Assembly: GCA_027487315.1 (NCBI GenBank)
Contig: JAIYDW010000015.1
Location: 1 to 64,000, forward strand
Source of the DNA: Verrucomicrobiaceae bacterium
GTDB lineage: Bacteria; Verrucomicrobiota; Verrucomicrobiia; Verrucomicrobiales; Verrucomicrobiaceae
Reading direction: 5' to 3'
Length of the DNA stretch: 64,000 nt
Of this stretch, positions 1 to 64,000 are shown in pieces; the first letter of the stretch is position 1; every line of letters starts with the position of its first letter. A program made the position numbers and the translations under genes. The notes under the pieces were generated by a model, which saw only the letters and a program-made list of their open reading frames with translations, ran no database searches and was not told the origin of the DNA.

Positions 1-910
1 GCTCACCCTTCGCATCCACGAGGTACAATTCAAAATTCGCAAACCCCTGCAGGTTCGTCGTGAAAATAAGATACTCACCGCTCGGATGAAAATACGGTGC
101 CCAACTCATCGCCCCCAGCTTTGTGATCTGCCGCTGCTCACTGCCATCCGCATTCATCACCCACACCTCTGCCTGATCCCCCTTCGCCGTGAATCGCCTC
201 CAGCAAATCTGCTTCCCATCCTCACTGAAAAACGGCCCGCCATCATACCCCGGAACACTCGTCAAACGCTTCACATTCCCCCCATCCGAATCCGCCGTGT
301 AGATCTCCATGAAATACTGCTTATCCACCTTCAACCGCTCCTGATCTTCCTTGCTCAGCTCCCCCTCATAAGCCTGCCGGTTCGATGCAAAAACCATCTT
401 TGTCCCATCCGGCGAATACGCCCCCTCCGCATCATACCCCCGCACATTGCTCACATTCTTCAGCGACTTGTCCGCCAGCCGATACTCAAACAGCTCAAAA
501 TGCTCATCATAGTCCCAGGAATACTTCCGCACCCGACTCGTCGCCCGCTCCTCATACTCCGCCTTCTGCAACTCCGGCGACTTCGGGTCCAGATGCGTCG
601 AAGCAAACATCACCCGCTCCCCATCCGGATGAATCCACGCGCAAGTCGTCTTCCCCATCCCAGGCGAAATCCGCTCCGTATCCCCCGTCTCCAAATCCAG
701 CACATAAATCTGATAAAACGGATTCCCCGCATCCCGCTCACTCTGGAACACCATCTTCGTCCCATCCTTGTTAAAATAGCCCTCACCCGCCCGCTTCCCC
801 TCAAACGTCAACTGCCGCACCCCCGAAACAAAATCCGCCTCACCATCCGCCCACAACTCACCCGCCACGCCCAGCGCGCCCATCATCAACAAAAGTCCAA
901 ATCGATTCAT
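1..910 (-). CDS. Secreted TolB-like PD40 beta-propeller protein (partial, C-terminus outside window)
   Basis: The reverse strand reads open from an ATG at 910 to the window edge, giving about 303 residues. The N-terminus (MNRFGLLLMMGALGVAGELWA) looks like a signal peptide, so the protein is probably periplasmic or exported. Repeated PD40/WD40-like blades follow: FNKDGTKMVFQSER, YSPDGTKMVFASNR, FFSEDGKQICWRR and FHPSGEYLIF. Such propellers bind partners or ligands in TolB and related proteins, and in hydrolases such as tricorn-like peptidases. The missing C-terminus may carry a further domain, so function is open. A GGAGG lies only two bases before the ATG, so a slightly earlier GTG is possible. 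It is transcribed divergently from the hydrolase at 1015. Confidence 0.85.
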   Translation of the reverse strand, partial: MNRFGLLLMMGALGVAGELWADGEADFVSGVRQLTFEGKRAGEGYFNKDGTKMVFQSERDAGNPFYQIYVLDLETGDTERISPGMGKTTCAWIHPDGERVMFASTHLDPKSPELQKAEYEERATSRVRKYSWDYDEHFELFEYRLADKSLKNVSNVRGYDAEGAYSPDGTKMVFASNRQAYEGELSKEDQERLKVDKQYFMEIYTADSDGGNVKRLTSVPGYDGGPFFSEDGKQICWRRFTAKGDQAEVWVMNADGSEQRQITKLGAMSWAPYFHPSGEYLIFTTNLQGFANFELYLVDAKGE

Positions 911-1014
911 CACCTCCACAATACGTCACAACCCGCCCCATCCAGCATCAATCTCTGCTTCCTGGCCCCACTTCTCCCCTTGCACCCCCGCATCCTGGAT
1001 CGAATCTCCACCCA

Positions 1015-1653
1015 ATGAAAATCGTCGCCTGGCTCTCAGTCACCCTGTCGTCCTTCGATCCCACCCCCTCCCCCATTGACCCCGCCAAAACCCCCGTCGT
1101 CATCGTCCACGGCATCGACGGCTCCGCACGCGACATGACCCGCCTCGCCCGCGCCCTCCGAGCCACCGGCCGCGAAGTCTTCACCCCCAGCCTCACCCCC
1201 AACGACGGCACCGCCCTCCTTGAAGACCTCTCCGCCCAGCTCGCCACTTACATCGACACCCACCTCCCCGACCGCACCTTCGACCTCATCGGCTACAGCA
1301 TGGGCGGCATCGTCACCCGCCACTACCTGCAAGCCCGCAACGGCCACACCCGCACTCGCCGCTACATCTCCCTCAGCGCCCCCCAAAACGGCACCCTCAC
1401 CGCCTACCTCCGCTCCAGCCCCGGCGCTCACCAAATGCGCCCCGGTAGCCCCTTCCTCTCCGAGCTCCACCAGGACACTCCCAAAGTCCCCACCACCAGC
1501 TTCTGGGCCCCCACCGACCTCATCATCCTCCCGCCCTCCAGCGCCCGCATTCCCGGCGCTCAAAACATCACCAAACCCGGCCTCGGCCACTTCTCCTTCA
1601 TCATGGAAAAGCGCCGCATCCAAGACATCATCACCACCCTCGACTCCCCCTAG
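1015..1653 (+). CDS. Alpha/beta hydrolase, lipase-like
   Basis: A 212-residue alpha/beta hydrolase of the triacylglycerol lipase/PGAP1-like type. The oxyanion region HGIDGS is at residues 32-37. The nucleophile elbow GYSMGG places the catalytic serine at S95. D168 (APTDL) and H192 (LGHFS) fit the rest of the triad. A short hydrophobic N-terminus is present but is not a convincing signal peptide. It probably cleaves an ester; the substrate cannot be told. It ends two bases before the stop of the convergent rhomboid-like gene. Confidence 0.88.
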   Translation: MKIVAWLSVTLSSFDPTPSPIDPAKTPVVIVHGIDGSARDMTRLARALRATGREVFTPSLTPNDGTALLEDLSAQLATYIDTHLPDRTFDLIGYSMGGIVTRHYLQARNGHTRTRRYISLSAPQNGTLTAYLRSSPGAHQMRPGSPFLSELHQDTPKVPTTSFWAPTDLIILPPSSARIPGAQNITKPGLGHFSFIMEKRRIQDIITTLDSP

Positions 1654-1655
1654 CG

Positions 1656-2447
1656 TCAAGACCCTGCAGTCGCCTTTTCCCGGCAAACGTTGCAAATCTC
1701 GTCCCCGCTCTCCAGCACACGAAACTCCAGCGTCTTATCATCCACCTCCGTCTTCCCGCACACATGACACTGGTGGAAAAAATCCCCCGCCGAGGGTGAT
1801 GCCGCCTCGAACCGGCTCTTCCGCTCCATCACCTTCGCCCGCTGCGCACTCTGCCTCACAAACGCAGGTCCAAACGCCACCAAAAAATTCAGGTTCGCAA
1901 ACAGCACCTGCCAGAACAACTCAGGTTGTCCCATCACCGAAAAACCCAGCAGCGCCGCCCCCATGATCGCCAGCCACTTCACCTTCACCGGGATCACAAA
2001 AAACAGCATGATCTCCTCATTCGGGTAAAACACCGCAAACGCAAACAGCAGCGTCTGAAACAAGAACAGCCCGCCACCCACATACCCAAAAATCAACGCC
2101 CCCAAGGTCAGACTCAAAATGCCGCCCACCACATAAAGATTCACCCGGAACGCCCCCCAAGCCTCGTCCAACCCCCGCCCGATCCACATCAAAAACATCG
2201 CCCCAATCAACGCCCAAACCAAACTCAGTGACCTCGGCAAAAACACGTGCGAAACCACCCGCCACACCTCCCCCCGCATCACCCGTCCCGGATCCAACTC
2301 CAGGAACCCCATGAACGTGTCCTGCGCCTCGGGCGAACTAATCAAAAACAACCCCAGCGTCACCAACTGCAAAATCGCCACCACCTGCACCAACCCCGGA
2401 ATGGCAAATCGCCCAAATCGGGCCTCTAAACGTGAAACAAAATCCAT
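1656..2447 (-). CDS. Rhomboid-like membrane protein with C-terminal zinc ribbon
   Basis: A 263-residue protein with about six hydrophobic segments in residues 15-195, arranged like the rhomboid/derlin fold. The GxSG serine motif of active rhomboid proteases is not visible, so it is probably a pseudoprotease. A soluble tail carries two CxxC pairs (CHVCG and CNVC), which suggests a zinc ribbon. The start at 2447 is preferred over an ATG 21 bases upstream because TGGAG sits five bases before it. It is divergent from the DUF1080 gene. Function unknown; roles of inactive rhomboids in membrane protein quality control are only an analogy. Confidence 0.8.
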   Translation of the reverse strand: MDFVSRLEARFGRFAIPGLVQVVAILQLVTLGLFLISSPEAQDTFMGFLELDPGRVMRGEVWRVVSHVFLPRSLSLVWALIGAMFLMWIGRGLDEAWGAFRVNLYVVGGILSLTLGALIFGYVGGGLFLFQTLLFAFAVFYPNEEIMLFFVIPVKVKWLAIMGAALLGFSVMGQPELFWQVLFANLNFLVAFGPAFVRQSAQRAKVMERKSRFEAASPSAGDFFHQCHVCGKTEVDDKTLEFRVLESGDEICNVCREKATAGS

Positions 2448-2558
2448 GAAAGCTCCACCAAGCCCCAAATCCCCTCCAAATCAAATCCCACATTGCGCCA
2501 CCGATCACCCATTCTCGAAAGATCGCCCCCTTTTCCTCCGACTTCCTACCTCACCACC

Positions 2559-3983
2559 ATGAATTCCAAGTTCACCTCGCTCCTCGCCACCACCCTCCTG
2601 GCCAGCAACCCGTCGATCTTCTCCACCGAACCCCCTCCAGGCTTCACTCCTCTCTTCAACGGCAAAGACCTCACCGGCTGGTACGGCTGGGGCACCCAGG
2701 ACCCCGCGGACCTCTGGAACATGTCCGCCGAAGACAAAGCCGCCTACAAAAAGAAGTCCATCGAAGGCGGCCTCCTCGACGCCAAAGGCAATGACAAAGG
2801 CGACCATCTCAACGGCCACTGGAAAGTCGAAAATGGCGAACTCGTCAACGACGGCAAAGGCCTCTACCTCACCACCGACAAAGACTACGGCGACTTCGAA
2901 CTCAGGGTCGACTACAAAATGCTTCCTCTCGGCGACAGCGGCATCTACCTCCGCGGCATCCCCCAAATTCAAATCTGGGACTTCACCGAAAAAGACGAGA
3001 AAGCCGTCTCCCTCGGCAAACCCTTCGGCTCCGGCGGCCTCTGGAACAACAAAAACCCCGAAGGCAAAAACCCCCTCAAGCTCGTCGACAAACCCATCGG
3101 CGAGTGGAACACCTTCCACATCAAAATGATCGGTGAACGCGTCACCGTCACCCTCAACGGTGAAGTCGTCGTGAAAAACGCCGTCCTCGAAAACTTCTTC
3201 GCCAACAAAAAAGCCGGCTACCTCGCCTACGGCAAAAAAGACGCCAAAGCCTCCAAAGCCGAAGCCCCACCTCCCGGATGGATCTCCGACCCCGTCTACG
3301 CCAAAGGCCCCATCCAACTCCAAACCCACGGCAGCGAAATCCGCTGGCGCAACGTCTTCATCCGCGAAATCAGCGCCGATGAAGCCAATCAAACCCTCGC
3401 CGCCGGTGAGGAAGGCTTCACCCGCATCGACAACGGCAAAGACCTCTCCAACTGGCAGGGCGCCGTCGATAACTACGAAGTCGTCGATGGCAACATCGTC
3501 TGCAAACAAGGCAAAGGCGGCGACCTCCTCACTAAGGAAGAGTACGGCGACATGACCCTCCGCTTCGAATTCAAACTCCCCCCCGCAGGCAACAACGGCA
3601 TCGCCCTCCGCACCCCCCTCGGCGGCCACAGCGCCAAAGACGGCCTCGAACTCCAGGTCATCGACACCGACGGCTACGAAGCCAAAACCGGCAAACCCCT
3701 CGCCCCCTACCAAGTCCACGGCTCCCTCTACCATGTCCTCGGCGCCAAACGCGGCTTCCTCCGCCCCACCGGCGAATGGAACACCCAGGAAGTCGAAGTC
3801 CGTGGCAATCAAATCAAAGTCACCCTCAACGGCACCAGAATTCTCGACGCCGACCTCGACACACTCGACTACTCCGGCGTCAAAACCAAACCCGCAGGCA
3901 TCGACCGCAAAACCGGCCACATCGGCTTCGCCGGCCACAACGACCCCGTCGCCTTCCGCAACTTCCGCGTCAAACGCCTGTAG
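2559..3983 (+). CDS. Secreted two-domain DUF1080 (3-keto-disaccharide hydrolase family) protein
   Basis: 474 residues from an ATG at 2559, chosen because it starts a signal peptide (MNSKFTSLLATTLLASNPSI). Two copies of the DUF1080 concanavalin-like domain follow. The first opens with GFTPLFNGKDLTGW and the second with GFTRIDNGKDLSNW, about halfway along. The family is very common in Verrucomicrobia and Planctomycetes, and some members hydrolyse 3-keto-glycosides outside the cytoplasm. The exact substrate is not visible. The tandem arrangement suggests duplication of one domain. It stands alone, with the divergent rhomboid-like gene upstream. Confidence 0.9.
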   Translation: MNSKFTSLLATTLLASNPSIFSTEPPPGFTPLFNGKDLTGWYGWGTQDPADLWNMSAEDKAAYKKKSIEGGLLDAKGNDKGDHLNGHWKVENGELVNDGKGLYLTTDKDYGDFELRVDYKMLPLGDSGIYLRGIPQIQIWDFTEKDEKAVSLGKPFGSGGLWNNKNPEGKNPLKLVDKPIGEWNTFHIKMIGERVTVTLNGEVVVKNAVLENFFANKKAGYLAYGKKDAKASKAEAPPPGWISDPVYAKGPIQLQTHGSEIRWRNVFIREISADEANQTLAAGEEGFTRIDNGKDLSNWQGAVDNYEVVDGNIVCKQGKGGDLLTKEEYGDMTLRFEFKLPPAGNNGIALRTPLGGHSAKDGLELQVIDTDGYEAKTGKPLAPYQVHGSLYHVLGAKRGFLRPTGEWNTQEVEVRGNQIKVTLNGTRILDADLDTLDYSGVKTKPAGIDRKTGHIGFAGHNDPVAFRNFRVKRL

Positions 3984-4075
3984 CCCCCGTAGCCGCGTTC
4001 GTCAGAATGCGGCCCCTATCCCCTCATCGTTTCAGTCGCATTCCGGCTCGCGCGGGTTAGCATGCACCCATCGCA

Positions 4076-4474
4076 ATGCCCCCCCGCGTCCTCATCGTCG
4101 AAGAAAGCCTCCCCTACCGCCGCGTGATCCGGGAGGCCCTCATCTCCTTCCGCCATTGCGAAGTCGATGACACCCCAAACGCCGAAAGCGCCTTCGAAAT
4201 GTGCCTCCGGCGCGAATACGCGCTCCTCCTCATCGCCCTCCCCCTGCAACCCTTCTCAGGCATCGTTCTCGACCGCCTCCTCGCCAAGGCCTACCCCTAC
4301 GCCCACCCCGGCACCCACACCGCCCCCCCCATCATCTACCTCCTCCGCCCCACCGAGGTCTCCCAAATCTACGACCTCCAACGCGACGCCCGAGTCCGCG
4401 GTCACCTCACCATTCCTCCAAAGCTCGACAGCCTTCTCTCCCTCACCCAAAACCTCCTTCCACCCCGGCCCTAA
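4076..4474 (+). CDS. Degenerate response-regulator receiver domain protein
   Basis: 132 residues that fit a CheY-like receiver along their length: RVLIVEESLPYRRVIREAL at the start and a central LLLIALPLQPFSG. The acidic pair is E9-E10. The phosphoacceptor position, expected in the central strand, is A54. The conserved Lys-Pro near the end is replaced by I113-P-P. It therefore cannot be phosphorylated in the usual way and is probably a pseudo-receiver acting by protein contact. No output domain is present. It lies nine bases before trpF on the same strand, so it may be co-transcribed with it. Confidence 0.72.
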   Translation: MPPRVLIVEESLPYRRVIREALISFRHCEVDDTPNAESAFEMCLRREYALLLIALPLQPFSGIVLDRLLAKAYPYAHPGTHTAPPIIYLLRPTEVSQIYDLQRDARVRGHLTIPPKLDSLLSLTQNLLPPRP

Positions 4475-4483
4475 AGCAGCCCC

Positions 4484-5137
4484 ATGCCCGCCTTTCCTCC
4501 ACCTGATCGTCTCGGCATCAAAATCTGCGGCCTCACCAGCCTCGATCAAACCGAAGCCGTCATCGCCTCCGGAGCCGATGCCATCGGCTTCAATTTCTGG
4601 CCGCAATCCAAACGCTACCTCCACCTCGACGCCGCCCGCTCCTGGCTCCCCAACCTCACTGTCGGCCCAGCCCTCATCGCCGTCGTCGTCAATCCCGACG
4701 CAGAACTCCTCGACGCCCTCATCAACAGCCGCCTCTTCCACAGCATCCAGCTCCACGGTGACGAATCACCTCAAGACGTCGCCACTCTCATGGCGCGCGG
4801 CGTCCACATCATCAAAGCCCTCCAGGTGCGGGACGAATCCAGCCTCCTCGCCATCGGCGACTATCCCTGCCCAGACATCCTTCTCGATGCGTTCAACCCC
4901 GGTCTCTATGGCGGCGTCGGCGAACCCTTTCCCTGGCACCTCTTCGAACTCGCTCGCCAGCGCTTCCCCCAAAAACGCCTCATCCTCTCCGGCGGACTCA
5001 CCCCCGAAAACATCGCCCAAGCCGTTACCCAGACCCGCCCCGCCGCCATCGACGTCGCCTCCGGTGTCGAATCTTCCCCCGGCATCAAAGACCTCGACAA
5101 AGTCCGCGCCTTCATCACCCAAGCCCGCTCCGTATGA
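4484..5137 (+). CDS. trpF: Phosphoribosylanthranilate isomerase
   Basis: 217 residues, the normal size for TrpF, which converts N-(5-phosphoribosyl)anthranilate to CdRP in tryptophan synthesis. The IKICGLTS motif carries the catalytic cysteine C15. LLDAFNPGLYGGVG carries the catalytic acid D135. The phosphate-binding loops LSGGLTPEN and DVASGVESSPG are present. The stop overlaps the start of the rhodanese gene (ATGA), indicating translational coupling. No other trp gene is nearby, so the pathway is dispersed in this genome. Confidence 0.96.
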   Translation: MPAFPPPDRLGIKICGLTSLDQTEAVIASGADAIGFNFWPQSKRYLHLDAARSWLPNLTVGPALIAVVVNPDAELLDALINSRLFHSIQLHGDESPQDVATLMARGVHIIKALQVRDESSLLAIGDYPCPDILLDAFNPGLYGGVGEPFPWHLFELARQRFPQKRLILSGGLTPENIAQAVTQTRPAAIDVASGVESSPGIKDLDKVRAFITQARSV

Positions 5138-5511
5138 CCCTGGAAAACCGCATCCTCCTCGCCCTCATCGCCGTCACGTTTGTCTTCTATTTGATCAAAC
5201 TCGCCACTCGAATCACCGCCCCGCAAGTGGCGAAGCTTCTCTCCCAAGGCGCGATCGTTATCGACGTCCGTTCCCCCCAGGAATTCGACTCTGGCAGCCT
5301 CCCCGGCGCAGTGAACCTGCCTCTCGATGAAATCACCGACCGCATCAAATCCGTCGCCCCGGACAAAGACAAACCCCTCCTGCTTCATTGCCTCAGCGGC
5401 ACCCGCAGCGGCATGGCCAGAAGCCGCCTCAAAGCGCAGGGCTACACCAACGTCCATAACCTCGGCTCCTTGTCGCGCGCAGCCTTCTTGCTCCAGCCCA
5501 GGGACACCTGA
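5134..5511 (+). CDS. Membrane-anchored rhodanese-like protein
   Basis: 125 residues. An N-terminal membrane segment (about residues 5-22, ILLALIAVTFVFYLIKL) is followed by one rhodanese domain with IDVRSPQEFDSGSLPGAVNLPL. The active-site loop HCLSGTRSG has C86 as the sulfur-carrying cysteine. Small anchored rhodaneses of this kind handle persulfide sulfur or regulate redox proteins at the membrane. It starts inside the trpF stop codon, but no functional link with tryptophan synthesis is evident. Confidence 0.9.
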   Translation: MTLENRILLALIAVTFVFYLIKLATRITAPQVAKLLSQGAIVIDVRSPQEFDSGSLPGAVNLPLDEITDRIKSVAPDKDKPLLLHCLSGTRSGMARSRLKAQGYTNVHNLGSLSRAAFLLQPRDT

Positions 5512-5615
5512 CCTCGATTGCTCCCATCTGTGTTGATCTTGTCCCAGATTGGTCAACTCACTCACTCGCAGCGGCAGGGTTGCAGTTAACGTGCAACATC
5601 TCCCGTTTCACCCCC

Positions 5616-6335
5616 ATGCACCGCCTCGTCCTTCTCGTCGGTATCCTCTTGCTTGCCTGCCAGATCCAGGCATCCGAACCCGCACCGCCGCCCCCACCCC
5701 AGGTCCCTGTCTCACCTGACCTCATGGGCTCCAAATTGTTCGAGCAAACCTGTGCCGCCTGCCATGGTCCCAAAGGCGAGGGCAAAGACGAACTGCGCAC
5801 GCCTTCCATCGCCCATCAACCCGCCTACTACATCCGCAATCAACTAACCAGCTTCCGCGAAAATCGCCGCGGCAACGATCCTTCAGATCCTCAAGGCATC
5901 ATGATGGCCGCCATCGCCAAAGCCCTCCAACCCGCCCAAGTCGAAAGCGTCGCCTCCCATGTTGAATCCATGCCTCTCGTCATTCCCAGCGTTCTCACCA
6001 TCGAAGGCGCAGACATCAAAGAAGGCAGATACCTCTTCGAAATGCGCTGCATGGAATGCCACCGCTACAACGCCAGCGGCGAACTCGCCTTCGGCAGCCC
6101 ACCCCTCTACGGCCTCCAAGGCTGGTACCTCACCGCCCAGCTCACCAAATTCAAAACCGGTCACCGCGGCACCGCCAAAGGCGATGTCAACGGCGCCAAA
6201 ATGGTCTTCACCTCCAGCTTCATCGAAAACGACCAAATGCTCAAAGACCTCGTCGGCTACATCCTCTCCCTCAACCCCATCCCCGAAAACGACCCCTTCA
6301 TCCCCCTCACCGCAACCCCACCCAACTCTCCCTAG
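5616..6335 (+). CDS. Exported diheme cytochrome c
   Basis: 239 residues from the ATG at 5616, chosen because it gives a clean signal peptide (MHRLVLLVGILLLACQIQA). A proline-rich linker precedes two cytochrome c modules with CAACH at 46-50 and CMECH at 145-149. Methionines at 97-98 and 196 could be the sixth ligands. The layout matches diheme cytochrome c4/c553-like electron carriers of the periplasm. No oxidase gene is adjacent. Confidence 0.9.
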   Translation: MHRLVLLVGILLLACQIQASEPAPPPPPQVPVSPDLMGSKLFEQTCAACHGPKGEGKDELRTPSIAHQPAYYIRNQLTSFRENRRGNDPSDPQGIMMAAIAKALQPAQVESVASHVESMPLVIPSVLTIEGADIKEGRYLFEMRCMECHRYNASGELAFGSPPLYGLQGWYLTAQLTKFKTGHRGTAKGDVNGAKMVFTSSFIENDQMLKDLVGYILSLNPIPENDPFIPLTATPPNSP

Positions 6336-6375
6336 AGCCACATTCACCATCATTTTCTTGCACTTTGCATGAGAA

Positions 6376-8445
6376 TTGGCGAAACGTATTCCCTTGCCTG
6401 CCAAACCATCCAATCCATCCCAGCCACTTTGGCTCGGTGCCCTGGCCCTCATGCTGGGAGCCGTCATCGTCTACTGGCCCTGCCTCCCCGGTGCCCTGGT
6501 CTTTGACGACAACGAATGGATCATCGACATGGAGTGGGCCTTCAAGTTATGGAAGGGCCTCCTGCAATTCTGGACGGTCCCAGGCACCACCCAACAGTAC
6601 TACCCGCTCACCGCCACTTCCTTCTGGATTGACTATCAGCTTTGGGGCCTCAACACCTTCCCCTACCACCTCGAAAACGTTCTCCTCCATGGACTCTCAG
6701 GCGTTTTCTTCTGGTTCGTTCTCCGCCAATTGGGCATAGGCGGCGCCTTCTTTGCCGCCGCCCTCTACGTCGTTCATCCTGTCATGGCTGAATCCGTCGC
6801 CTGGATCACCGAGCGTAAGAACGTCCTCAGCCAGGCCCTGGTCCTCGCAGCCCTCCTCGCCTACGGCCGCAGCCTCCATGGCTGGCGTCCAGACGCCCCT
6901 CCCCGCTCCTGGTCCTGGTGGTGGTTTTCCTTCTTTCTGTTTGTCGCTGCCATTCTCGCCAAAATCACGGCTTTCGTCTTCCCCGCCGCCATCCTCGTCA
7001 TCAGTTGGTGGAAGTACCAAAAACTCTCCTGGAAACGCGACTTCTTGCCTGTCCTCCCCATGTTCGTGGTCTCCATCGCCACCAGCATCCTCATCTCTTG
7101 GATGGAAACCGAAGTCCTCGGTGCCAGCGGTGAAAAATTTGAACTCCCCCTCGTCAATCGCTTCGTCATCGCCGGACAGACCATTTCCTTTTATCTGGGC
7201 AAACTTCTCTGGCCCCACCCAATTTGCGTCATCTACTATCGCTGGCATCTCGACCCCACCGTCTGGTATCAATGGGCAGGACTCGTCTTCTGCATTTTGA
7301 TGGCAGCACTCCTCGCCTGGAAAACCCTCCAAGGCCGCTGGCGTGGCACCACTGCAGCTACCCTTCTCTTTCTCGGCATGCTCTTCCCCCTCACGGGCTT
7401 CCTCAACGTCTATGGCATGCTCTACGCCTGGGTTGCAGACCGTTGGGTATACATGCCCTCCCTCCCCCTTTTCGCCCTTGTCGGCCACCTCTGGCAACAC
7501 GCTTACCTGCGTAAAGCCCAGCTCGTTCAAATCGTCTCGCTGGTCATTCTGATCATCTGTGGAATCCTCACTTGGCAACAATCCGCCACCTACAAGACCA
7601 TCGATACGTTCTGGCAAGCCATCATCAACGGCAACGCAAACCCCTGGAAGGCGCGCAGCGATTACGCCGATGCCCTCATCACCGCAGGCCGCGCAGCTGA
7701 AGCCGTCGAACAACTCAATCAAGCAATCAAAGAAAATCCGGTTTCCGACTGCTATTGCAACCTCGGTGTCGCACTCAACAATTTGGGCCGGAACAAAGAG
7801 GCTCTGGAAGCCTTCAAAACCGCTCTCAAGATCGAGCCCGACATGGCCGTTGTTCACTACAACATCGGCAAAATCAACAACGTGCTCGGCAATAACGCCG
7901 AATCCGAACGCTATTTCAGAAGCGCTATCGAACTCAAACCCGAGTTCGTCACCGCCCGCAACGACCTCGGCAATCTCCTATTTCAAACCGGCCGTCTCAA
8001 AGAGGCCGAACTTGAGTTCCGCACGGCCTTGTCCTCCCACCCCAACAGCGGCCCCATTCACACCTCCATCGGTAACACCCTCTACTGGCTCGGCGATCAT
8101 CGTCAGGCCATCGAATTCTTCAAAAAGGCCCTGGATATCGAACCCGAACTACCCGCCGCCCTCAGCAACTACGCATTTGCTCTCGTCAGCACCAATCAGG
8201 AGGGGCTTCGAAACATTGACCTTGGTGTCCAATTGGCCTCCAAAGCAGCCGATCTTTCCAATCGCCAGAATCTGGAAATCTTGACCGTTCTCGCAAGCGC
8301 CCAAGCGAAGGCCAAGAACTTCATCGAAGCCGCCGCTGCCGCCAGAGATGCCGCCAAGATCGCCGACCGCCAAGGTAACGCCAGTTACGCCATTCAACTC
8401 CGCGAATCCGCCGCCAACTACGCCCTCGGCAAGGATGTGCCCTGA
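6376..8445 (+). CDS. TMTC-like multi-spanning membrane protein with TPR repeats
   Basis: 689 residues. About ten hydrophobic segments fill residues 20-400, and at least five TPR units occupy roughly residues 424-605 (NPWKARSDYADALITAGRA onward). The N-terminal VFDDNEW and WITERKNVLSQ motifs match TMTC/DUF1736-type proteins, which share the GT-C glycosyltransferase fold and include protein O-mannosyltransferases. Transfer of a sugar from a lipid donor outside the membrane is therefore plausible but not shown. The only start before the first membrane segment is TTG: an in-frame stop sits two codons upstream and no good ribosome-binding site is seen. Confidence 0.85.
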   Translation: MAKRIPLPAKPSNPSQPLWLGALALMLGAVIVYWPCLPGALVFDDNEWIIDMEWAFKLWKGLLQFWTVPGTTQQYYPLTATSFWIDYQLWGLNTFPYHLENVLLHGLSGVFFWFVLRQLGIGGAFFAAALYVVHPVMAESVAWITERKNVLSQALVLAALLAYGRSLHGWRPDAPPRSWSWWWFSFFLFVAAILAKITAFVFPAAILVISWWKYQKLSWKRDFLPVLPMFVVSIATSILISWMETEVLGASGEKFELPLVNRFVIAGQTISFYLGKLLWPHPICVIYYRWHLDPTVWYQWAGLVFCILMAALLAWKTLQGRWRGTTAATLLFLGMLFPLTGFLNVYGMLYAWVADRWVYMPSLPLFALVGHLWQHAYLRKAQLVQIVSLVILIICGILTWQQSATYKTIDTFWQAIINGNANPWKARSDYADALITAGRAAEAVEQLNQAIKENPVSDCYCNLGVALNNLGRNKEALEAFKTALKIEPDMAVVHYNIGKINNVLGNNAESERYFRSAIELKPEFVTARNDLGNLLFQTGRLKEAELEFRTALSSHPNSGPIHTSIGNTLYWLGDHRQAIEFFKKALDIEPELPAALSNYAFALVSTNQEGLRNIDLGVQLASKAADLSNRQNLEILTVLASAQAKAKNFIEAAAAARDAAKIADRQGNASYAIQLRESAANYALGKDVP

Positions 8446-8666
8446 TCAGAAAAGTCACAGTTCCTAATCATCCAAGTTTGGGCAGGACAAAAACGCACAA
8501 AGTTATCTACAGGTTTGTGATTGGGCGACCGCGATCCCAGTGCATCTCCTCAACTCCAATGAGTTCGCTACGGCATATTCTAACAGGCGAGCGGTGAGCG
8601 TGGAGGTAACAATGACGGGCGGCGGTTGGTACTGAAGCATTCCCGATTCAAGAAAGAGGCTCAAAC

Positions 8667-11600
8667 CTACTTCGGCAGCATCCCAAAGTACTGCTCCTCC
8701 AATTGCTTCACCTTCACTTTCAGCGGCTCCAGCATCGGCGACAACTTCCCAAGCTCCGCCCGCACTTCCGCCATCGAAGCATCCAACGCAGGCACCTCTT
8801 TCGTCGCCGCAGCAATCACAGCCTCCGACTCCGCCCGACGCTTCTTCGTCTCTTCCAGTTGCTTCGTCGCCGCCGCCACCTCGGCCCCTTTCGCATCCAA
8901 AACCTTCTGCTCCCCGGCCAGCTTGTCCTGCGCCGCCTTCAACTCAGCCTCGACCGCAACCAACGCCTGCTTTAAAGGCGCCAGCGCTTCCTGCACAGGC
9001 TTAAGCTTTGCCCCAAACGCCTGTTCCAACACAGGCACCTGCGCCTGCTTTTCAATCAACGCCTTCCCTCGCGCTTCAATTTCTTGATTCAAACTGGCCA
9101 GTTGCCCGTTCAACGGCGCCACCGCTTTTTCACCGGCCCCAAGAGCAGCTCGCGCACCCTCTAGTTCCTTGCCCACACTCACCTGCGCTGCCTTCCCTTT
9201 CGCAATCTCGCCCGTCAAGCCTTGAACAGCCAACTTCGCCGCAGCCAGTGCCCCCTCCACCTCCCCTTTCACCTTGTTTGCCGCCGCAACCTTCTCGCTG
9301 GCAGTCTTTTCCAATGCTGCCGCCGCAGCCAACGCCTCAGGCGTCGCCTTGGCCGCAGTTGCATCCGCCACGGCTTTCTTAGCCGCCTCATGCACTCCCT
9401 TTTCAGCTGCGAGTGCCTCCACCACTTTTTTCAACTGCGCTTCGCCGTCGGCCACTGCCTGAGTTTTCCCTCCCATCGCTGCTTCCTGGTTCTTCAACGC
9501 TTCTTGCGCCGTCTTCATCGCCGCTTCCAACTGCGCCACTTTCGCTTTGGCATCCTCCACTCCCTTTTGAGGGCCCGCCACTTTCCCCGTCACTTCGATC
9601 ACTTTTTTCTTCAATTCTTCCAAACTCGTCGCCACATCACTCGCCGATTTTTTCGCCGCTCCCACATCCGCCTCACGCTGTTTCAGAATCGCCGCCACTT
9701 CACCATCCTTCACAGCCACTTCCTTCCGTTTGGCTTCCACCTTAGCCATCACCGTCTTCGACACTTCACGACTCGGCGCCATCGCCTGATCCTGAGCGGA
9801 ATGCTCGGCCTTCAGCTTCTGAAGGGTCGCCTCCTCCTGCGGAGCCGCCGCCGTGGCTGTAGCAAGAATCAGTTTCGACTCCTCTAAACGCTTCACCGCC
9901 GCCGCTCGCTTGGCTTCAATGTCCGTCACAGCATTCGTGTAGCCAGTCACTTCCCCATCCAACTTCGCCAGCTTCTCTTTCTCACTCAGCACTCCCACAT
10001 TGAACTGAGCCGCGCGCAGCGAGATGGGCAGTTTTTGATAAAATGCCACCATCGCCTGCTGTTGCTTCACCCCAGCCTCAGACGCTGCCAAAGCAGCCTT
10101 GGCATCAGCCACCACTTTATCAGCTGCTTCAATGGCTTTCGGCGCGTCTGCCAACGCCTTGCTCAAATCTCCCAGTTCCTTCTCCCTGGCCGGCTTCACC
10201 CCTTGCCCCGCCACCAACGCCTCCTGAGCCTTTTTGACCTCAGCGTCAAATCCTGCCAAATCCCCCGGCACTGTCGCCACACTCTTCTTCAAAGCATCCA
10301 CTCGTCCCTGTTGTTCGGCGATCTTTTTGTCCATCTCTGCCGCCTGAGCCTGCTGCTCAGGAGCCTTCAACGCTTCACGACCTTTCTTGACTTCCCCCAA
10401 AGCCACTTCCGCAGCCTTCAGTTGAGTCTCCGCTTCACCATGCTTTTTAATCACCTCAGCCTGCGCCGCGCGCTTCGCCTGCGCCTCCTGGATCGCCTTT
10501 TCCAACGCTGCAAGTTTGCCCGGCAGGTCCTTCAACTCCACCTCCACCTGCGCCTTTCTCGCCGTCCAATCCGCAGCCTGCTTTTTAGCTCCGGCAGCAG
10601 CAACCTCAGCCGCCTTCACCGCCTCAACGGCCTTCGCCACCTTCTGTTCCAAAGCGGGAAGAGCCGCCACCAATTCTGTCGCAGTCTTCTCCGCTTCAAC
10701 AATCCTCTGGGCAATCAATGGTGGGTTGGCCGTGTAGCTCCCCTTCGCCGCAAAATCAGGAATGTTCCACCCCAATACCTCACCGCGCCAATTGCCCGAT
10801 ACCAAGGCCTTGCTGTCATGCAAAGCCACTACCTTGGTAACGAGATCTCCCTGATTTTTGCCCTCGCCCAGCTTGTTTCCATTGATGTCCCACAACCGAA
10901 CCATTCCATTTTTACCCGCAGACGCCAACTTCCCATCCGGCGTGAATGCTATCGACAAAACACCTTCACCATGCGCTGCCCAAGTCTTGATCTGCTTGCC
11001 CTCGGTCATCTCCCAAACTGAGATGCTCCCATCCAGCGAGCAAGAAGCCAGCACATTCGAATCCGCCCTCCAAGCCATGTCCACACAGGCGGCCTTATGC
11101 TGACCTAGTTGGAAGAACTCTCCACCATTCGACGCCTCCCAAACCATCACGTTGCCGTTCCGATCCGCTGTCGCCAAAAGGATCCCATCCGGGCTAAACA
11201 CCGTGCTCAAGACCCACTCGGTATGCTTGCTTATCAAGTAAAGCTCCTCACCTGTCGCCGTGTCATAGCACTTCACCTTCTTCGACGGACTGCCAATCAC
11301 GATCATCTTCTGATCCGCGCTAATGTCCGCTGACATCACCGAGTCAAACTCCTTGCCCACCTCAGTCACGCGCCGGCCTGACTTCACATCCCAAACGACC
11401 GCATGACCAAACTTCCCACCACGCCCGCCACCCAAAATCAACAACGATCCATTGCGGCTAAACCGCAAGGACTGCGCATAGCCCTCCTCATAAGGCAGCA
11501 CTCCCGCTAGCACTTGCTTGTCCGTGTCATAAAGCAAAATCTGCTTCTGCCCTGCGATCGCCAACAACGGCCCCCACGGACTCGCCGCCATAGCCGTCAC

Positions 11601-12095
11601 CGCCGTCGTCCGCGCCGTCACCCGAACTGGCTCAAGCAGGACATGCTCGGGCATCGCCACCGGCCCCTCCGGCTTCCCACTCGACACAGCAACCGTCAAA
11701 TCCACCTTTGGCTTGTCGGACTTCCGCGCCAAACTGGACTTCGTTTCAAGCAATCCTCCGTTGATCCACTTCACCATCACCTCAATGTCCGCAGCACTCA
11801 ACGGTGTGCCTTCAGGTGGCATGAAGGGCTCCTCCTTTTTAGTCGTCGTCGTCCATAGCCGACTCCCTTCCGGATTTCCCGAATCCGCCACGATCCCCCC
11901 AGCTCCACCGGTCATCGTCCCTGCAAAAGTCGTCAGGTCCAAATCACCCTTCTTCTTGTCCGGGTTGTGACAGGAGAAACACTTGTTCTCCAGCATGGGT
12001 CTCACATGATCCTCATAAGTCACCTTCTCGTCCGCTCCATTGACGAGGCACAATGAACCTGAAAGTGTCAGTCCAAATAAAATCCGAATTTTCAT
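8667..12095 (-). CDS. Secreted heme c / WD40 / long coiled-coil protein
   Basis: 1142 residues with a signal peptide (MKIRILFGLTLSGSLCLVNG). A Planctomycete-type cytochrome c domain follows, with CFSCH at 39-43 and FMPPEG supplying a methionine. A WD40 propeller occupies about residues 160-460 (VFSPDGILLATADRNGNVMVW and similar blades). From about 480 to the end the chain is one very long Ala/Lys/Glu-rich coiled coil. It is the last gene of a three-gene minus-strand set with the heme c/DUF1549/DUF1553 and PPC proteins. It probably works outside the cytoplasm as an electron-transfer or scaffold subunit. The 640-residue coiled coil is unusual for this family. Confidence 0.88.
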   Translation of the reverse strand: MKIRILFGLTLSGSLCLVNGADEKVTYEDHVRPMLENKCFSCHNPDKKKGDLDLTTFAGTMTGGAGGIVADSGNPEGSRLWTTTTKKEEPFMPPEGTPLSAADIEVMVKWINGGLLETKSSLARKSDKPKVDLTVAVSSGKPEGPVAMPEHVLLEPVRVTARTTAVTAMAASPWGPLLAIAGQKQILLYDTDKQVLAGVLPYEEGYAQSLRFSRNGSLLILGGGRGGKFGHAVVWDVKSGRRVTEVGKEFDSVMSADISADQKMIVIGSPSKKVKCYDTATGEELYLISKHTEWVLSTVFSPDGILLATADRNGNVMVWEASNGGEFFQLGQHKAACVDMAWRADSNVLASCSLDGSISVWEMTEGKQIKTWAAHGEGVLSIAFTPDGKLASAGKNGMVRLWDINGNKLGEGKNQGDLVTKVVALHDSKALVSGNWRGEVLGWNIPDFAAKGSYTANPPLIAQRIVEAEKTATELVAALPALEQKVAKAVEAVKAAEVAAAGAKKQAADWTARKAQVEVELKDLPGKLAALEKAIQEAQAKRAAQAEVIKKHGEAETQLKAAEVALGEVKKGREALKAPEQQAQAAEMDKKIAEQQGRVDALKKSVATVPGDLAGFDAEVKKAQEALVAGQGVKPAREKELGDLSKALADAPKAIEAADKVVADAKAALAASEAGVKQQQAMVAFYQKLPISLRAAQFNVGVLSEKEKLAKLDGEVTGYTNAVTDIEAKRAAAVKRLEESKLILATATAAAPQEEATLQKLKAEHSAQDQAMAPSREVSKTVMAKVEAKRKEVAVKDGEVAAILKQREADVGAAKKSASDVATSLEELKKKVIEVTGKVAGPQKGVEDAKAKVAQLEAAMKTAQEALKNQEAAMGGKTQAVADGEAQLKKVVEALAAEKGVHEAAKKAVADATAAKATPEALAAAAALEKTASEKVAAANKVKGEVEGALAAAKLAVQGLTGEIAKGKAAQVSVGKELEGARAALGAGEKAVAPLNGQLASLNQEIEARGKALIEKQAQVPVLEQAFGAKLKPVQEALAPLKQALVAVEAELKAAQDKLAGEQKVLDAKGAEVAAATKQLEETKKRRAESEAVIAAATKEVPALDASMAEVRAELGKLSPMLEPLKVKVKQLEEQYFGMLPK

Positions 12096-12183
12096 AAATG
12101 AATGGAAAGTTAAAGCTCACGCTGGCTGTCGAGTCCCAGCACACCCAGTTTTCCTAAAGCGACATTCCGCAGTCAGTCTCAGC

Positions 12184-15078
12184 TTAGTGGGTGAAGTAAA
12201 ATTCCTTCGAGTTCAGCAAAGCCCAGAAGAGATCCTCAAGCACTGCCTGCCGACTCTCAGGCGCGTCCGCCACCGCCTGTTGAATGGCCGCCCACTCTTT
12301 CTCAATGGGCGGACGCCCAAACACTCTCAAAAACAAGTCATCCGCGATCTCGCGATCCGTCTTCTTCTCAGAGACTAGACGCGCCACAATCTTCCCACTC
12401 TTGATTCGATCATGCACCGCATCACCATTCATCAAGTGCAGCGCTTGGGATAACGTCGGCTCCATCTTCACTTCGCAAGAACAAACCGATTCCCGCTTCG
12501 CCCGTCCGAACGTCGTCAGGAAGTAAGTCGAAACCGCTCCGTCCGCGATCTGAACCGCCCGGGCACCCAATGGCAGCCCTTGAAACTTGTTCGGTGTCTC
12601 AGTGATTTGCGAGATCCCATCCAACAGCACCTCCGACCGAACCCTCCGCACCTGCGCACGAGAAAAGTTTCTCTTATCCAGAGCATTCGTCTCATTCACC
12701 TGCGAACTCCGCTGATAAGTCATCGATCCACAAATGTCTTTCACCATGCGGCGCATGTCGAACTTGTAGTCGGTTAGGCTCTTCGCCAAGGCAGACAGCA
12801 ATTCAGGATTCGACGGCGGATTCGAAACTCTCACATCATCGACCGGCTCAACAATCCCCGCGCCAAAGAAATGTGCCCACATGATGTTGGCAATGTTACG
12901 CGCAAAGTAGGGATTCTCCGGCGACGCGATCCAATGCGCCAAAACCTTCCTCCGGTCTTCCCCCGGCTTGAGCTCAGGCGATGCGCCCCCCAGGAATTTC
13001 GGCTTCATTACCGCCTGCGTCAGGAAGTGCTTCGACTCGCCACTCTTGTTGTTATAAATGATCACCTCTTGCGGATCATCGGTGTTCTTGCGGCCAACCT
13101 GAGAGAAGAACGCCTTGAACCCATAGTAATCATCCATCGTCCACCGATCAAAAGGATGGTTATGGCACTGCGCGCACTGGATCCGCATCCCCATAAAAAC
13201 CTGCGCAACGTTTTCAGTCAACTTCAGTTGATCCAGCTCCGTCTGGTAAAAGTTGACCGCAGGACTCGAAACCGTGCCACCCGAAGCAGACAGCAACTCA
13301 ATCACGATCTCGTTCAAAGGAATGTTCTTCGCGATTCGCTCCGAAAGCCAATTGTAATAAAGCAGCGCGTTCTTGTAAAACGGCGGCTGGTTGTTGTTGC
13401 CAGCAATCCCTGAACGAATCTGCAACAACTCAGCCCACTTCATCACCCACACTTCAGTAAACTCTTTCCGCTGAGTCAGTTCATCAATCAAAACCTCCCT
13501 TTTCTTGGGGTTGGGATCCGCCAAAAACTTGCGCACATCTTCCGGTTTCGGGTACACCCCCGCCACATCAATGAACGCCCGCCGGACATACACTTCATCA
13601 GAGCAGATTTCACTCGGCACAATCCGCAGCTTGTGCAGATTCTCGTTCACCAGCGTATCAATGTAATTCGCTTCCGCCAGCTTCGGCCTCTCATACTGGA
13701 TCTTGTCAGGAATGACAATCACCTGCGCCGTTGTGCTGTAAACATCAAACCGGGCCAGCGCAAAAGCCGCCCCCCGATCACCCGACTGAATCTTGCCATT
13801 CTTATCAATGGATGCAACCGGATCATTGTTCGACATGTACAACGCTAGCGATGTCACATCACGATCAGTGCCATCCGAATAGGAAGCCCGCACTGTCATC
13901 TGCTGCCTGCTACCCGCACCTTCCAGCACCATCTGCTTCGGAAAGACCTCAATCCCGGTCACCTTCGCCACTTCAGGTTTGTCGTTTGGCGCCCCTTTAT
14001 TGATCCACTCCAAAAGCGTCCGATAATACTCGCTCTTGTCATCAAAACACTGGTTCCCCGAATGTGGAACGGCTCCGATAGCCTTCTCAATAATTGTGCT
14101 CTCTTCAGGTATCGCCAGATTAATCCGTCGCCCCGGCATCTCCCGTGTCACCCGTTCGTAATCGCCCGCCGGATCCATGCCGAACAAGGAAAGCCTGAAA
14201 CCATCCTTACCCCGTGCAGCGCCGTGACAACCACCCGAGTTGCATGTTCCACGCATGAACACCGGCATCACATCCAACCGCCAGGAAATCTCCCGATCCT
14301 GGTGCCCCTGAACCACTTCCACCACCGCCTTCACCGTCTGACCTCCCAGCGTTGCAATCAATTCCGTCTGCCCCGCTTCCGCATTCGGCTTGATCACATC
14401 CCGCTCAAGAGACACCAACTTGGGATCAGCCAACTTCAGCTGGCTAAAGGCCGTCACATCCTGTGTCGTCGCATCTTTGAAGGTAGCCATCACAACCACC
14501 TGATGATGATCACGCTTGGTTTCCAACCGATAACGGGAGGGAAGGATTTCAACCCGCTCCAACTGCGGCATCTTCTTCTCAAGAGCGACATAAGCCTTCA
14601 ATTCCTCAGGAGACCGATGCCGTAAGGTGAGCCCCGCAGGCCATGTCGCACCCTCTTGAACCCACTGTTTCAGCACCCGAATCTGATCCGCCGTTAAAGG
14701 CGCACCACTCTTCTTCGGCGGCATGACATCATCATGGTCCGCTGGCAAAACCACGCGCTTCACAATCTCACTGGCATCCGGTTGCCCCACCACAAGACCG
14801 GCACCATTGTCGCCTCCTTTCAGCAGGGATTCCGCCGTATGCATCAGCAAATCCCCTTTAACCTTTTCTGGGTTATGGCACTCCAAGCACTTGGACTCCA
14901 ACAAAGGCTGGATATCGCGCTCAAAGTTGATTGCTACCTTGGTGGCTGGAACTGGAGCAACAGCCGCAGGAGCCGCCGTTGCCACAGGTTTCACGGCTTC
15001 ACCTTCTGCGGCGAAGCACGCAAATCCAATTCCGCTCAGGGCAGACACAAACAGAAGACGTAAACTCATTCGATACAT
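12184..15078 (-). CDS. Secreted multi-heme DUF1549/DUF1553 protein with Ig-like domain
   Basis: 964 residues. After a signal peptide comes a cytochrome c domain with CLECH at 64-68 and VMPP at 118-121. An expanded CX4CH site (C279, C284, H285) follows. A BIG2-like domain spans about 372-456, DUF1549 about 470-660 with a further CAQCH at 635-639, and DUF1553 about 705-935. This set defines a large Planctomycete/Verrucomicrobia family often encoded beside sulfatases and polysaccharide genes; its reaction is not established. It sits between the PPC and WD40 genes, and the three are probably one operon. Confidence 0.92.
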   Translation of the reverse strand: MYRMSLRLLFVSALSGIGFACFAAEGEAVKPVATAAPAAVAPVPATKVAINFERDIQPLLESKCLECHNPEKVKGDLLMHTAESLLKGGDNGAGLVVGQPDASEIVKRVVLPADHDDVMPPKKSGAPLTADQIRVLKQWVQEGATWPAGLTLRHRSPEELKAYVALEKKMPQLERVEILPSRYRLETKRDHHQVVVMATFKDATTQDVTAFSQLKLADPKLVSLERDVIKPNAEAGQTELIATLGGQTVKAVVEVVQGHQDREISWRLDVMPVFMRGTCNSGGCHGAARGKDGFRLSLFGMDPAGDYERVTREMPGRRINLAIPEESTIIEKAIGAVPHSGNQCFDDKSEYYRTLLEWINKGAPNDKPEVAKVTGIEVFPKQMVLEGAGSRQQMTVRASYSDGTDRDVTSLALYMSNNDPVASIDKNGKIQSGDRGAAFALARFDVYSTTAQVIVIPDKIQYERPKLAEANYIDTLVNENLHKLRIVPSEICSDEVYVRRAFIDVAGVYPKPEDVRKFLADPNPKKREVLIDELTQRKEFTEVWVMKWAELLQIRSGIAGNNNQPPFYKNALLYYNWLSERIAKNIPLNEIVIELLSASGGTVSSPAVNFYQTELDQLKLTENVAQVFMGMRIQCAQCHNHPFDRWTMDDYYGFKAFFSQVGRKNTDDPQEVIIYNNKSGESKHFLTQAVMKPKFLGGASPELKPGEDRRKVLAHWIASPENPYFARNIANIMWAHFFGAGIVEPVDDVRVSNPPSNPELLSALAKSLTDYKFDMRRMVKDICGSMTYQRSSQVNETNALDKRNFSRAQVRRVRSEVLLDGISQITETPNKFQGLPLGARAVQIADGAVSTYFLTTFGRAKRESVCSCEVKMEPTLSQALHLMNGDAVHDRIKSGKIVARLVSEKKTDREIADDLFLRVFGRPPIEKEWAAIQQAVADAPESRQAVLEDLFWALLNSKEFYFTH

Positions 15079-15137
15079 AGAGGGGTAAGAAACCTACGCC
15101 TGTCAGACCGATATTTTTCAGTTCTGTAACAACTTGC

Positions 15138-17600
15138 TCATTTTGCCGCCGCCGCTTCCTGCCGAAGCTGCTCAAGGCGTGACAGCACCTTGGGAGCGGC
15201 TGGCGCAGCTTCCTTCGGTTTGGCGGCCGCGATCTTTTCTGGCGCGGCTGGTGCCGCCTTCCTCACCGCATCGATTCGCAAAATCGATCCCACTGCAATT
15301 CGATGCGTCGTCGTTGTCGAACCATTCACAGGAATCTCCACACTCACAAAAAGGTTAGCCTGCTTGCCAACGGGCGACTTAGCCGTCGTCTTCACCTGGA
15401 AGGTCACCTCTTTGCTGTCCTTGGTGATCTTGTTCGCCTCGATCACGATTGTGTCAGGTACCCCCACTACTTGAGCCACCGCCTCACCCTCAAAGGGTTT
15501 CAGTGTCTCCAGCTTTGCCACCATCGTCGTCTCTTTGCCTTGCTCAACCACCGCGAGCGACATGGCCGGCGCCGTCACGTAGGCAGGTGCCGTTTCAACT
15601 TCATGGAATGGCGATGCGTTGTACACCCTGCCTTTTCCAGTGTCCGCCTCGCCCATCACCGTGAATTTCCACTTGCCCGCTGGCACATCTTTTTTCGCAT
15701 CTAACACAAAGACCGCTTCATTGGCGTCTGCAGGAATCGTCACCTCACCCAGTGAACTGACACCACTAGGTTTCCAAATCATAAACAACCGTATGGCTGC
15801 GTTAAAGCCCTCCTTGCGCTTGGCCACTACCTTCAGATTCATCACCCCGCCCGCAACGAGCGGCACCGGTGGCGTCTGGATTTCCAAAGAAAATGGCACC
15901 TCCTCCACCACCGCCACCGGCAGTTTGTCGTGGGTCTCTGTCAGATAGATCACGTTGCCTTCCCTGACCACATCGAACGGCTGCCTCAGCCTCCCCACCA
16001 CATTTTGAGCAGGATCCACCGACTTCAAAGTCAATGGCACAGTCGCGCTCCCAATAGCCGCGTCAGCTGTGCATTCAAACAGCAGCGGAATGCTCGTGTA
16101 ATCTTTCGGCAAATTGTCCGTGAGCAACTTCATTCCCGCCGGAAGCCCAGGCGCCTCAAAGGTGAAATCCCCCGATACCCCGGCACGCGTCACATTCACT
16201 AGCGTGGCATATCTCCCACCCTTCGGCACAGCGATGAATTGCCGATAGTGCGTGTCGTTAATCGTGAATTGTGGTGACGAGACATACAGCTCTTTCGGCG
16301 CCGTGCCCAATTCCACTCGATACACAAAATTGGCCCCACCCCGCTCCAAGTGGTCCGCGACCCGCACGTAGTAATCCCCATCCTCTGGGATATCGACACT
16401 GAACCGACTGTCCAGCCGCCGAGTTCCGCCCCCATCATCATTCCCTGTGATATTGCCCCCCTTGGCATTCTGCACATTCACCACCATATCTAGAGGGGAT
16501 CCAAGCGCCTGACCAAATCCCTGCACCAAAAGTTTTTGCCCCTTTTTGAGCGTCAGCTTAAAGAAGTCTACATCACCAGCTTTCTCAATGATCCCATTCA
16601 GTGCAGCCCTTTCACCCGGATTCACCGTGGTCGCTTGCGCCAAGGCATCATTAGGTTCGGTCTCCAAAGAGTTCTCCACATCCACCACTCGGAAGAGATT
16701 GCCTGACACAGCTGCTTCCTGGCTGGTGGCAAACAGCATGTGAAATTCGGGCGCATCTGCCGGAATCACCGATTCCTCCTCAAATGACGATCCATCTTTC
16801 TCAATAAACCTCACCTTCGTTTTCTGCCCAGGCCTACCCCCTGCAGGATAGACCACCTCCGGGCGGCGATACCCCCCCACATGCAACCGGTAAAATGCCG
16901 CCCCATTGCCTCGATAGGAGGAATCCCTCATCATGATAAAATACTCCCCATCCTCATCCACCGTCCACGAACAGTAGCCATCTTGCCGATGCAGAATCGT
17001 GTCGTCTGACGAAACCTTCTCAAATCGATCTTTGTCCAAAATGGCAACGTAGGGATCAAAAGTCCCATACCCCAACCGCAGACCCTCAGCCTCAAGCGTG
17101 AGCCGCTGCCCCTTTTTGGCGGTCACCTTGAAGTAATCGACATCCTCGCTTTGAATCACTCCCTCCAGCGTCTGATTGATCGTAATCGGCTGAGCAAGAG
17201 AGAGATCGTTGTTCGGTTCCACCTCATCCCGATTGGGGTAATTCCCCACAAAGAACTGACGCCCATGAGAAATCCCGCTCTTGGTCACCACTCGCACCAA
17301 GTGGTTCCCTGTGCGCGCCTCCGGAGCCACCACCACGGTACACTCCACCGCCTTCTCCTCCACCTTGTCCACGCTCTTCACCGTGAATCCAGTTGACAAA
17401 AACATCAGCGTCTGAAAATCCGCCAACTTGTCACCCGTGACTTTGATCTTCACCTCAGATCCTCGCTGCGCCCCCCGGGGTGCTGTCGCACTCAACACAG
17501 GATACCCCGCAAATCCAGCATACTCCAAAACGGTTAATGCCAGCAAGGTCACCACTCCACCAAGACGGCGGACGGTAGAATACGAAAAATTTTTGTTCAT
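15138..17600 (-). CDS. Secreted PPC-domain protein, partner of the cytochrome cluster
   Basis: 820 residues from the ATG at 17600, chosen because it begins a signal-like N-terminus (MNKNFSYSTVRRLGGVVTLL). Two pre-peptidase C-terminal (PPC) beta domains are visible, opening with EVEPNNDLSLAQPI and LETEPNDALAQATT. Further beta-rich domains follow, and the tail is rich in Ala, Pro and Lys. PPC domains are binding modules of secreted proteins. In related phyla such genes commonly precede DUF1549/DUF1553 genes, as here, where the stop is 59 bases before the next start. No catalytic domain is recognised. Confidence 0.88.
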   Translation of the reverse strand: MNKNFSYSTVRRLGGVVTLLALTVLEYAGFAGYPVLSATAPRGAQRGSEVKIKVTGDKLADFQTLMFLSTGFTVKSVDKVEEKAVECTVVVAPEARTGNHLVRVVTKSGISHGRQFFVGNYPNRDEVEPNNDLSLAQPITINQTLEGVIQSEDVDYFKVTAKKGQRLTLEAEGLRLGYGTFDPYVAILDKDRFEKVSSDDTILHRQDGYCSWTVDEDGEYFIMMRDSSYRGNGAAFYRLHVGGYRRPEVVYPAGGRPGQKTKVRFIEKDGSSFEEESVIPADAPEFHMLFATSQEAAVSGNLFRVVDVENSLETEPNDALAQATTVNPGERAALNGIIEKAGDVDFFKLTLKKGQKLLVQGFGQALGSPLDMVVNVQNAKGGNITGNDDGGGTRRLDSRFSVDIPEDGDYYVRVADHLERGGANFVYRVELGTAPKELYVSSPQFTINDTHYRQFIAVPKGGRYATLVNVTRAGVSGDFTFEAPGLPAGMKLLTDNLPKDYTSIPLLFECTADAAIGSATVPLTLKSVDPAQNVVGRLRQPFDVVREGNVIYLTETHDKLPVAVVEEVPFSLEIQTPPVPLVAGGVMNLKVVAKRKEGFNAAIRLFMIWKPSGVSSLGEVTIPADANEAVFVLDAKKDVPAGKWKFTVMGEADTGKGRVYNASPFHEVETAPAYVTAPAMSLAVVEQGKETTMVAKLETLKPFEGEAVAQVVGVPDTIVIEANKITKDSKEVTFQVKTTAKSPVGKQANLFVSVEIPVNGSTTTTHRIAVGSILRIDAVRKAAPAAPEKIAAAKPKEAAPAAPKVLSRLEQLRQEAAAAK

Positions 17601-17789
17601 AGAAACGAGGGTCAGGCTTGGAATCGCCGTCGACTGACGGTCCACGATTCAGGCCACTCCCATCGATACGCCACTCACTCCCCTCGTCTTTCAGATCCCC
17701 TGCTATCGACTCTAGACCGATTCTCGAAACGATTGTCCTTTTGATCCGGCGATCGCAGCGGCCTCAATGGCAAGGAAGTCACGCAGCCT

Positions 17790-17806
17790 GCTATTGAATC
17801 AATAGC
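17790..17806. repeat. 17-bp perfect palindrome
   Basis: GCTATTGAATCAATAGC, two 8-base arms around one central base. It lies in the 278-base gap between the end of the Wzc-like gene and the start of the PPC gene, both on the minus strand. It could be an operator for the cytochrome cluster. No T-run follows it on the minus strand, so it is a poor intrinsic terminator. No similar copy was noticed elsewhere in the window. Confidence 0.55.
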
Positions 17807-17878
17807 TGGCAATCGGCCGGCGCCGCCAATGAGCCCGCTCCGCCGCTGGGCAAGGTGACAATCATTTCGAGAACTGGT

Positions 17879-20074
17879 CTAAACTCCCGCCGATGGCCCC
17901 ACTGGTTCAGGCTCCTCCACTGGTTTCGCCTTGGGCTTGTAGTAATAGCTGGCGTAGTTGTAGTAGGTGTACTCTTTCAAATTCGAACTCGAACGATTCA
18001 AAATCACCCCCCCAAGATTCACCTGCCTGTCATAAAGCAAATCCATCGCCTTGCCCGAAAGCCGCGCCATCGTCGACGACAAGCGAACAACAAACAGCAC
18101 CGCATCCAGTTTGGGTGCAAAACTCGCCGTGTCATCCGCCACCAGAACAGGCGCACTGTCAAAAATCACAAAATCATACTCTTCCGACATCTCCCTCAGC
18201 ATCTCTTGCGCATTCTTTGACAGCAGCATCTCCGAAGTTTGATCGTACACATCACCACGGGCCATCAAGTCCAAATTCCGCGTTCCAGTCTCCTGCACCG
18301 TGTCCCGCCAATGCAAATTCCCCCGTAAGGCATCACTCAAACCCGGCGAACCCGGCAGTTTGAATAGGTCACTCACCCCCCCACGACGAAGATCACAGTC
18401 AGCCAACAGCACCCTTGCCCCCGATAAAGCCATCGTGATCGCCAAATTCGAAGACAAAGTAGTCTTGCCTTCGTTCGGCACCGCACTGGTGATCAGCAGC
18501 GTCTTGGGTGGCTTGCTCTGCCAGTTCTTGAACAAAATCGAAGATCGGATGTTCCGGAACGCCTCAGCGTAAAGATGCCGATCATCGTTCGGCCTCAAAA
18601 GCACCAAATCACCCGCCTGTTTCTGCTCCGGCACCTGCCCAAGCACCGCCTCATTCGGAAACAAAGCCGCAAACTCACTCACCGAGTTCATCCGGTCATC
18701 CAATCGATCAAACAAAAGCAATATGACCGCTCCGGCACCAATCCCCATCACCAAACCCATCACCAGCGGCATCACCCAGTCATCAAGCTCCTGAATAGGC
18801 GTCGAAGCCGGGTCTTGAATTCCAACATAATCCGTAATGTTTGCCGTGACTTGGTTGAGCTCCGTCGCCCGCTCAAACCACGCTTCATACGCCTGCCGTT
18901 TGGCTTCCATATCCGAAGTCAATTTCTGATCTTGCGCGATCAAACTGGCCAACGTCATCGCTTCAGAACGCTTTTCGGTGACACTCGATTCCTTCGCTTG
19001 AATTTGCCGCTCCACATCAGCCAGAGACTGCTTGAGCTCAGCCAAAATCTCATCCTCCAAAAGCCTCAGCAAACTCGCCGATTTGGCGATCCTTTCTTCC
19101 ACTTCAATGACGCCCGGGTACTGTGGCTTGAACTGCTCCAACAGCCTTTCCTTCTCAACCCTTAAACTCAACATCTCATGCTTCGTCGTCACCCACTCCT
19201 GCTCGGTTCGGGTCATCCCCGATGTGCTTGAGTTGGTTCGCGCCGGGTCGCCGTTTCCAGCCTCTGGATTAACCTGCCCCTGGTTAGCTCCAGGTCCAGT
19301 CCCAGCCGCCGCTACATTGAGCCCCCGCTCCCGCTTCTGCATCGCCGCCCCAACATCCTTGAACGCCAACTCCATCTCCAGTTGCTGGTTCTTCAGTTGA
19401 TCCTTTTCCGCGTTCAAGCGCGTCAACGTCGCCGCTGCCACATTGTGGCCACTCGTCAGACTAATGATGTCATTCGCTTTCCGGAAGCTCTCCAACTTCT
19501 CTGCCGCCTCCTGATACTGCTTCTCCCGCCGTAACACCCCGTCAGCAAATGAAGTCAAAACCTTACCCAACGCTTGCTCACGCACCTGCGCGCGCTGTGA
19601 AATGAATTCATCAACCAGCGCATTCAAAAACTTCTGCGTGTAGTCTCCCTCCCGTCCAGTCGCAACCACGTTAAAGATCGCGGATCCCTTGTTCTGCAAT
19701 ACTCGAATGGACACATCCGACTCCTTCAAATCGGGATAGAGCGTGCGCATTCGGGTCAGCGCCTTGCTCTTCAATGACCCCCCTTCCAGAGTCTCAATGA
19801 TCGTTCCATAGAAGTCCTGCAACTGCTCCTGCCAAACCGCAGGCCCACTCTGATCCACCACACGACCACCCGCCACAAGTTTGGCGCCGGACTTAAACTC
19901 AATCGGCTTTCCTGTGACCCTCAAAGCTTGAAAACACACCCCAATGCTCGCCGTGAGCAGCAAAAACCACCATCGACGGCGCAGTAGGATCCGATATCGC
20001 TGAAACTTGGCCGAAGTCTCATGAATCCGATTCAGTGAGGCGGATTGGCCTGGCAGGATAAGTTGCTGTTCCAT
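17879..20074 (-). CDS. Wzc-like polysaccharide co-polymerase with tyrosine autokinase domain
   Basis: 731 residues. An N-terminal Wzz-type chain-length domain has membrane helices near 35-50 and 433-455 with a long coiled coil between them. The C-terminal BY-kinase has Walker A AVPNEGKTTLSS (531-542), Walker A' VLLADCDLR (555-563) and Walker B FVIFDSAP (635-642). The tail has a tyrosine cluster with seven Tyr between 702 and 712, the usual autophosphorylation region. It controls polymerisation and export of surface polysaccharide. It is the last gene of a set with the Wza-like exporter and an outer-membrane barrel. No glycosyltransferase or polymerase genes are next to it. Confidence 0.93.
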   Translation of the reverse strand: MEQQLILPGQSASLNRIHETSAKFQRYRILLRRRWWFLLLTASIGVCFQALRVTGKPIEFKSGAKLVAGGRVVDQSGPAVWQEQLQDFYGTIIETLEGGSLKSKALTRMRTLYPDLKESDVSIRVLQNKGSAIFNVVATGREGDYTQKFLNALVDEFISQRAQVREQALGKVLTSFADGVLRREKQYQEAAEKLESFRKANDIISLTSGHNVAAATLTRLNAEKDQLKNQQLEMELAFKDVGAAMQKRERGLNVAAAGTGPGANQGQVNPEAGNGDPARTNSSTSGMTRTEQEWVTTKHEMLSLRVEKERLLEQFKPQYPGVIEVEERIAKSASLLRLLEDEILAELKQSLADVERQIQAKESSVTEKRSEAMTLASLIAQDQKLTSDMEAKRQAYEAWFERATELNQVTANITDYVGIQDPASTPIQELDDWVMPLVMGLVMGIGAGAVILLLFDRLDDRMNSVSEFAALFPNEAVLGQVPEQKQAGDLVLLRPNDDRHLYAEAFRNIRSSILFKNWQSKPPKTLLITSAVPNEGKTTLSSNLAITMALSGARVLLADCDLRRGGVSDLFKLPGSPGLSDALRGNLHWRDTVQETGTRNLDLMARGDVYDQTSEMLLSKNAQEMLREMSEEYDFVIFDSAPVLVADDTASFAPKLDAVLFVVRLSSTMARLSGKAMDLLYDRQVNLGGVILNRSSSNLKEYTYYNYASYYYKPKAKPVEEPEPVGPSAGV

Positions 20075-20206
20075 GGAAAGAGGGGGTACGAGTCAGTGCT
20101 TCGCCTTGTCCGTTGTTTGTGTCATGCGCGTTGTGCAACCAAGATGTCAGACGTTCATGACTTCTCCAACATATTTTGAACCAATGCCCAATGGCTCATT
20201 CAGGTC

Positions 20207-20950
20207 CTAAAAATTGACCTTCTTCTCATCCACAATCACCACATCCCCTGAACGAATATAGATATCCTTGCTGAGATTCCCCTTCCTCATAATGTCGTCG
20301 CAGTCGACGAGGATCGTCTTGTTCTGGCCATCTGGTAACTGCCTCACCACCTTCACTCGTTTCGGGTTTCCAAACTGCGCAAAACCGCCCGCCCGCAGAA
20401 TGGCTTGGCTGATCGTAACATCCTCATCAGAGGGCAACTCATACTTCCCCTGCCTCAACACCTGCCCAAAGACAGTGAAAAACTCCAAGTCGATGTTATA
20501 GATCCCCGGGCCACGACTCTCCTCTCGCGTCTGATCAATCGCGACAATCACCGTCGCCTTCTTGAAATAGGATCGCTCCAATTCAACCTTGATCGAATCC
20601 GCCAACGATCTCGACGTCCGTCCCGCAGCTTTCACCAGCCCCACATACGGCGCCTGGATTTCTCCAGTCACCCCAACCGTCACCTGCCGTGGTTCTTTTC
20701 GATCCTCAATGATCCTGAGACTGACCACATCACCAGGGCGAATGGCCCTCACATTGTCCAAAACATCCATCGAATTGAGGCCGCTGGCAGCCATGGGGGA
20801 TCCACCACGGCCTTCCACGGCACTCGGCGTCGACCGCGATTCTGTGACCGGCGGCTGATATCCAGGATCTTGAGCTTCAACAGGCAGGTAAGAAACAAGC
20901 GCCAAAAAGGACAGCAATCCCTTGTGATTCAAGTGGTAGAAAGCGTTCAT
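20207..20950 (-). CDS. Wza-like polysaccharide export protein (SLBB)
   Basis: 247 residues from the ATG at 20950, where a signal peptide begins (MNAFYHLNHKGLLSFLALVSYLPVEAQ). A Poly_export domain follows (DVVSLRIIEDRKEPRQVTVG and PYVGLVKAAGRT), then an SLBB-type region (DLEFFTVFGQVLRQGKYELP). No lipobox cysteine is seen, unlike classical Wza. It should form the periplasmic or outer-membrane part of the channel served by the Wzc-like protein encoded just downstream. Confidence 0.88.
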   Translation of the reverse strand: MNAFYHLNHKGLLSFLALVSYLPVEAQDPGYQPPVTESRSTPSAVEGRGGSPMAASGLNSMDVLDNVRAIRPGDVVSLRIIEDRKEPRQVTVGVTGEIQAPYVGLVKAAGRTSRSLADSIKVELERSYFKKATVIVAIDQTREESRGPGIYNIDLEFFTVFGQVLRQGKYELPSDEDVTISQAILRAGGFAQFGNPKRVKVVRQLPDGQNKTILVDCDDIMRKGNLSKDIYIRSGDVVIVDEKKVNF

Positions 20951-21032
20951 GTTAGTGTGCAAAAAAGAGTTTGGCTCGCAGAGGGTCAAGGGTTCCAGTC
21001 ATCGACCTCAATCCAGACCCGAGCCGTAGAAC

Positions 21033-22940
21033 CTAAAAGTTGTAGTTCAAGGCCATCACGAACCGGTTTTGTTCAAACGAAAACTCCGGATCTTCTCCAT
21101 CGGTCGTGAAGTGCCGATAGCCAAACGAGAGCGACGCTTTCCGGGAGAGCATGAAACTCAGGTCCGCACTGTAGGAATACTGTTTAAAGTCCCGATCCAC
21201 GTCTGGTTCAGACTCGATACCTCCCGAATCAGTATTCCCGTAGTGATAACCAATGCCCGCGCGGCACCAAGAATTGATATTATGGCTCAAATAAGCATCA
21301 AAACCGTGCTGCGTCAGATCCTCTCCATTCCGCCCACCCGACGCGTCCGCATCCTCGTAATACGCACTCACCGACAACCGACTGCCCCGCCAGGCAATGA
21401 CACCAATACCATAGTTGATGTAATCCGCAGTGACATAGTTAGCCACGTTACTCAGAGCCGATTCATGCCCAAAAGAAAGGACTTGGCTCACTCGTGAAGA
21501 CAACTGGTTGGTCAAAGTCATGTTGAAATAGTAGTCACCCAGATCCGAGCTGTCCCCAGTATTCGATGCCAACTGATTGGCTTGCTGTGTCTGCAAGTTA
21601 ATCCGCTCAATCTGCGCAGATGACGCAGCCGCCTGAGCCTCCGCTACTTGTTTTTTAGTCGGCACCTGCCCATTAATTGGGGTGCCATTTCTAAATGCCT
21701 CGTCGATCTGTGCAGCTTGGTTTGCTAACTGAATCTCATTAGTTGTCGCATTCTTGATGGCAGAGTCAGTAACGGTGATTTCGGGCGGCGAATCAAAATC
21801 AAAACTCTGCACCCCTGCGCCCACTCTCAGGAAACTGCTCTTCCCAATGGGCGTCGCAAACACCACCCCCGCATTGGCCAATACACCATCGTTGTTGAAG
21901 CCCTCAGGATACCGCACCCAACTCATCCCGCCCTCCAACCCAAGACTCCAAGTCCCTGATGGACTCCACGTCAGATTGCCCTGCACACTGTCCATGTCAC
22001 GATCAAAATCCGAAAACTCCTCTTCATACGACCTCGAAGTCGAATGCATGTAGTTAAACGACAGCGATAGAGCCGAATTGATGTCCCAGCGTGCTCCCAA
22101 ACCGACGTCATTCTGCATCACCCCAAAAATCTGGTTCGCGGCCAACGCAAAATCATTCTGCACCGCAGGGCGGGCCGAGAACCGATCGTAAATCACCACA
22201 AAAACCGGCCCGATCTTCATATCGAACGCAATGCTGGACCCCGGCAGCACATTCAAGACAAAGCCGTTGTTACCAAAGGCAACCTCTGGATGATTAAAGT
22301 AGTGATCGAACCCGAGAGAGGTTGCGAGTGACAGATTATTGTTCTCCGTCACCTGGTAGTTGGCATTGATGTTGAATAGGTTCGTGCTGATGATGTCGTC
22401 CAGAGGCGCAGTCCCTGACCGGGTAATGTTATCATTGTATTCAACGCTCCCGAGGAATCCAAAGCCAAGGTTAACCCCACCCACCTTGATGTTCCGCTTG
22501 CCACCCATGAAGGGATCTGAGACATACGTTGGCGCAAAGAAGGTGTTCGGACTCGAATACTGACTGGAATAATAAGTGTAGTCCCCTACCGCTCTCGCCG
22601 CAGTCGCCCCCCCTCCAGTCCGATAAACCGACTGACCCATTTGACGGGCGGCTTCATTCATGCCAGTCACCGTTTGCGCAGATCCCATCTCACGCCCATC
22701 CGCTGTGTAGGTGAAACCTGAATCTTCATTCTGGTAATCGTAAACCGCCTCACCCGAACGCACCCCTGATCCCAACCTCGACTGACTAGCCCGGTTTCTC
22801 AAGTCGTCAAAAAACAACCCACTCTGCGAAGGCGACGCTCCGTATTGGGCATGTGTAATGCCCACCGCACACAAAAAACCGCCCGAGATGCAAAGCATCC
22901 TGGCGATTTTCAACAGCGTTTCACCACCCTTAGCATTCAT
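21033..22940 (-). CDS. Outer-membrane beta-barrel protein of the polysaccharide export cluster
   Basis: 635 residues with a signal peptide (MNAKGGETLLKIARMLCISGGFLCAVGITHA). Many alternating strands follow, such as SLSFNYMHST and ASLSFGYRHFTTDG. It ends in VMALNYNF, the aromatic terminus expected for BAM-dependent insertion. Barrel genes of this sort sit beside Wza/Wzc genes in several phyla and may complete the outer-membrane export path. It is the first gene of the three-gene set and has a candidate promoter upstream. The middle (about residues 390-480) is a Gln/Ala-rich soluble segment. Confidence 0.85.
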   Translation of the reverse strand: MNAKGGETLLKIARMLCISGGFLCAVGITHAQYGASPSQSGLFFDDLRNRASQSRLGSGVRSGEAVYDYQNEDSGFTYTADGREMGSAQTVTGMNEAARQMGQSVYRTGGGATAARAVGDYTYYSSQYSSPNTFFAPTYVSDPFMGGKRNIKVGGVNLGFGFLGSVEYNDNITRSGTAPLDDIISTNLFNINANYQVTENNNLSLATSLGFDHYFNHPEVAFGNNGFVLNVLPGSSIAFDMKIGPVFVVIYDRFSARPAVQNDFALAANQIFGVMQNDVGLGARWDINSALSLSFNYMHSTSRSYEEEFSDFDRDMDSVQGNLTWSPSGTWSLGLEGGMSWVRYPEGFNNDGVLANAGVVFATPIGKSSFLRVGAGVQSFDFDSPPEITVTDSAIKNATTNEIQLANQAAQIDEAFRNGTPINGQVPTKKQVAEAQAAASSAQIERINLQTQQANQLASNTGDSSDLGDYYFNMTLTNQLSSRVSQVLSFGHESALSNVANYVTADYINYGIGVIAWRGSRLSVSAYYEDADASGGRNGEDLTQHGFDAYLSHNINSWCRAGIGYHYGNTDSGGIESEPDVDRDFKQYSYSADLSFMLSRKASLSFGYRHFTTDGEDPEFSFEQNRFVMALNYNF

Positions 22941-22987
22941 GCAATCAATTCAACAGTGAGTCAGCTCAACCCACATTTACGACTTCT

Positions 22988-23016
22988 TGTTTAACCCAAA
23001 CCGAGTCGATGTGCAA
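22988..23016 (-). promoter_or_regulatory. Candidate sigma-70 promoter for the polysaccharide export genes
   Basis: On the minus strand TTGCAC and TAAACA are separated by 17 bases, ending 47 bases before the ATG of the barrel gene. The boxes are reasonable but not perfect matches to the housekeeping consensus. No transcription data support it. Confidence 0.38.
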
Positions 23017-23056
23017 AATAAATAAGTGACGAAACTGCCACCGATAGAGGCCTCCT

Positions 23057-23833
23057 TTAACCCTTTCGTGCGTTGAATGCCAAGCAGTCCTGGTAGCTGA
23101 CTGCCGTTCCCCCAAACAGATCTAGTGCACTGCCAATGGTGGCATCCACACGCCCCTTGCTTAGGTCTTCAATACTATGCAAAACTTCCAATCGGTGCAC
23201 CCCACCCGCATAAGTTACGGGAATTGGCGAATTCTGCCCTAAAAAAACGACAAGCCTCTCATCGATTCCCTCACATTTCCCTTCAACATCGACGGCATGA
23301 ACCAGAAACTCCGCACATTGCCCTCCAATCTCTCTCAGATTTTCGGGGCTCAACAGGAGATCGGTCCGCTTTTGCCACCGATCCATGGCGACAACCCAGC
23401 CCCCGTTCCCCTCCAGCGCCCGACAACTCAAGTCCACCACCAGTCTCTCGGGTCCAACCAACCTAGCCATGGCCTGAAGCCGTTCTGACAAGAATCGACC
23501 TTCATGGTCAAACAAGAAGCTAGTCACAATCACATGGCTCGCTCCAGCGTCTAAATACTCCAAGGCATTCTCCAGTCGAATCCCTCCGCCAATTTGCAAC
23601 CCTCCAGGATAGGCGGACAAAGCTGATTTCGCAGCCTGCTGATTCCCCGCTCCCAATTGAATGACATGTCCCCCCACCAGACCGTCCTGGGCGTAACGTC
23701 GCGCAAACCATTCGGCTGAGTGTTCACTGACAAAATTCGTCTTCAGCCCTTTTCCATCTCCGCTCAAAGAGGAACCGACGATCTGCTTCACTCGGCCCTC
23801 ATGCAGGTCGATGCATGGGCGAAAACGTGTCAT
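23057..23833 (-). CDS. hisA: HisA, phosphoribosylformimino-AICAR isomerase, eukaryotic type
   Basis: 258 residues that catalyse the Amadori-type isomerisation in histidine synthesis. The catalytic aspartates are D9 (CIDLHEGRVKQIVG) and D134 (VVDLSCR). The sequence carries the features of yeast HIS6 and plant HISN3 rather than ordinary bacterial HisA: KTNFVS, GGHVIQLG, VIVTSFLF, VVAMDRW and IGSALDLFGG. That comparison is from memory. It overlaps the end of map by an ATGA, so it is translated from the tail of the ribosomal cluster. No other his gene is adjacent; hisI is at 49105. Confidence 0.95.
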   Translation of the reverse strand: MTRFRPCIDLHEGRVKQIVGSSLSGDGKGLKTNFVSEHSAEWFARRYAQDGLVGGHVIQLGAGNQQAAKSALSAYPGGLQIGGGIRLENALEYLDAGASHVIVTSFLFDHEGRFLSERLQAMARLVGPERLVVDLSCRALEGNGGWVVAMDRWQKRTDLLLSPENLREIGGQCAEFLVHAVDVEGKCEGIDERLVVFLGQNSPIPVTYAGGVHRLEVLHSIEDLSKGRVDATIGSALDLFGGTAVSYQDCLAFNARKG

Positions 23834-24660
23834 GGCTTCAACTCCGAAACCGGCCGGGGATTGAGATTGGCAACGCCCTCGGGAAACATCCTTCCCCTCG
23901 CGGTCAAAATTTCCGGATCGCCATCAGTCACCAGGACCACATGTTCATAGTGCGCCGACGGCTTCCGATCAGTCGCAATCACCGTCCATCCATCCGCCAA
24001 AATGCGTGTTTTCTCAGCCCCAAGATTGATCATGGGCTCAATGGCCAAAGTCATACCCGCCTTCAACCGAGGCCGCTCTCCCCGCTTCCCATAGTTGGGC
24101 ACCTGAGGCTCTTCATGAAGCTTGCGCCCCACACCATGCCCAACAAAATCCCTAACCACGGTGAACCCATACTGTTTAACGTGATTCTCCACACTCCAAC
24201 ACAAGGTGCCTAGCATCTCTCCATCACGCGCATGGCTAGCGGCGACCAGCAGTGATTCCTCCGTGGCAGCTAACAACTTGAGCGTCGCTTGGTCGACATT
24301 CCCCACCGGAACGGTAAGCGCGTTATCACCTACCCAACCATCATAATAGACTCCCACGTCAATCTTCACCACGTCTCCATCTTGAATCACCCGTGGACCT
24401 CCAATCCCGTGAACAACCTCCTCATTGATTGAAATGCAAATCGTACCAGGAAATCCGCGATACCCCAAAAAGGCGCTCGTACATCCCGATGCCTTAATTG
24501 CTGCTGCAGCAGCCCTGTCCACCTCACCCGTCGTGATGCCCGCTTGCACCAAACCCGCAGCTTCAAGCAAGACATCCCGGGCTTTCTGGCAGGCCTTCCG
24601 TATGCCTTGTTGCTGGGCGCCATGACGAATCGGGATTCGATTGCCACTCAATATACCCAT
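23830..24660 (-). CDS. map: Methionine aminopeptidase, type I
   Basis: 276 residues. The dinuclear metal ligands are all present: D101, D112, H175, E208 and E239, with H84 in the active site. It removes the initiator methionine from nascent proteins and follows secY, as in many bacteria. There is no N-terminal zinc-finger extension. The stop overlaps the hisA start. The gap to secY is 78 bases. Confidence 0.96.
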   Translation of the reverse strand: MGILSGNRIPIRHGAQQQGIRKACQKARDVLLEAAGLVQAGITTGEVDRAAAAAIKASGCTSAFLGYRGFPGTICISINEEVVHGIGGPRVIQDGDVVKIDVGVYYDGWVGDNALTVPVGNVDQATLKLLAATEESLLVAASHARDGEMLGTLCWSVENHVKQYGFTVVRDFVGHGVGRKLHEEPQVPNYGKRGERPRLKAGMTLAIEPMINLGAEKTRILADGWTVIATDRKPSAHYEHVVLVTDGDPEILTARGRMFPEGVANLNPRPVSELKP

Positions 24661-24738
24661 ACTTAGTGCTCTAAAAAAGATCCGTTAACGCCTTGTCTGA
24701 GCCAACATTGGCCCAGCTCCAGCAGGCATGGACATCAA

Positions 24739-26247
24739 TCAGCCCTTTGTCTTCATCACGAAGTAGGTGATTCCAATCAGTGTCAAAATGGCAATCACCG
24801 CCCATAGCAGAACCACGGTTGAAGAACTCGCCACCTGACCTCCCGAAGATTGAATCCGATCAAAACGACCCCGGATCCGCCCTTTCCGAAGGAATCCATC
24901 ATAGTGGCTTTGCAGCAAATGGGTTTCGATCTGACGCATCACATCGAGCACGACCCCGACCAAGATAAGCAGACTGGTGCCACCAAAAAACTGCGCCGCT
25001 TGTGGAGAAATGCCGACCCACCGACTGATGATTCCAGGCATCACATACAGCAGCGTCAGAAAGATCGCCCCCGCAAAGGTCAATCGGCTCATCGTGAAGT
25101 CCAAAAAGTCAGCCGTCGGTTTGCCCGGACGAATCCCAGGAATATAGCCACCACTCTTCTTGAGATCGTCAGAGATTTGTGTCGGTTGGAACATGGTCGC
25201 CACCCAGAAATAACTGAAGAAGAAAATCAACGCCGCCGAGATGACATAATAAACCCACCCGGAACTGAGGGTCATCGCCAGCCGATTCACCCAACTCACG
25301 TCAGGGAACAGCGAACTCAGAATCTGCGCTGGAAAGAGCAGGATGGCCTGCGCAAAAATGATTGGCATCACACCCGAATAGTTCACCTTCAGCGGCAAAT
25401 ACTGGGTTTGACCTCCATAAACTTTCCGCCCAACCACACGCTTCGCATACTGAATCACAATCCTCCGCTGCGCCTGCGTCAGGGCAATAATGCCAGCAAT
25501 GACAGCGATGAACAAAAACAGCAGCAGGACCACCATCGCAGCCTTCGTTGGATCGGCCGTGGCACCCCCTACGTAGCTCTGCCAAACCTGCACAAGCGCG
25601 CCAGGCAGTGCCGACACAATGTTCACCGAGATCAAAAGTGAGACCCCGTTGCCAATGCCCCGCTCAGTGATCATCTCTCCCAACCACATCATCAGCATCG
25701 TTCCTGCAGTGATGGTAATCACCGTCGTGAAGACAAACGCCGGCCCGTATCCGGGCACCAAAGGTCGACCCAACTGATCGATCGTATCTTGAAGACCCCC
25801 AAGGAATGGGTTTTGTCCCGGGTTATTCAATGACTGGGCCAACAGATACCCCTGAAACAAACAAAGCACGATAGTGAAGAACCGCGTGTATTGCGTGATC
25901 TTCTGCCGCCCGCCATCTTCACGGGCCAATTTCCCAAGCGACGGAACCACAGCCGTCAGCAATTGCATCATGATACTCGCACTGATGTAAGGCATGATGC
26001 CGAGGGCGAAAATGGCGCAGTTCTCCAGGCCACCTCCGCTAAACACATTCAACAAGGCAGCAACGGCTGCTGCTCCGCTGCTTGCATCGCTTGTGCGGCT
26101 ATCAATCCATTCCTTGAGGACCGAAGGATCGACACCGGGCAAAGTGACTTGCGCACCAATTCGCACAATCACGATCATGGCGAGGGTGAAGAGAATGCGC
26201 GCACGCAACTCTGGGACTTTAAAACTGTCGCGAAATGCTGAAATCAT
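24739..26247 (-). CDS. secY: Protein translocase channel subunit SecY
   Basis: 502 residues with ten membrane segments, the channel through which Sec substrates cross the inner membrane. RIGAQVTLPGVDP opens the first periplasmic region, and GGYIPGIRPGKPTADFLD marks the conserved cytoplasmic loop. It is about 60 residues longer than the E. coli protein, mostly in an insertion after the first segment (SRTSDASSGAAAVAALLNVF) and in periplasmic loops. It sits in the normal place after rplO, 97 bases downstream. Confidence 0.97.
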   Translation of the reverse strand: MISAFRDSFKVPELRARILFTLAMIVIVRIGAQVTLPGVDPSVLKEWIDSRTSDASSGAAAVAALLNVFSGGGLENCAIFALGIMPYISASIMMQLLTAVVPSLGKLAREDGGRQKITQYTRFFTIVLCLFQGYLLAQSLNNPGQNPFLGGLQDTIDQLGRPLVPGYGPAFVFTTVITITAGTMLMMWLGEMITERGIGNGVSLLISVNIVSALPGALVQVWQSYVGGATADPTKAAMVVLLLFLFIAVIAGIIALTQAQRRIVIQYAKRVVGRKVYGGQTQYLPLKVNYSGVMPIIFAQAILLFPAQILSSLFPDVSWVNRLAMTLSSGWVYYVISAALIFFFSYFWVATMFQPTQISDDLKKSGGYIPGIRPGKPTADFLDFTMSRLTFAGAIFLTLLYVMPGIISRWVGISPQAAQFFGGTSLLILVGVVLDVMRQIETHLLQSHYDGFLRKGRIRGRFDRIQSSGGQVASSSTVVLLWAVIAILTLIGITYFVMKTKG

Positions 26248-26344
26248 GGGAGGTGTAAATGAAATCGGTGGGCTGGTCCGTCTGTCAACCGAAACGGTTG
26301 TCAGGCGAGCAGCCCACCGGAAAGGTTGGTTGGGTGAAGCCTGT

Positions 26345-26791
26345 TTAAACGGAGGCGACAGTTCCGCCCGCTTTTTCGATCTTCTCGCGAGCCGAACTGC
26401 TAACGTGGCTGACTTGGACCGTTAGTTTGCGACTGATGTCGCCATTGCCCAAAATCTTCACAGCATCACAAGTGCGGTTGACAAGGCCCTTCTCACGAAG
26501 CGTCGACTCATCAACAACTGCTCCATCTTCAAAGGCTTTCTCGAGGCTGCTCAGGTTCACCACCTCAAACTTGGTTTTGAAGGCGGCGTTGCTGAAGCCC
26601 TTCTTGGGCAGGCGACGGAACAAGGGCATTTGACCACCCTCAAAGCCTGGCCGGATGCCGCTGCCTGAGCGCGCCTTCTGGCCCTTGTTGCCTTTGCAGG
26701 ACGTCTTGCCGTGGCCGGAACTTTCTCCGCAGCCAATGCGCTTGCGGCGCTTGACGGCTCCGCGGTTGGGTTTCAAATCATGCAGTCTCAT
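26345..26791 (-). CDS. rplO: 50S ribosomal protein L15
   Basis: 148 residues with the glycine-rich N-terminus (LHDLKPNRGAVKRRKRIG, then SGHGKTSCKGNKGQKAR) that threads into the large subunit. It follows rpsE directly. The gene for L30 (rpmD), which usually lies between them, is absent: the gap is only 32 bases. Confidence 0.97.
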   Translation of the reverse strand: MRLHDLKPNRGAVKRRKRIGCGESSGHGKTSCKGNKGQKARSGSGIRPGFEGGQMPLFRRLPKKGFSNAAFKTKFEVVNLSSLEKAFEDGAVVDESTLREKGLVNRTCDAVKILGNGDISRKLTVQVSHVSSSAREKIEKAGGTVASV

Positions 26792-26823
26792 GGTAGGTAT
26801 CGATCAAAATTAGAGGTTGAACC

Positions 26824-27354
26824 TTACAGTGCCTTGCGCTCCTTCACGGTCTTTCCGCGCGCCCGAAGAATCTCATCCGGCATGCGCAGAACACCAAGGG
26901 CGGCAAGGGTCGCCTTCACCACGTTGGCGTGATTTGAAGACCCAAAGGATTTGCCAATCACATCGCGGACGCCCGCCGCCTCAAGCACCGCACGCGCACC
27001 ACCGCCAGCGATGATCCCAGTTCCCGGAGCTGCCGGGCGCAAAAGAATTCGACCGCCACCGTGTTCACCGATCACCTCATGAGGAATGGTGCTGCCAAGG
27101 ATCTTGACGGATTCCATGTTGCGACGGGAAGCCTCGGAGCCCTTGCGGATCGCGTCAGCCACTTCGTTCGCCTTTCCGAATCCACAGCCCACTCGGCCCT
27201 GCTGATCGCCGGAAACTACAAGCGCACTAAAACTAAAGCGGCGTCCACCTTTCACCACTTTGGCGCAACGGTTGATGTGAACCACCTTTTCAATGGTTTC
27301 GGGGCCGCTGTTGGAATCGCCATCACGGGCGGAGCTATCTTGATATGCTGCCAT
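26824..27354 (-). CDS. rpsE: 30S ribosomal protein S5
   Basis: 176 residues. The S5 double-stranded RNA-binding part ([18 protein letters not shown]) and the C-terminal fold ([18 protein letters not shown]) are complete. S5 supports decoding fidelity. A hydrophilic, Ser/Asp-rich N-terminal extension of about 20 residues precedes the core. Co-directional with rplR upstream and rplO downstream. Confidence 0.97.
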
Positions 27355-27378
27355 AAATTCGGTCTGAGGGTTCTGAGA

Positions 27379-27735
27379 TTAAAACTGAAGTCCTTTTTCA
27401 CGCGCAGCTTCCGCCAACGCTTTGACCTTCCCGTGGAAGGTGAAACCGCCGCGGTCAAACACGACGCTGTTGATGTTTTTTGCCAGGGCGCGCTCCGCTA
27501 CGGCAAAACCGACCTTTGTGGCCGTCTCAACGTTGGAACCAGCCGTGCCGAAGTCCTTTTCTTTGCTCGAAGCCGAGCAGAGGGTGCACCCCTTATCATC
27601 ATCAATAAGCTGGGCATACACATTCTTATTCGAGAAGAACACTGCAAGGCGAGGACGTGCTGTTGAGCCCCGGAGTTTTTTGCGGATCCGCTTGTGGACC
27701 TGCACTCGATTGGTTTTGCGATTTTTAAGAGCCAT
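27379..27735 (-). CDS. rplR: 50S ribosomal protein L18
   Basis: 118 residues, normal length. It binds 5S rRNA with L5. The basic N-terminus ([20 protein letters not shown]) and [20 protein letters not shown] are typical. It is placed between rplF and rpsE in the standard order. Confidence 0.97.
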
Positions 27736-27754
27736 GTTCGTTTCGTCTCAAAGG

Positions 27755-28294
27755 TTATTTCACACTCTTGCCAGCCTTGCGGCGGATCTTCTCACCGGCA
27801 TACCTGACTCCCTTGCCTTTGTAAGGCTCGGGCGGGTAATATGACCGAATATCAGCAGCCACTTGACCCACCAACTGCTTGTCGATGCCTTCGATGGAGA
27901 TCTTCGTGTTCTCAGCCACCGTCACTGTGATGCCTGACGGAATCGGATGCAAGCGAGGGTGCGATTGGCCAAGGTTGAGATCAAGCTGATTGCCCTTCAC
28001 AGCCGCACGGAAGCCGACGCCATGAATTTCAAGATCTTTCCGGTAACCTTGGCTCACACCTTGAACCATGTTCCCGAGCAGACGCTGGGTGGTGCCATGC
28101 ATGGCGCGAGTGTGCCGCTCCTCGTTCTCGCGAACAATGGTAACGTTGCCTTGATCTTGATCGAGCTTAACGCCTTCAGGAAGCTTCCAAGAAAGCTTGC
28201 CCTTAGGGCCCTCGACAAGGATGCTTCGATCTTCGGCCACCTTAATGGTGACTTTGTCTGGAATGGAAATGGGTTGTTTGCCGACGCGGGACAT
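27755..28294 (-). CDS. rplF: 50S ribosomal protein L6
   Basis: 179 residues with both L6 repeats. It starts MSRVGKQPISIPDKVTIKV and ends with the conserved PEPYKGKGVRYAGEKIRRK near the sarcin-ricin region. Standard position after rpsH. Confidence 0.97.
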   Translation of the reverse strand: MSRVGKQPISIPDKVTIKVAEDRSILVEGPKGKLSWKLPEGVKLDQDQGNVTIVRENEERHTRAMHGTTQRLLGNMVQGVSQGYRKDLEIHGVGFRAAVKGNQLDLNLGQSHPRLHPIPSGITVTVAENTKISIEGIDKQLVGQVAADIRSYYPPEPYKGKGVRYAGEKIRRKAGKSVK

Positions 28295-28308
28295 GGTTTT
28301 GTTCTCCT

Positions 28309-28698
28309 TTAATAGACCTGTGCAAGAAGTTCGCCGCCCACCTTGGCCTTGCGTGCCTTGAAACCGGTCATCAGACCGCTGGAGGTGGAAAGAATGGTAA
28401 TGCCAAGGCCACCAAGGACCCGGGGAATCTCGTCAACAGAGACGTATTTGCGCAAACCTGGCTTACTCACGCGCTGAATGTTCTTCAAGACCGGGACACG
28501 ACCCTGATACTTCAGTTTTACCTTCAGACGGGGATGAGCTTCTGAGGTATCCACCTCATAGCCCCAGATGTAACCCTCTTCTTGAAGGATACGGGAAATC
28601 TCAGCTTTCATCTTCGAGAAGGGGGCAAAAACCTCCTCCTTACCGGCCATGCAGCCGTTGCGAATGCGGGTGAGAAAATCGGCGATTGGATCAGTCAT
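28309..28698 (-). CDS. rpsH: 30S ribosomal protein S8
   Basis: 129 residues from the ATG at 28698. An in-frame ATG 33 bases upstream gives a longer form, but alignment with S8 starts at MTDPIADFLTRIRNG. The C-terminal signature GLGITILSTSSGLMT binds helix 21 of 16S rRNA. The gene follows rplE with only 29 bases between; rpsN (S14), normally between them, is missing here. Confidence 0.97.
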   Translation of the reverse strand: MTDPIADFLTRIRNGCMAGKEEVFAPFSKMKAEISRILQEEGYIWGYEVDTSEAHPRLKVKLKYQGRVPVLKNIQRVSKPGLRKYVSVDEIPRVLGGLGITILSTSSGLMTGFKARKAKVGGELLAQVY

Positions 28699-28727
28699 AT
28701 TCAGTGTCTCAAAAAAAGTTTCAGTGA

Positions 28728-29321
28728 TCAAGCGGCCGCTTCAACTGCCTCTGCAGATTCCTGCGCTTTGGGGGTTGTCCGCTGGCGGAAGGGCATGCCA
28801 AGCATGGCAAGCAATTCACGGGCGTGGTCGTCATGGTTAGTCGAAGTCACGAAAGTGATATCGAACCCCAGTGTCCGCTTCACCTTGTCCAACTCGACTT
28901 CAGGGAAGATGCTTTGGTCCGCAATGCCGAGCGTGTAGTTGCCACGGCCATCAAATGCCTTCGGCGCAACACCCCGAAAGTCACGAATCCGAGGAATCGC
29001 GGTCTTTACGAGACGCATCATGAAATCATACATTCTGCGACCACGGAGTGTCACCTTAACCCCTACAGGCTCACCCTCACGCAATTTGAAGTTAGCGATC
29101 GCCTTCTTGGAATAGGTCACCACACACTTTTGACCCGTAATCAAACCAAGTTCGGCTTGTGCATCTTCCACAGCCTGTTTGCGTTCAGCCTGGGATCCGA
29201 CAGAGCAATTAATGACAATTTTCTCAAGGACCGGCACCTGGTGCACATTTGAGAGATTCAGCTTTGTTTTCAGCTGACTGCGGACCTGGGTGGTATAGAG
29301 CGTTAACAGTTCGGGTTGCAT
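28728..29321 (-). CDS. rplE: 50S ribosomal protein L5
   Basis: 197 residues from the ATG at 29321. The open frame extends upstream, but the family start is MQPELLTLYTTQVRSQL. L5 binds 5S rRNA and contacts the small subunit. KIVINCSVG and AIANFKLREGEPVGVKVTLRG are characteristic. The C-terminus has a short extra Ala/Glu tail. The gap to rplX is 84 bases. Confidence 0.97.
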   Translation of the reverse strand: MQPELLTLYTTQVRSQLKTKLNLSNVHQVPVLEKIVINCSVGSQAERKQAVEDAQAELGLITGQKCVVTYSKKAIANFKLREGEPVGVKVTLRGRRMYDFMMRLVKTAIPRIRDFRGVAPKAFDGRGNYTLGIADQSIFPEVELDKVKRTLGFDITFVTSTNHDDHARELLAMLGMPFRQRTTPKAQESAEAVEAAA

Positions 29322-29405
29322 GTTGTTTTTTCGGGGATGTGCCGCCTTTCCTTCGCGCGCCCGGCATTTGCCTGACGGATACGGAGGGGGAGGCAATTAA
29401 TTCAA

Positions 29406-29684
29406 TTACTTCTTCTTCGCAACCTTCTTCTTCGCAGCAGGTGCTTTTGGTGCGTCGGCGCGTTTGATATTGGAAATGTGGATGGGACCTTCCTTTTCGA
29501 TGATTCCACCATTGGGATTGGCTTGGGACGGGCGAACCGCTTTTTTGATCATGCGGACTCCTTCCACTAAGACGCGGCCCTTGACAGGCTGGACTTCAAG
29601 GATCGTTCCTTGGGCACCTTTGTGGGCACCAGCTACGACCTCGACGAGATCTCCTTTGCGGACGTGGGTTTTAATGCGGCTCAT
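29406..29684 (-). CDS. rplX: 50S ribosomal protein L24
   Basis: 92 residues. A KOW motif ([20 protein letters not shown]) starts the protein, and [19 protein letters not shown] forms a basic tail. L24 initiates large-subunit assembly. Its start overlaps the rplN stop (ATGA), suggesting translational coupling. Confidence 0.96.
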
Positions 29685-30049
29685 AGAACTTCTGGGGCGA
29701 GGGAAACGATTTTCATAAAGTTCTTGTCCCGAAGCTCGCGGGCAACGGGTCCGAAAATACGACTTCCTTTTGGATTGTTATCTTTATCGATGATCACGAT
29801 TGCATTGGTGTCGAATCGAAGCACGGAACCATCCGCCCTGCGGATCGGGTAAGCGCTTCTGACGACGACTGCGCGAACAACCTCGCCCTTCTTCACCGCA
29901 GCGGTGGGTGTCGATTCGCGGATGTGTGCGGTAATGATGTCACCCACATACGCATGACGCGTGTTCTTTTTCCCTAGAACACCAATCATCTTGGCGCTCC
30001 GGGCTCCCGTATTGTCTGCCACCACCAGGGCTGATTCCATCTGGACCAT
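29681..30049 (-). CDS. rplN: 50S ribosomal protein L14
   Basis: 122 residues, the exact usual length. [17 protein letters not shown] and [13 protein letters not shown] are the family signatures. It sits at the subunit interface. It is followed by rplX with a 4-base overlap. Confidence 0.97.
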
Positions 30050-30109
30050 GATCGATTCCTCCTAAATTTGTTAGTCTTGTTTGTTTTTAAAATTCAGCCG
30101 GAGCCAGTA

Positions 30110-30409
30110 TTAGTGGGCCAGGACCTCAATGAGCCGCCAACGCTTGGTCTTGCTCAACGGACGGGTTTCCATGATGCGAACCTTGTCCCCAATCTTCGCC
30201 TCTTCCTTCTCGTCGTGAGCGTGGAATGTGCTGGTTCGGCGAACAATCTTTTTAAACCGTGGGTGGGGAACGCGGCGTTCAACCTCGACCACAATTGTCT
30301 TGTTCATTTTGTCTGATGTCACGACACCGACGCGTGTTTTGCGCAGGCTATCGCGATCTTCGACAGATTCCCCTGTAGTTGGGGCTGGGGTTGCGGTTTC
30401 TTCGCTCAT
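30110..30409 (-). CDS. rpsQ: 30S ribosomal protein S17
   Basis: 99 residues. The core ([20 protein letters not shown], then [20 protein letters not shown]) is complete. An N-terminal extension of about 22 residues rich in Thr, Pro and Glu is not part of the usual fold. It lies between rpmC and rplN. Confidence 0.96.
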
Positions 30410-30455
30410 GAGGGGTTTAAAGGGATGGGTAAACTTCGGCCAAAATTTTTAACGG

Positions 30456-30653
30456 TTAGGCGCTTGCCAGGCGGCGGGCACTGATAAGGGTTTCGATACG
30501 GGCAACCTCTCTGCGTATGATCTTCACGCGGGATGGATTCTCGAGCTGACCCACTTGTGACTGGATGCGGAGATTGACGATTTCTTGTTTGAGTTCGTTC
30601 CGACGCGCGCTCAGCTCGTCTACGGTCAGTTCTCGGAGTTCCTTGATCTTCAT
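30456..30653 (-). CDS. rpmC: 50S ribosomal protein L29
   Basis: 65 residues forming two helices, MKIKELRELTVDELSARRNE and the conserved LRIQSQVGQLENPSRVKIIR. L29 lies at the peptide-exit tunnel and helps dock trigger factor and SRP. Standard position after rplP. Confidence 0.96.
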   Translation of the reverse strand: MKIKELRELTVDELSARRNELKQEIVNLRIQSQVGQLENPSRVKIIRREVARIETLISARRLASA

Positions 30654-30680
30654 TTCAATTCGTACGTTGAGGGTTTGGAA

Positions 30681-31103
30681 CTAGGCGTTCGTTGAGGTGC
30701 GGGACACGAAACGTGTCCGGATACCTAATTTGTTTGCAGCCAATCGGCAGGCTTCGCGGGCAGTTGCCTCGTTGACGCCAGAAACTTCAAAGAGCATGTG
30801 ACCAGGAAGCACAACTGCTACCCAGAATTCCGGAGCTCCCTTCCCTTTACCCATCCGGGTCTCAGGTGGGCGAGCCGTTACCGGCTTGTGCGGGAAAATC
30901 CGGATGAACACACGGCCTTTGCGCTTGAGGAAACGTGTGATCGCCACGCGGCAGGCCTCGATCTGGTTGTTCTTCACCCAACCACGATCAAGCGTTTGGA
31001 GGCCGAACTCACCGTAGTCGAGTTTGTTGCCACGTGATGCAGTGCCTTTGCGGCTGCCACGCTGTGACTTACGGAATTTGACGCGACTTGGAAGAAGGGC
31101 CAT
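30681..31103 (-). CDS. rplP: 50S ribosomal protein L16
   Basis: 140 residues, normal length. It begins [20 protein letters not shown] and contains [20 protein letters not shown] and [16 protein letters not shown]16 contacts the A-site tRNA elbow. It follows rpsC. Confidence 0.97.
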
Positions 31104-31148
31104 GAGATGAAATAAGTAGGGGTTCTAAATTCTAAAAATTTGGGATGC

Positions 31149-31946
31149 TTACTCCGCAGCAGCTTCGGATGCGGCTGGGACAACAGGTGCCGGAGAAACC
31201 GATCCTGGAGTGTTGGTACGATCATTGCCACGGCTGTAGGGCTGACGATCACCACCACCAGGCCGAGGCCCACTGCGGCGCTCACGCCGACGATCATTCG
31301 GCCGGGCGGATGAGCCTTCAGGAGCATTTCCGCGATTCAACCAGACCTTAACGCCAATCAGACCATAAACGGTCCGTGCCTCAGCGAAGCCATAGTCAAG
31401 AGGCACACGCAATGTTTGGAGCGGAACTTTACCCTGGCGGTATTGCTCCGCACGGGCGATATCAGCGCCGCCAAGACGACCGGCACAGCGAATACGAATG
31501 CCTTCGGCACCCATATCCATAGCGGTTTGCACCGACCGTTTCATGGCACGACGGAATGAAATCCGCCGCTCGAGTTGAACTGCGATGTTCTCAGCAACGA
31601 GTTGAGCATCCAATTCAGGCTGCTTGATTTCGAAAATATCAATCTTGACTTGGCGTCCACCGCACATGCCTGAAATCTTTTGGCTCATCTCTTCAATGGC
31701 CTCTCCTTTGCGCCCAATGACAAGACCAGGACGCGCCGTGTGAAGGGTCACACGGACTTGGTTCCACGCACGCTCGATAACAATCTTAGCGACCGCGGCC
31801 GTCATAAGTTTGTCCTTCAAGTATTTGCGAATCGCCAGGTCACTATGCAGCGAATCAGCATATTCTTTCTCAGGTGCATACCACTTGGAGCGCCAGTCTT
31901 TTGTGACTGCCAGACGGAAGCCGATCGGATTTACTTTCTGTCCCAT
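31149..31946 (-). CDS. rpsC: 30S ribosomal protein S3 with C-terminal extension
   Basis: 265 residues. The type-2 KH domain (GLVIGRKGEAIEEMSQKISG) and the S3 C-terminal domain (GIRIRCAGRLGGADIARAE) are present. After about residue 210 there is a low-complexity tail rich in Arg, Gly, Pro and then Ala, not found in E. coli S3. S3 lines the mRNA entry site. Standard place between rplV and rplP. Confidence 0.97.
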   Translation of the reverse strand: MGQKVNPIGFRLAVTKDWRSKWYAPEKEYADSLHSDLAIRKYLKDKLMTAAVAKIVIERAWNQVRVTLHTARPGLVIGRKGEAIEEMSQKISGMCGGRQVKIDIFEIKQPELDAQLVAENIAVQLERRISFRRAMKRSVQTAMDMGAEGIRIRCAGRLGGADIARAEQYRQGKVPLQTLRVPLDYGFAEARTVYGLIGVKVWLNRGNAPEGSSARPNDRRRERRSGPRPGGGDRQPYSRGNDRTNTPGSVSPAPVVPAASEAAAE

Positions 31947-31978
31947 AATAAGTGTTTCGGTTTTCGATTGTGAATGCC

Positions 31979-32407
31979 TTATGCTTGTTCCGCCTTTTTG
32001 GCCGCCGGCCGTTTGCGTGGTGCGGCCTTTTTAACAGCCGCCTTGGATGTCGAACTGCCCTCATCAGACTCCTCTTTGCCTGCCGCGAGTACAACGGTAA
32101 TGTGACAAAGCCTTTTCTTAATAGCACCGGCGGATCCCCGTGCACGAGGTGTGATGCGCTTCAGCGTCGGCCCAGGAGTAGCGACTGCGCTGCGAACCAC
32201 CATGTCTTCAGTATCGAGCTCATGGTTGTTTTCAGCGTTCGCAATGGCAGTGCGCAGGACCTTGCCAATCAGCTGTGCAGCCTTCTTGGGCGTAAAGTCC
32301 AGCACGTTAAGTGCCTGAGAAACGGGCATTCCAGTAATGGCTCGCGTGACCTGACGGGCCTTTTGCGAAGAGATGCGTGCGTAGCGATGAACAGAGCGGA
32401 CTTCCAT
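31979..32407 (-). CDS. rplV: 50S ribosomal protein L22 with Lys/Ala-rich tail
   Basis: 142 residues. The core runs from MEVRSVHRYARISSQKARQV through KRITPRARGSAGAIKKRLCH, the tunnel-lining hairpin region. The last 30 residues are Lys, Ala and Ser rich and look unstructured. It starts only 11 bases after the stop of the secreted coiled-coil gene, which separates it from rpsS. Confidence 0.96.
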   Translation of the reverse strand: MEVRSVHRYARISSQKARQVTRAITGMPVSQALNVLDFTPKKAAQLIGKVLRTAIANAENNHELDTEDMVVRSAVATPGPTLKRITPRARGSAGAIKKRLCHITVVLAAGKEESDEGSSTSKAAVKKAAPRKRPAAKKAEQA

Positions 32408-32418
32408 AGTGTGCGATT

Positions 32419-33213
32419 TTAGAAGGATTGTGAGGCGTCCGCTTGTCCACGGTCACCTATCATGAGCTTATCTGACGGGCTGAAAAGTTCGCGTACGACG
32501 GCCCCTGAGACGTTGGGCCTAACATCGGTGACAAGAACCCTTGCGATGGGTTTGTCGGCACGAAAAATATTGAAGGGCATCCCGGGCTTGGCCCCATCTT
32601 TGGTGCCCACATCTAGAACGACCACAGCTAGTTCGGGTTTAATGCTAACAACACTGGCCTCGGTTAGGTCCTTTTTGATTGGATCCCCTGCTTGGCTTAT
32701 TGAGGACTTCAATGCAGTCTCGGCACTTTGCATCGCCATTCCAAGCTTCCGGACAGACTCAGGATTCCCTGGTGTAGCCACCTGGCTGTATTCGGTCGAT
32801 GCCTCAAGCAAGCCGAACAGTGCATCGGCCAGTCGCTTTTGCTCCTCTTTGATCAACCGCAGGTCGTTAAGAGCAGCGATCAAACGATCTGCTTTTTCAT
32901 CACCACCGCTCTCGATCGCGCTGATGTCGAGCGCGTCCAGTAGCCCTCTCAATTGCAAGTAGCGCTCTTTGAGCTCAGCTGCCTCGGCTTGTGCAGTCGC
33001 CGCTGACTCCTGGAGAGCCACTGAGGGGGCGCCACCAGCCTTTTCGGATTTCTCCAGAACCTTGATCTTGGCGTAGGCTGTCCTGAGTGTGTTTTGCAGT
33101 TCCTCAAATTCAAGCGCATCTTGACCCTTGGCAAGTCCCGAACAGCACAACACCGCACCCACAACGGCGAACCGAAGGGCAAAGGGTTTGAGTGCTGTAA
33201 CCGGATTGATCAT
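32419..33213 (-). CDS. Predicted secreted coiled-coil protein inside the S10 operon
   Basis: 264 residues, not a ribosomal protein. The N-terminus (FALRFAVVGAVLCCSGLAKG) is a signal peptide or membrane anchor. Residues 35-140 are helical with coiled-coil character. Residues about 188-257 form a small beta domain (SVVSIKPELAVVVLDVGTKD, then GAKPGMPFNIFRADKPIARV) resembling the FlgT C-terminal fold, a link made from memory. It lies between rpsS and rplV, with gaps of 32 and 11 bases in the same direction, so it must be co-transcribed with ribosomal genes. Codon use matches its neighbours. Function unknown; an envelope role coupled to growth is one guess. Confidence 0.85.
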   Translation of the reverse strand: MINPVTALKPFALRFAVVGAVLCCSGLAKGQDALEFEELQNTLRTAYAKIKVLEKSEKAGGAPSVALQESAATAQAEAAELKERYLQLRGLLDALDISAIESGGDEKADRLIAALNDLRLIKEEQKRLADALFGLLEASTEYSQVATPGNPESVRKLGMAMQSAETALKSSISQAGDPIKKDLTEASVVSIKPELAVVVLDVGTKDGAKPGMPFNIFRADKPIARVLVTDVRPNVSGAVVRELFSPSDKLMIGDRGQADASQSF

Positions 33214-33245
33214 GGGATTGATGTTCTTCTTGGGATACCTTAAAC

Positions 33246-33524
33246 CTACTTGGCTACTTTGACGGTAATGCCACCATGGCTCTTGAACACGCGAGTCAAA
33301 GCAAACTCCCCAAGACGGTGACCCACCATGTTTTCAGTCACGTAGACGCTGACAAAGTCTTTGCCGTTGTGGACCAGAAATGTGTGACCCACGAGATCAG
33401 GAGTGATCATTGAGCTGCGCGCCCAAGTCTTGATTGGCTTCTTGCTGTTGGTCTCGTTGGCTTTGTCCACCTTTTCGAGCAAGGCTTGTTGGACAAAAGG
33501 TCCTTTTTTGAGTGAGCGTCCCAT
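33246..33524 (-). CDS. rpsS: 30S ribosomal protein S19
   Basis: 92 residues, normal length. It starts [19 protein letters not shown] and carries the conserved [20 protein letters not shown] and [14 protein letters not shown]19 contacts the A-site finger region of the large subunit. It follows rplB. Confidence 0.97.
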
Positions 33525-33569
33525 GTTGTGAAGAGGATGAGTGTTTTAGTTGTGTGAGGTCAGACTGGA

Positions 33570-34409
33570 CTATTTCTTGGCGTGCCGGCTTTGAACAATG
33601 AGTTTGCCGCTAGCCTTCTTCTTGTTCCGAGTCTTTTGACCCTTCACGTGGCCCCAAGGGCTCTTCAGGTGCTGGCGTCCACCACCAGACTTGCTTCGAC
33701 CTTCACCACCACCATTGGGGTGATCAATAGGGTTCATACACATACCGCGGACGGTCGGGCGTGTGCCCAGCCAGCGAGTCCGTCCGGCCTTGCCTCCCTG
33801 AATGTTCATGTGCTCGCTGTTACCGACCTTTCCAATGGTGGCATAACAATCGGCATGGATCCGCCGGATCTCACCGGAGGGCATCCGAACCAACGCATAA
33901 CCTGCTTCGCGGTTCGACAATACAGCTTCTTGACCAGCTGCGCGCGCAGCCTTGCCGCCTCGACCTGGAATGAGCTCGATGTTGTGAATGGCCGTTCCAA
34001 GAGGGATCTTGCGCAGGGGTAGCGCGTTTCCAACATCTGGGGCCGCTTTCTCACCTGACATGACTGAAGCACCAACGACAAGTTGTGCAGGCGCAAGAAT
34101 GTAACTGCGTTGTCCTCCTGGATATTCAATGAGTGCGATCCGAGCGGAGCGATTTGGATCATACTCAATGGCGATCACCTTAGCAGCTTCGTCGTGACGG
34201 TCACGCTTGAAGTCGACGAGACGATATCTCCGCTGGGCACCACCACCAATGTGACGAGTCGTAATGCGTCCGGTGTTGTTCCGGCCACCACTGCGGCGTA
34301 GTGCGACAGTGAGACTCTTTTGGGGAGTGTCTTTGGTGACATCCTCAAAGGATGACCATTGTTTGTACCGGTTGGACGGCGTGTTGGGCTTGAAGGTTTT
34401 CAGCGCCAT
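33570..34409 (-). CDS. rplB: 50S ribosomal protein L2
   Basis: 279 residues. Signatures include [20 protein letters not shown] and the C-terminal [20 protein letters not shown], whose histidine is near the peptidyl-transferase centre. L2 is required for subunit association. It lies between rplW and rpsS. Confidence 0.97.
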
Positions 34410-34452
34410 GGCGGTCGAGAAGTGAAGGGTTCGGTTTCCTGGAAAAGGTTAA

Positions 34453-34737
34453 TTAGACAAGGTCGATGCGTTCACCCGCTTTCAAGCGGACAAATGCCTT
34501 CTTCCAATGGTTGGTGCGGCCTGAGTCAGCACGGCGTTCGCGCTTCTTTTTACCTGCATAGTTTGCGGTGCGAACCGCTTCAACAGTCTTGCCAAAAAGA
34601 CGCTGAACAGCACCCTTGATTTCAAGCTTGTTGGCCTTTGGGTCGACAATAAACACGTATTCATTGTTGGTGTCCCCAAGTCGGGTCGCTTTTTCGCTTA
34701 AACGAATGGTTTTGATGACGGAATACTGATCTTTCAT
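34453..34737 (-). CDS. rplW: 50S ribosomal protein L23
   Basis: 94 residues with VIKTIRLSEKATRLGDTNNE and EYVFIVDPKANKLEIKGAVQ. L23 is the docking site for trigger factor and SRP at the tunnel exit. Its start overlaps the rplD stop by four bases. Confidence 0.97.
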   Translation of the reverse strand: MKDQYSVIKTIRLSEKATRLGDTNNEYVFIVDPKANKLEIKGAVQRLFGKTVEAVRTANYAGKKKRERRADSGRTNHWKKAFVRLKAGERIDLV

Positions 34738-35339
34738 GCTGTCCTCCTTGCAAGGGTTTCAACTGCGTCTGGGGTGAGAAGGACGGTTTCGTAACCAAGC
34801 AAGTGCTCAGCATTGACGTCCTCGGCGGAAATGAGCTGCACACGGGCCACGTTACGACCGGCGCGGAAGGTGGATTCATCGAAGGCACCAACGATAAGCA
34901 CCTTGTTTGCATCAGTAAGTCCGGAAACATTACTCACAAAGGTTTTCGTTTTGCCATCAGCAATCGAGAAGGCGCCAACACTGTAGACCGCCCCATCACG
35001 AATTCTTGCCGTCAGAGCCGTACGCAAAGCCAGCCTCTTAACGTTTTTCAGGATCTTCTTGGAGTAATCCCGCGGACGGGGTCCGAAAACAACCCCACCC
35101 CCACGCCAGATCGGAGAACGAACGGATCCCATCCGTGCACGTCCAGTTCCCTTTTGGCGCCACAATTTCTTCCCGGAGCCTGAGACTTCTGAGCGGTTTT
35201 TTGTGCACGCAGTGCCCGAACGACGATTCGCACGGTAGGCAACAACAGTTTGGTGAAGCGCTTGGCTGCCCTGCCGCCCCTCGACGAGGTTCAGGTTAGC
35301 CTTCTTGGCACTTTCAATAGAGAGCTGGGTAGCGGACAT
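34734..35339 (-). CDS. rplD: 50S ribosomal protein L4
   Basis: 201 residues. The tunnel-loop region GTGRARMGSVRSPIWRGGG and the GPRPRDYSKKILKNVKRLA segment are complete. In E. coli L4 represses its own operon; no such leader can be assigned here. It is coupled to rplW by an ATGA overlap. Confidence 0.97.
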   Translation of the reverse strand: MSATQLSIESAKKANLNLVEGRQGSQALHQTVVAYRANRRSGTACTKNRSEVSGSGKKLWRQKGTGRARMGSVRSPIWRGGGVVFGPRPRDYSKKILKNVKRLALRTALTARIRDGAVYSVGAFSIADGKTKTFVSNVSGLTDANKVLIVGAFDESTFRAGRNVARVQLISAEDVNAEHLLGYETVLLTPDAVETLARRTA

Positions 35340-35379
35340 GTGATTGATGTTGCTGGGGTGAATAAAATTCGTTGGTCAA

Positions 35380-36030
35380 TTAGGCTGCCTTGATTGGCTT
35401 CTTCTTGGCGGGACGAACGATGACAACACTGCCTTTCGAGCCAGGAATCGCTCCCTTGATCAGGAGCAACCCCTCTTCGGGACGGCTCTGAACAACAACA
35501 AGATTTTGTGTCGTGCGACGCACTTGACCGTCATGACCCGGCATCTTTTGACCCTTCCACACAAGACCAGGTGTTGACCGACAACCAATCGAACCAGTCC
35601 GGCGGTGCATCATGTGACCGTGACTTTGCATCTGTCCAGAGAATCCATGACGCTTAACCGCACCTTGGAAACCCTTACCACGGGTCGTTCCAATTACATC
35701 AACATATTGGCCAATAGCGAATAAATCAGAGTTCAATGACGTGTCAGCCGAAGGTAGCTTCTCATCACTTTCGATCCGAAACTCTCTCAAAACTTTCTTG
35801 GCAGAAACGCCCGCCTTTTTGAAGTGTCCTTGAAGAGGCTTATTTAACCGGTGCTCCTTCTGATCATCAAACCCAACTTGAACCGCTGAGTAGCCATCTT
35901 TTCCCGCAGTCGTCTTGACCTGCACGATGGCATTGCCTTGCACGCTAACGACCGTAACTGAAACGGCATCGCCCTTTTCATTATAGACTTGGGTCATGCC
36001 CAGTTTTTTTCCAATCAGTCCGAGACTCAT
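35380..36030 (-). CDS. rplC: 50S ribosomal protein L3
   Basis: 216 residues. It starts MSLGLIGKKLGMTQVYNEKG and has GTTRGKGFQGAVKRHGFSG, with the glutamine-containing loop (FSGQMQSHGH) in the place that is methylated in E. coli. L3 organises 23S rRNA folding early in assembly. It follows rpsJ. Confidence 0.97.
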   Translation of the reverse strand: MSLGLIGKKLGMTQVYNEKGDAVSVTVVSVQGNAIVQVKTTAGKDGYSAVQVGFDDQKEHRLNKPLQGHFKKAGVSAKKVLREFRIESDEKLPSADTSLNSDLFAIGQYVDVIGTTRGKGFQGAVKRHGFSGQMQSHGHMMHRRTGSIGCRSTPGLVWKGQKMPGHDGQVRRTTQNLVVVQSRPEEGLLLIKGAIPGSKGSVVIVRPAKKKPIKAA

Positions 36031-36069
36031 ATTGATGTCCTCCTAGTGGGGTTGCGGGGTGCGTATAAA

Positions 36070-36378
36070 CTAAATGCGAATGGTGATGTCCACGCCGGAG
36101 GGTAGGTTGAGCTTTTTCAACTCATCCACGGTGCGTGAGGTTGGATCAACGATATCAAGAAGACGCTTGTGGGTCCGGATCTCGAACTGCTCCATCGACT
36201 TCTTATCGACGTGTGGAGACCGGTTCACGCTGTACTTTTCGATCCGAGTTGGCAATGGGATCGGACCAGCGACTTTGGCGCCAGTGCGTTTCGCGGTTTC
36301 CACGATATCGGCAGTGCTTTTGTCAAGCACTCGGTAGTCGTAGGCCCGAAGGCGGATTCTGATTCGTTGATTGTCCAT
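36070..36378 (-). CDS. rpsJ: 30S ribosomal protein S10
   Basis: 102 residues, exact family length: [20 protein letters not shown] and [21 protein letters not shown]10 is also the NusE antitermination factor. It directly follows fusA with a 36-base gap; no tuf gene lies between them. Confidence 0.97.
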
Positions 36379-36414
36379 TTGATTGTTCCGTGAGACGGTT
36401 GATTAAAGGGTTTG

Positions 36415-38562
36415 TTACTTAGCTCCACCACGCTGCTCAACAATTGCTTCGACGATCTGTTGAGGCACCTGTTCGAAGTGCGATGGCTGCATCGAATATG
36501 AGGCTCGGCCCGAGGAAAGAGTCCGAATGGCGGTCGAGTATCCAAACATTTCAGCCAATGGAACCTCAGCACGAAGGATCGCCGTCGCTCCACGGGTGTC
36601 CATACCTTGAATCCGACCCCGACGACGATTTAAGTCACCCATAATGTCGCCCTGATAGTCTTCTGGGGTCGATGCTTCGACTGCCATGATTGGTTCAAGT
36701 AAAACGCACTTCGCCTTTTTCAGCGCGTCCTTCACGGCAAAGATCGCCGCCATTTTGAATGCATTTTCGTTTGAATCCACATCGTGGCTGGATCCATCGA
36801 TCAAATCGATGTGAATATCGATCACTGGATAGCCGGCAATGATTCCATTGAGAGTTGCCTCGATGCAGCCTGACTTACAAGCGTTGATATACTCCTTGGG
36901 GATGGTTCCGCCCACGACCTTGTTCTCGACCGTCACGCCCTTACCCTTCTCACCTGGCGCGATCTTTAGAATCACGTGTCCATATTGACCCCGTCCACCG
37001 GATTGCTTGACCAACTTCCCTTCTCCATCGGCCGGCATAGTGAGAGTCTCGCGGTAGGCGATCTGGGGTTTGCCTGTATTGGTCTCAACCTTGTGTTCAC
37101 GCTTGAGTCGGTCACAGAGAATTTCCAAGTGCAACTCACCCATTCCGGCGATGATTGTCTGACCGGTCTCTTCATCAGTCTTGACAAAGAAGGTCGGATC
37201 TTCCTCAGACAAGCGCTGAAGGGCATTGCCCATTTTCTCTTGGTCGCCCTTTGTTTTTGGCTCCACGGCCATGGAAATGACGGGCTCAGGGAAAGTTGGG
37301 GGCTCAAGAAGAAGCTCACGACTCTCATCGCAGAGGGTGTCTCCGGTGCGCACGTCCTTTACACCGACAAGTGCCGCGATATCACCTGAGTAACAGGCAT
37401 CAATATCTTTGTGAACAGCGGCTTGGATCTGGATCAGACGACCAACCCGTTCTGATTTCCTTGTGCGAGGGTTATATATGACATCACCCTTTTTGACGCA
37501 TCCAGAATAGACACGGAAGAAAACCAAACGGCCAAACTTATCAGACCAAAGCTTGAATGCCAAAGCGCAGAACTTTCCGGAGTCATCAGGTTGAGCCGCA
37601 ATTCTCACCTCTGGATCATCGACCGAGTGCCCTTCTTGAGGTGGGATATCGAGCGGACCAGGAAGATAATCGATGACGGCGTCCACCAGGTATTGAACCC
37701 CCTTGTTCTTGAATGCAGATCCCCCCGCCATCGGTACAATGCGATTTGCAATGACCGCCCGGCGCAAGGCGAGTTTTACATCCTGAATACTGATGGGCAA
37801 TTCCTCAAGGAACATCATCCCAAGCTCATCATCCACATCACAGATCGCGGCTACTAGATCGTCGTAAGCCTCCTTGGCCTTCGCAACCTCAGCGCCTTCA
37901 AGACTACGAACTGTGTAGGTGGATCCGAACTTGTCGTCATCCGAATAGATCACAGCCTTTTGGTTGATCACATCGATTTGCCCAGAAAGGTTATCCTCCG
38001 CACCGATCGGGATTAGAACCGGCCAGGCGTTGGCTCCAAGTTTTTCCCGGACATCCTTCACCACGTTCTCAAAATTCGCACCCGTGCGGTCCATTTTGTT
38101 TACGAACGCAATCCGGGGAACGCCATATTTCTCAGCTTGGCGGTAAACCGTCTCGGACTGAGGCTGCACGCCCGCGACACCACAAAGAACAAAGATAGCA
38201 CCATCAAGAACCCGCAGGGAACGCTCAACCTCAGCAGTGAAATCAACGTGCCCGGGTGTGTCGATGATATTCACCCGCATGTTTTCACCTTCCCGCAACT
38301 TGAAGACACCCTCTTCTTTCAGCTGCTTCCAGGATGCAGTCACAGCCGCCGAAGTAATGGTGATCCCTCGCTCCTGCTCCTGCTCCATCCAGTCCGTCGT
38401 CGCAGCACCATCGTGAACCTCGCCTATTTTGTGGATCATTCCCGTATAGAACAGGATCCGCTCGGTCAGAGTCGTCTTGCCAGCGTCAATGTGGGCGCAG
38501 ATCCCGATGTTACGGGTGCGCTCTAGTGGGAATTCGCGATTGGGTGAGTTAGGGTTCGACAT
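36415..38562 (-). CDS. fusA: Translation elongation factor G
   Basis: 715 residues, a full-length EF-G that drives translocation by GTP hydrolysis. The G1 loop is [11 protein letters not shown]2/G3 include RGITITSAA and DTPGHVDF, and G4 is NKMD. Domains II-V follow, ending in [16 protein letters not shown]. It is placed between rpsG and rpsJ, joining the str and S10 groups. Confidence 0.98.
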
Positions 38563-38599
38563 TGTCTAAACGAAAAGTGGGTGATTGCAGTAACTCTTC

Positions 38600-39073
38600 C
38601 TACCAGCGGAAGTGCGCAAAGGCGCGGTTTGCTTGCGCTTGCTTGTGAACATCGTCGCGCTTACGGACCGAGTTTCCTTGCCCTTGGGAAGCATCTTTCA
38701 ACTCATTGGCCAAAGCACGATGCATCGGAACCCCACGGCGAGTCCGAGCATAGTTGATCAACCAACGCATTGCGAGCGACTCAGAGCGTGCCGGAGCAAC
38801 CTCAAGAGGAACCTGATAAGTGGCACCACCTACCCGCCGAGCTTTCGTCTCAACGCGAGGCTTTACGTTCTCAACAGCCCGATTGAACAACTCAAGTGGA
38901 TCGACCGCTTCGGACTTTTCATTCAGCATCTCGATGGCTGAATAGACAATTCGTTCCGCGATCGACTTTTTGCCGCACACCATCACGCGGCTAATGAGGT
39001 GCCCGACCAGTTCACTATCGTAGCGAGAGTCTTTGACGACCGGTTTTTCGTAAACACGTTTCCTGCGAGCCAT
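38600..39073 (-). CDS. rpsG: 30S ribosomal protein S7
   Basis: 157 residues. MARRKRVYEKPVVKDSRYDS begins the protein, and VKPRVETKARRVGGATYQVP is the rRNA-binding signature. S7 nucleates assembly of the 16S 3' domain. It lies between rpsL and fusA. Confidence 0.97.
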   Translation of the reverse strand: MARRKRVYEKPVVKDSRYDSELVGHLISRVMVCGKKSIAERIVYSAIEMLNEKSEAVDPLELFNRAVENVKPRVETKARRVGGATYQVPLEVAPARSESLAMRWLINYARTRRGVPMHRALANELKDASQGQGNSVRKRDDVHKQAQANRAFAHFRW

Positions 39074-39116
39074 GACTTGAAAAGAGAGTTAGAGAGGTTT
39101 CGACGAGGGGTGGAAA

Positions 39117-39524
39117 TTATTTCTTCTTCTTGCCCGTATCGGCAGCTTGACCCGGCTTCGGGCGCTTTGCACCATACTTCGAGCGGCCACGACGACGCTT
39201 ATCAACCCCAAGGCAGTCAAGCGTCCCACGGACGATGTGGTAGCGAACACCAGGAAGGTCCTTCACCCGGCCACCACGAACAAGAACAATGGAGTGCTCC
39301 TGCAAGTTATGACCTTCTCCGCCAATGTAGGCGATGACTTCAAAGCCATTGGTGAGCCGGACCTTGGCAACCTTACGCAAAGCCGAGTTCGGCTTTTTTG
39401 GCGTCCGTGTCATCACTTGCAGGCAGACTCCACGGCGCTGGGGGCACTTTGCGAGAGCCGGCGACTTTGACTTGACCGCTTTGTCTTTGCGACCGTGTCG
39501 AACGAGTTGATTGATTGTGGGCAT
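39117..39524 (-). CDS. rpsL: 30S ribosomal protein S12
   Basis: 135 residues. [15 protein letters not shown] opens it; [17 protein letters not shown] and [20 protein letters not shown] contain the streptomycin-related lysines. S12 controls decoding accuracy. It is the first gene of the long ribosomal transcript. No Shine-Dalgarno sequence is visible before its ATG. Confidence 0.98.
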
Positions 39525-40049
39525 GATAGGAGAAGCGCTACTTTTCCGACCTGCCGGCTTGCTCCGGGGGGGACGTGAAAGACCACTTTGTGAGTGGTTT
39601 CCACAGTCTTTTCCGGAACTGCACCGATAGCAAAAGCCTGAAAAATCAGGTTATTTCGCTCAGCCTTCAGGGAAGGCCGAGGTCGCGGGGGCCGGGATAA
39701 TGCCTTCTCCTGGAGATGTCGCAAGGGATTTTTCCTCTTGGACTGAATTTTTTTGCTTCTCGTTCCCCATTTTGACACAATTTCCATTGTATTTGGCGTT
39801 TTCTCTCAGGTTTGCAAGCTTCGAGCTACCTTACGCTGGAACTCGATCGCCGCTTTCTGACGATTACTCAGCAGCAACTTTGCTCATCAGGTCCTCGGAA
39901 CGTTCTGACTAGTGGACCACACTGCCTCGCAGCTTGATTAGGGCTACCTTTGGCAAGTTGCGGAAGAAACTGTTCAAGCTTACTTTAAGGTCACGTTTGT
40001 CGATAACGCAGCAGGAAATGCACTTAGCCACCAAGCACTCTGGGAGCAA
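39525..40049 (-). promoter_or_regulatory. Leader and putative promoter region of the str-S10-spc operon
   Basis: No gene is seen in this stretch. On the minus strand a TACAAT box (39791-39786) could be a -10 element, but a matching -35 at normal spacing is lacking. Between it and rpsL are three short perfect hairpins: GCCTTC/GAAGGC (39663-39677), CCTGA/TCAGG (39637-39650) and ACCACT/AGTGGT (39582-39598). Together they suggest a roughly 260-base structured leader. The part above about 39800 shows nothing recognisable. Confidence 0.4.
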
Positions 40050-41031
40050 TCTGCTGTCCCAAACCATCCCGCGCGCCGCGTGCTCGCGCTCAAAACGGGG
40101 ACGCCGCGGCGTGCGCAAGCGGTTGCACAGAGCCAATCGGTCCGCCCTTGAAGGTCTATCCACCGGCTGTGAAGTCTTCGCGGGCAACCGAGCTTACGTG
40201 ACCTCAGTGGAGGACATGGTCGAGATGATGGAAGTCAAGTATGGTCTGGCCAAATGCATCTGGTTCATGGTTCGAGGATGGCCAACGTGGGCAATCTCGA
40301 CTTTTTGCGCGCGTGCCACGCCCCGCCGTATCGTCGGCAGTAGGAAGCCGCCATGCTAGTTCTGCTGCGGCAGCGAGCCAGGGCTCTGTTGCATCTTACT
40401 GCGCTAGCGCCCTGTCAAAGACGCTGGCCTAGTAGAGCACTGCATTGGCCACTGGCTGGAGCGTTATCCGAGCGCTTAGAAACTCATCGAAGTCCCCGTG
40501 GAGCGTGACGGCCCAAGGACGCGACTACAGCCTGGCAATCACCGGGAAAGCGGACGCCAGAGCTGGGCGCAGCTCGCGAACGACACCTACCTACTTCGCA
40601 CCAACTGCCCCGAGAAAGACTCCGCGTAATTGTGACGCTGGTACATAACTCTGCCATAGGCCGAGGAATGCATCAAAATCAGCAAAAGAGACCTCCAACT
40701 GCGGCCTGTCTTCCATCAAAGGCTGCGCCGGGTGGAAGCGCACATTCTGGTGTGCTTTTGACCCTTGCCTTGTGGCGCACATTGGAGATGTGGATGCGGG
40801 GCAAAGGGCTGTACGATTGAGCCGGGCAACTACTCAAGGAAGTGGCCACTGTGCGCAGAACGGACGTGGTGGTTCAGGTGAGGGTGGAGAGCCAAGACCA
40901 GCCGCCACCTGCGCCTCCGCGCAGTCGCCCGCCTAAACCACCGGGTTGCCGAACTGCTGCAACGGCTGGGCCTTCAATTACCGAGAGCGCCAAGAATCGT
41001 GCAGAATGTAGTCCCAAGAACCACTCTGTGA
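40050..41031 (+). pseudogene. Decayed IS1634/IS4-type transposase
   Basis: Transposase-like pieces appear in order but in different frames. EGLSTGCEVFAGNRA and TSVEDMVEMMEVKYGLAK come first, then NVGNLDFLRACHA after a lost base, then [59 protein letters not shown] and VEAHILVCF follow. The last piece is RLNHRVAELLQRLGLQLPRA, then IVQNVV and a natural stop at 41029-41031. At least four frameshifts and several stops separate them. The N-terminus is unrecognisable and no terminal repeats were found. It is an old inactive insertion between nuoN and rpsL. Confidence 0.8.
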
Positions 41032-41261
41032 CGCCCCTCAAAATCTTGTTCCTGACTCAATAGTCTCCCTCAACTGACGAACTTGGTTTAAATTCTACCC
41101 TTCACTCCAGTCTCAGCAGGAAACTCAAAGTTAAACTGCTGAATGAGCCTATTCAGGAGTCCGACGCTTTTTCCAGCTTTCCGCGCAGAAGCTCCAGTAG
41201 CAAACGAACGCACAGGCCATAGCTCAACTCCAAACCTCCGCAGCCCTAACGAGCCACCAGA
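41032..41261. other. Intergenic DNA downstream of nuoN
   Basis: No gene is seen. One hairpin (CTGAAT/ATTCAG, 41139-41156) could help end the nuo transcript, but it lacks a clear T-run on the minus strand. The rest may be eroded flank of the adjacent insertion sequence. Confidence 0.4.
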
Positions 41262-42740
41262 CTAATGCCCCGAAGCACTCGTCCCCGCAGCAGGCACTTT
41301 TGCCAGTAGCGTTTGCAAAGGTTTGGGGTAGACACCCAACACCGCAATCGTCAATCCAAGCACCATACACACAGCCCTAGCGAGTACTCCCATTCGAAAT
41401 GGCTCGGTGCTCTCCTCCGGGGTAAACATAGCAAGGATGACTCGGAAATAGTAATAAAAACCTGCAGCAGCCCCAATCACCGCACAGGCCAACGCAAACC
41501 ACAATTGCTGATCTACCAACCCAAGGATCACCCACATTTTTCCAAAGAAACCCGCTGTCAAAGGCAATCCTGCCAATGAGGCAAACGCCAAGGTAACCAA
41601 AAGCGCAAGAGATGGAGACTTCTGGGCTAGCCCCTTGAAGTCATCAAGCTCTTCGCCCCTTCCATTCAATCGCATTTGTATCAACGCCGCAAAGCCTAGC
41701 ACCGTCATCGGAAGGTAGGTCGCTAAATAGAAGGCCACGGTGCCTCCAGGAGACAAATCCACGCGCACACTATCCCGTGCGGCAAGTGCCAGCAGCAGGA
41801 AACCTGCGTGAGAAATACTCGAGTAAGCCAAAAGCCTTTTCACGTTGGTCTGGAACAAGGCAGGCAGAGACCCAACAACCACCGTCACGGCACCCGCAAT
41901 GCTAAGAACCGTTATGACCTCTTCCCTCACCATTGAGCCAGATACGGTCAATGCCTCAATCACTCGTGTTAACACCACAAAACCCGCCGCTTTCGAACCA
42001 ACCGAGAGAAACACCGTCGTAGGCGTCGAAGCACCTTGATAAACGTCAGGCACCCACATCTGAAAAGGAACCGCTGCGACCTTGAATCCAAGCCCAGCAA
42101 GCAGAAACGACACTCCAAACAAAAGCGCGGTCTTGTTCACCTCTCCCCCCTGAACTGCATTCGTAATGCCCTCAAAACTCAACGACCCAGTGGCCCCATA
42201 GACCCAAGCCACACCGAACACCAATACACCGGTAGATAATGCACCCAAGATCAAATATTTCACTCCCGCCTCAAGCGCTAGAGCGCTCTTCCGGGTATAG
42301 GCGACGAGCACGTAGAATGAAACGGTCACCAACTCGAGTGACACGAACACTGTCACCAAATCCTTGGCTGATGCCATCCACATCATCCCCACACAAACAA
42401 ATAGCGGCAAACTAAACATTTCGCCCAGTTTCCCATCAAGTGAGAATTTATTCAAATAGGGCGAAGCCTCGAGCGTTAACCAGAGCACGAAAAATGTAAT
42501 AACAAGGGCAAATGCCTTGTAGAACATTGCCAGCGAATCCAGTTGATGGTAAGCTCCAACGAATGCAGGTAATGCTTCCTGCCCCCCTGCTACGGTGACC
42601 AAAAGCACAAGGACACCCGCCACACCTGCCACACAGATTCCAGCTAGTGCCTTGCTCGAAACGGATGGCACGAAGGCCTCGAGCAACAGCACAAACAGGC
42701 CGAGCAGTGCCAACAGAGCTTCGAGATTAAAAACAGACAT
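41262..42740 (-). CDS. nuoN: NADH-quinone oxidoreductase subunit N
   Basis: 492 residues with about fourteen membrane segments, one of three antiporter-like proton-pumping subunits of complex I. LELVTVSFYVLVAY carries the key glutamate of helix 5. VPFQMWVPDVYQGAS and KRLLAYSSISHAGF are typical. It is the last gene of nuoHIJKLMN, 26 bases after nuoM. Confidence 0.95.
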   Translation of the reverse strand: MSVFNLEALLALLGLFVLLLEAFVPSVSSKALAGICVAGVAGVLVLLVTVAGGQEALPAFVGAYHQLDSLAMFYKAFALVITFFVLWLTLEASPYLNKFSLDGKLGEMFSLPLFVCVGMMWMASAKDLVTVFVSLELVTVSFYVLVAYTRKSALALEAGVKYLILGALSTGVLVFGVAWVYGATGSLSFEGITNAVQGGEVNKTALLFGVSFLLAGLGFKVAAVPFQMWVPDVYQGASTPTTVFLSVGSKAAGFVVLTRVIEALTVSGSMVREEVITVLSIAGAVTVVVGSLPALFQTNVKRLLAYSSISHAGFLLLALAARDSVRVDLSPGGTVAFYLATYLPMTVLGFAALIQMRLNGRGEELDDFKGLAQKSPSLALLVTLAFASLAGLPLTAGFFGKMWVILGLVDQQLWFALACAVIGAAAGFYYYFRVILAMFTPEESTEPFRMGVLARAVCMVLGLTIAVLGVYPKPLQTLLAKVPAAGTSASGH

Positions 42741-42766
42741 GGGGTCGGAGAGAGAGAATTAAAGAA

Positions 42767-44275
42767 TCACGGGGTAGCGATAGGGGCCAAGGGAGCCTGA
42801 ATCAAATCTAGCAAGAGGGATGGAAAACAACCCACCGCCAACAATACTGCTGCCAACAGCACCAGTGGAAGCCACTGACCAGAGCCAGGATCACTCATGA
42901 ACAAGCCCGTCTGAGGCGTACCCTGAAAAATCGCTCGATACCCCCGAAGCATATAGACCGCCGAAATCACCACTCCCCAAAGAGCCAAAATCACCGTCCA
43001 GTGCAGTGAAGTCAGTCCTTGCGCCGGAATGAACGTCGATGACGGATTGCCATTAGCGAAGGCCCCCATGAAAATCATCACTTCACCGGCAAAATTTGCC
43101 AACCCTGGCAGCCCGATCGATGCAAAGGCCCCAAACGCAAATACCACCGTCAAAAACGGCGCATGGCTCCCAATTCCACCCAATTTAGCCATCGCAAGTG
43201 TCCCCAATTGGTTTCTCATCCTTCCACAGATCGCAAACAGCAGCGCGATCGAAATCCCGTGGGCAAACATCAACAGTATGGCACCCTTTACCGCGATCTC
43301 CGTACCCGCAGCCAGCCCCAAAAAAAGATACCCCATGTGCATGACGCTCGAATTGGCAAGCATGTCATCCAATCGCTTCTGATGCAAGGTAACCAATCCG
43401 ACCACCAAAATGTTCCCCAACAACATGATTAGCAAAGCCTGCTGCACCCAAGGCACCTGCGCGCCGGCGGGCAACAAGGGCAGAGCAATCCGAAACAGTC
43501 CATACAACCCGAACTTTTTGAGCACCCCCGAGTGCAACATCGCCACAGGCGTTGGTGCCGTCGCATAGGCTGGCGCAGCCCAGCTATGAAATGGGAAAAG
43601 ACTCACCAACGTTCCAAACCCCACCAAAAGCAGAAAAAATAGTGGGCCTTGGGCCGTTGCAGGGAGCGGACTCATTGCCGCTTGGGCGCGCAAAGCAACT
43701 AGATCAAACGTCAGTTTGCCACCTCCACTGAACTCAATCACCGCCCAGACCAAACCCGCCAACAGGACAAGGCTCCCTGCGCCCAAATAGATCGTCGTCT
43801 TCCAAGCCACCGCCAGTCGCTGATCCTTCTCCGCACGCCCGTGAATCCCAATCATGAGGAAAGTAGGAATCAGAGCTACCTCATGAAACGCGTAAATGAA
43901 AAACAAATCCGTGCACAAGAATGCCCCAAGCGCTCCTCCAGAAATCAGAAGCGACGCAATATGATACATCGAAGGCTTATCAACAATTTGCCAAACCGCA
44001 GCGAACGTCACCAGCACCGTCAGCAATGCCATGATCATCGACACCCCATCCGCGCCCACGGCAAATGCGATCGATGGGTTGTCCAGCACCATATGCTTGT
44101 TTACAAACGCTAAATCTGTAGCGCTCTTAAAGGCTGGAAAACGCACCGCCAAAACCAAAACCCACAATAGGTTTACAGTTGAGGCAACTACCGCAGTCAG
44201 GCGGGCTGGGGCACCCATCCAAATTGCCAAAGCGGCAAGGAAAGGAATTAAAATGATGATTTCGAGCGAGCTCAT
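42767..44275 (-). CDS. nuoM: NADH-quinone oxidoreductase subunit M
   Basis: 502 residues, multi-spanning. The helix-5 acid is in FIYAFHEVALIPTFLMIG. SLFPFHSWAAPAYATAPTPV and the LGLAAGT loop follow the proton-channel pattern. It pumps protons as part of the membrane arm. It lies between nuoL and nuoN. Confidence 0.95.
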   Translation of the reverse strand: MSSLEIIILIPFLAALAIWMGAPARLTAVVASTVNLLWVLVLAVRFPAFKSATDLAFVNKHMVLDNPSIAFAVGADGVSMIMALLTVLVTFAAVWQIVDKPSMYHIASLLISGGALGAFLCTDLFFIYAFHEVALIPTFLMIGIHGRAEKDQRLAVAWKTTIYLGAGSLVLLAGLVWAVIEFSGGGKLTFDLVALRAQAAMSPLPATAQGPLFFLLLVGFGTLVSLFPFHSWAAPAYATAPTPVAMLHSGVLKKFGLYGLFRIALPLLPAGAQVPWVQQALLIMLLGNILVVGLVTLHQKRLDDMLANSSVMHMGYLFLGLAAGTEIAVKGAILLMFAHGISIALLFAICGRMRNQLGTLAMAKLGGIGSHAPFLTVVFAFGAFASIGLPGLANFAGEVMIFMGAFANGNPSSTFIPAQGLTSLHWTVILALWGVVISAVYMLRGYRAIFQGTPQTGLFMSDPGSGQWLPLVLLAAVLLAVGCFPSLLLDLIQAPLAPIATP

Positions 44276-44301
44276 GCCAGTCTAAGAATGCGTTCCTCCC
44301 A

Positions 44302-46212
44302 TCAATGGCCCACACCGGGCAAAACGAAAACGATGACATAGATGGCCAGGAGTACGCCAACCCCCAGTAAGAATGTATAACCCTGAAGTTGTCCGGCCTG
44401 CAGCAACCGAGCCTTTTGCCCAACTTTGGCGACCACGGCTGCAGGTAATCGCGCCACCAAGCCGTCGACCACAACATGCTCAACCCCTGTGACCAGCCAC
44501 GCCAATCCATCTTGGAAAACCTTGATCAGCACCGCATAAATCTCATCGAAATAAAACTTATTGGCGAACAGCTTGATGCTCAATGGATCCTTCTCCCTTC
44601 CCCGGTAGATGACAAAAGCAGCGATCACACCGATCAATAGCGCTGCAATCGATATCCCCATGACCGTGTAATGCCCTTCACCATGGCCATGCACCGCCAT
44701 CGCCTTCAATGGAGCCTCCATAAAATGGTAAGCCGAAAAAACTGACAGGAATGCGAGCACTAACAACGGCACCAACATTGGCAACCTGACCTCCATGGCA
44801 TGACTTGAAGATTCCGACCGGGCCTTTCCCAAAAAGGCCACAATGAAGAGCCGCGTCATGTAAAATGCCGTCAACATGGCAGTAAACGCTCCAGCAGCAA
44901 ACAACCACTTACACTCTTCCCAAGCCACACCCAGAATCGCCTCCTTACTCACGAAACCGCTCAATCCCGGGACCCCAATCAAAGCCGCTGTTCCGACTGC
45001 AAAAGTAAAGGTCGTTACAGGCATATGCTTCGCCAACCCTCCCATTTTCCAAATGTCCTGTTCGTGGTGACACGAGTAGATCACAGCGCCCGCACCCAGG
45101 AACAGCATAGCCTTAAAAAAGGCGTGTGTGTAAAGATGAAACATGGCTGGATGCCCCGCATTGCCACCCATCGCTTCGCCACTCATCCCAACCAATCCCA
45201 CGGCCATGACCATGTAGCCCAACTGGGATAGCGTCGAGTAAGCCAGAATCCTCTTGATATCCCCCTGCTGTGTCGCCATCAAAGCCGCCATCAACGCAGT
45301 AATGCCACCGATGCCAGCAATCCAAGTTGCTCCCATCTCGGAAGCCGCGACCAAAAAACTGATTCGTACAAGCATGTAGACCCCTGCCGCAACCATCGTC
45401 GCCGCATGGATCAAAGCCGATACAGGCGTCGGGCCCTCCATTGCATCCGGCAACCAGACATGCAACGGCATCTGTGCCGACTTACCCACTGCCCCCATGA
45501 ATAAGCAAAGTACCGCAGCGGTCATCAACCACCCCTGGCCCTCGGAAGTCGCTTTGAGCGGACCCATCAACAAACTTTCTTTCAGCCCCGCAAACGTTAC
45601 ATCCCCGTGATTCACGCCAAACAAAAGCAGAATCCCGATCATGAAACCAAAATCCCCAATCCGATTCGTCAAGAAAGCTTTCTTCGAAGCTTCGGCCGCC
45701 GATGGCTTTTGAAACCAGTGTCCGATCAGTAAGAAGGAACTTAGCCCCACCAATTCCCAAAACACAAACATCATCACCAGATTGTCAGCCAGCACAATCC
45801 CTGTCATCGAAAACAAAAAGAGTGACAGCGCCCCAAAGTAGCGTGGCTTCGCATCGTCCTCCTCCATGTATTTGACAGAGAAAACCTGAACCAGAAATCC
45901 GATCAGCGTCACGATGAACATCATCCCAGCACTCTGTCCATCATGCAAAACGTCGATCCCAATGTTGAGCAACTTGCCTCCATCCAGCATCAAAAAGGGC
46001 ATCAATCGAATGGTCTCACTCCCCACCACTCCCAAGTTCATGATGGCGCACAAAAGGCAAATCGCAGACGAAGCTACCGCCAGGAAGACACACACATTCA
46101 CTCCCAACAATTTCCGACCCATCAGAATCACCAACGCCACAGCAAGCGGCAGGAACAGCAAAATGTTCATCAGCGGTGCCGATTGAGTGACGATGTCGGG
46201 AGCAGGAGGCAT
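44302..46212 (-). CDS. nuoL: NADH-quinone oxidoreductase subunit L
   Basis: 636 residues, with the long C-terminal lateral helix expected of NuoL. MFVFWELVGLSSFLLIGHW carries the essential glutamate; GKSAQMPLHVWLPDAMEGPT and KRILAYSTLSQLGYM are conserved. It is the distal proton-pumping subunit of complex I. It follows nuoK. Confidence 0.96.
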   Translation of the reverse strand: MPPAPDIVTQSAPLMNILLFLPLAVALVILMGRKLLGVNVCVFLAVASSAICLLCAIMNLGVVGSETIRLMPFLMLDGGKLLNIGIDVLHDGQSAGMMFIVTLIGFLVQVFSVKYMEEDDAKPRYFGALSLFLFSMTGIVLADNLVMMFVFWELVGLSSFLLIGHWFQKPSAAEASKKAFLTNRIGDFGFMIGILLLFGVNHGDVTFAGLKESLLMGPLKATSEGQGWLMTAAVLCLFMGAVGKSAQMPLHVWLPDAMEGPTPVSALIHAATMVAAGVYMLVRISFLVAASEMGATWIAGIGGITALMAALMATQQGDIKRILAYSTLSQLGYMVMAVGLVGMSGEAMGGNAGHPAMFHLYTHAFFKAMLFLGAGAVIYSCHHEQDIWKMGGLAKHMPVTTFTFAVGTAALIGVPGLSGFVSKEAILGVAWEECKWLFAAGAFTAMLTAFYMTRLFIVAFLGKARSESSSHAMEVRLPMLVPLLVLAFLSVFSAYHFMEAPLKAMAVHGHGEGHYTVMGISIAALLIGVIAAFVIYRGREKDPLSIKLFANKFYFDEIYAVLIKVFQDGLAWLVTGVEHVVVDGLVARLPAAVVAKVGQKARLLQAGQLQGYTFLLGVGVLLAIYVIVFVLPGVGH

Positions 46213-46249
46213 AGCGTGTGAAATTCAAAAAAGACAGTTCCGTGGGATC

Positions 46250-46567
46250 CTACCCCTGCATTCGCGTGATGGTATCCACTTCCACCGATTGACGAGTCCG
46301 ATATAGCGCCACAATCACCGCTAACCCCACCGCCACCTCTGCAGCGGCAACTGTGATGGTAAAAAAGACCAAAGATTGCGCCGCGTAATCCGGCAGCCCA
46401 TCCGTTACTCGGAATCGGGAGAACCCCACTAAAGCTAGGTTGGCCGCGCTTAGCATCATCTCCAGACACATGAAAATGATGATGATATTCCGTCGTACGA
46501 CCACGCCGGCAAGACCCAGCGCAAAGAGCGCACCACTGACAAACAGGTAATGGTTAAGGGTAATCAT
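46250..46567 (-). CDS. nuoK: NADH-quinone oxidoreductase subunit K
   Basis: 105 residues from the ATG at 46567. An in-frame ATG 30 bases upstream would overlap nuoJ, but the family begins MITLNHYLFVSGALFALG. Three membrane helices carry two conserved glutamates (CLEMMLSAANLAL and VAAAEVAVGLA). Part of the proton path of complex I. Confidence 0.94.
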   Translation of the reverse strand: MITLNHYLFVSGALFALGLAGVVVRRNIIIIFMCLEMMLSAANLALVGFSRFRVTDGLPDYAAQSLVFFTITVAAAEVAVGLAVIVALYRTRQSVEVDTITRMQG

Positions 46568-46589
46568 GGAAGGACGGAAATCTAAGGTT

Positions 46590-47177
46590 TTAAACAACAG
46601 GCTTGCTAGGACTTTCGCGCTTGCTTAGCACGACCACACCCACCGTGCCCACCAGCAACAACAGCCCGATCGCCTGCAGGTGAAACCCGTATTGTTCGAA
46701 AAGCGTCATCCCCATCAACTTGGCGTCAGGAAGCGTTCCAGCGGCCAAATCCTTCTGAATGGTCTTCACCTGCGCCACATCCTCCCTTTTCGACGCAATC
46801 TCCATCGAAAGCGCCCTTTGTTCAGTCGTTATGGCACCCTCCTTGAACACGCCCAACACCGCAGCCACCTGTAGCGTCAATACCACCGCCAGGACCACTC
46901 CACCTATCACCGCCGCTGTGTTGGCCCTCTTTGCTTCTTCCTTTTGGATGTCTAGAAGCATGATGATGAACAAAAACAACACCATCACCGCGCCCGTGTA
47001 GACCAAAATCTGAATGATACCGATGAAGTAAGCATCCAGGCTGATAAACAGCGCTGCCAAACCAACGAACGAAACCGCCAAAGACAGCGCACTCGTCACT
47101 GGATTGCGCGCCAATATCACATTCAAACCAAAGCCCAGCGTGATCGCTGCGAATAGATAAAACAAAAAGCTAGGCAT
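46590..47177 (-). CDS. nuoJ: NADH-quinone oxidoreductase subunit J
   Basis: 195 residues with five membrane helices. ARNPVTSALSLAVSFVGLAA and the QILVYTGAVMVLFLFIIMLL helix with its pi-bulge are typical. A soluble insert (about residues 115-155) sits before the last helix. It lies between nuoI and nuoK. Confidence 0.93.
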   Translation of the reverse strand: MPSFLFYLFAAITLGFGLNVILARNPVTSALSLAVSFVGLAALFISLDAYFIGIIQILVYTGAVMVLFLFIIMLLDIQKEEAKRANTAAVIGGVVLAVVLTLQVAAVLGVFKEGAITTEQRALSMEIASKREDVAQVKTIQKDLAAGTLPDAKLMGMTLFEQYGFHLQAIGLLLLVGTVGVVVLSKRESPSKPVV

Positions 47178-47206
47178 ATCGGCTTAAATTCAAACTCGAC
47201 TGATGA

Positions 47207-47752
47207 TTATTTGAGGTCGTTCCACTTGTTCACCAGCCCCGTGCGCACCCCGCCAATATCATAAAGCTTCTCCTTGTCGTGCACCATCTCAGCCCGACTG
47301 GTCCCCGTGATCGCATAGTCTTTACGCAAAAAGATGGCCTGCTCAGGGCACACTTCCTCACACATCCCACAATAAATACAGCGAATCATGTCGATTTCGA
47401 ACTCCCTTGGCCGCTTCTCGACCTTCGCCCATGGATCATCACTGGGTATCTCGCCCGGAATGATCTTGATCGCCTTAGGTGGGCAAATGAACTCGCACAA
47501 CTGGCAACTCACACAGCGCTCCCGGCCATGCTCATCCGTAACGAGGGTCGGTGCCCCACGATAATGCTCCGGCAAGCTCTCATCCCACTTCTGTTCCGGA
47601 TACTGCATCGTCACCACGGTCTTGCTGCCACGCAAAGTCTTGAAAGTTCGAATGGCGTGGCCCAGCGTGATCCGCATTCCATTCAAGAATCCGGAAAGAA
47701 AAATCTTCTCGTGCCAGGCAAGTTTGGGGCGTTGGACAACAATAGTAGGCAT
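47207..47752 (-). CDS. nuoI: NADH-quinone oxidoreductase subunit I
   Basis: 181 residues carrying two [4Fe-4S] clusters, N6a and N6b. The ligands are C80, C83, C86, C90 and C125, C128, C131, C135. It passes electrons toward quinone at the junction of the two arms. The gene follows nuoH by 24 bases. Confidence 0.97.
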   Translation of the reverse strand: MPTIVVQRPKLAWHEKIFLSGFLNGMRITLGHAIRTFKTLRGSKTVVTMQYPEQKWDESLPEHYRGAPTLVTDEHGRERCVSCQLCEFICPPKAIKIIPGEIPSDDPWAKVEKRPREFEIDMIRCIYCGMCEEVCPEQAIFLRKDYAITGTSRAEMVHDKEKLYDIGGVRTGLVNKWNDLK

Positions 47753-47776
47753 AGCGTGTTCGGTGCGTATTGAGGG

Positions 47777-48976
47777 TTATTTCAGTGGCACCAACCAAAG
47801 CAAAAGCGCGGTCAAAAAGACATTCAGCAGTGCCACCTCGAAGAATACGAGCCAGCCCAGCTTCATGAGTTGATCAAATCGAAACCGTGGCAACGTCCAC
47901 CGCACCCAAACAAAGAAAATAATGCATCCAACGATCTTCGCAAAAAACGTCCCAATGTGCAGCAACCCCGTGTAAAACGGCGTGTTCCCCGCCTCATAAT
48001 GGAATTGCAAACCCGTCCATTCGCTCAGCCATGGCCCAAACGGTATGCTCCAGCCTCCAAAGAAAAGCGTCACCGCAAGCCCGGACCCAATAATCATCGC
48101 CGCATACTCACCCAGGAAAAACAGGGCGAATTTCATCGAGCTATACTCGGTATGGTACCCCGCCACCAACTCCGTCTCGCATTCTGGCAGGTCAAACGGC
48201 GTCCGGTTTGTCTCCGCAAACAGGGAAATCGAGAATACCACGAAAGAAATGACGATCGGAACCAACAATACCAAACGCGACCAACTCAACCCGTCCCCCC
48301 ATAACGGCAACAGCAACCACCCATTCGCATCTTGGTAAGCCGACATTTTACCCAAATTCAACTCCCCGAAAATCATAATCGCCGGAATGATCGACAACCC
48401 CAGCGAGATCTCATAAGAGATCATCTGCGCACTTGCACGCACACCACCCAGAAACGGATACTTAGAATTCGAAGCCCAACCCGCCAGCACAATCCCATAG
48501 ACCCCCAGAGACGAGATTGCGAACATGTAGAGCGGTCCCACATTCAAATCCGCGATGACCATCTTGAACGGCGCCCCCAGGCCCGCCCAACTCAAATCCA
48601 ACTCACTGCCGAATGGCATCACCGCTGCCGTCATGAGCGCCGGCACCATCGTCAAGCAAGGCGCCAGCCAGTAGTAAAACGTGTTCACCGACCTTGGGGT
48701 GAAATCCTCCTTCAAAATGAACTTCAAGCCATCCGCCATCGGCTGAAGCAACCCGCCGATCCCGAAAATCTGAATGTCTTTCTTGAAACCTAAAAGGGTC
48801 AACGGAATCCCAGTCCGGTTCGGGCCCACCCGATCCTGAATGATCGCCGAAACCCGCCTCTCAGCATAGACCGAGTAAGCCACCATCGGCAAAATCACCA
48901 AAAAGACCAAAAAGACGATCTTGATCAATGAAGCGATCAGGAGCGGGAGATCAAAACTGGCCAGAATAGATTGCAT
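47777..48976 (-). CDS. nuoH: NADH-quinone oxidoreductase subunit H
   Basis: 399 residues from the ATG at 48976. The frame is open further upstream, but MQSILASFDLPLLIASLIKI fits the family start. Eight membrane helices include YAERRVSAIIQDRVGPNRTG and NRTPFDLPECETELVAGYHT around the quinone chamber. It is the first gene of this cluster. The peripheral-arm genes nuoA-G are not in the window. Confidence 0.96.
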   Translation of the reverse strand: MQSILASFDLPLLIASLIKIVFLVFLVILPMVAYSVYAERRVSAIIQDRVGPNRTGIPLTLLGFKKDIQIFGIGGLLQPMADGLKFILKEDFTPRSVNTFYYWLAPCLTMVPALMTAAVMPFGSELDLSWAGLGAPFKMVIADLNVGPLYMFAISSLGVYGIVLAGWASNSKYPFLGGVRASAQMISYEISLGLSIIPAIMIFGELNLGKMSAYQDANGWLLLPLWGDGLSWSRLVLLVPIVISFVVFSISLFAETNRTPFDLPECETELVAGYHTEYSSMKFALFFLGEYAAMIIGSGLAVTLFFGGWSIPFGPWLSEWTGLQFHYEAGNTPFYTGLLHIGTFFAKIVGCIIFFVWVRWTLPRFRFDQLMKLGWLVFFEVALLNVFLTALLLWLVPLK

Positions 48977-49104
48977 CCAAAAAAGAAGGGACCCGCCACT
49001 ATCAGAACAGACCGCCGTCCGGCAACCCGAATTTGTGAAAAATTTCACAAAGTCCGCCCCATCGGCCCGTCAGCCCCTCCCAAGCCCTTCCCAGGGTCAA
49101 ATTT

Positions 49105-49533
49105 TCATGCCCCTTCCAACCTCACCACTCCCTCTCCCGCCCCCAACGCCACCCGCCGATAAAAACAAGTCGCCCGCTTCGTGTGGCAGCAGCCACCCCC
49201 ACGCTGCTTCACTCGCAGCACCAAAGCATCCTGATCACAATCCACCAGCATTTCTATCACATCCTGAAACTCCCCGCTCGTCCGCCCCTTGTGCCAAATC
49301 TCCTTCCGACTGCGGCTCCAATACACCGCTTGCCGCAACGCCAGGGTCATCCGCAGACTCTCCTCGTTCATGTAGGCCAACATCAAAGGCTGCCCGGTGT
49401 CAGCATCCACTGCCATTGCCGGCATCAATCCATCTGCATCGAACTTCGGCGCAAAACCAAGCCCCTCCTCAATCGCGGACTTCCCTTCCCGGGACGCAAA
49501 CGTTCCCCCAGCAATTTCAACACTCTCTGACAT
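49105..49533 (-). CDS. hisI: Phosphoribosyl-AMP cyclohydrolase
   Basis: 142 residues, the single-domain HisI without the HisE pyrophosphohydrolase. WHKGRTSGEFQ is conserved. DCDQDALVLRVKQ with C99, and CCHTKRATCF with C116 and C123, supply the zinc ligands and magnesium-binding aspartates. It opens the purine ring of PR-AMP in histidine synthesis. It stands alone, divergent from tmk. Confidence 0.95.
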   Translation of the reverse strand: MSESVEIAGGTFASREGKSAIEEGLGFAPKFDADGLMPAMAVDADTGQPLMLAYMNEESLRMTLALRQAVYWSRSRKEIWHKGRTSGEFQDVIEMLVDCDQDALVLRVKQRGGGCCHTKRATCFYRRVALGAGEGVVRLEGA

Positions 49534-49620
49534 CCCCTACCTTACCCCAACTCCCCACCACGCCAAAACAAAATGGGTTTTGTTCGACAAATCCGCCCCC
49601 ATCGCTAGCCTGAAACGCCC

Positions 49621-50259
49621 ATGTCAGCTCCCGGCATCCTCATTTCTTTCGAAGGCTCAGAAGGCTGTGGCAAATCCACGCAAATCCGTCTCCTTCGCTC
49701 CCGCCTCGAACAGGACGGCCACCCGACCGAACTCATGCGCGAACCCGGAGGCACCCCCATTGGTGAATCGATCCGCCACCTCCTCCAGCACGCCCCGGAA
49801 GGCGCCAGCATGTCCTCCGAAACCGAACTCCTCCTCTTCGCCGCTTCCCGCGCCCAACTCGTCCGCGAAAAAATCCACCCCCTGCTCTCCTCCGGCACCA
49901 TCGTGCTCCTCGACCGCTTCCTCGATTCCACCACCGTCTACCAGGGCATCGCCCGCGGCCTTCCCAAAGAAAGCGTCGCCGCCATCAACGCCTTCGCCGT
50001 CGGCGGCACCCTCCCTCACCTCACCTTCCTCCTCGACATGGACGCCGACACCGCCCGCTGTCGCATCCTTCAAGCCGGCCGCGAGCTAGACCGCATCGAA
50101 AGCCAGCCCCTAGCCTTCTTCCAAAAGGTCCGTCAAGGCTATCTCGACCTCGCAGCCACCGCACCAGACCGGATCCACGTTCTCGACGCCACCCTCACCC
50201 AAGACACCCTTCACCAGCACATCTGGAGCCTCGTCGCCCCCCGCCTCCATGCCCTTTAA
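49621..50259 (+). CDS. tmk: Thymidylate kinase
   Basis: 212 residues. The P-loop is FEGSEGCGKSTQ (10-21), the DR motif is LLDRFLDSTTVYQG, and the lid region follows. It phosphorylates dTMP to dTDP. Its end overlaps the start of holB by 11 bases, the frequent bacterial tmk-holB pairing. Confidence 0.96.
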   Translation: MSAPGILISFEGSEGCGKSTQIRLLRSRLEQDGHPTELMREPGGTPIGESIRHLLQHAPEGASMSSETELLLFAASRAQLVREKIHPLLSSGTIVLLDRFLDSTTVYQGIARGLPKESVAAINAFAVGGTLPHLTFLLDMDADTARCRILQAGRELDRIESQPLAFFQKVRQGYLDLAATAPDRIHVLDATLTQDTLHQHIWSLVAPRLHAL

Positions 50260-51241
50260 GCCCGAAAACGCCCTCGCCCTCCTCGACCGGGCCAACCAGC
50301 AGGGCCGCCTCGGTCACGCCTACCTCATCACCGGCCCGCGCGAAGCCGATCTCAACACGTTCGCCCTCGATCTCCTCCGCCTCGTCACCGCCAAGCCGCG
50401 CTACAACATCGAAGACTTCCAAAAAGAAGGCGCCTACGTCCTCTCTCCCGAAGGCAAATCGCGCCGTATCGTCGTCGGAGATCAAACCGGCGCAGCCCCC
50501 AACACCATGCGCCACTTCATCCAGCACATGCAGATGAGCAACGGCGGCCGCCTCAAACCCGCCCTCATCCAGGACGCCGAGCGCATGAACGACAGCGCCC
50601 AAAACGCCTTCCTCCGCACCCTGGAGGAACCCCCCGGCGGCGCGCTCTTCCTCCTCCTCACCCACAACCCTCGCGCCCTCCTTCCCACCACCCGCTCCCG
50701 AGTCATCGAAATCGCCCTTCTCCCACCCCCAGGCGCACGCATCTTCACCGCCTACGAAGAACAACTCCTCACCGTTCTCCGCCAACTCAGCACCCGCACC
50801 ACCGCCGGCATCTCCGGCGCCCTCGCCCTCAAAGCCGGCTTCCAGGAAATCCTCGAACAACTCAAAACCGACATCAAGAAAGACCTCGAAGACGAATTCA
50901 AAAAGGAGCAGGACCACTACAAGCAAACCACCGACGGCTCCTGGCTGAAACAGCGTGAGGAACAAATCGAGGCCCAGATCGAAGCCAACTACCAGCAGCA
51001 ACGTGACGCCCTCATGGACCTCCTCCTCTCCTGGATGGGCGACGTCGCTCGCCAGCAGGTCGGCGGCGGCCAGCTAGACATCCTCCCCTACCAGGACGCC
51101 ACCGCCGCCCTCGCCCAACGCTGGACCCCCGGCCAGCTCCACAAACGCCTCGCCGCCCTCCGCAAACTCGACCAACTCCTCCGCACCAACGTCAACGAAA
51201 GCCTCGCCCTCGAAGTCACTTTTATCACCGCCTTTGGCTAA
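50249..51241 (+). CDS. holB: DNA polymerase III delta' subunit-like protein
   Basis: 330 residues of the clamp-loader AAA+ family. GHAYLITGPREADLNTFALD stands where the P-loop would be, but lacks the Gly-Lys-Thr, as expected for non-ATPase delta'. AERMNDSAQNAFLRTLEEPP is the sensor region and TRSRVIEI the SRC-like motif. No zinc cysteines are seen. A charged helical stretch at about 205-260 (TDIKKDLEDEFKKEQDHY) looks like a coiled-coil insert. Coupling to tmk supports the call. Confidence 0.85.
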   Translation: MPFKPENALALLDRANQQGRLGHAYLITGPREADLNTFALDLLRLVTAKPRYNIEDFQKEGAYVLSPEGKSRRIVVGDQTGAAPNTMRHFIQHMQMSNGGRLKPALIQDAERMNDSAQNAFLRTLEEPPGGALFLLLTHNPRALLPTTRSRVIEIALLPPPGARIFTAYEEQLLTVLRQLSTRTTAGISGALALKAGFQEILEQLKTDIKKDLEDEFKKEQDHYKQTTDGSWLKQREEQIEAQIEANYQQQRDALMDLLLSWMGDVARQQVGGGQLDILPYQDATAALAQRWTPGQLHKRLAALRKLDQLLRTNVNESLALEVTFITAFG

Positions 51242-51251
51242 CTCCCTCCCA

Positions 51252-51920
51252 ATGCCCTTCCTCCGAGCAGTCATTTTCGACTTCGACGGCCTCATCGTCG
51301 ACACCGAAAGCACCGGCTACCAAACCTGGCGCGAAATCTTCGAAGCCCACGGCCTCGACCTCGCCATCGAAACCTACGCCGCCGTCATCGGCACCGACTT
51401 CGGAGCCCACTACGACCCCCGTGTCGATCTCGAAACCCGCACCGGTCGCCAATTCGATTGGGCCGAACTCGAAACCCAACGTACCCTCCGCGAGAAAGAG
51501 CTCCGCAAATCTCTCTCCATCCTCCCTGGCGTCGTCGATCGCCTCACCGAAGCCGCGTCCCTTGGACTTCCCTGCGCCATCGCCTCCAGCAGCCCCCGTT
51601 GGTGGGTCGAAGGCTGGCTCAACGACCTCAACCTCATTCACCACTTCCACCACCTCACCACCGTCGACGACACGGGCAAAGTCAAACCCGACCCCAGCCT
51701 CTTCCTCCTCGCCGCCCAGCGCCTCAACGTCAGCACCTCCGAAGCCATCATCTTCGAAGACTCCCTCAACGGCCTCATCGCCGCTCAAGCCGCCGGCATC
51801 CAGTGCATCGTTGCCCCAGGCCCCATGACTCAGCACCTCCATTTTCCCGGTGCATTGAAAAGAGTCACCTCGCTCGCAGAAGTATCCCTCAAAGACCTCA
51901 ACCCGCTCCCAGTCGCATGA
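51252..51920 (+). CDS. HAD-superfamily phosphatase (beta-phosphoglucomutase-like)
   Basis: 222 residues from the ATG at 51252, giving MPFLRAVIFDFDGLIVDTES. Motif I is D10-x-D12, motif II includes IASSSPRWW, motif III is KVKPDPSLF and motif IV is IIFEDSLNG. The helical cap between I and II places it in subfamily IA. It probably acts on a small phosphorylated sugar or similar metabolite. Its stop overlaps the start of the DUF2851 gene. Confidence 0.9.
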   Translation: MPFLRAVIFDFDGLIVDTESTGYQTWREIFEAHGLDLAIETYAAVIGTDFGAHYDPRVDLETRTGRQFDWAELETQRTLREKELRKSLSILPGVVDRLTEAASLGLPCAIASSSPRWWVEGWLNDLNLIHHFHHLTTVDDTGKVKPDPSLFLLAAQRLNVSTSEAIIFEDSLNGLIAAQAAGIQCIVAPGPMTQHLHFPGALKRVTSLAEVSLKDLNPLPVA

Positions 51921-53332
51921 GCCTCCTCGTCTTGCCGCTCGCTGACCGCTACGAACGCTTTCGTGATTCGGTCTTCGCAGGTGTCGAAGACTCCCCCACA
52001 CTCCCCGGCATGGAGCCACCCATGAGCGAACTGGATCTCCAGAGCCTCTGGTTCTCGGGCGCCTTCGGCACCTCCTTCACCACCACCGACAACCGTGCCG
52101 TCACCATCGAAGACTTCGGCTCCTGGAATGCCGGCGCCGGCCCGGACTTCACCGGCTGCGCCATCTGCATAGGCGACCAACTCCTCACCGGCGACATCGA
52201 ACTCGACCCCGACGTCCGAGATTGGGAGCGCCATCACCATGGCGCCAATCCCGATTACCAAAACGTCATCCTCCACGTGTTCATCGAGGCACCCACCGAC
52301 CAGCGCTTCTTCACCCGCACCCACCAGCACACTGAAGTCGCTCAGACCCAGATCTCCCGCTCCATGCTCGCCGCAGACGCGACCCCCAAAAGTCGCCTCG
52401 CGGCCGCGCGCCTCGGCCGCTGTGCCGCCCCCCTCCGCGACATGGACCCCAAACGCGTTTCAGATCTCATCGAAAGCGCCGCCCAACACCGCCTCCGCCT
52501 CAAATCCACTCGCCTTCACGCCCTCGCCTCCTCTCACGGCAGGGAGCAAGCCATCTTCCAAGCCCTCGCCCAAACCCTCGGCTACCGAAACAACCAGCGC
52601 CCCTTCACGGTCCTCACCCAGCGCCTCCCCGTCAAACGCCTGCTCAAAGAAGATTCCCTCAATCGCCAAACCCTCCTCTTCGGCACCGCAGGTTTCCTCG
52701 AAGACCTCCATCCCGACCGCAACGAAGACGCCACCCGCTCCTACCTCAAGCAACTCTGGTCCCGCTGGTGGAAACTTCGTGACTCCTGCCTGCGCTGGCT
52801 CGAACCCCAACACCTCCTCCGCTGGAAACTCAACGCCGTCCGCCCCGGCAATCACCCCCAACGCCGCCTCGGTGCCCTCACCACCTTGCTCGACCACTGG
52901 ACTCTCGTCTCCGCCCCCCTCATCGACGCCACCCGCTGGAGCCTGCCCGCCTGGCGGGAAAGCCTCCTCTCCTTGCAACACCCCTTTTGGTCCACCCACT
53001 ACACCCTCTCGGCTGCCCCCTCAGATCACCCCGTCTCCTTAATCGGCGAAACCCGCATCCACGAAATGCTCGCCAACGTCGTCTACCCCCTCCTCGTCCC
53101 CGAGCGCACCCGCCTCTGGGCCGAATACCTCGAACTGCCCGCCCTCCTCGACAATCAAAAAGTCCGCCGCGCCATGCTGCGTCTGTTCGGCGACTCCACT
53201 CTCCAAAAAAGCTTCAATCGCAAACTCTTCCACCACCAAGGCCTCCTCCAAATCTACCAGGACTTCTGCCTCGAAGACCACTCCGCCTGCGCCGACTGCC
53301 CCTTCCCCGAGCGGCTCAAAGAATGGTCGTAG
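51917..53332 (+). CDS. DUF2851 family protein
   Basis: 471 residues from the ATG at 51917, which overlaps the HAD stop. LQSLWFSGAF, the NAGAGPDFTGCAICIGD region and LTGDIELDPDVRDWERHHHG match DUF2851, a family found mostly in Bacteroidetes and Verrucomicrobia. The C-terminus has a cysteine cluster (CADCPFPERL) that could bind a metal. Function is not established for the family. Confidence 0.85.
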   Translation: MSLLVLPLADRYERFRDSVFAGVEDSPTLPGMEPPMSELDLQSLWFSGAFGTSFTTTDNRAVTIEDFGSWNAGAGPDFTGCAICIGDQLLTGDIELDPDVRDWERHHHGANPDYQNVILHVFIEAPTDQRFFTRTHQHTEVAQTQISRSMLAADATPKSRLAAARLGRCAAPLRDMDPKRVSDLIESAAQHRLRLKSTRLHALASSHGREQAIFQALAQTLGYRNNQRPFTVLTQRLPVKRLLKEDSLNRQTLLFGTAGFLEDLHPDRNEDATRSYLKQLWSRWWKLRDSCLRWLEPQHLLRWKLNAVRPGNHPQRRLGALTTLLDHWTLVSAPLIDATRWSLPAWRESLLSLQHPFWSTHYTLSAAPSDHPVSLIGETRIHEMLANVVYPLLVPERTRLWAEYLELPALLDNQKVRRAMLRLFGDSTLQKSFNRKLFHHQGLLQIYQDFCLEDHSACADCPFPERLKEWS

Positions 53333-53344
53333 CCCCGCTTCGCT

Positions 53345-54373
53345 TCAATCAAAATGCCGATGCAGCGTGAACTCTAAGTTTCGCTCCACAATTTCCCCCA
53401 TCGAATTGCACGCATCAAACCGCGTCGTCTGGTGAAACTCGCCCAACTCCTGCCTCAGCTGCACCACCTTATCAAACGGCTCCGCACGATCCTTCTTCAT
53501 GCAGGTGATCAAATGCCTCAACCGGTCAATCTCCGACGTGTAGCGCCGCGCGATCAAACTCCGCTCCTCCTCCTGATACTGCTTCATCGTCGGATAGTTC
53601 AGCAACTTCGCACACAGCCCCACCACTTGATTGTTCTCCTTGAAGAACTGCGGCAAATAAAGCGTCTTCCGACCCTCATAGCTCTGCTGGTCAAAATCAA
53701 TCGCCCGCACCCGATACTGCACATCCTCAAAATCCGGCGTAATATCGATCACATAATTGTAACTCCGCATGTCCCCGAGCAACCGAATGAAACACCGCTC
53801 GCTAAACTTCACAAATTCCTTCGCAATCCGCACCTGATTCGTGTCCTCCCGGTCTAGATAATCCCGAATGAATGCATCCCCGGGAATGCCCGCAATGTGC
53901 TCCTCAATCAGCGAGTTCTCGTGATACAAATAATTGATCCGGTTCGGCGAAAGCAAATGCTCCAACTCCAGGCCATAAATCCGGGACGCATCCGCCACCT
54001 TCACATAGAAATGGTCGTAGTTGTCATTGTACTGATTCACCACCCGAATCCGAAACGGCTTCGAATTCCCAAACTCACAGTAGTCCACCCGCTCCACAAA
54101 CAAGTGCGATACCGCCTCCACATCTCCCGTTCGCAACAGCGAATAAATACTCGTTAATCGAGGATACAGCTCCTGCTGAATCTCCCCGGGATATAGCACG
54201 CTCGACCAATGGGTCGGCCGGTCCTCCTTATCAAACAACGGATAACTCTCCGAGAACCCCTGCAAATCATTGTACGTGGCAGGCAGCGTATACTGCCGGT
54301 CCCACCTCACCAAATACTCCCGCATCGCCTCCGAAACCGGAATGAAATGCTTCCTGCGTGAAATCTCGTTCAT
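53345..54373 (-). CDS. Uncharacterised protein with protein-kinase-like motifs
   Basis: 342 residues, no signal or membrane segment, no family recognised with confidence. Several motifs line up with the kinase fold in order. FYVKVADA has K125 as a possible beta-3 lysine, and E137 could be the helix-C acid. SLIEEHIAGIPG resembles a hinge, LLGDMRSYNYVID (199-210) a catalytic loop with D201 and N206, and RAIDFDQQS (224-232) a DFG-like site. It may be a small-molecule or protein kinase. It is convergent with the DUF2851 gene with 12 bases between stops. Confidence 0.7.
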   Translation of the reverse strand: MNEISRRKHFIPVSEAMREYLVRWDRQYTLPATYNDLQGFSESYPLFDKEDRPTHWSSVLYPGEIQQELYPRLTSIYSLLRTGDVEAVSHLFVERVDYCEFGNSKPFRIRVVNQYNDNYDHFYVKVADASRIYGLELEHLLSPNRINYLYHENSLIEEHIAGIPGDAFIRDYLDREDTNQVRIAKEFVKFSERCFIRLLGDMRSYNYVIDITPDFEDVQYRVRAIDFDQQSYEGRKTLYLPQFFKENNQVVGLCAKLLNYPTMKQYQEEERSLIARRYTSEIDRLRHLITCMKKDRAEPFDKVVQLRQELGEFHQTTRFDACNSMGEIVERNLEFTLHRHFD

Positions 54374-54447
54374 TGAAATAAACCCCCATCACTCGACACC
54401 CTGCACACAGCAGGTGCAATGCCAGATCGGTTCCCTGTGCCGAAAAC

Positions 54448-55254
54448 CTACCGCCTCTCCTTACCCTTCACCTTCGCCTCAAGTTGAGCCTTTCTCTTCA
54501 ACAGCTGCGCCAACGCCACTTCCCCCTCATTGATCCTCACCTGCAATGCCGCCGCCGCATGCCGATGCAACGTCGGATCTGAATTTCCACCCAGAATGGC
54601 ACTCTGCACCAAGTTGTTTTCTTCAGCCAAGGCCCTCTTCATGTTTCCCAATTGCCCGTTCAATCGCACCACTTCGTAATCAGCTTCCTCCAATTGCTCA
54701 TCAAGCCCCACCCCCTGAGTGATCGGAGCATTCGCCTTGTTGACCGCCATCACCGGCACCGCCTGCTCAAATCCCAATCGTGTCTGCAGACTCGGATTTA
54801 ACCGATTCAGTGGCACACTCATCGTGCCAGCCTGATGCATGAAAGTCAGATTCGATTCCGTCAGTTCCCGAATTTTCACCCGCTCAAACTTCTTCCCATC
54901 AATCTCCACCATCTCCAGTTCCATTCCGGGCGCCCGTTTCCGAATCGAAACTTTATACTGCGCCTTGTAATCTGAAAAATCTTTCCTGATCGCCTCCAAA
55001 GCCTTCGCCGCCTCGTCCATCTGCGATTGCAACTTGTCCCGCTCCGCCTTGAGCTTGTCTCGTTCGGCCTGCACCGCTTTCATTTGCAATTGCAGCCTCC
55101 CCATCTCCGCCTTCGCCTGGGCTTGGATCGTCTCCAACCCACGAATCTGATCTCCCAATGACCGGACCTGCGCCTCATCCTGACAACTGCTCAGCCCAAA
55201 CAATCCAATCACAAAGCCACTCCGCACTGCGTTCTGAATCATCGCCTTATTCAT
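54448..55254 (-). CDS. Coiled-coil lipoprotein
   Basis: 268 residues. A type II signal peptide ends in GLSSC (C24), so the protein should be lipid-anchored. Residues 30-100 form a heptad-like coiled coil (MKAVQAERDKLKAERDKLQS). A small domain follows (ELEMVEIDGKKFERVKIREL, then VPLNRLNPSLQTRLGF), and the end is helical again. Function is not recognised. It is divergent from cca. Confidence 0.82.
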   Translation of the reverse strand: MNKAMIQNAVRSGFVIGLFGLSSCQDEAQVRSLGDQIRGLETIQAQAKAEMGRLQLQMKAVQAERDKLKAERDKLQSQMDEAAKALEAIRKDFSDYKAQYKVSIRKRAPGMELEMVEIDGKKFERVKIRELTESNLTFMHQAGTMSVPLNRLNPSLQTRLGFEQAVPVMAVNKANAPITQGVGLDEQLEEADYEVVRLNGQLGNMKRALAEENNLVQSAILGGNSDPTLHRHAAAALQVRINEGEVALAQLLKRKAQLEAKVKGKERR

Positions 55255-55415
55255 ATGGAATCAATCTTCCTCTATTCCTAATGCACAAATGAGTAAGAAC
55301 AACTCCTGAATCACCTACGCCCCATTTACTTCTCGCCCACCCTTTCTCCAAACGCATCCACCGAAAAACCCGCCTTGCCCCCTCCCCTCCCTCCCTCCAA
55401 ACTCTCACCTCCCTC

Positions 55416-56741
55416 GTGATCCTCCCCCCACACATCCTCGAAATCATCCACCGCCTCCACCAAGACGGCCACCTCGCCTACCTAGCCGGTGGCTCCGTCC
55501 GCGACTTCCTCCTCAATCGCGATTCCAAAGACCACGACATCGCCACTTCCGCAAACCCCACTCAAATCGCCAAACTCTTCCCCGGCAGCCAGCTCGTCGG
55601 CGCCCACTTCGGCGTCGTCATCGTCCCCGCCTCCGGCAAACGCTGGGTCGAAGTCGCCACCTTCCGCACCGACGGCTCATACGGCGATGGCCGCCGCCCC
55701 GAATCCGTTTCTTTTTCCACACCCGAACAAGACGCCGAACGCCGTGACTTCACCATCAACGGCCTCTTCTACGACCCCGAAACCAGTGCGCTCATCGACC
55801 ACGTCAACGGCCAGTCCGACCTGAAAGCCCAACTCATCCGCGCCATCGGCGAACCCGCCGCCCGCTTCCAGGAAGACCACCTCCGCCTCCTCCGCGCCAT
55901 CCGCTTCGCCACCACCCTCGGCTTCTCCATCGAACCCGCCACCTGGTCCGCCCTCCAACAAGCCGCTCCCCTGATTACCAAAATCAGCCCCGAACGCATC
56001 CGCGACGAACTCGACCGCATCTGGCTTTCCCCTCATCGTCAAACCGGCTTCGACCTCCTCGTTCATTCCGGCCTCATGGCCCAGATCCTTCCTGAAATCC
56101 TCAACCTCCAAGGCTGCGAGCAACCCCCTCAATTCCACCCCGAAGGCGATGTCTTTGTCCACACCCGCCTCATGCTCTCCAAGCTCCCGCCAGACGCCTC
56201 CCTCCCCCTCGTCCTCTCCGTCCTCTTTCACGACATCGCCAAACCCGCCACCCAAACCACCGACCCCGACTCCGGCCGCATCCGCTTCAATGGCCACGAC
56301 AAACTCGGCGCCGAAATGACCGACACCATCCTTCGCCGCCTCAAATACTCCAACGACATCATCGAAGCCACCACCGCCGCCGTCGCCAATCACATGCACT
56401 TCATCGGCGTCCAGCAAATGCGCGCCTCCACCCTCAAACGCTTCCTCGCCCGCCCCTTCATCGACGACGAACTCGAACTCCACCGCGTCGACTGCCTCGG
56501 CTCCAACGGCCTCCTCGACAACTACGAATTCCTCCAGCAAAAACGCATCGAGTTCGCCAACTCCCCTCAACCCCTCATCCCCCCGCCCCTCCTCACCGGT
56601 CGCGATCTCATCGCCCTCGGCTTGCCCCCTGGACCTGCCTTCACCGCCATCCTTCACGATGCCCAATCCCTCCAACTCGAAGGCACCCTCACCACCAAAG
56701 ACCAAGCCATCGCCTGGGCCAAAACCCAGGCTCCTCAGTGA
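55416..56741 (+). CDS. cca: CCA tRNA nucleotidyltransferase / poly(A) polymerase family
   Basis: 441 residues from a GTG at 55416. The class II nucleotidyltransferase head has AGGSVRDFLL (24-33) and the metal pair D39 and D41 (KDHDIATSA). ERRDFTINGLFYDP and DHLRLLRAIRFAT follow. An HD-like domain (VLFHDIAKPATQT) is downstream. It adds or repairs the CCA end of tRNA; a poly(A) polymerase role cannot be excluded by sequence alone. Its end overlaps the convergent sigma gene by 7 bases. Confidence 0.9.
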   Translation: MILPPHILEIIHRLHQDGHLAYLAGGSVRDFLLNRDSKDHDIATSANPTQIAKLFPGSQLVGAHFGVVIVPASGKRWVEVATFRTDGSYGDGRRPESVSFSTPEQDAERRDFTINGLFYDPETSALIDHVNGQSDLKAQLIRAIGEPAARFQEDHLRLLRAIRFATTLGFSIEPATWSALQQAAPLITKISPERIRDELDRIWLSPHRQTGFDLLVHSGLMAQILPEILNLQGCEQPPQFHPEGDVFVHTRLMLSKLPPDASLPLVLSVLFHDIAKPATQTTDPDSGRIRFNGHDKLGAEMTDTILRRLKYSNDIIEATTAAVANHMHFIGVQQMRASTLKRFLARPFIDDELELHRVDCLGSNGLLDNYEFLQQKRIEFANSPQPLIPPPLLTGRDLIALGLPPGPAFTAILHDAQSLQLEGTLTTKDQAIAWAKTQAPQ

Positions 56742-57418
56742 TCCTGCTCCATCAACTTCGCCGTCTCCTTCTTCAAAATCCGCCCCACCCGATGCTTCGC
56801 CAGATACACCTGCGCCGCATTCACCCCCAGCTCCTTCTTCACCTTCTCAGGACTCCATCCCTTGATCACATAACACGAGAAAATCTGATACTGCCGCGGT
56901 GACACCAGCGCCTTTACCCGGCGCAAAGCAATGTCCATGATCTTCTCCGTCCACTCCTGATCCCACAATTTCTCCAGCGCCACCCCATTCGGATCCGCGC
57001 ATCGCTCGATCGGCGCCGTCCGCCGTTCCTCGTCATCATCAAAGTGCAGATCCGCCTCACGACTTTGCTGCTTCTTCCGCCGCCGAAATTGATCCAAAAT
57101 CCGCCACCGCGCCTGGTTCAACAAAAAGCTCTTAAAGGACCCCAAACTCGTGTCGAACTTCTTCTTCTGCAGATTCTTCGCCACCCCGATGAAAGTCTCC
57201 TGAACCACATCGTTCGACTCCTCATTCGTCAGTCCCGACTTCCTCGCCACATGCCAGACAAAACTCGAATACGTCCGGTAAAACTCATCCCAGCTCGCCC
57301 AATCATCCCAGTCATCCAGACGCTCAATCAGCGTCTTCCGCGTCGGCGGTGACCCGGCTTTCATCTGCTCCGCCGCCACCTTCTCGATGTCAGGAAGCGT
57401 TTTCCCTTCTGTTGGCAT
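56735..57418 (-). CDS. RNA polymerase sigma factor, ECF type
   Basis: 227 residues. Region 2 spans about 45-110 (FVWHVARKSGLTNEESNDVV, then QETFIGVAKNLQK and LNQARWRILDQFRRRKKQQ). Region 4 is near 165-215 (LVSPRQYQIFSCYVIKGWSP, then EKVKKELGVN). There is no region 1 or 3, fitting an ECF factor. No anti-sigma gene is adjacent. A 161-nt palindromic element lies 52 bases upstream of its start. Confidence 0.9.
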   Translation of the reverse strand: MPTEGKTLPDIEKVAAEQMKAGSPPTRKTLIERLDDWDDWASWDEFYRTYSSFVWHVARKSGLTNEESNDVVQETFIGVAKNLQKKKFDTSLGSFKSFLLNQARWRILDQFRRRKKQQSREADLHFDDDEERRTAPIERCADPNGVALEKLWDQEWTEKIMDIALRRVKALVSPRQYQIFSCYVIKGWSPEKVKKELGVNAAQVYLAKHRVGRILKKETAKLMEQDH

Positions 57419-57470
57419 GAATTCGAAGATAAGCCCAGCCCGCCCACCCGCAACCCCATTGTTGCGACTA

Positions 57471-57631
57471 GGGAGTGTTTAAAAACTCGGGATGCCCGGG
57501 CAGCGAGTGCAGGAGGGTGAATGGCGAGGCGCAGGGTGCTGCCGCTATTGGTGAATAACGGCAAACCCTGGAACGAAACCAGTCACCCTCCTCCACCGCT
57601 GCAGGGGCGTATCGAGTCTTTAAACACGCCC
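57471..57631. repeat. 161-nt near-palindromic MITE-like element
   Basis: The two halves are inverted copies with about 80% identity in the outer 50 bases. The left end GGGAGTGTTTAAAAACTCG pairs with the right end read in reverse, GGGCGTGTTTAAAGACTCG. The inner part repeats the pattern: CAGGGTGCTGCCGCTATT pairs with AATAACGGCAAACCCTG around a short GGTG centre. No protein is encoded. It lies between the ECF sigma gene and a small lipoprotein gene. It could be a transposon-derived miniature element or, if transcribed, a long RNA hairpin. Confidence 0.75.
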
Positions 57632-57641
57632 TCAATCCCCT

Positions 57642-57848
57642 CTACTTCTTCTTCTCACCCTCTTTCTTCTCATTCTCATCCCCGCGTCCACCCATCGCCT
57701 TAAACGGCGCCTCCACCACACCACCCGCCGTCTTCACCGTCGTCTCAGCCAAACTCCCCACCGTCTTCACCGGCACCGTCACCAGCGAACACGCCACGCC
57801 CAAAACCAAGTATCCCGCACAACCCAAAGCAAAGATCATTTTCTTCAT
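57642..57848 (-). CDS. Small lipoprotein
   Basis: 68 residues from the ATG at 57848, which has GGAGG two bases before it. The N-terminus MKKMIFALGCAGYLVLGVAC ends in a lipobox with C20. Val/Thr/Ala repeats (VKTVGSLAETTVKTAGGVVE) and a Lys/Glu tail follow. Similar short lipoproteins occur in Verrucomicrobia without assigned role. Divergent from the Trm112-like gene. Confidence 0.75.
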   Translation of the reverse strand: MKKMIFALGCAGYLVLGVACSLVTVPVKTVGSLAETTVKTAGGVVEAPFKAMGGRGDENEKKEGEKKK

Positions 57849-57932
57849 TCCTCCACTCCTACAACATCTCCTTTCCCCATCAACTCCCTTCTCCCCTTGC
57901 ACCCACCCCGCCCCGCTGCTGTACTCCCACTC

Positions 57933-58148
57933 ATGTCCTCCACCCCCGACACCTCCTGGATCGACCGCTTCCTCCCCAAGTTCCGCTGCCCGGACACCCA
58001 CCAGCCCCTCCGCTGGGCCACCCCCGAAGAATGCGCCCGCGTCGGAATCCCCCCCTCCCTAAAAGCCGCCCTCGCCCGCCAAGACGGCTCCCGCATCTTC
58101 CCCATCGACGATGGCATCCCCCTCCTCCTCCCAGCCGACACCCAATAA
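57933..58148 (+). CDS. Trm112-like small protein
   Basis: 71 residues from the ATG at 57933. FRCPDTHQPLRWAT and SRIFPIDDGIPLLLPADTQ match the Trm112/YcaR fold, often a partner of methyltransferases. Only one cysteine remains of the usual zinc set. An upstream in-frame ATG at 57897 gives a Pro-rich extension that does not fit the family. Confidence 0.75.
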   Translation: MSSTPDTSWIDRFLPKFRCPDTHQPLRWATPEECARVGIPPSLKAALARQDGSRIFPIDDGIPLLLPADTQ

Positions 58149-58214
58149 ACGACCACCCTTACACAGCATCCGCATAGCCGCCCTCCCTCTCCCGCTTATC
58201 CTCACCCTCAACCC

Positions 58215-58700
58215 ATGACACTTCTCCGACGTCTCCCTTTCCGCTTCCATTGGGCGCTCGTCCTTTTGATGGGAGCCGTCATCCCCCTCATCACCGCCAA
58301 AACCGACAAACCCGGCGAGTTCTACCCCTTCTCGAACTTCCCCATGTACTCGTCCTTCGAGCCGGACACCTACCTCGTCTACATCACCGACCTCGAAGAC
58401 AAACCCCTCGCCATCTCCCCCGTCTTCGGCACCTCCGCCTCCGACATCAAAAAAACCTACGACCGCAAGCTCGGCGAACTCAAACCCCGCGCCCCCAAAG
58501 GCACGCGTAAGGCCAATCTCCCTCTCCCCCTCAAACAGGAAGCCGCCGCCGAAACCCTCACAGCCCTGGTCAAACGCATCTCCCCCAGTCCCCATCTCAT
58601 TGGCAAAACCGGCCTCCGCCTCCATCAAGTCGACATCCACTACGACGGCGACCTCCTCACCCAACGCAGCACCCCCGTCGGCCAGATCACCCTGCCATGA
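58215..58700 (+). CDS. Uncharacterised protein with one membrane segment, partner of the HTTM-like gene
   Basis: 161 residues. A single membrane segment (WALVLLMGAVIPLITA) is followed by a soluble part with EFYPFSNFPMYSSFEPDTYL. Nothing catalytic is recognised. The stop overlaps the start of the next gene (ATGA), so the two are probably made together and may form a membrane complex. Confidence 0.75.
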   Translation: MTLLRRLPFRFHWALVLLMGAVIPLITAKTDKPGEFYPFSNFPMYSSFEPDTYLVYITDLEDKPLAISPVFGTSASDIKKTYDRKLGELKPRAPKGTRKANLPLPLKQEAAAETLTALVKRISPSPHLIGKTGLRLHQVDIHYDGDLLTQRSTPVGQITLP

Positions 58701-59701
58701 CCGCTTCCACCAGCCCCTCCCCGCTCTGGAAACGCCTCTGGCTCAGCCTCTGGCGACTCGAACCCATCCGCATGCCGCGTTGGGAAGTCTTCATCGTCCG
58801 CCTCGCCTTCGCCCTCCTCGTCTGGGACACCCAAACCGGCTGGATCAGCTTCTGGAATGACCCTCCGCAAGCCGCCCGCGCAATGGTCGAAAACGCCTCC
58901 ACCTTCGACATCCGTTGGGACACCCAACCCCACCCAAACGGCCTCGGCTACCTCTTCGACTTCACCTTCATCTCCAATGACGCCATCGAAAAACCCGTGC
59001 GCTACGCCATGGGCATCTCCCTCATCCTTTACGTCATCGGCATCCCCGGCGCCTTCACGCTCGCCATCCCCGTCTTCATGTGCCTGGCCACCTCCACCCT
59101 GGCCAACTCCCAAGGCAGCATCGGCCACACCGCCCAGGGCCTCCACCTCGCCCTCCTCGCCGTCTGGCTCGCCGCCCTTTACGCCTTCATCCAAAAAAGA
59201 CGCGGCCGCCCGCTCAAATTCGGCTACACCAGCGGCGAGTTCGAACTCGACTGGGCCCGCCAAGCCCTCTCCGCCGCCTACGTCGTCTCCGCCATCACCA
59301 AACTCATCGTCTCCAAAGGCCTCTGGTTCCTCGACGCCAAATACTTCCCCCTGCACATCCTCAAAAACAACGAGATGCAGTACTTCGACACCCTCGACGA
59401 AACCACCCGCCGCCTCGCCTGGCTGCCCGACTTCGCCCTCCAACACCCCCACTGGTGCCAGTTCCTCTTCGGCATCGCCCTCCCCCTCGAACTCTTCGTC
59501 TTCATCGGCCTCCGCAACCGCCGCGCCGCCGCCCTCTTCGGCCTCGGCCTCATTGGCTTCCATCAAAGCGTCACCGAACTCACCCACCTCTCCTTCATCT
59601 TCAACAAACTCCTCCTCCTCATCCTCTTCGTCGCCCCCTGGTATTGGCTCACGAAACCGTTCCAAACAAACCCTGACTCCTCTAATCTCTTCAAGAGATA
59701 G
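58697..59701 (+). CDS. HTTM-like multi-spanning membrane protein
   Basis: 334 residues with several membrane helices. VFIVRLAFALLVWDTQTGW, then HPHWCQFLFGIALPLELFVF and LFGLGLIGFHQSVTELTHLS, resemble the HTTM domain related to vitamin-K-dependent gamma-carboxylase. Bacterial members are largely uncharacterised, and no key catalytic residue can be assigned from sequence reading alone. Translationally coupled to the preceding small protein. Confidence 0.72.
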   Translation: MTASTSPSPLWKRLWLSLWRLEPIRMPRWEVFIVRLAFALLVWDTQTGWISFWNDPPQAARAMVENASTFDIRWDTQPHPNGLGYLFDFTFISNDAIEKPVRYAMGISLILYVIGIPGAFTLAIPVFMCLATSTLANSQGSIGHTAQGLHLALLAVWLAALYAFIQKRRGRPLKFGYTSGEFELDWARQALSAAYVVSAITKLIVSKGLWFLDAKYFPLHILKNNEMQYFDTLDETTRRLAWLPDFALQHPHWCQFLFGIALPLELFVFIGLRNRRAAALFGLGLIGFHQSVTELTHLSFIFNKLLLLILFVAPWYWLTKPFQTNPDSSNLFKR

Positions 59702-59829
59702 CAAAACAACCACTTCTCCCGCCAAACGACGCCCCTCCCGCACATCAAGCCCAACAGCACCGCCCAACGTCCCCACCCCCAATCACCCCATCCCCACGGA
59801 GCAAGCCGCCGGCTAGCCTCCAAATGTAC

Positions 59830-59848
59830 CACGCCTGTCCTAGGCGTG
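59830..59848. repeat. Short perfect hairpin at the left edge of the IS91 remnant
   Basis: CACGCCT, loop GTCCT, AGGCGTG. It lies exactly where the surviving transposase reading frame begins and may mark the break point or be a small interspersed palindrome. Confidence 0.5.
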
Positions 59849-61100
59849 CCCCCCCACCTCACCCTCCCCATCCCGCACCGCCAGTTCGTTTTTACGCTTC
59901 CCAAAGTTCTCCGCGGCATCTTCCGCAAGCGCCGCCGACTCCTCACCCACCTCTTCCATACCTCCGCCGATTGCCTGCGCGACCACTTCCGCACCCGCCT
60001 GAATCTGCCCAAAGGCCGCCTCGCCGCCGCTGCCACCCTGCACACCTTTGGCGACTACCTCGTCTTCCATCCTCACCTCCACATCCTCGCTGCCGACGGC
60101 CTCTTCTATGAAGAAGGCCGCTTCCACTGCATGCCAGCGGAAGAACTCGCACCACTCACTGACCTCTTCCGCGCCCGCTTCCTCCACGCCCTCCACAGCG
60201 CCAAACTCATCAGCCAAACAAAGCTCGCCGACCTCCTCTCCTGGAAAAACAGCGGCTTCCATGTCCACGCCGACCCAGCACCCGTCGGCCCGCGTGACCT
60301 CAAAGGCCGCCAGCGCCTCGCCGAATCGGAGCGAAGCGGAGATAGACAGCCGAATGGCTGCCCGAAGGGTGAGCGAAGCGAATCAATATCTCCTCCGCGC
60401 CCCCTTCTCCCTCCCGAAAATCCATTGGAACCCCACCACCCAGACCGTCATTTACCGCTCCCGCCGCAGTTGGAACACCAAACGCAACTTCGAAGTCTTC
60501 CCCGCCACCACCTTCCTCGCCGCCGTCATCGAGCACATCCCGCCCAAATCCCAGCACACCATACGCTACTACGGCCTCTACTCCAACAAATCCCGAGGCA
60601 TGAACCGCCCCGCTGTCCAGCCCATCGTCCCGCCCCCAGAGAAAAAAGAACCCCCGGACGAAAAAGCCCCGCAGCCGCCACCTGAAGCCGACCCGCTCCT
60701 CATCCCACCACCCCCCGCAAGCGCCCAGGCCATGCGGCCCCTTTGGCGCGACCTTATCCTCGCCACCTGGGGAGCCGATCCCCTCCAATGCCCCTGCTGC
60801 AAAGGCACCATGAGGAAAGTCGAAACCCTCATCCAGCCCGAGAAGATCGAGTTTTTTCTGCGGTTGTTGGGCATGTGGGAGGGCCTCATCAACATCCCGC
60901 CACCGCCTGAACCCCCCTTCGATATCGAGACGTTCGAGCCCATCGAGCCACCTTGGCAAGCCATCAAACAATGGATTCCTGCCGATAACGATGAACCGGC
61001 CTTCCGGTGGCAGGACACGCACCACAGCAACGAATCCCCCTGGAAGCCCACGGAAGTGCCGCTCGATGATGACCGCAGCCTCGTCCTCGATGCCGATTAA
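59846..61100 (+). pseudogene. IS91-family transposase, truncated and frameshifted by a 61-nt insertion
   Basis: The first part (IPHRQFVFTLPKVLRGIFRK, FGDYLVFHPHLHILAADG) and the second part (YLLRAPFSLPKIHWNP, AVIEHIPPKSQHTIRYYGLY) are successive pieces of one Y2-type IS91/IS801 transposase. The expected N-terminal zinc-finger region (about 100 residues) is missing. At 60323-60383 an insertion shifts the frame by one and adds SERSGDRQPNGCPKGERSE. Without the insertion the frame would read RQRLA-QYLLRAPFSL, as in intact relatives recalled from memory. The C-terminal zinc site CPCCKGTM is kept. Inactive. Confidence 0.85.
60323..60383. repeat. 61-nt chain of small GAA-loop hairpins inserted in the transposase gene
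   Basis: It contains, in order, GC-GAA-GC (60331-60337), CAGCC-GAAT-GGCTG (60347-60360), CCC-GAA-GGG (60361-60369) and GC-GAA-GC (60373-60379). A direct copy of GAGCGAAGCG flanks the centre, and GAAT is at both ends, possibly a target duplication. It interrupts the IS91 transposase and changes its frame. No protein of its own. Confidence 0.75.
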
Positions 61101-61432
61101 ACCTGGCTGAGCCTTACCGGCCCGAATTAACCCTCAAAAACCGCTGCCAAAATAAATCTTGGCACATCGTGTAGGAAAGCTACGCTCAGGAGCGTGGGAA
61201 ATCAATCATGAGTCTCGCCTCAGCCATCGCACGTCGGTTCAAAACCGGCCAAAAACCTCATTTTGGGTCGGAATTCATCATTCCTCATTCCAAATTCGTC
61301 ATTCCTCCGCCCCTCTCTCCCCCCAGACCCCCTCACACCCCGACCCCGCTCCACGTCTAGCCCCAACTCGACCCGGCCCCCTCAAAAGCAATTTCCTAGC
61401 AGCCATTTCCGGGCTGGAACAAAATAACTTCC
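61101..61432. other. Intergenic stretch between IS91 remnant and sulfatase
   Basis: No gene is seen. It holds an imperfect direct repeat, AATTCATCATTCCTC (61272-61286) and AATTCGTCATTCCTC (61293-61307), then the first 81-bp direct repeat copy. The terminus of the IS91 element should lie in here but was not recognised. Confidence 0.5.
61325..61405. repeat. 81-bp direct repeat, left copy
   Basis: It begins AGACCCCCTCACACCCCGAC and ends TTTCCTAGCAGCCA. The only difference from the right copy is one C/T change. It ends 27 bases before the sulfatase start, so it would form its 5' leader. Confidence 0.9.
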
Positions 61433-62932
61433 ATGCATAACTCACCGACGCTCTGCCTCGCAGTCTCCCTGCTGCTGGCTCTGCTGGCTGTGCTTCACGC
61501 TACCGAGCCAAAGAAGCCCAACGTCATCTTCATCCTCGCCGATGACCTCAGTTACGGTGACCTTGGATATACGGGCCAGAAGCTGATCGCCACGCCGCAC
61601 ATTGACCGGCTCGCGGCAGCCGGCCTACGGTTCACGCAGGCTTACGCGGGCGCACCAGAATGCGCGCCGTCACGCGCCAGCCTCATGACCGGCATGCACA
61701 TGGGCCACTGCCGCATCCGCGCCAACCGCGCGAAACCTGGCAGTGGCGGCTATTTACGCAATGAGGACGTGACGCTGGCCGAGACGCTCAAGTCGGCGGG
61801 TTACTCCACGGGCTTCGTCGGCAAGTGGGGCATGGGGTTGATGGAAGACGAAGGTGCGCCATTCCGACAGGGTTTTGATTACTCGTTCGGGTATTACGAT
61901 CAAGGGCGCGCGCACTCCTACTATCCTGATTTCCTGGACGAAAACGACCACGAGGTCAAACTGGACGACAATAAGGGCTTCGACATGGCCGCTCTCTACG
62001 CCCACTCGAAGGCTGACAAGAACCGCTACGATGCGCAGGGCAACTTCCTCGCGCCGGGCGTAGCCGACCCCGCCAAGGCCAAGAACTCGCAGACCCTTAT
62101 TCACACCGCCGGTCTCGATTTCATCCGGCGCAGTAAGGATCGGCCGTTCTTCCTCTACTACGCTACGCAGCTTCCGCACGGGCCGGTGGTGATCCCCAAT
62201 CTGGGTTCTTACAAGGACAAGGACTGGCCGCTGAAGAACAAGGAATGGGCCGGCATGGTTTCCTGGCTGGATCAATGTGTGGGCGAGATTACGGCCCTGC
62301 TGCGCGAGCTTAATCTAGAGCAGGACACGATCATCTTCTTTGCCGGCGATAACGGTTACAGCCAGTGGGGCTATTTTGCCCGCAAGGCATGGAGCGATGA
62401 CCCGCTGTTCCAGAACAAAGGCCCGTGGCCCGGCGGCAAATTCGCGCTCTATGAAGGCGGTTGCCGCGTGCCGTTCTTCGTATCCTGGCCCGGCCAGATC
62501 GCCGCGCGTGCGAGCGGCCACGTCTGCGCACTCTACGACGTGATGCCGACGCTGGCCGAGTTGGCGGGTATCCCGTCGCCGCCGACCGACGGCATCAGCT
62601 TCGTCCCGGAACTGTTCGGCAAATCGGACCAGCAGAAGAAACACGACTACCTCTACTGGGAGAACGGCAGCAAGCTTCCGCATGGTCAGGCGGTACGTTT
62701 CGGCCCGTGGTATGCGATGCGCGCGCACCCAGAAAAACCGCTGCACGTTTTCGATGTCGAGAAAGACCCCGGCTGCACGGGCGATCTCGCGGCCGGCCGA
62801 TCCGATCTGGTCACTCGTGCCAAAGCCATCTTCACCGAAGCGCACACCGACAGCGCGTCGTATATCAACCCCGGCGAACCCAGCCCACCCAAGCGGCAGA
62901 AGGCCAAACCAGCAAAGAAACCAAAGCAATAA
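61433..62932 (+). CDS. Secreted sulfatase (arylsulfatase A family)
   Basis: 499 residues with a signal peptide (LCLAVSLLLALLAVLHA). NVIFILADDLSYGDLGY supplies the metal aspartates, and ECAPSRASLMTG carries C77, the cysteine converted to formylglycine. FVGKWGMG, PHGPVVIP and FFAGDNGYSQWG complete the active site. It removes sulfate esters, probably from polysaccharide. Codon choice (CTG, ACG, CCG, AAG, GCG common) differs from the C-ending neighbours, which suggests transfer. The unit is bounded by 81-bp direct repeats. No maturase gene is nearby. Confidence 0.93.
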   Translation: MHNSPTLCLAVSLLLALLAVLHATEPKKPNVIFILADDLSYGDLGYTGQKLIATPHIDRLAAAGLRFTQAYAGAPECAPSRASLMTGMHMGHCRIRANRAKPGSGGYLRNEDVTLAETLKSAGYSTGFVGKWGMGLMEDEGAPFRQGFDYSFGYYDQGRAHSYYPDFLDENDHEVKLDDNKGFDMAALYAHSKADKNRYDAQGNFLAPGVADPAKAKNSQTLIHTAGLDFIRRSKDRPFFLYYATQLPHGPVVIPNLGSYKDKDWPLKNKEWAGMVSWLDQCVGEITALLRELNLEQDTIIFFAGDNGYSQWGYFARKAWSDDPLFQNKGPWPGGKFALYEGGCRVPFFVSWPGQIAARASGHVCALYDVMPTLAELAGIPSPPTDGISFVPELFGKSDQQKKHDYLYWENGSKLPHGQAVRFGPWYAMRAHPEKPLHVFDVEKDPGCTGDLAAGRSDLVTRAKAIFTEAHTDSASYINPGEPSPPKRQKAKPAKKPKQ

Positions 62933-63252
62933 TGAGTTCTCCCATGAGCAAGACCTTTCTAACCCTCACCGCCCTGTTGCTGGCTCCGCTGACCGGCACG
63001 CCTGCGACCGCCGCAGACACCGGCTCGACGTTCGCACAGATCGCACAACCTCATCCTCGCTCAGCGGGCGCGCCAAAGGCGGCGGACGTGAGTTTCTCGA
63101 CTCGCTGGCCCCGGCCGATGAACCGCGCGGACAACCGCGACTCGTTCAAGAGCGCGCGCGAATTCCACGCGACCCGGCTGGACTGGCTCTACCTGTCCGG
63201 GAAGCCCGAGTCCAACAGACCCCCTCACACCCCGACCCCGCTCCACGTCTAG
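62932..63252 (+). pseudogene. 5' fragment of a secreted protein gene, cut off by the right repeat
   Basis: 107 codons from an ATG overlapping the sulfatase stop; an ATG at 62944 is an alternative. A signal peptide (MSKTFLTLTALLLAPLTGTP) and the start of a mature domain (NRDSFKSAREFHATRLDWLY) are native. From 63217 on, the last 12 codons come from the 81-bp repeat, which supplies the stop. It shares the codon style of the sulfatase, so both probably came as one operon fragment. The product of the intact gene is not recognised; a carbohydrate-active enzyme is possible. Confidence 0.75.
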
Positions 63253-63297
63253 CCCCAACTCGACCCGGCCCCTTCAAAAGCAATTTCCTAGCAGCCA
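63217..63297. repeat. 81-bp direct repeat, right copy
   Basis: 80 of 81 bases match the copy at 61325. It starts inside the truncated gene. Directly after it AATTTCCTAGCAGC is repeated in tandem. Confidence 0.9.
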
Positions 63298-63331
63298 ATT
63301 TCCTAGCAGCTGCTTGACAGTTTAAACCCCT

Positions 63332-63352
63332 CACGGCCGATGCCGTGCATCG
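63332..63352. promoter_or_regulatory. Two overlapping, mutually exclusive hairpins
   Basis: CACGGC-CGAT-GCCGTG (63332-63347) and CGATGC-CGT-GCATCG (63338-63352) share bases and cannot form together. They lie between the right 81-bp repeat and katG. No T-run follows either one, and no role is evident. Confidence 0.35.
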
Positions 63353-63469
63353 CACTCGCGCAATGGCATCCACTCTCGTCATCAATCCACCGCTGCCGAA
63401 CTTCGTTTAAGGCATTTCCTGTCTGAATCCCTCCTCAGTACCCTGAACGCACAGCTGTCACAAACTGCC

Positions 63470-63516
63470 CAAACAAAAACCCCATCCCAACCAGACTCCC
63501 TGGTTAGAATGGGGTT
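63470..63516 (-). terminator. Rho-independent terminator of katG
   Basis: Read on the minus strand, AACCCCAT pairs with ATGGGGTT and the inner AACCAG with CTGGTT around GGAGT, followed by TTTTTGTTT. It starts 22 bases after the katG stop. The stem is long and the T-run clear. Confidence 0.88.
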
Positions 63517-63538
63517 GCCAGTCAGCAAGACATCCCGT

Positions 63539-64000
63539 TCAACCAACCACGTCAAACCGGCCCAAGTTCATCACCTTGGTCCAAGCCGCCACGAAGTCCG
63601 CCACGAATCGAGCCTCGCCATCCGCACTCCCATACACCTCCGAGATCGCACGCAATTGCGAGTTCGATCCGAACACCAAATCCACCGCCGTCGCCATCCA
63701 CTTCATCTGCCCGCACGACCGATCGCGACCCTCGAAAAAGTGCTCGCACCTGGCCGACTTCTTCCACTCCGTCTCGATGCTCAGCAGGTTCACGAAAAAG
63801 TCGTTCGTCAGACTTCCCCGCCGCTCCGTCAGCACCCCCAAATCAGGATGCCCCACGTTCGTCCCCAGCACCCGCATCCCCCCCACCAGCACCGTCATCT
63901 CAGGCGCGGATAGCGTTAGCAGTTGCGCCCGATCCACCAGCGTCTCAGGTGCCGGACGGTCAAGCTCGTGACCCAGGAAGTTGCGGAACCCATCCTGCTT
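63539..64000 (-). CDS. katG: Catalase-peroxidase, C-terminal part (5' end outside window)
   Basis: 154 codons are visible, running into the window edge. [50 protein letters not shown] and [17 protein letters not shown] are the hallmark C-terminal segments of KatG. The heme domain lies beyond the window. The enzyme destroys hydrogen peroxide. The ATG at 63937 is internal and not the start. A strong terminator follows. Confidence 0.96.

Follow-up and report, generated by a model that had tools for sequence, protein, structure and literature searches.

In the genome of the Verrucomicrobiaceae bacterium studied here, a gene for a predicted exported protein, referred to below as gene X, interrupts the S10 operon between rpsS and rplV. 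Few gene orders in bacteria are as strongly conserved as that of the S10 operon. Comparison across genomes showed that gene X is old and vertically inherited, and in this sampling the Verrucomicrobiota appear to have opened the operon once and to have largely kept an exported-protein gene there. We favor, with a confidence slightly short of even, a reading in which the product of this inherited gene serves as an envelope scaffold or assembly factor, the dosage of which would track ribosome synthesis.

The window, that is, the whole stretch of 64,000 nucleotides that was analyzed, contains the gene in a ribosomal gene order that is otherwise standard. The frame starts with ATG and is open over 264 codons. 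The initial annotation had described a gene for 264 residues, 32 bases from rpsS on one side and 11 bases from rplV on the other; the coordinates agreed with this description, and the neighbors were confirmed as S19 and L22 by Pfam. The features of the region are as follows.

32419..33213, minus strand: gene X of 264 codons, flanked by rpsS and rplV, its product predicted to be exported or anchored; open reading frame with same-site homologues in 55 relatives from the order
33246..33524, minus strand: rpsS (S19), upstream neighbor, 32 bp from gene X; PF00203, E 4.6e-37
31979..32407, minus strand: rplV (L22), downstream neighbor, 11 bp from gene X, with a linkage retained in the phylum; PF00237, E 8.6e-38
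33124..33213, minus strand: N-terminal signal or anchor segment, residues 1-30; hydrophobic stretch with an equivalent in phylum homologues
32695..33120, minus strand: helical, coiled-coil-like stalk, residues 32-173; AlphaFold2 helices at 32-59, 63-102, 105-144 and 151-173
32440..32658, minus strand: C-terminal cradle-loop beta domain, residues 186-258; similar in Foldseek to FlgT, MreC and F1-ATPase, and retained in all forms

The order was searched in 57 genomes, the genome of the window included, and a homologue of X was found in 55 of them with E-values from 4e-164 to 6e-7. The two genomes without a match were 75% and 87% complete. In each of the 55 genomes, a gene of 235-310 codons was located directly before rplV, being longer only where its upstream boundary was unsure, and it followed rpsS wherever the contig extended far enough (at locus L038 the contig begins too late to show the rpsS side, and the copy at L052 was recognized mainly by its position). 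Absence from all relatives would have spoken against the gene; instead, homologues occupied the same site in these 55 order relatives, and the site was still retained where identity to the window protein had fallen to 20-30%. Against the two closest relatives, the dN/dS of X was 0.094 and 0.086, at dS of 0.31 and 0.60, which was above that of the ribosomal neighbors yet clearly purifying. Gene X is therefore under purifying selection (dN/dS about 0.09), and a spurious open reading frame was rejected on the basis of this value and the deep conservation. Since sequence and position are both conserved, chance is excluded.

The phylum was then surveyed by a profile search of 289 genomes, the results of which were compared with the positions of S19 and L22 in 135 sampled genomes. 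In 128 genomes of this survey the sequence surrounding rplV was read; 11 X-bearing ones among them had been chosen for an X match. The order rpsS-X-rplV was observed in 32 of the 128 genomes, and in a further 36 the operon was split after rpsS while X still stood directly before rplV. In 41 genomes rpsS was followed by rplV without X, nearly always within about 150 bp, and the remaining 19 had a split operon with no recognizable X. Of the 55 genomes in which a split operon was read, 36 thus kept the gene beside rplV; without the genomes chosen for an X match, the figure was 29 of 48. Some of the split genomes scored as lacking X may contain a copy that is too divergent to be recognized; in G135, for instance, an open reading frame upstream of rplV ends like X and scores E 1.1. 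The gap between X and the L22 match had a median of 17 bp and a range of 1-169 bp. With the 11 X-chosen genomes removed and 15 further members of the order added, the sample numbered 132 genomes; X immediately preceded rplV in 72 of these and in 27 of the 41 families. Several lineages (f8, f11, f21, f23, f27, f28 and most of f9) have lost the gene.

The splitting of the operon after rpsS was itself seen in f20, f25, f26, f30, f31, f36, f38, f42, f44, f45 and f46. In these families rplV is far off or on another contig, and unrelated genes come after rpsS. In the ribosomal-protein tree, most of them group together as a single clade.

Outside the phylum, 30 named genomes were reached via a 16S signature pattern. 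In 24 genomes of seven other groups, rpsS and rplV were separated by 2-146 bp and X was absent; these comprised eight Planctomycetota (Singulisphaera included), seven Chlamydiota, five Omnitrophota, and one genome each of Cloacimonadota, Eisenbacteria, BRC1 and Abditibacterium. X was present in the Kiritimatiellae genome G354. The metagenome-assembled genome AMP-14 (G356, locus L393), which is titled Verrucomicrobia, was without X, and it clustered with Chlamydiota in a tree of S19, L22 and S3; its title is therefore probably wrong.

In this concatenated tree (406 sites, 167 genomes), the X-bearing lineages formed one clade beside Chlamydiota with a support of 0.82, and X was found in every main branch of the clade. 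A tree of the beta domain (75 columns) set the S10-linked copies apart from a second, paralogous family with a support of 0.97, and the main host groups were recovered among the S10-linked copies. The simplest reading of both trees would be one insertion in the stem of Verrucomicrobiota, followed by vertical descent with repeated loss or relocation. The deep support was moderate in both trees. The X tree tracks the host tree in its main groups, and a recent horizontal acquisition was rejected on this ground. The initial annotation had held that the gene is not a recent guest and might be a lineage marker, and both ideas gained strong support from an insertion that is phylum-wide and old, with secondary losses.

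Homologous copies also occurred elsewhere in some genomes. Those of f20, in G082 and G122, fell in the S10-linked part of the beta-domain tree and thus represent a relocated X; at these loci (L437 and L438, g74) the gene lies away from rplV and now stands behind genes of an RND-type efflux system. X-less genomes of f8, f9, f23, f26 and f43 have copies at other sites too, but for these relocation was rejected, since they fell in the paralogue clade. The f23 and f26 genomes without X at the S10 site carry their copies in this clade, some of them in tandem. Near dnaX, the genome of the window has two genes in tandem (contig C25, L432, 6940-8855) whose anchored, helical products carry this beta domain as well, and a corresponding pair was seen in a g12 genome (G047, L433, 6878-8517). 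These dnaX-linked paralogues of the Verrucomicrobiota share with X the anchor-helix-beta plan and a homologous beta domain, but they belong to the separate clade and occupy a different locus.

The domain plan proposed in the initial annotation was borne out by AlphaFold2 modeling with 40 homologues, which gave helices over residues 32-173 behind the N-terminal hydrophobic segment and a six-stranded C-terminal domain with a pLDDT of 91-97. A 124-residue form, modeled with 60 homologues, had the same beta domain with a pLDDT of 94-98. The forms of X span about 110-400 residues, and the C-terminal beta domain was present in all of them. The short forms of about 110-130 residues, in f7, f9, f13, f14, f16 and f17, consist of little more than the export segment and the beta domain, while the long forms have extra helices. 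With a simple hydropathy threshold, as opposed to a trained signal-peptide predictor, an export or anchor segment was detected in 64 of the 68 homologues from the phylum. The tail beyond the beta domain is variable, and no arrest-like motif was conserved in the C-terminal tails of the homologues.

In Foldseek searches the best-ranked matches of the domain were FlgT, MreC and the N-terminal barrel of F1-ATPase subunits, with FlgT (3w1e) as the top match of X (E 9e-5) and MreC as the third; the top match of the short form was 8z5n (LPHT ring, E 5e-3). These best E-values are modest because the domain is small. The predicted fold is of the cradle-loop type, which is common to several proteins and is no proof of a common function. 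Searches of Pfam and NCBIfam returned no family for X, only chance or coiled-coil matches, and a profile search of PDB sequences retrieved chiefly coiled coils. At E-values up to 10, X was matched neither by PF04085 (MreC) nor by the FlgT profiles, FlgT_C included. For 60 homologues, 25 families were listed; PF04085 was not one of them, and FlgT_C was not matched either. The FlgT-like C-terminal domain that had been suggested from the sequence therefore stood as a fold, at residues 186-258, but not as a family, and MreC is an equally good analogue.

That X is a divergent MreC or FlgT which does the work of either protein is highly improbable and mostly refuted. The likeness to MreC is clear: an N-terminal membrane segment, a coiled coil and a C-terminal beta domain of similar fold follow in the same order, and all 14 sampled g12 genomes had X and no MreC match, while an MreC match was obtained for nearly every other genome sampled from the phylum. 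Unlike MreC, however, X has no profile match and only one barrel-like beta domain, and its gene lies in the S10 operon. Moreover, a separate canonical MreC was found in 119 of the 135 sampled genomes and on another contig of the genome of the window (G000:C56, E 1.1e-36). With FlgT, a flagellar H-ring protein, X shares the fold of the C-terminal domain, which is the best structural match of its beta domain, but the other FlgT domains are absent and a coiled-coil stalk stands in their place. Non-ribosomal genes such as secY, map, adk, infA and rpoA reside in the S10, spc and alpha clusters and are widespread in bacteria. X resembles them as a non-ribosomal resident of a ribosomal operon; in contrast, they occupy other sites, and X is a predicted exported protein of one phylum, placed between rpsS and rplV.

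The codon use of X had been said to match that of its neighbors. This was true of GC3, which was 0.566 compared with 0.49-0.65 for the S10-spc genes of the window, but the CAI of X (0.725) was just below all 18 reference genes of the S10-spc set in the window (0.738-0.835), which have a slight advantage as they count in their own reference set. No terminator-like site was found on the coding strand from rpsS to rpsC, promoter-like and terminator-like sites in general were at chance level, and no Rfam element was detected in the window. Given the short gaps and the coding strand free of terminator-like sites, co-transcription of X with rpsS and rplV is plausible.

In the reading that we favor, the product would be exported across the inner membrane, or anchored in it, by its N-terminus, and a helical stalk of variable length would expose the small cradle-loop beta domain to the periplasm, an architecture like that of MreC. 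The protein would probably serve to scaffold the envelope or to help in its assembly. If translated from the same message as rplV, rpsC and rplP, it would follow ribosome production in amount, so that envelope building would be supplied in step with growth. This reading agrees with the constant site in the order, the position beside rplV across the phylum even in split operons, the absence outside it, and the single insertion with vertical descent, as well as with the export segment, the fold, the dN/dS of 0.086-0.094 and the uninterrupted stretch without a terminator-like site. Both the export segment and the persistent linkage to rplV are in keeping with a coupling of envelope and ribosome. 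On the other hand, the loss of X in several lineages indicates that the coupling is dispensable, its CAI falls slightly short of the values of all ribosomal genes, its length varies greatly among lineages, and the modeled fold is common to proteins of very different function. The bolder proposal of a dedicated Verrucomicrobiota device, in which a periplasmic scaffold set in the S10 operon beside rplV at the base of the phylum would be both a signature gene and a growth-rate-coupled envelope factor, seems unlikely to us.

The main rival, which we consider quite possible if somewhat doubtful, is that an ordinary envelope gene landed once in the S10 operon and remained there on account of the cost of breaking the operon, with a useful product but an idle position. 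The many losses and moves of X without visible damage to the operon would be expected on this account, as would its ordinary codon adaptation and the related paralogues that work from another locus, next to dnaX. It explains less well why X was kept beside rplV in most split genomes, where its upstream side had been freed, or why the site was retained at 20-30% identity. The retained linkage is precisely that to rplV, and an exported protein lies directly upstream of it with a short gap; translation and export of nascent X might then regulate the translation of rplV and feed export capacity back on ribosome synthesis. SecM does the like for secA. We regard such a secretion monitor as very improbable, because no arrest-like motif is conserved at the C-terminus of X; furthermore, the tail is variable, the conserved part is a folded domain rather than a short peptide, and the gap ranges widely.

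No published description of X was found in the open-access literature, to which the search was confined. A signature protein of the PVC group has reportedly been worked on. By its position, X marks Verrucomicrobiota off from Chlamydiota and Planctomycetota, and it represents an uncharacterized protein family with a defined fold. The gene has stood before rplV from roughly the time at which the phylum arose, a hint that the building of the envelope and the making of ribosomes may be tied, and it offers a direct route to ask whether the two supplies are genetically linked.

Another predicted secreted or lipoprotein-like coiled-coil protein of 268 residues is encoded at 54448-55254 on the minus strand according to the list of open reading frames; it was not retrieved as a homologue of X in the search of the same genome. 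Over the window (1-64000), the GC3 of the checked genes was 0.71-0.86 on the plus strand and 0.49-0.73 on the minus strand.
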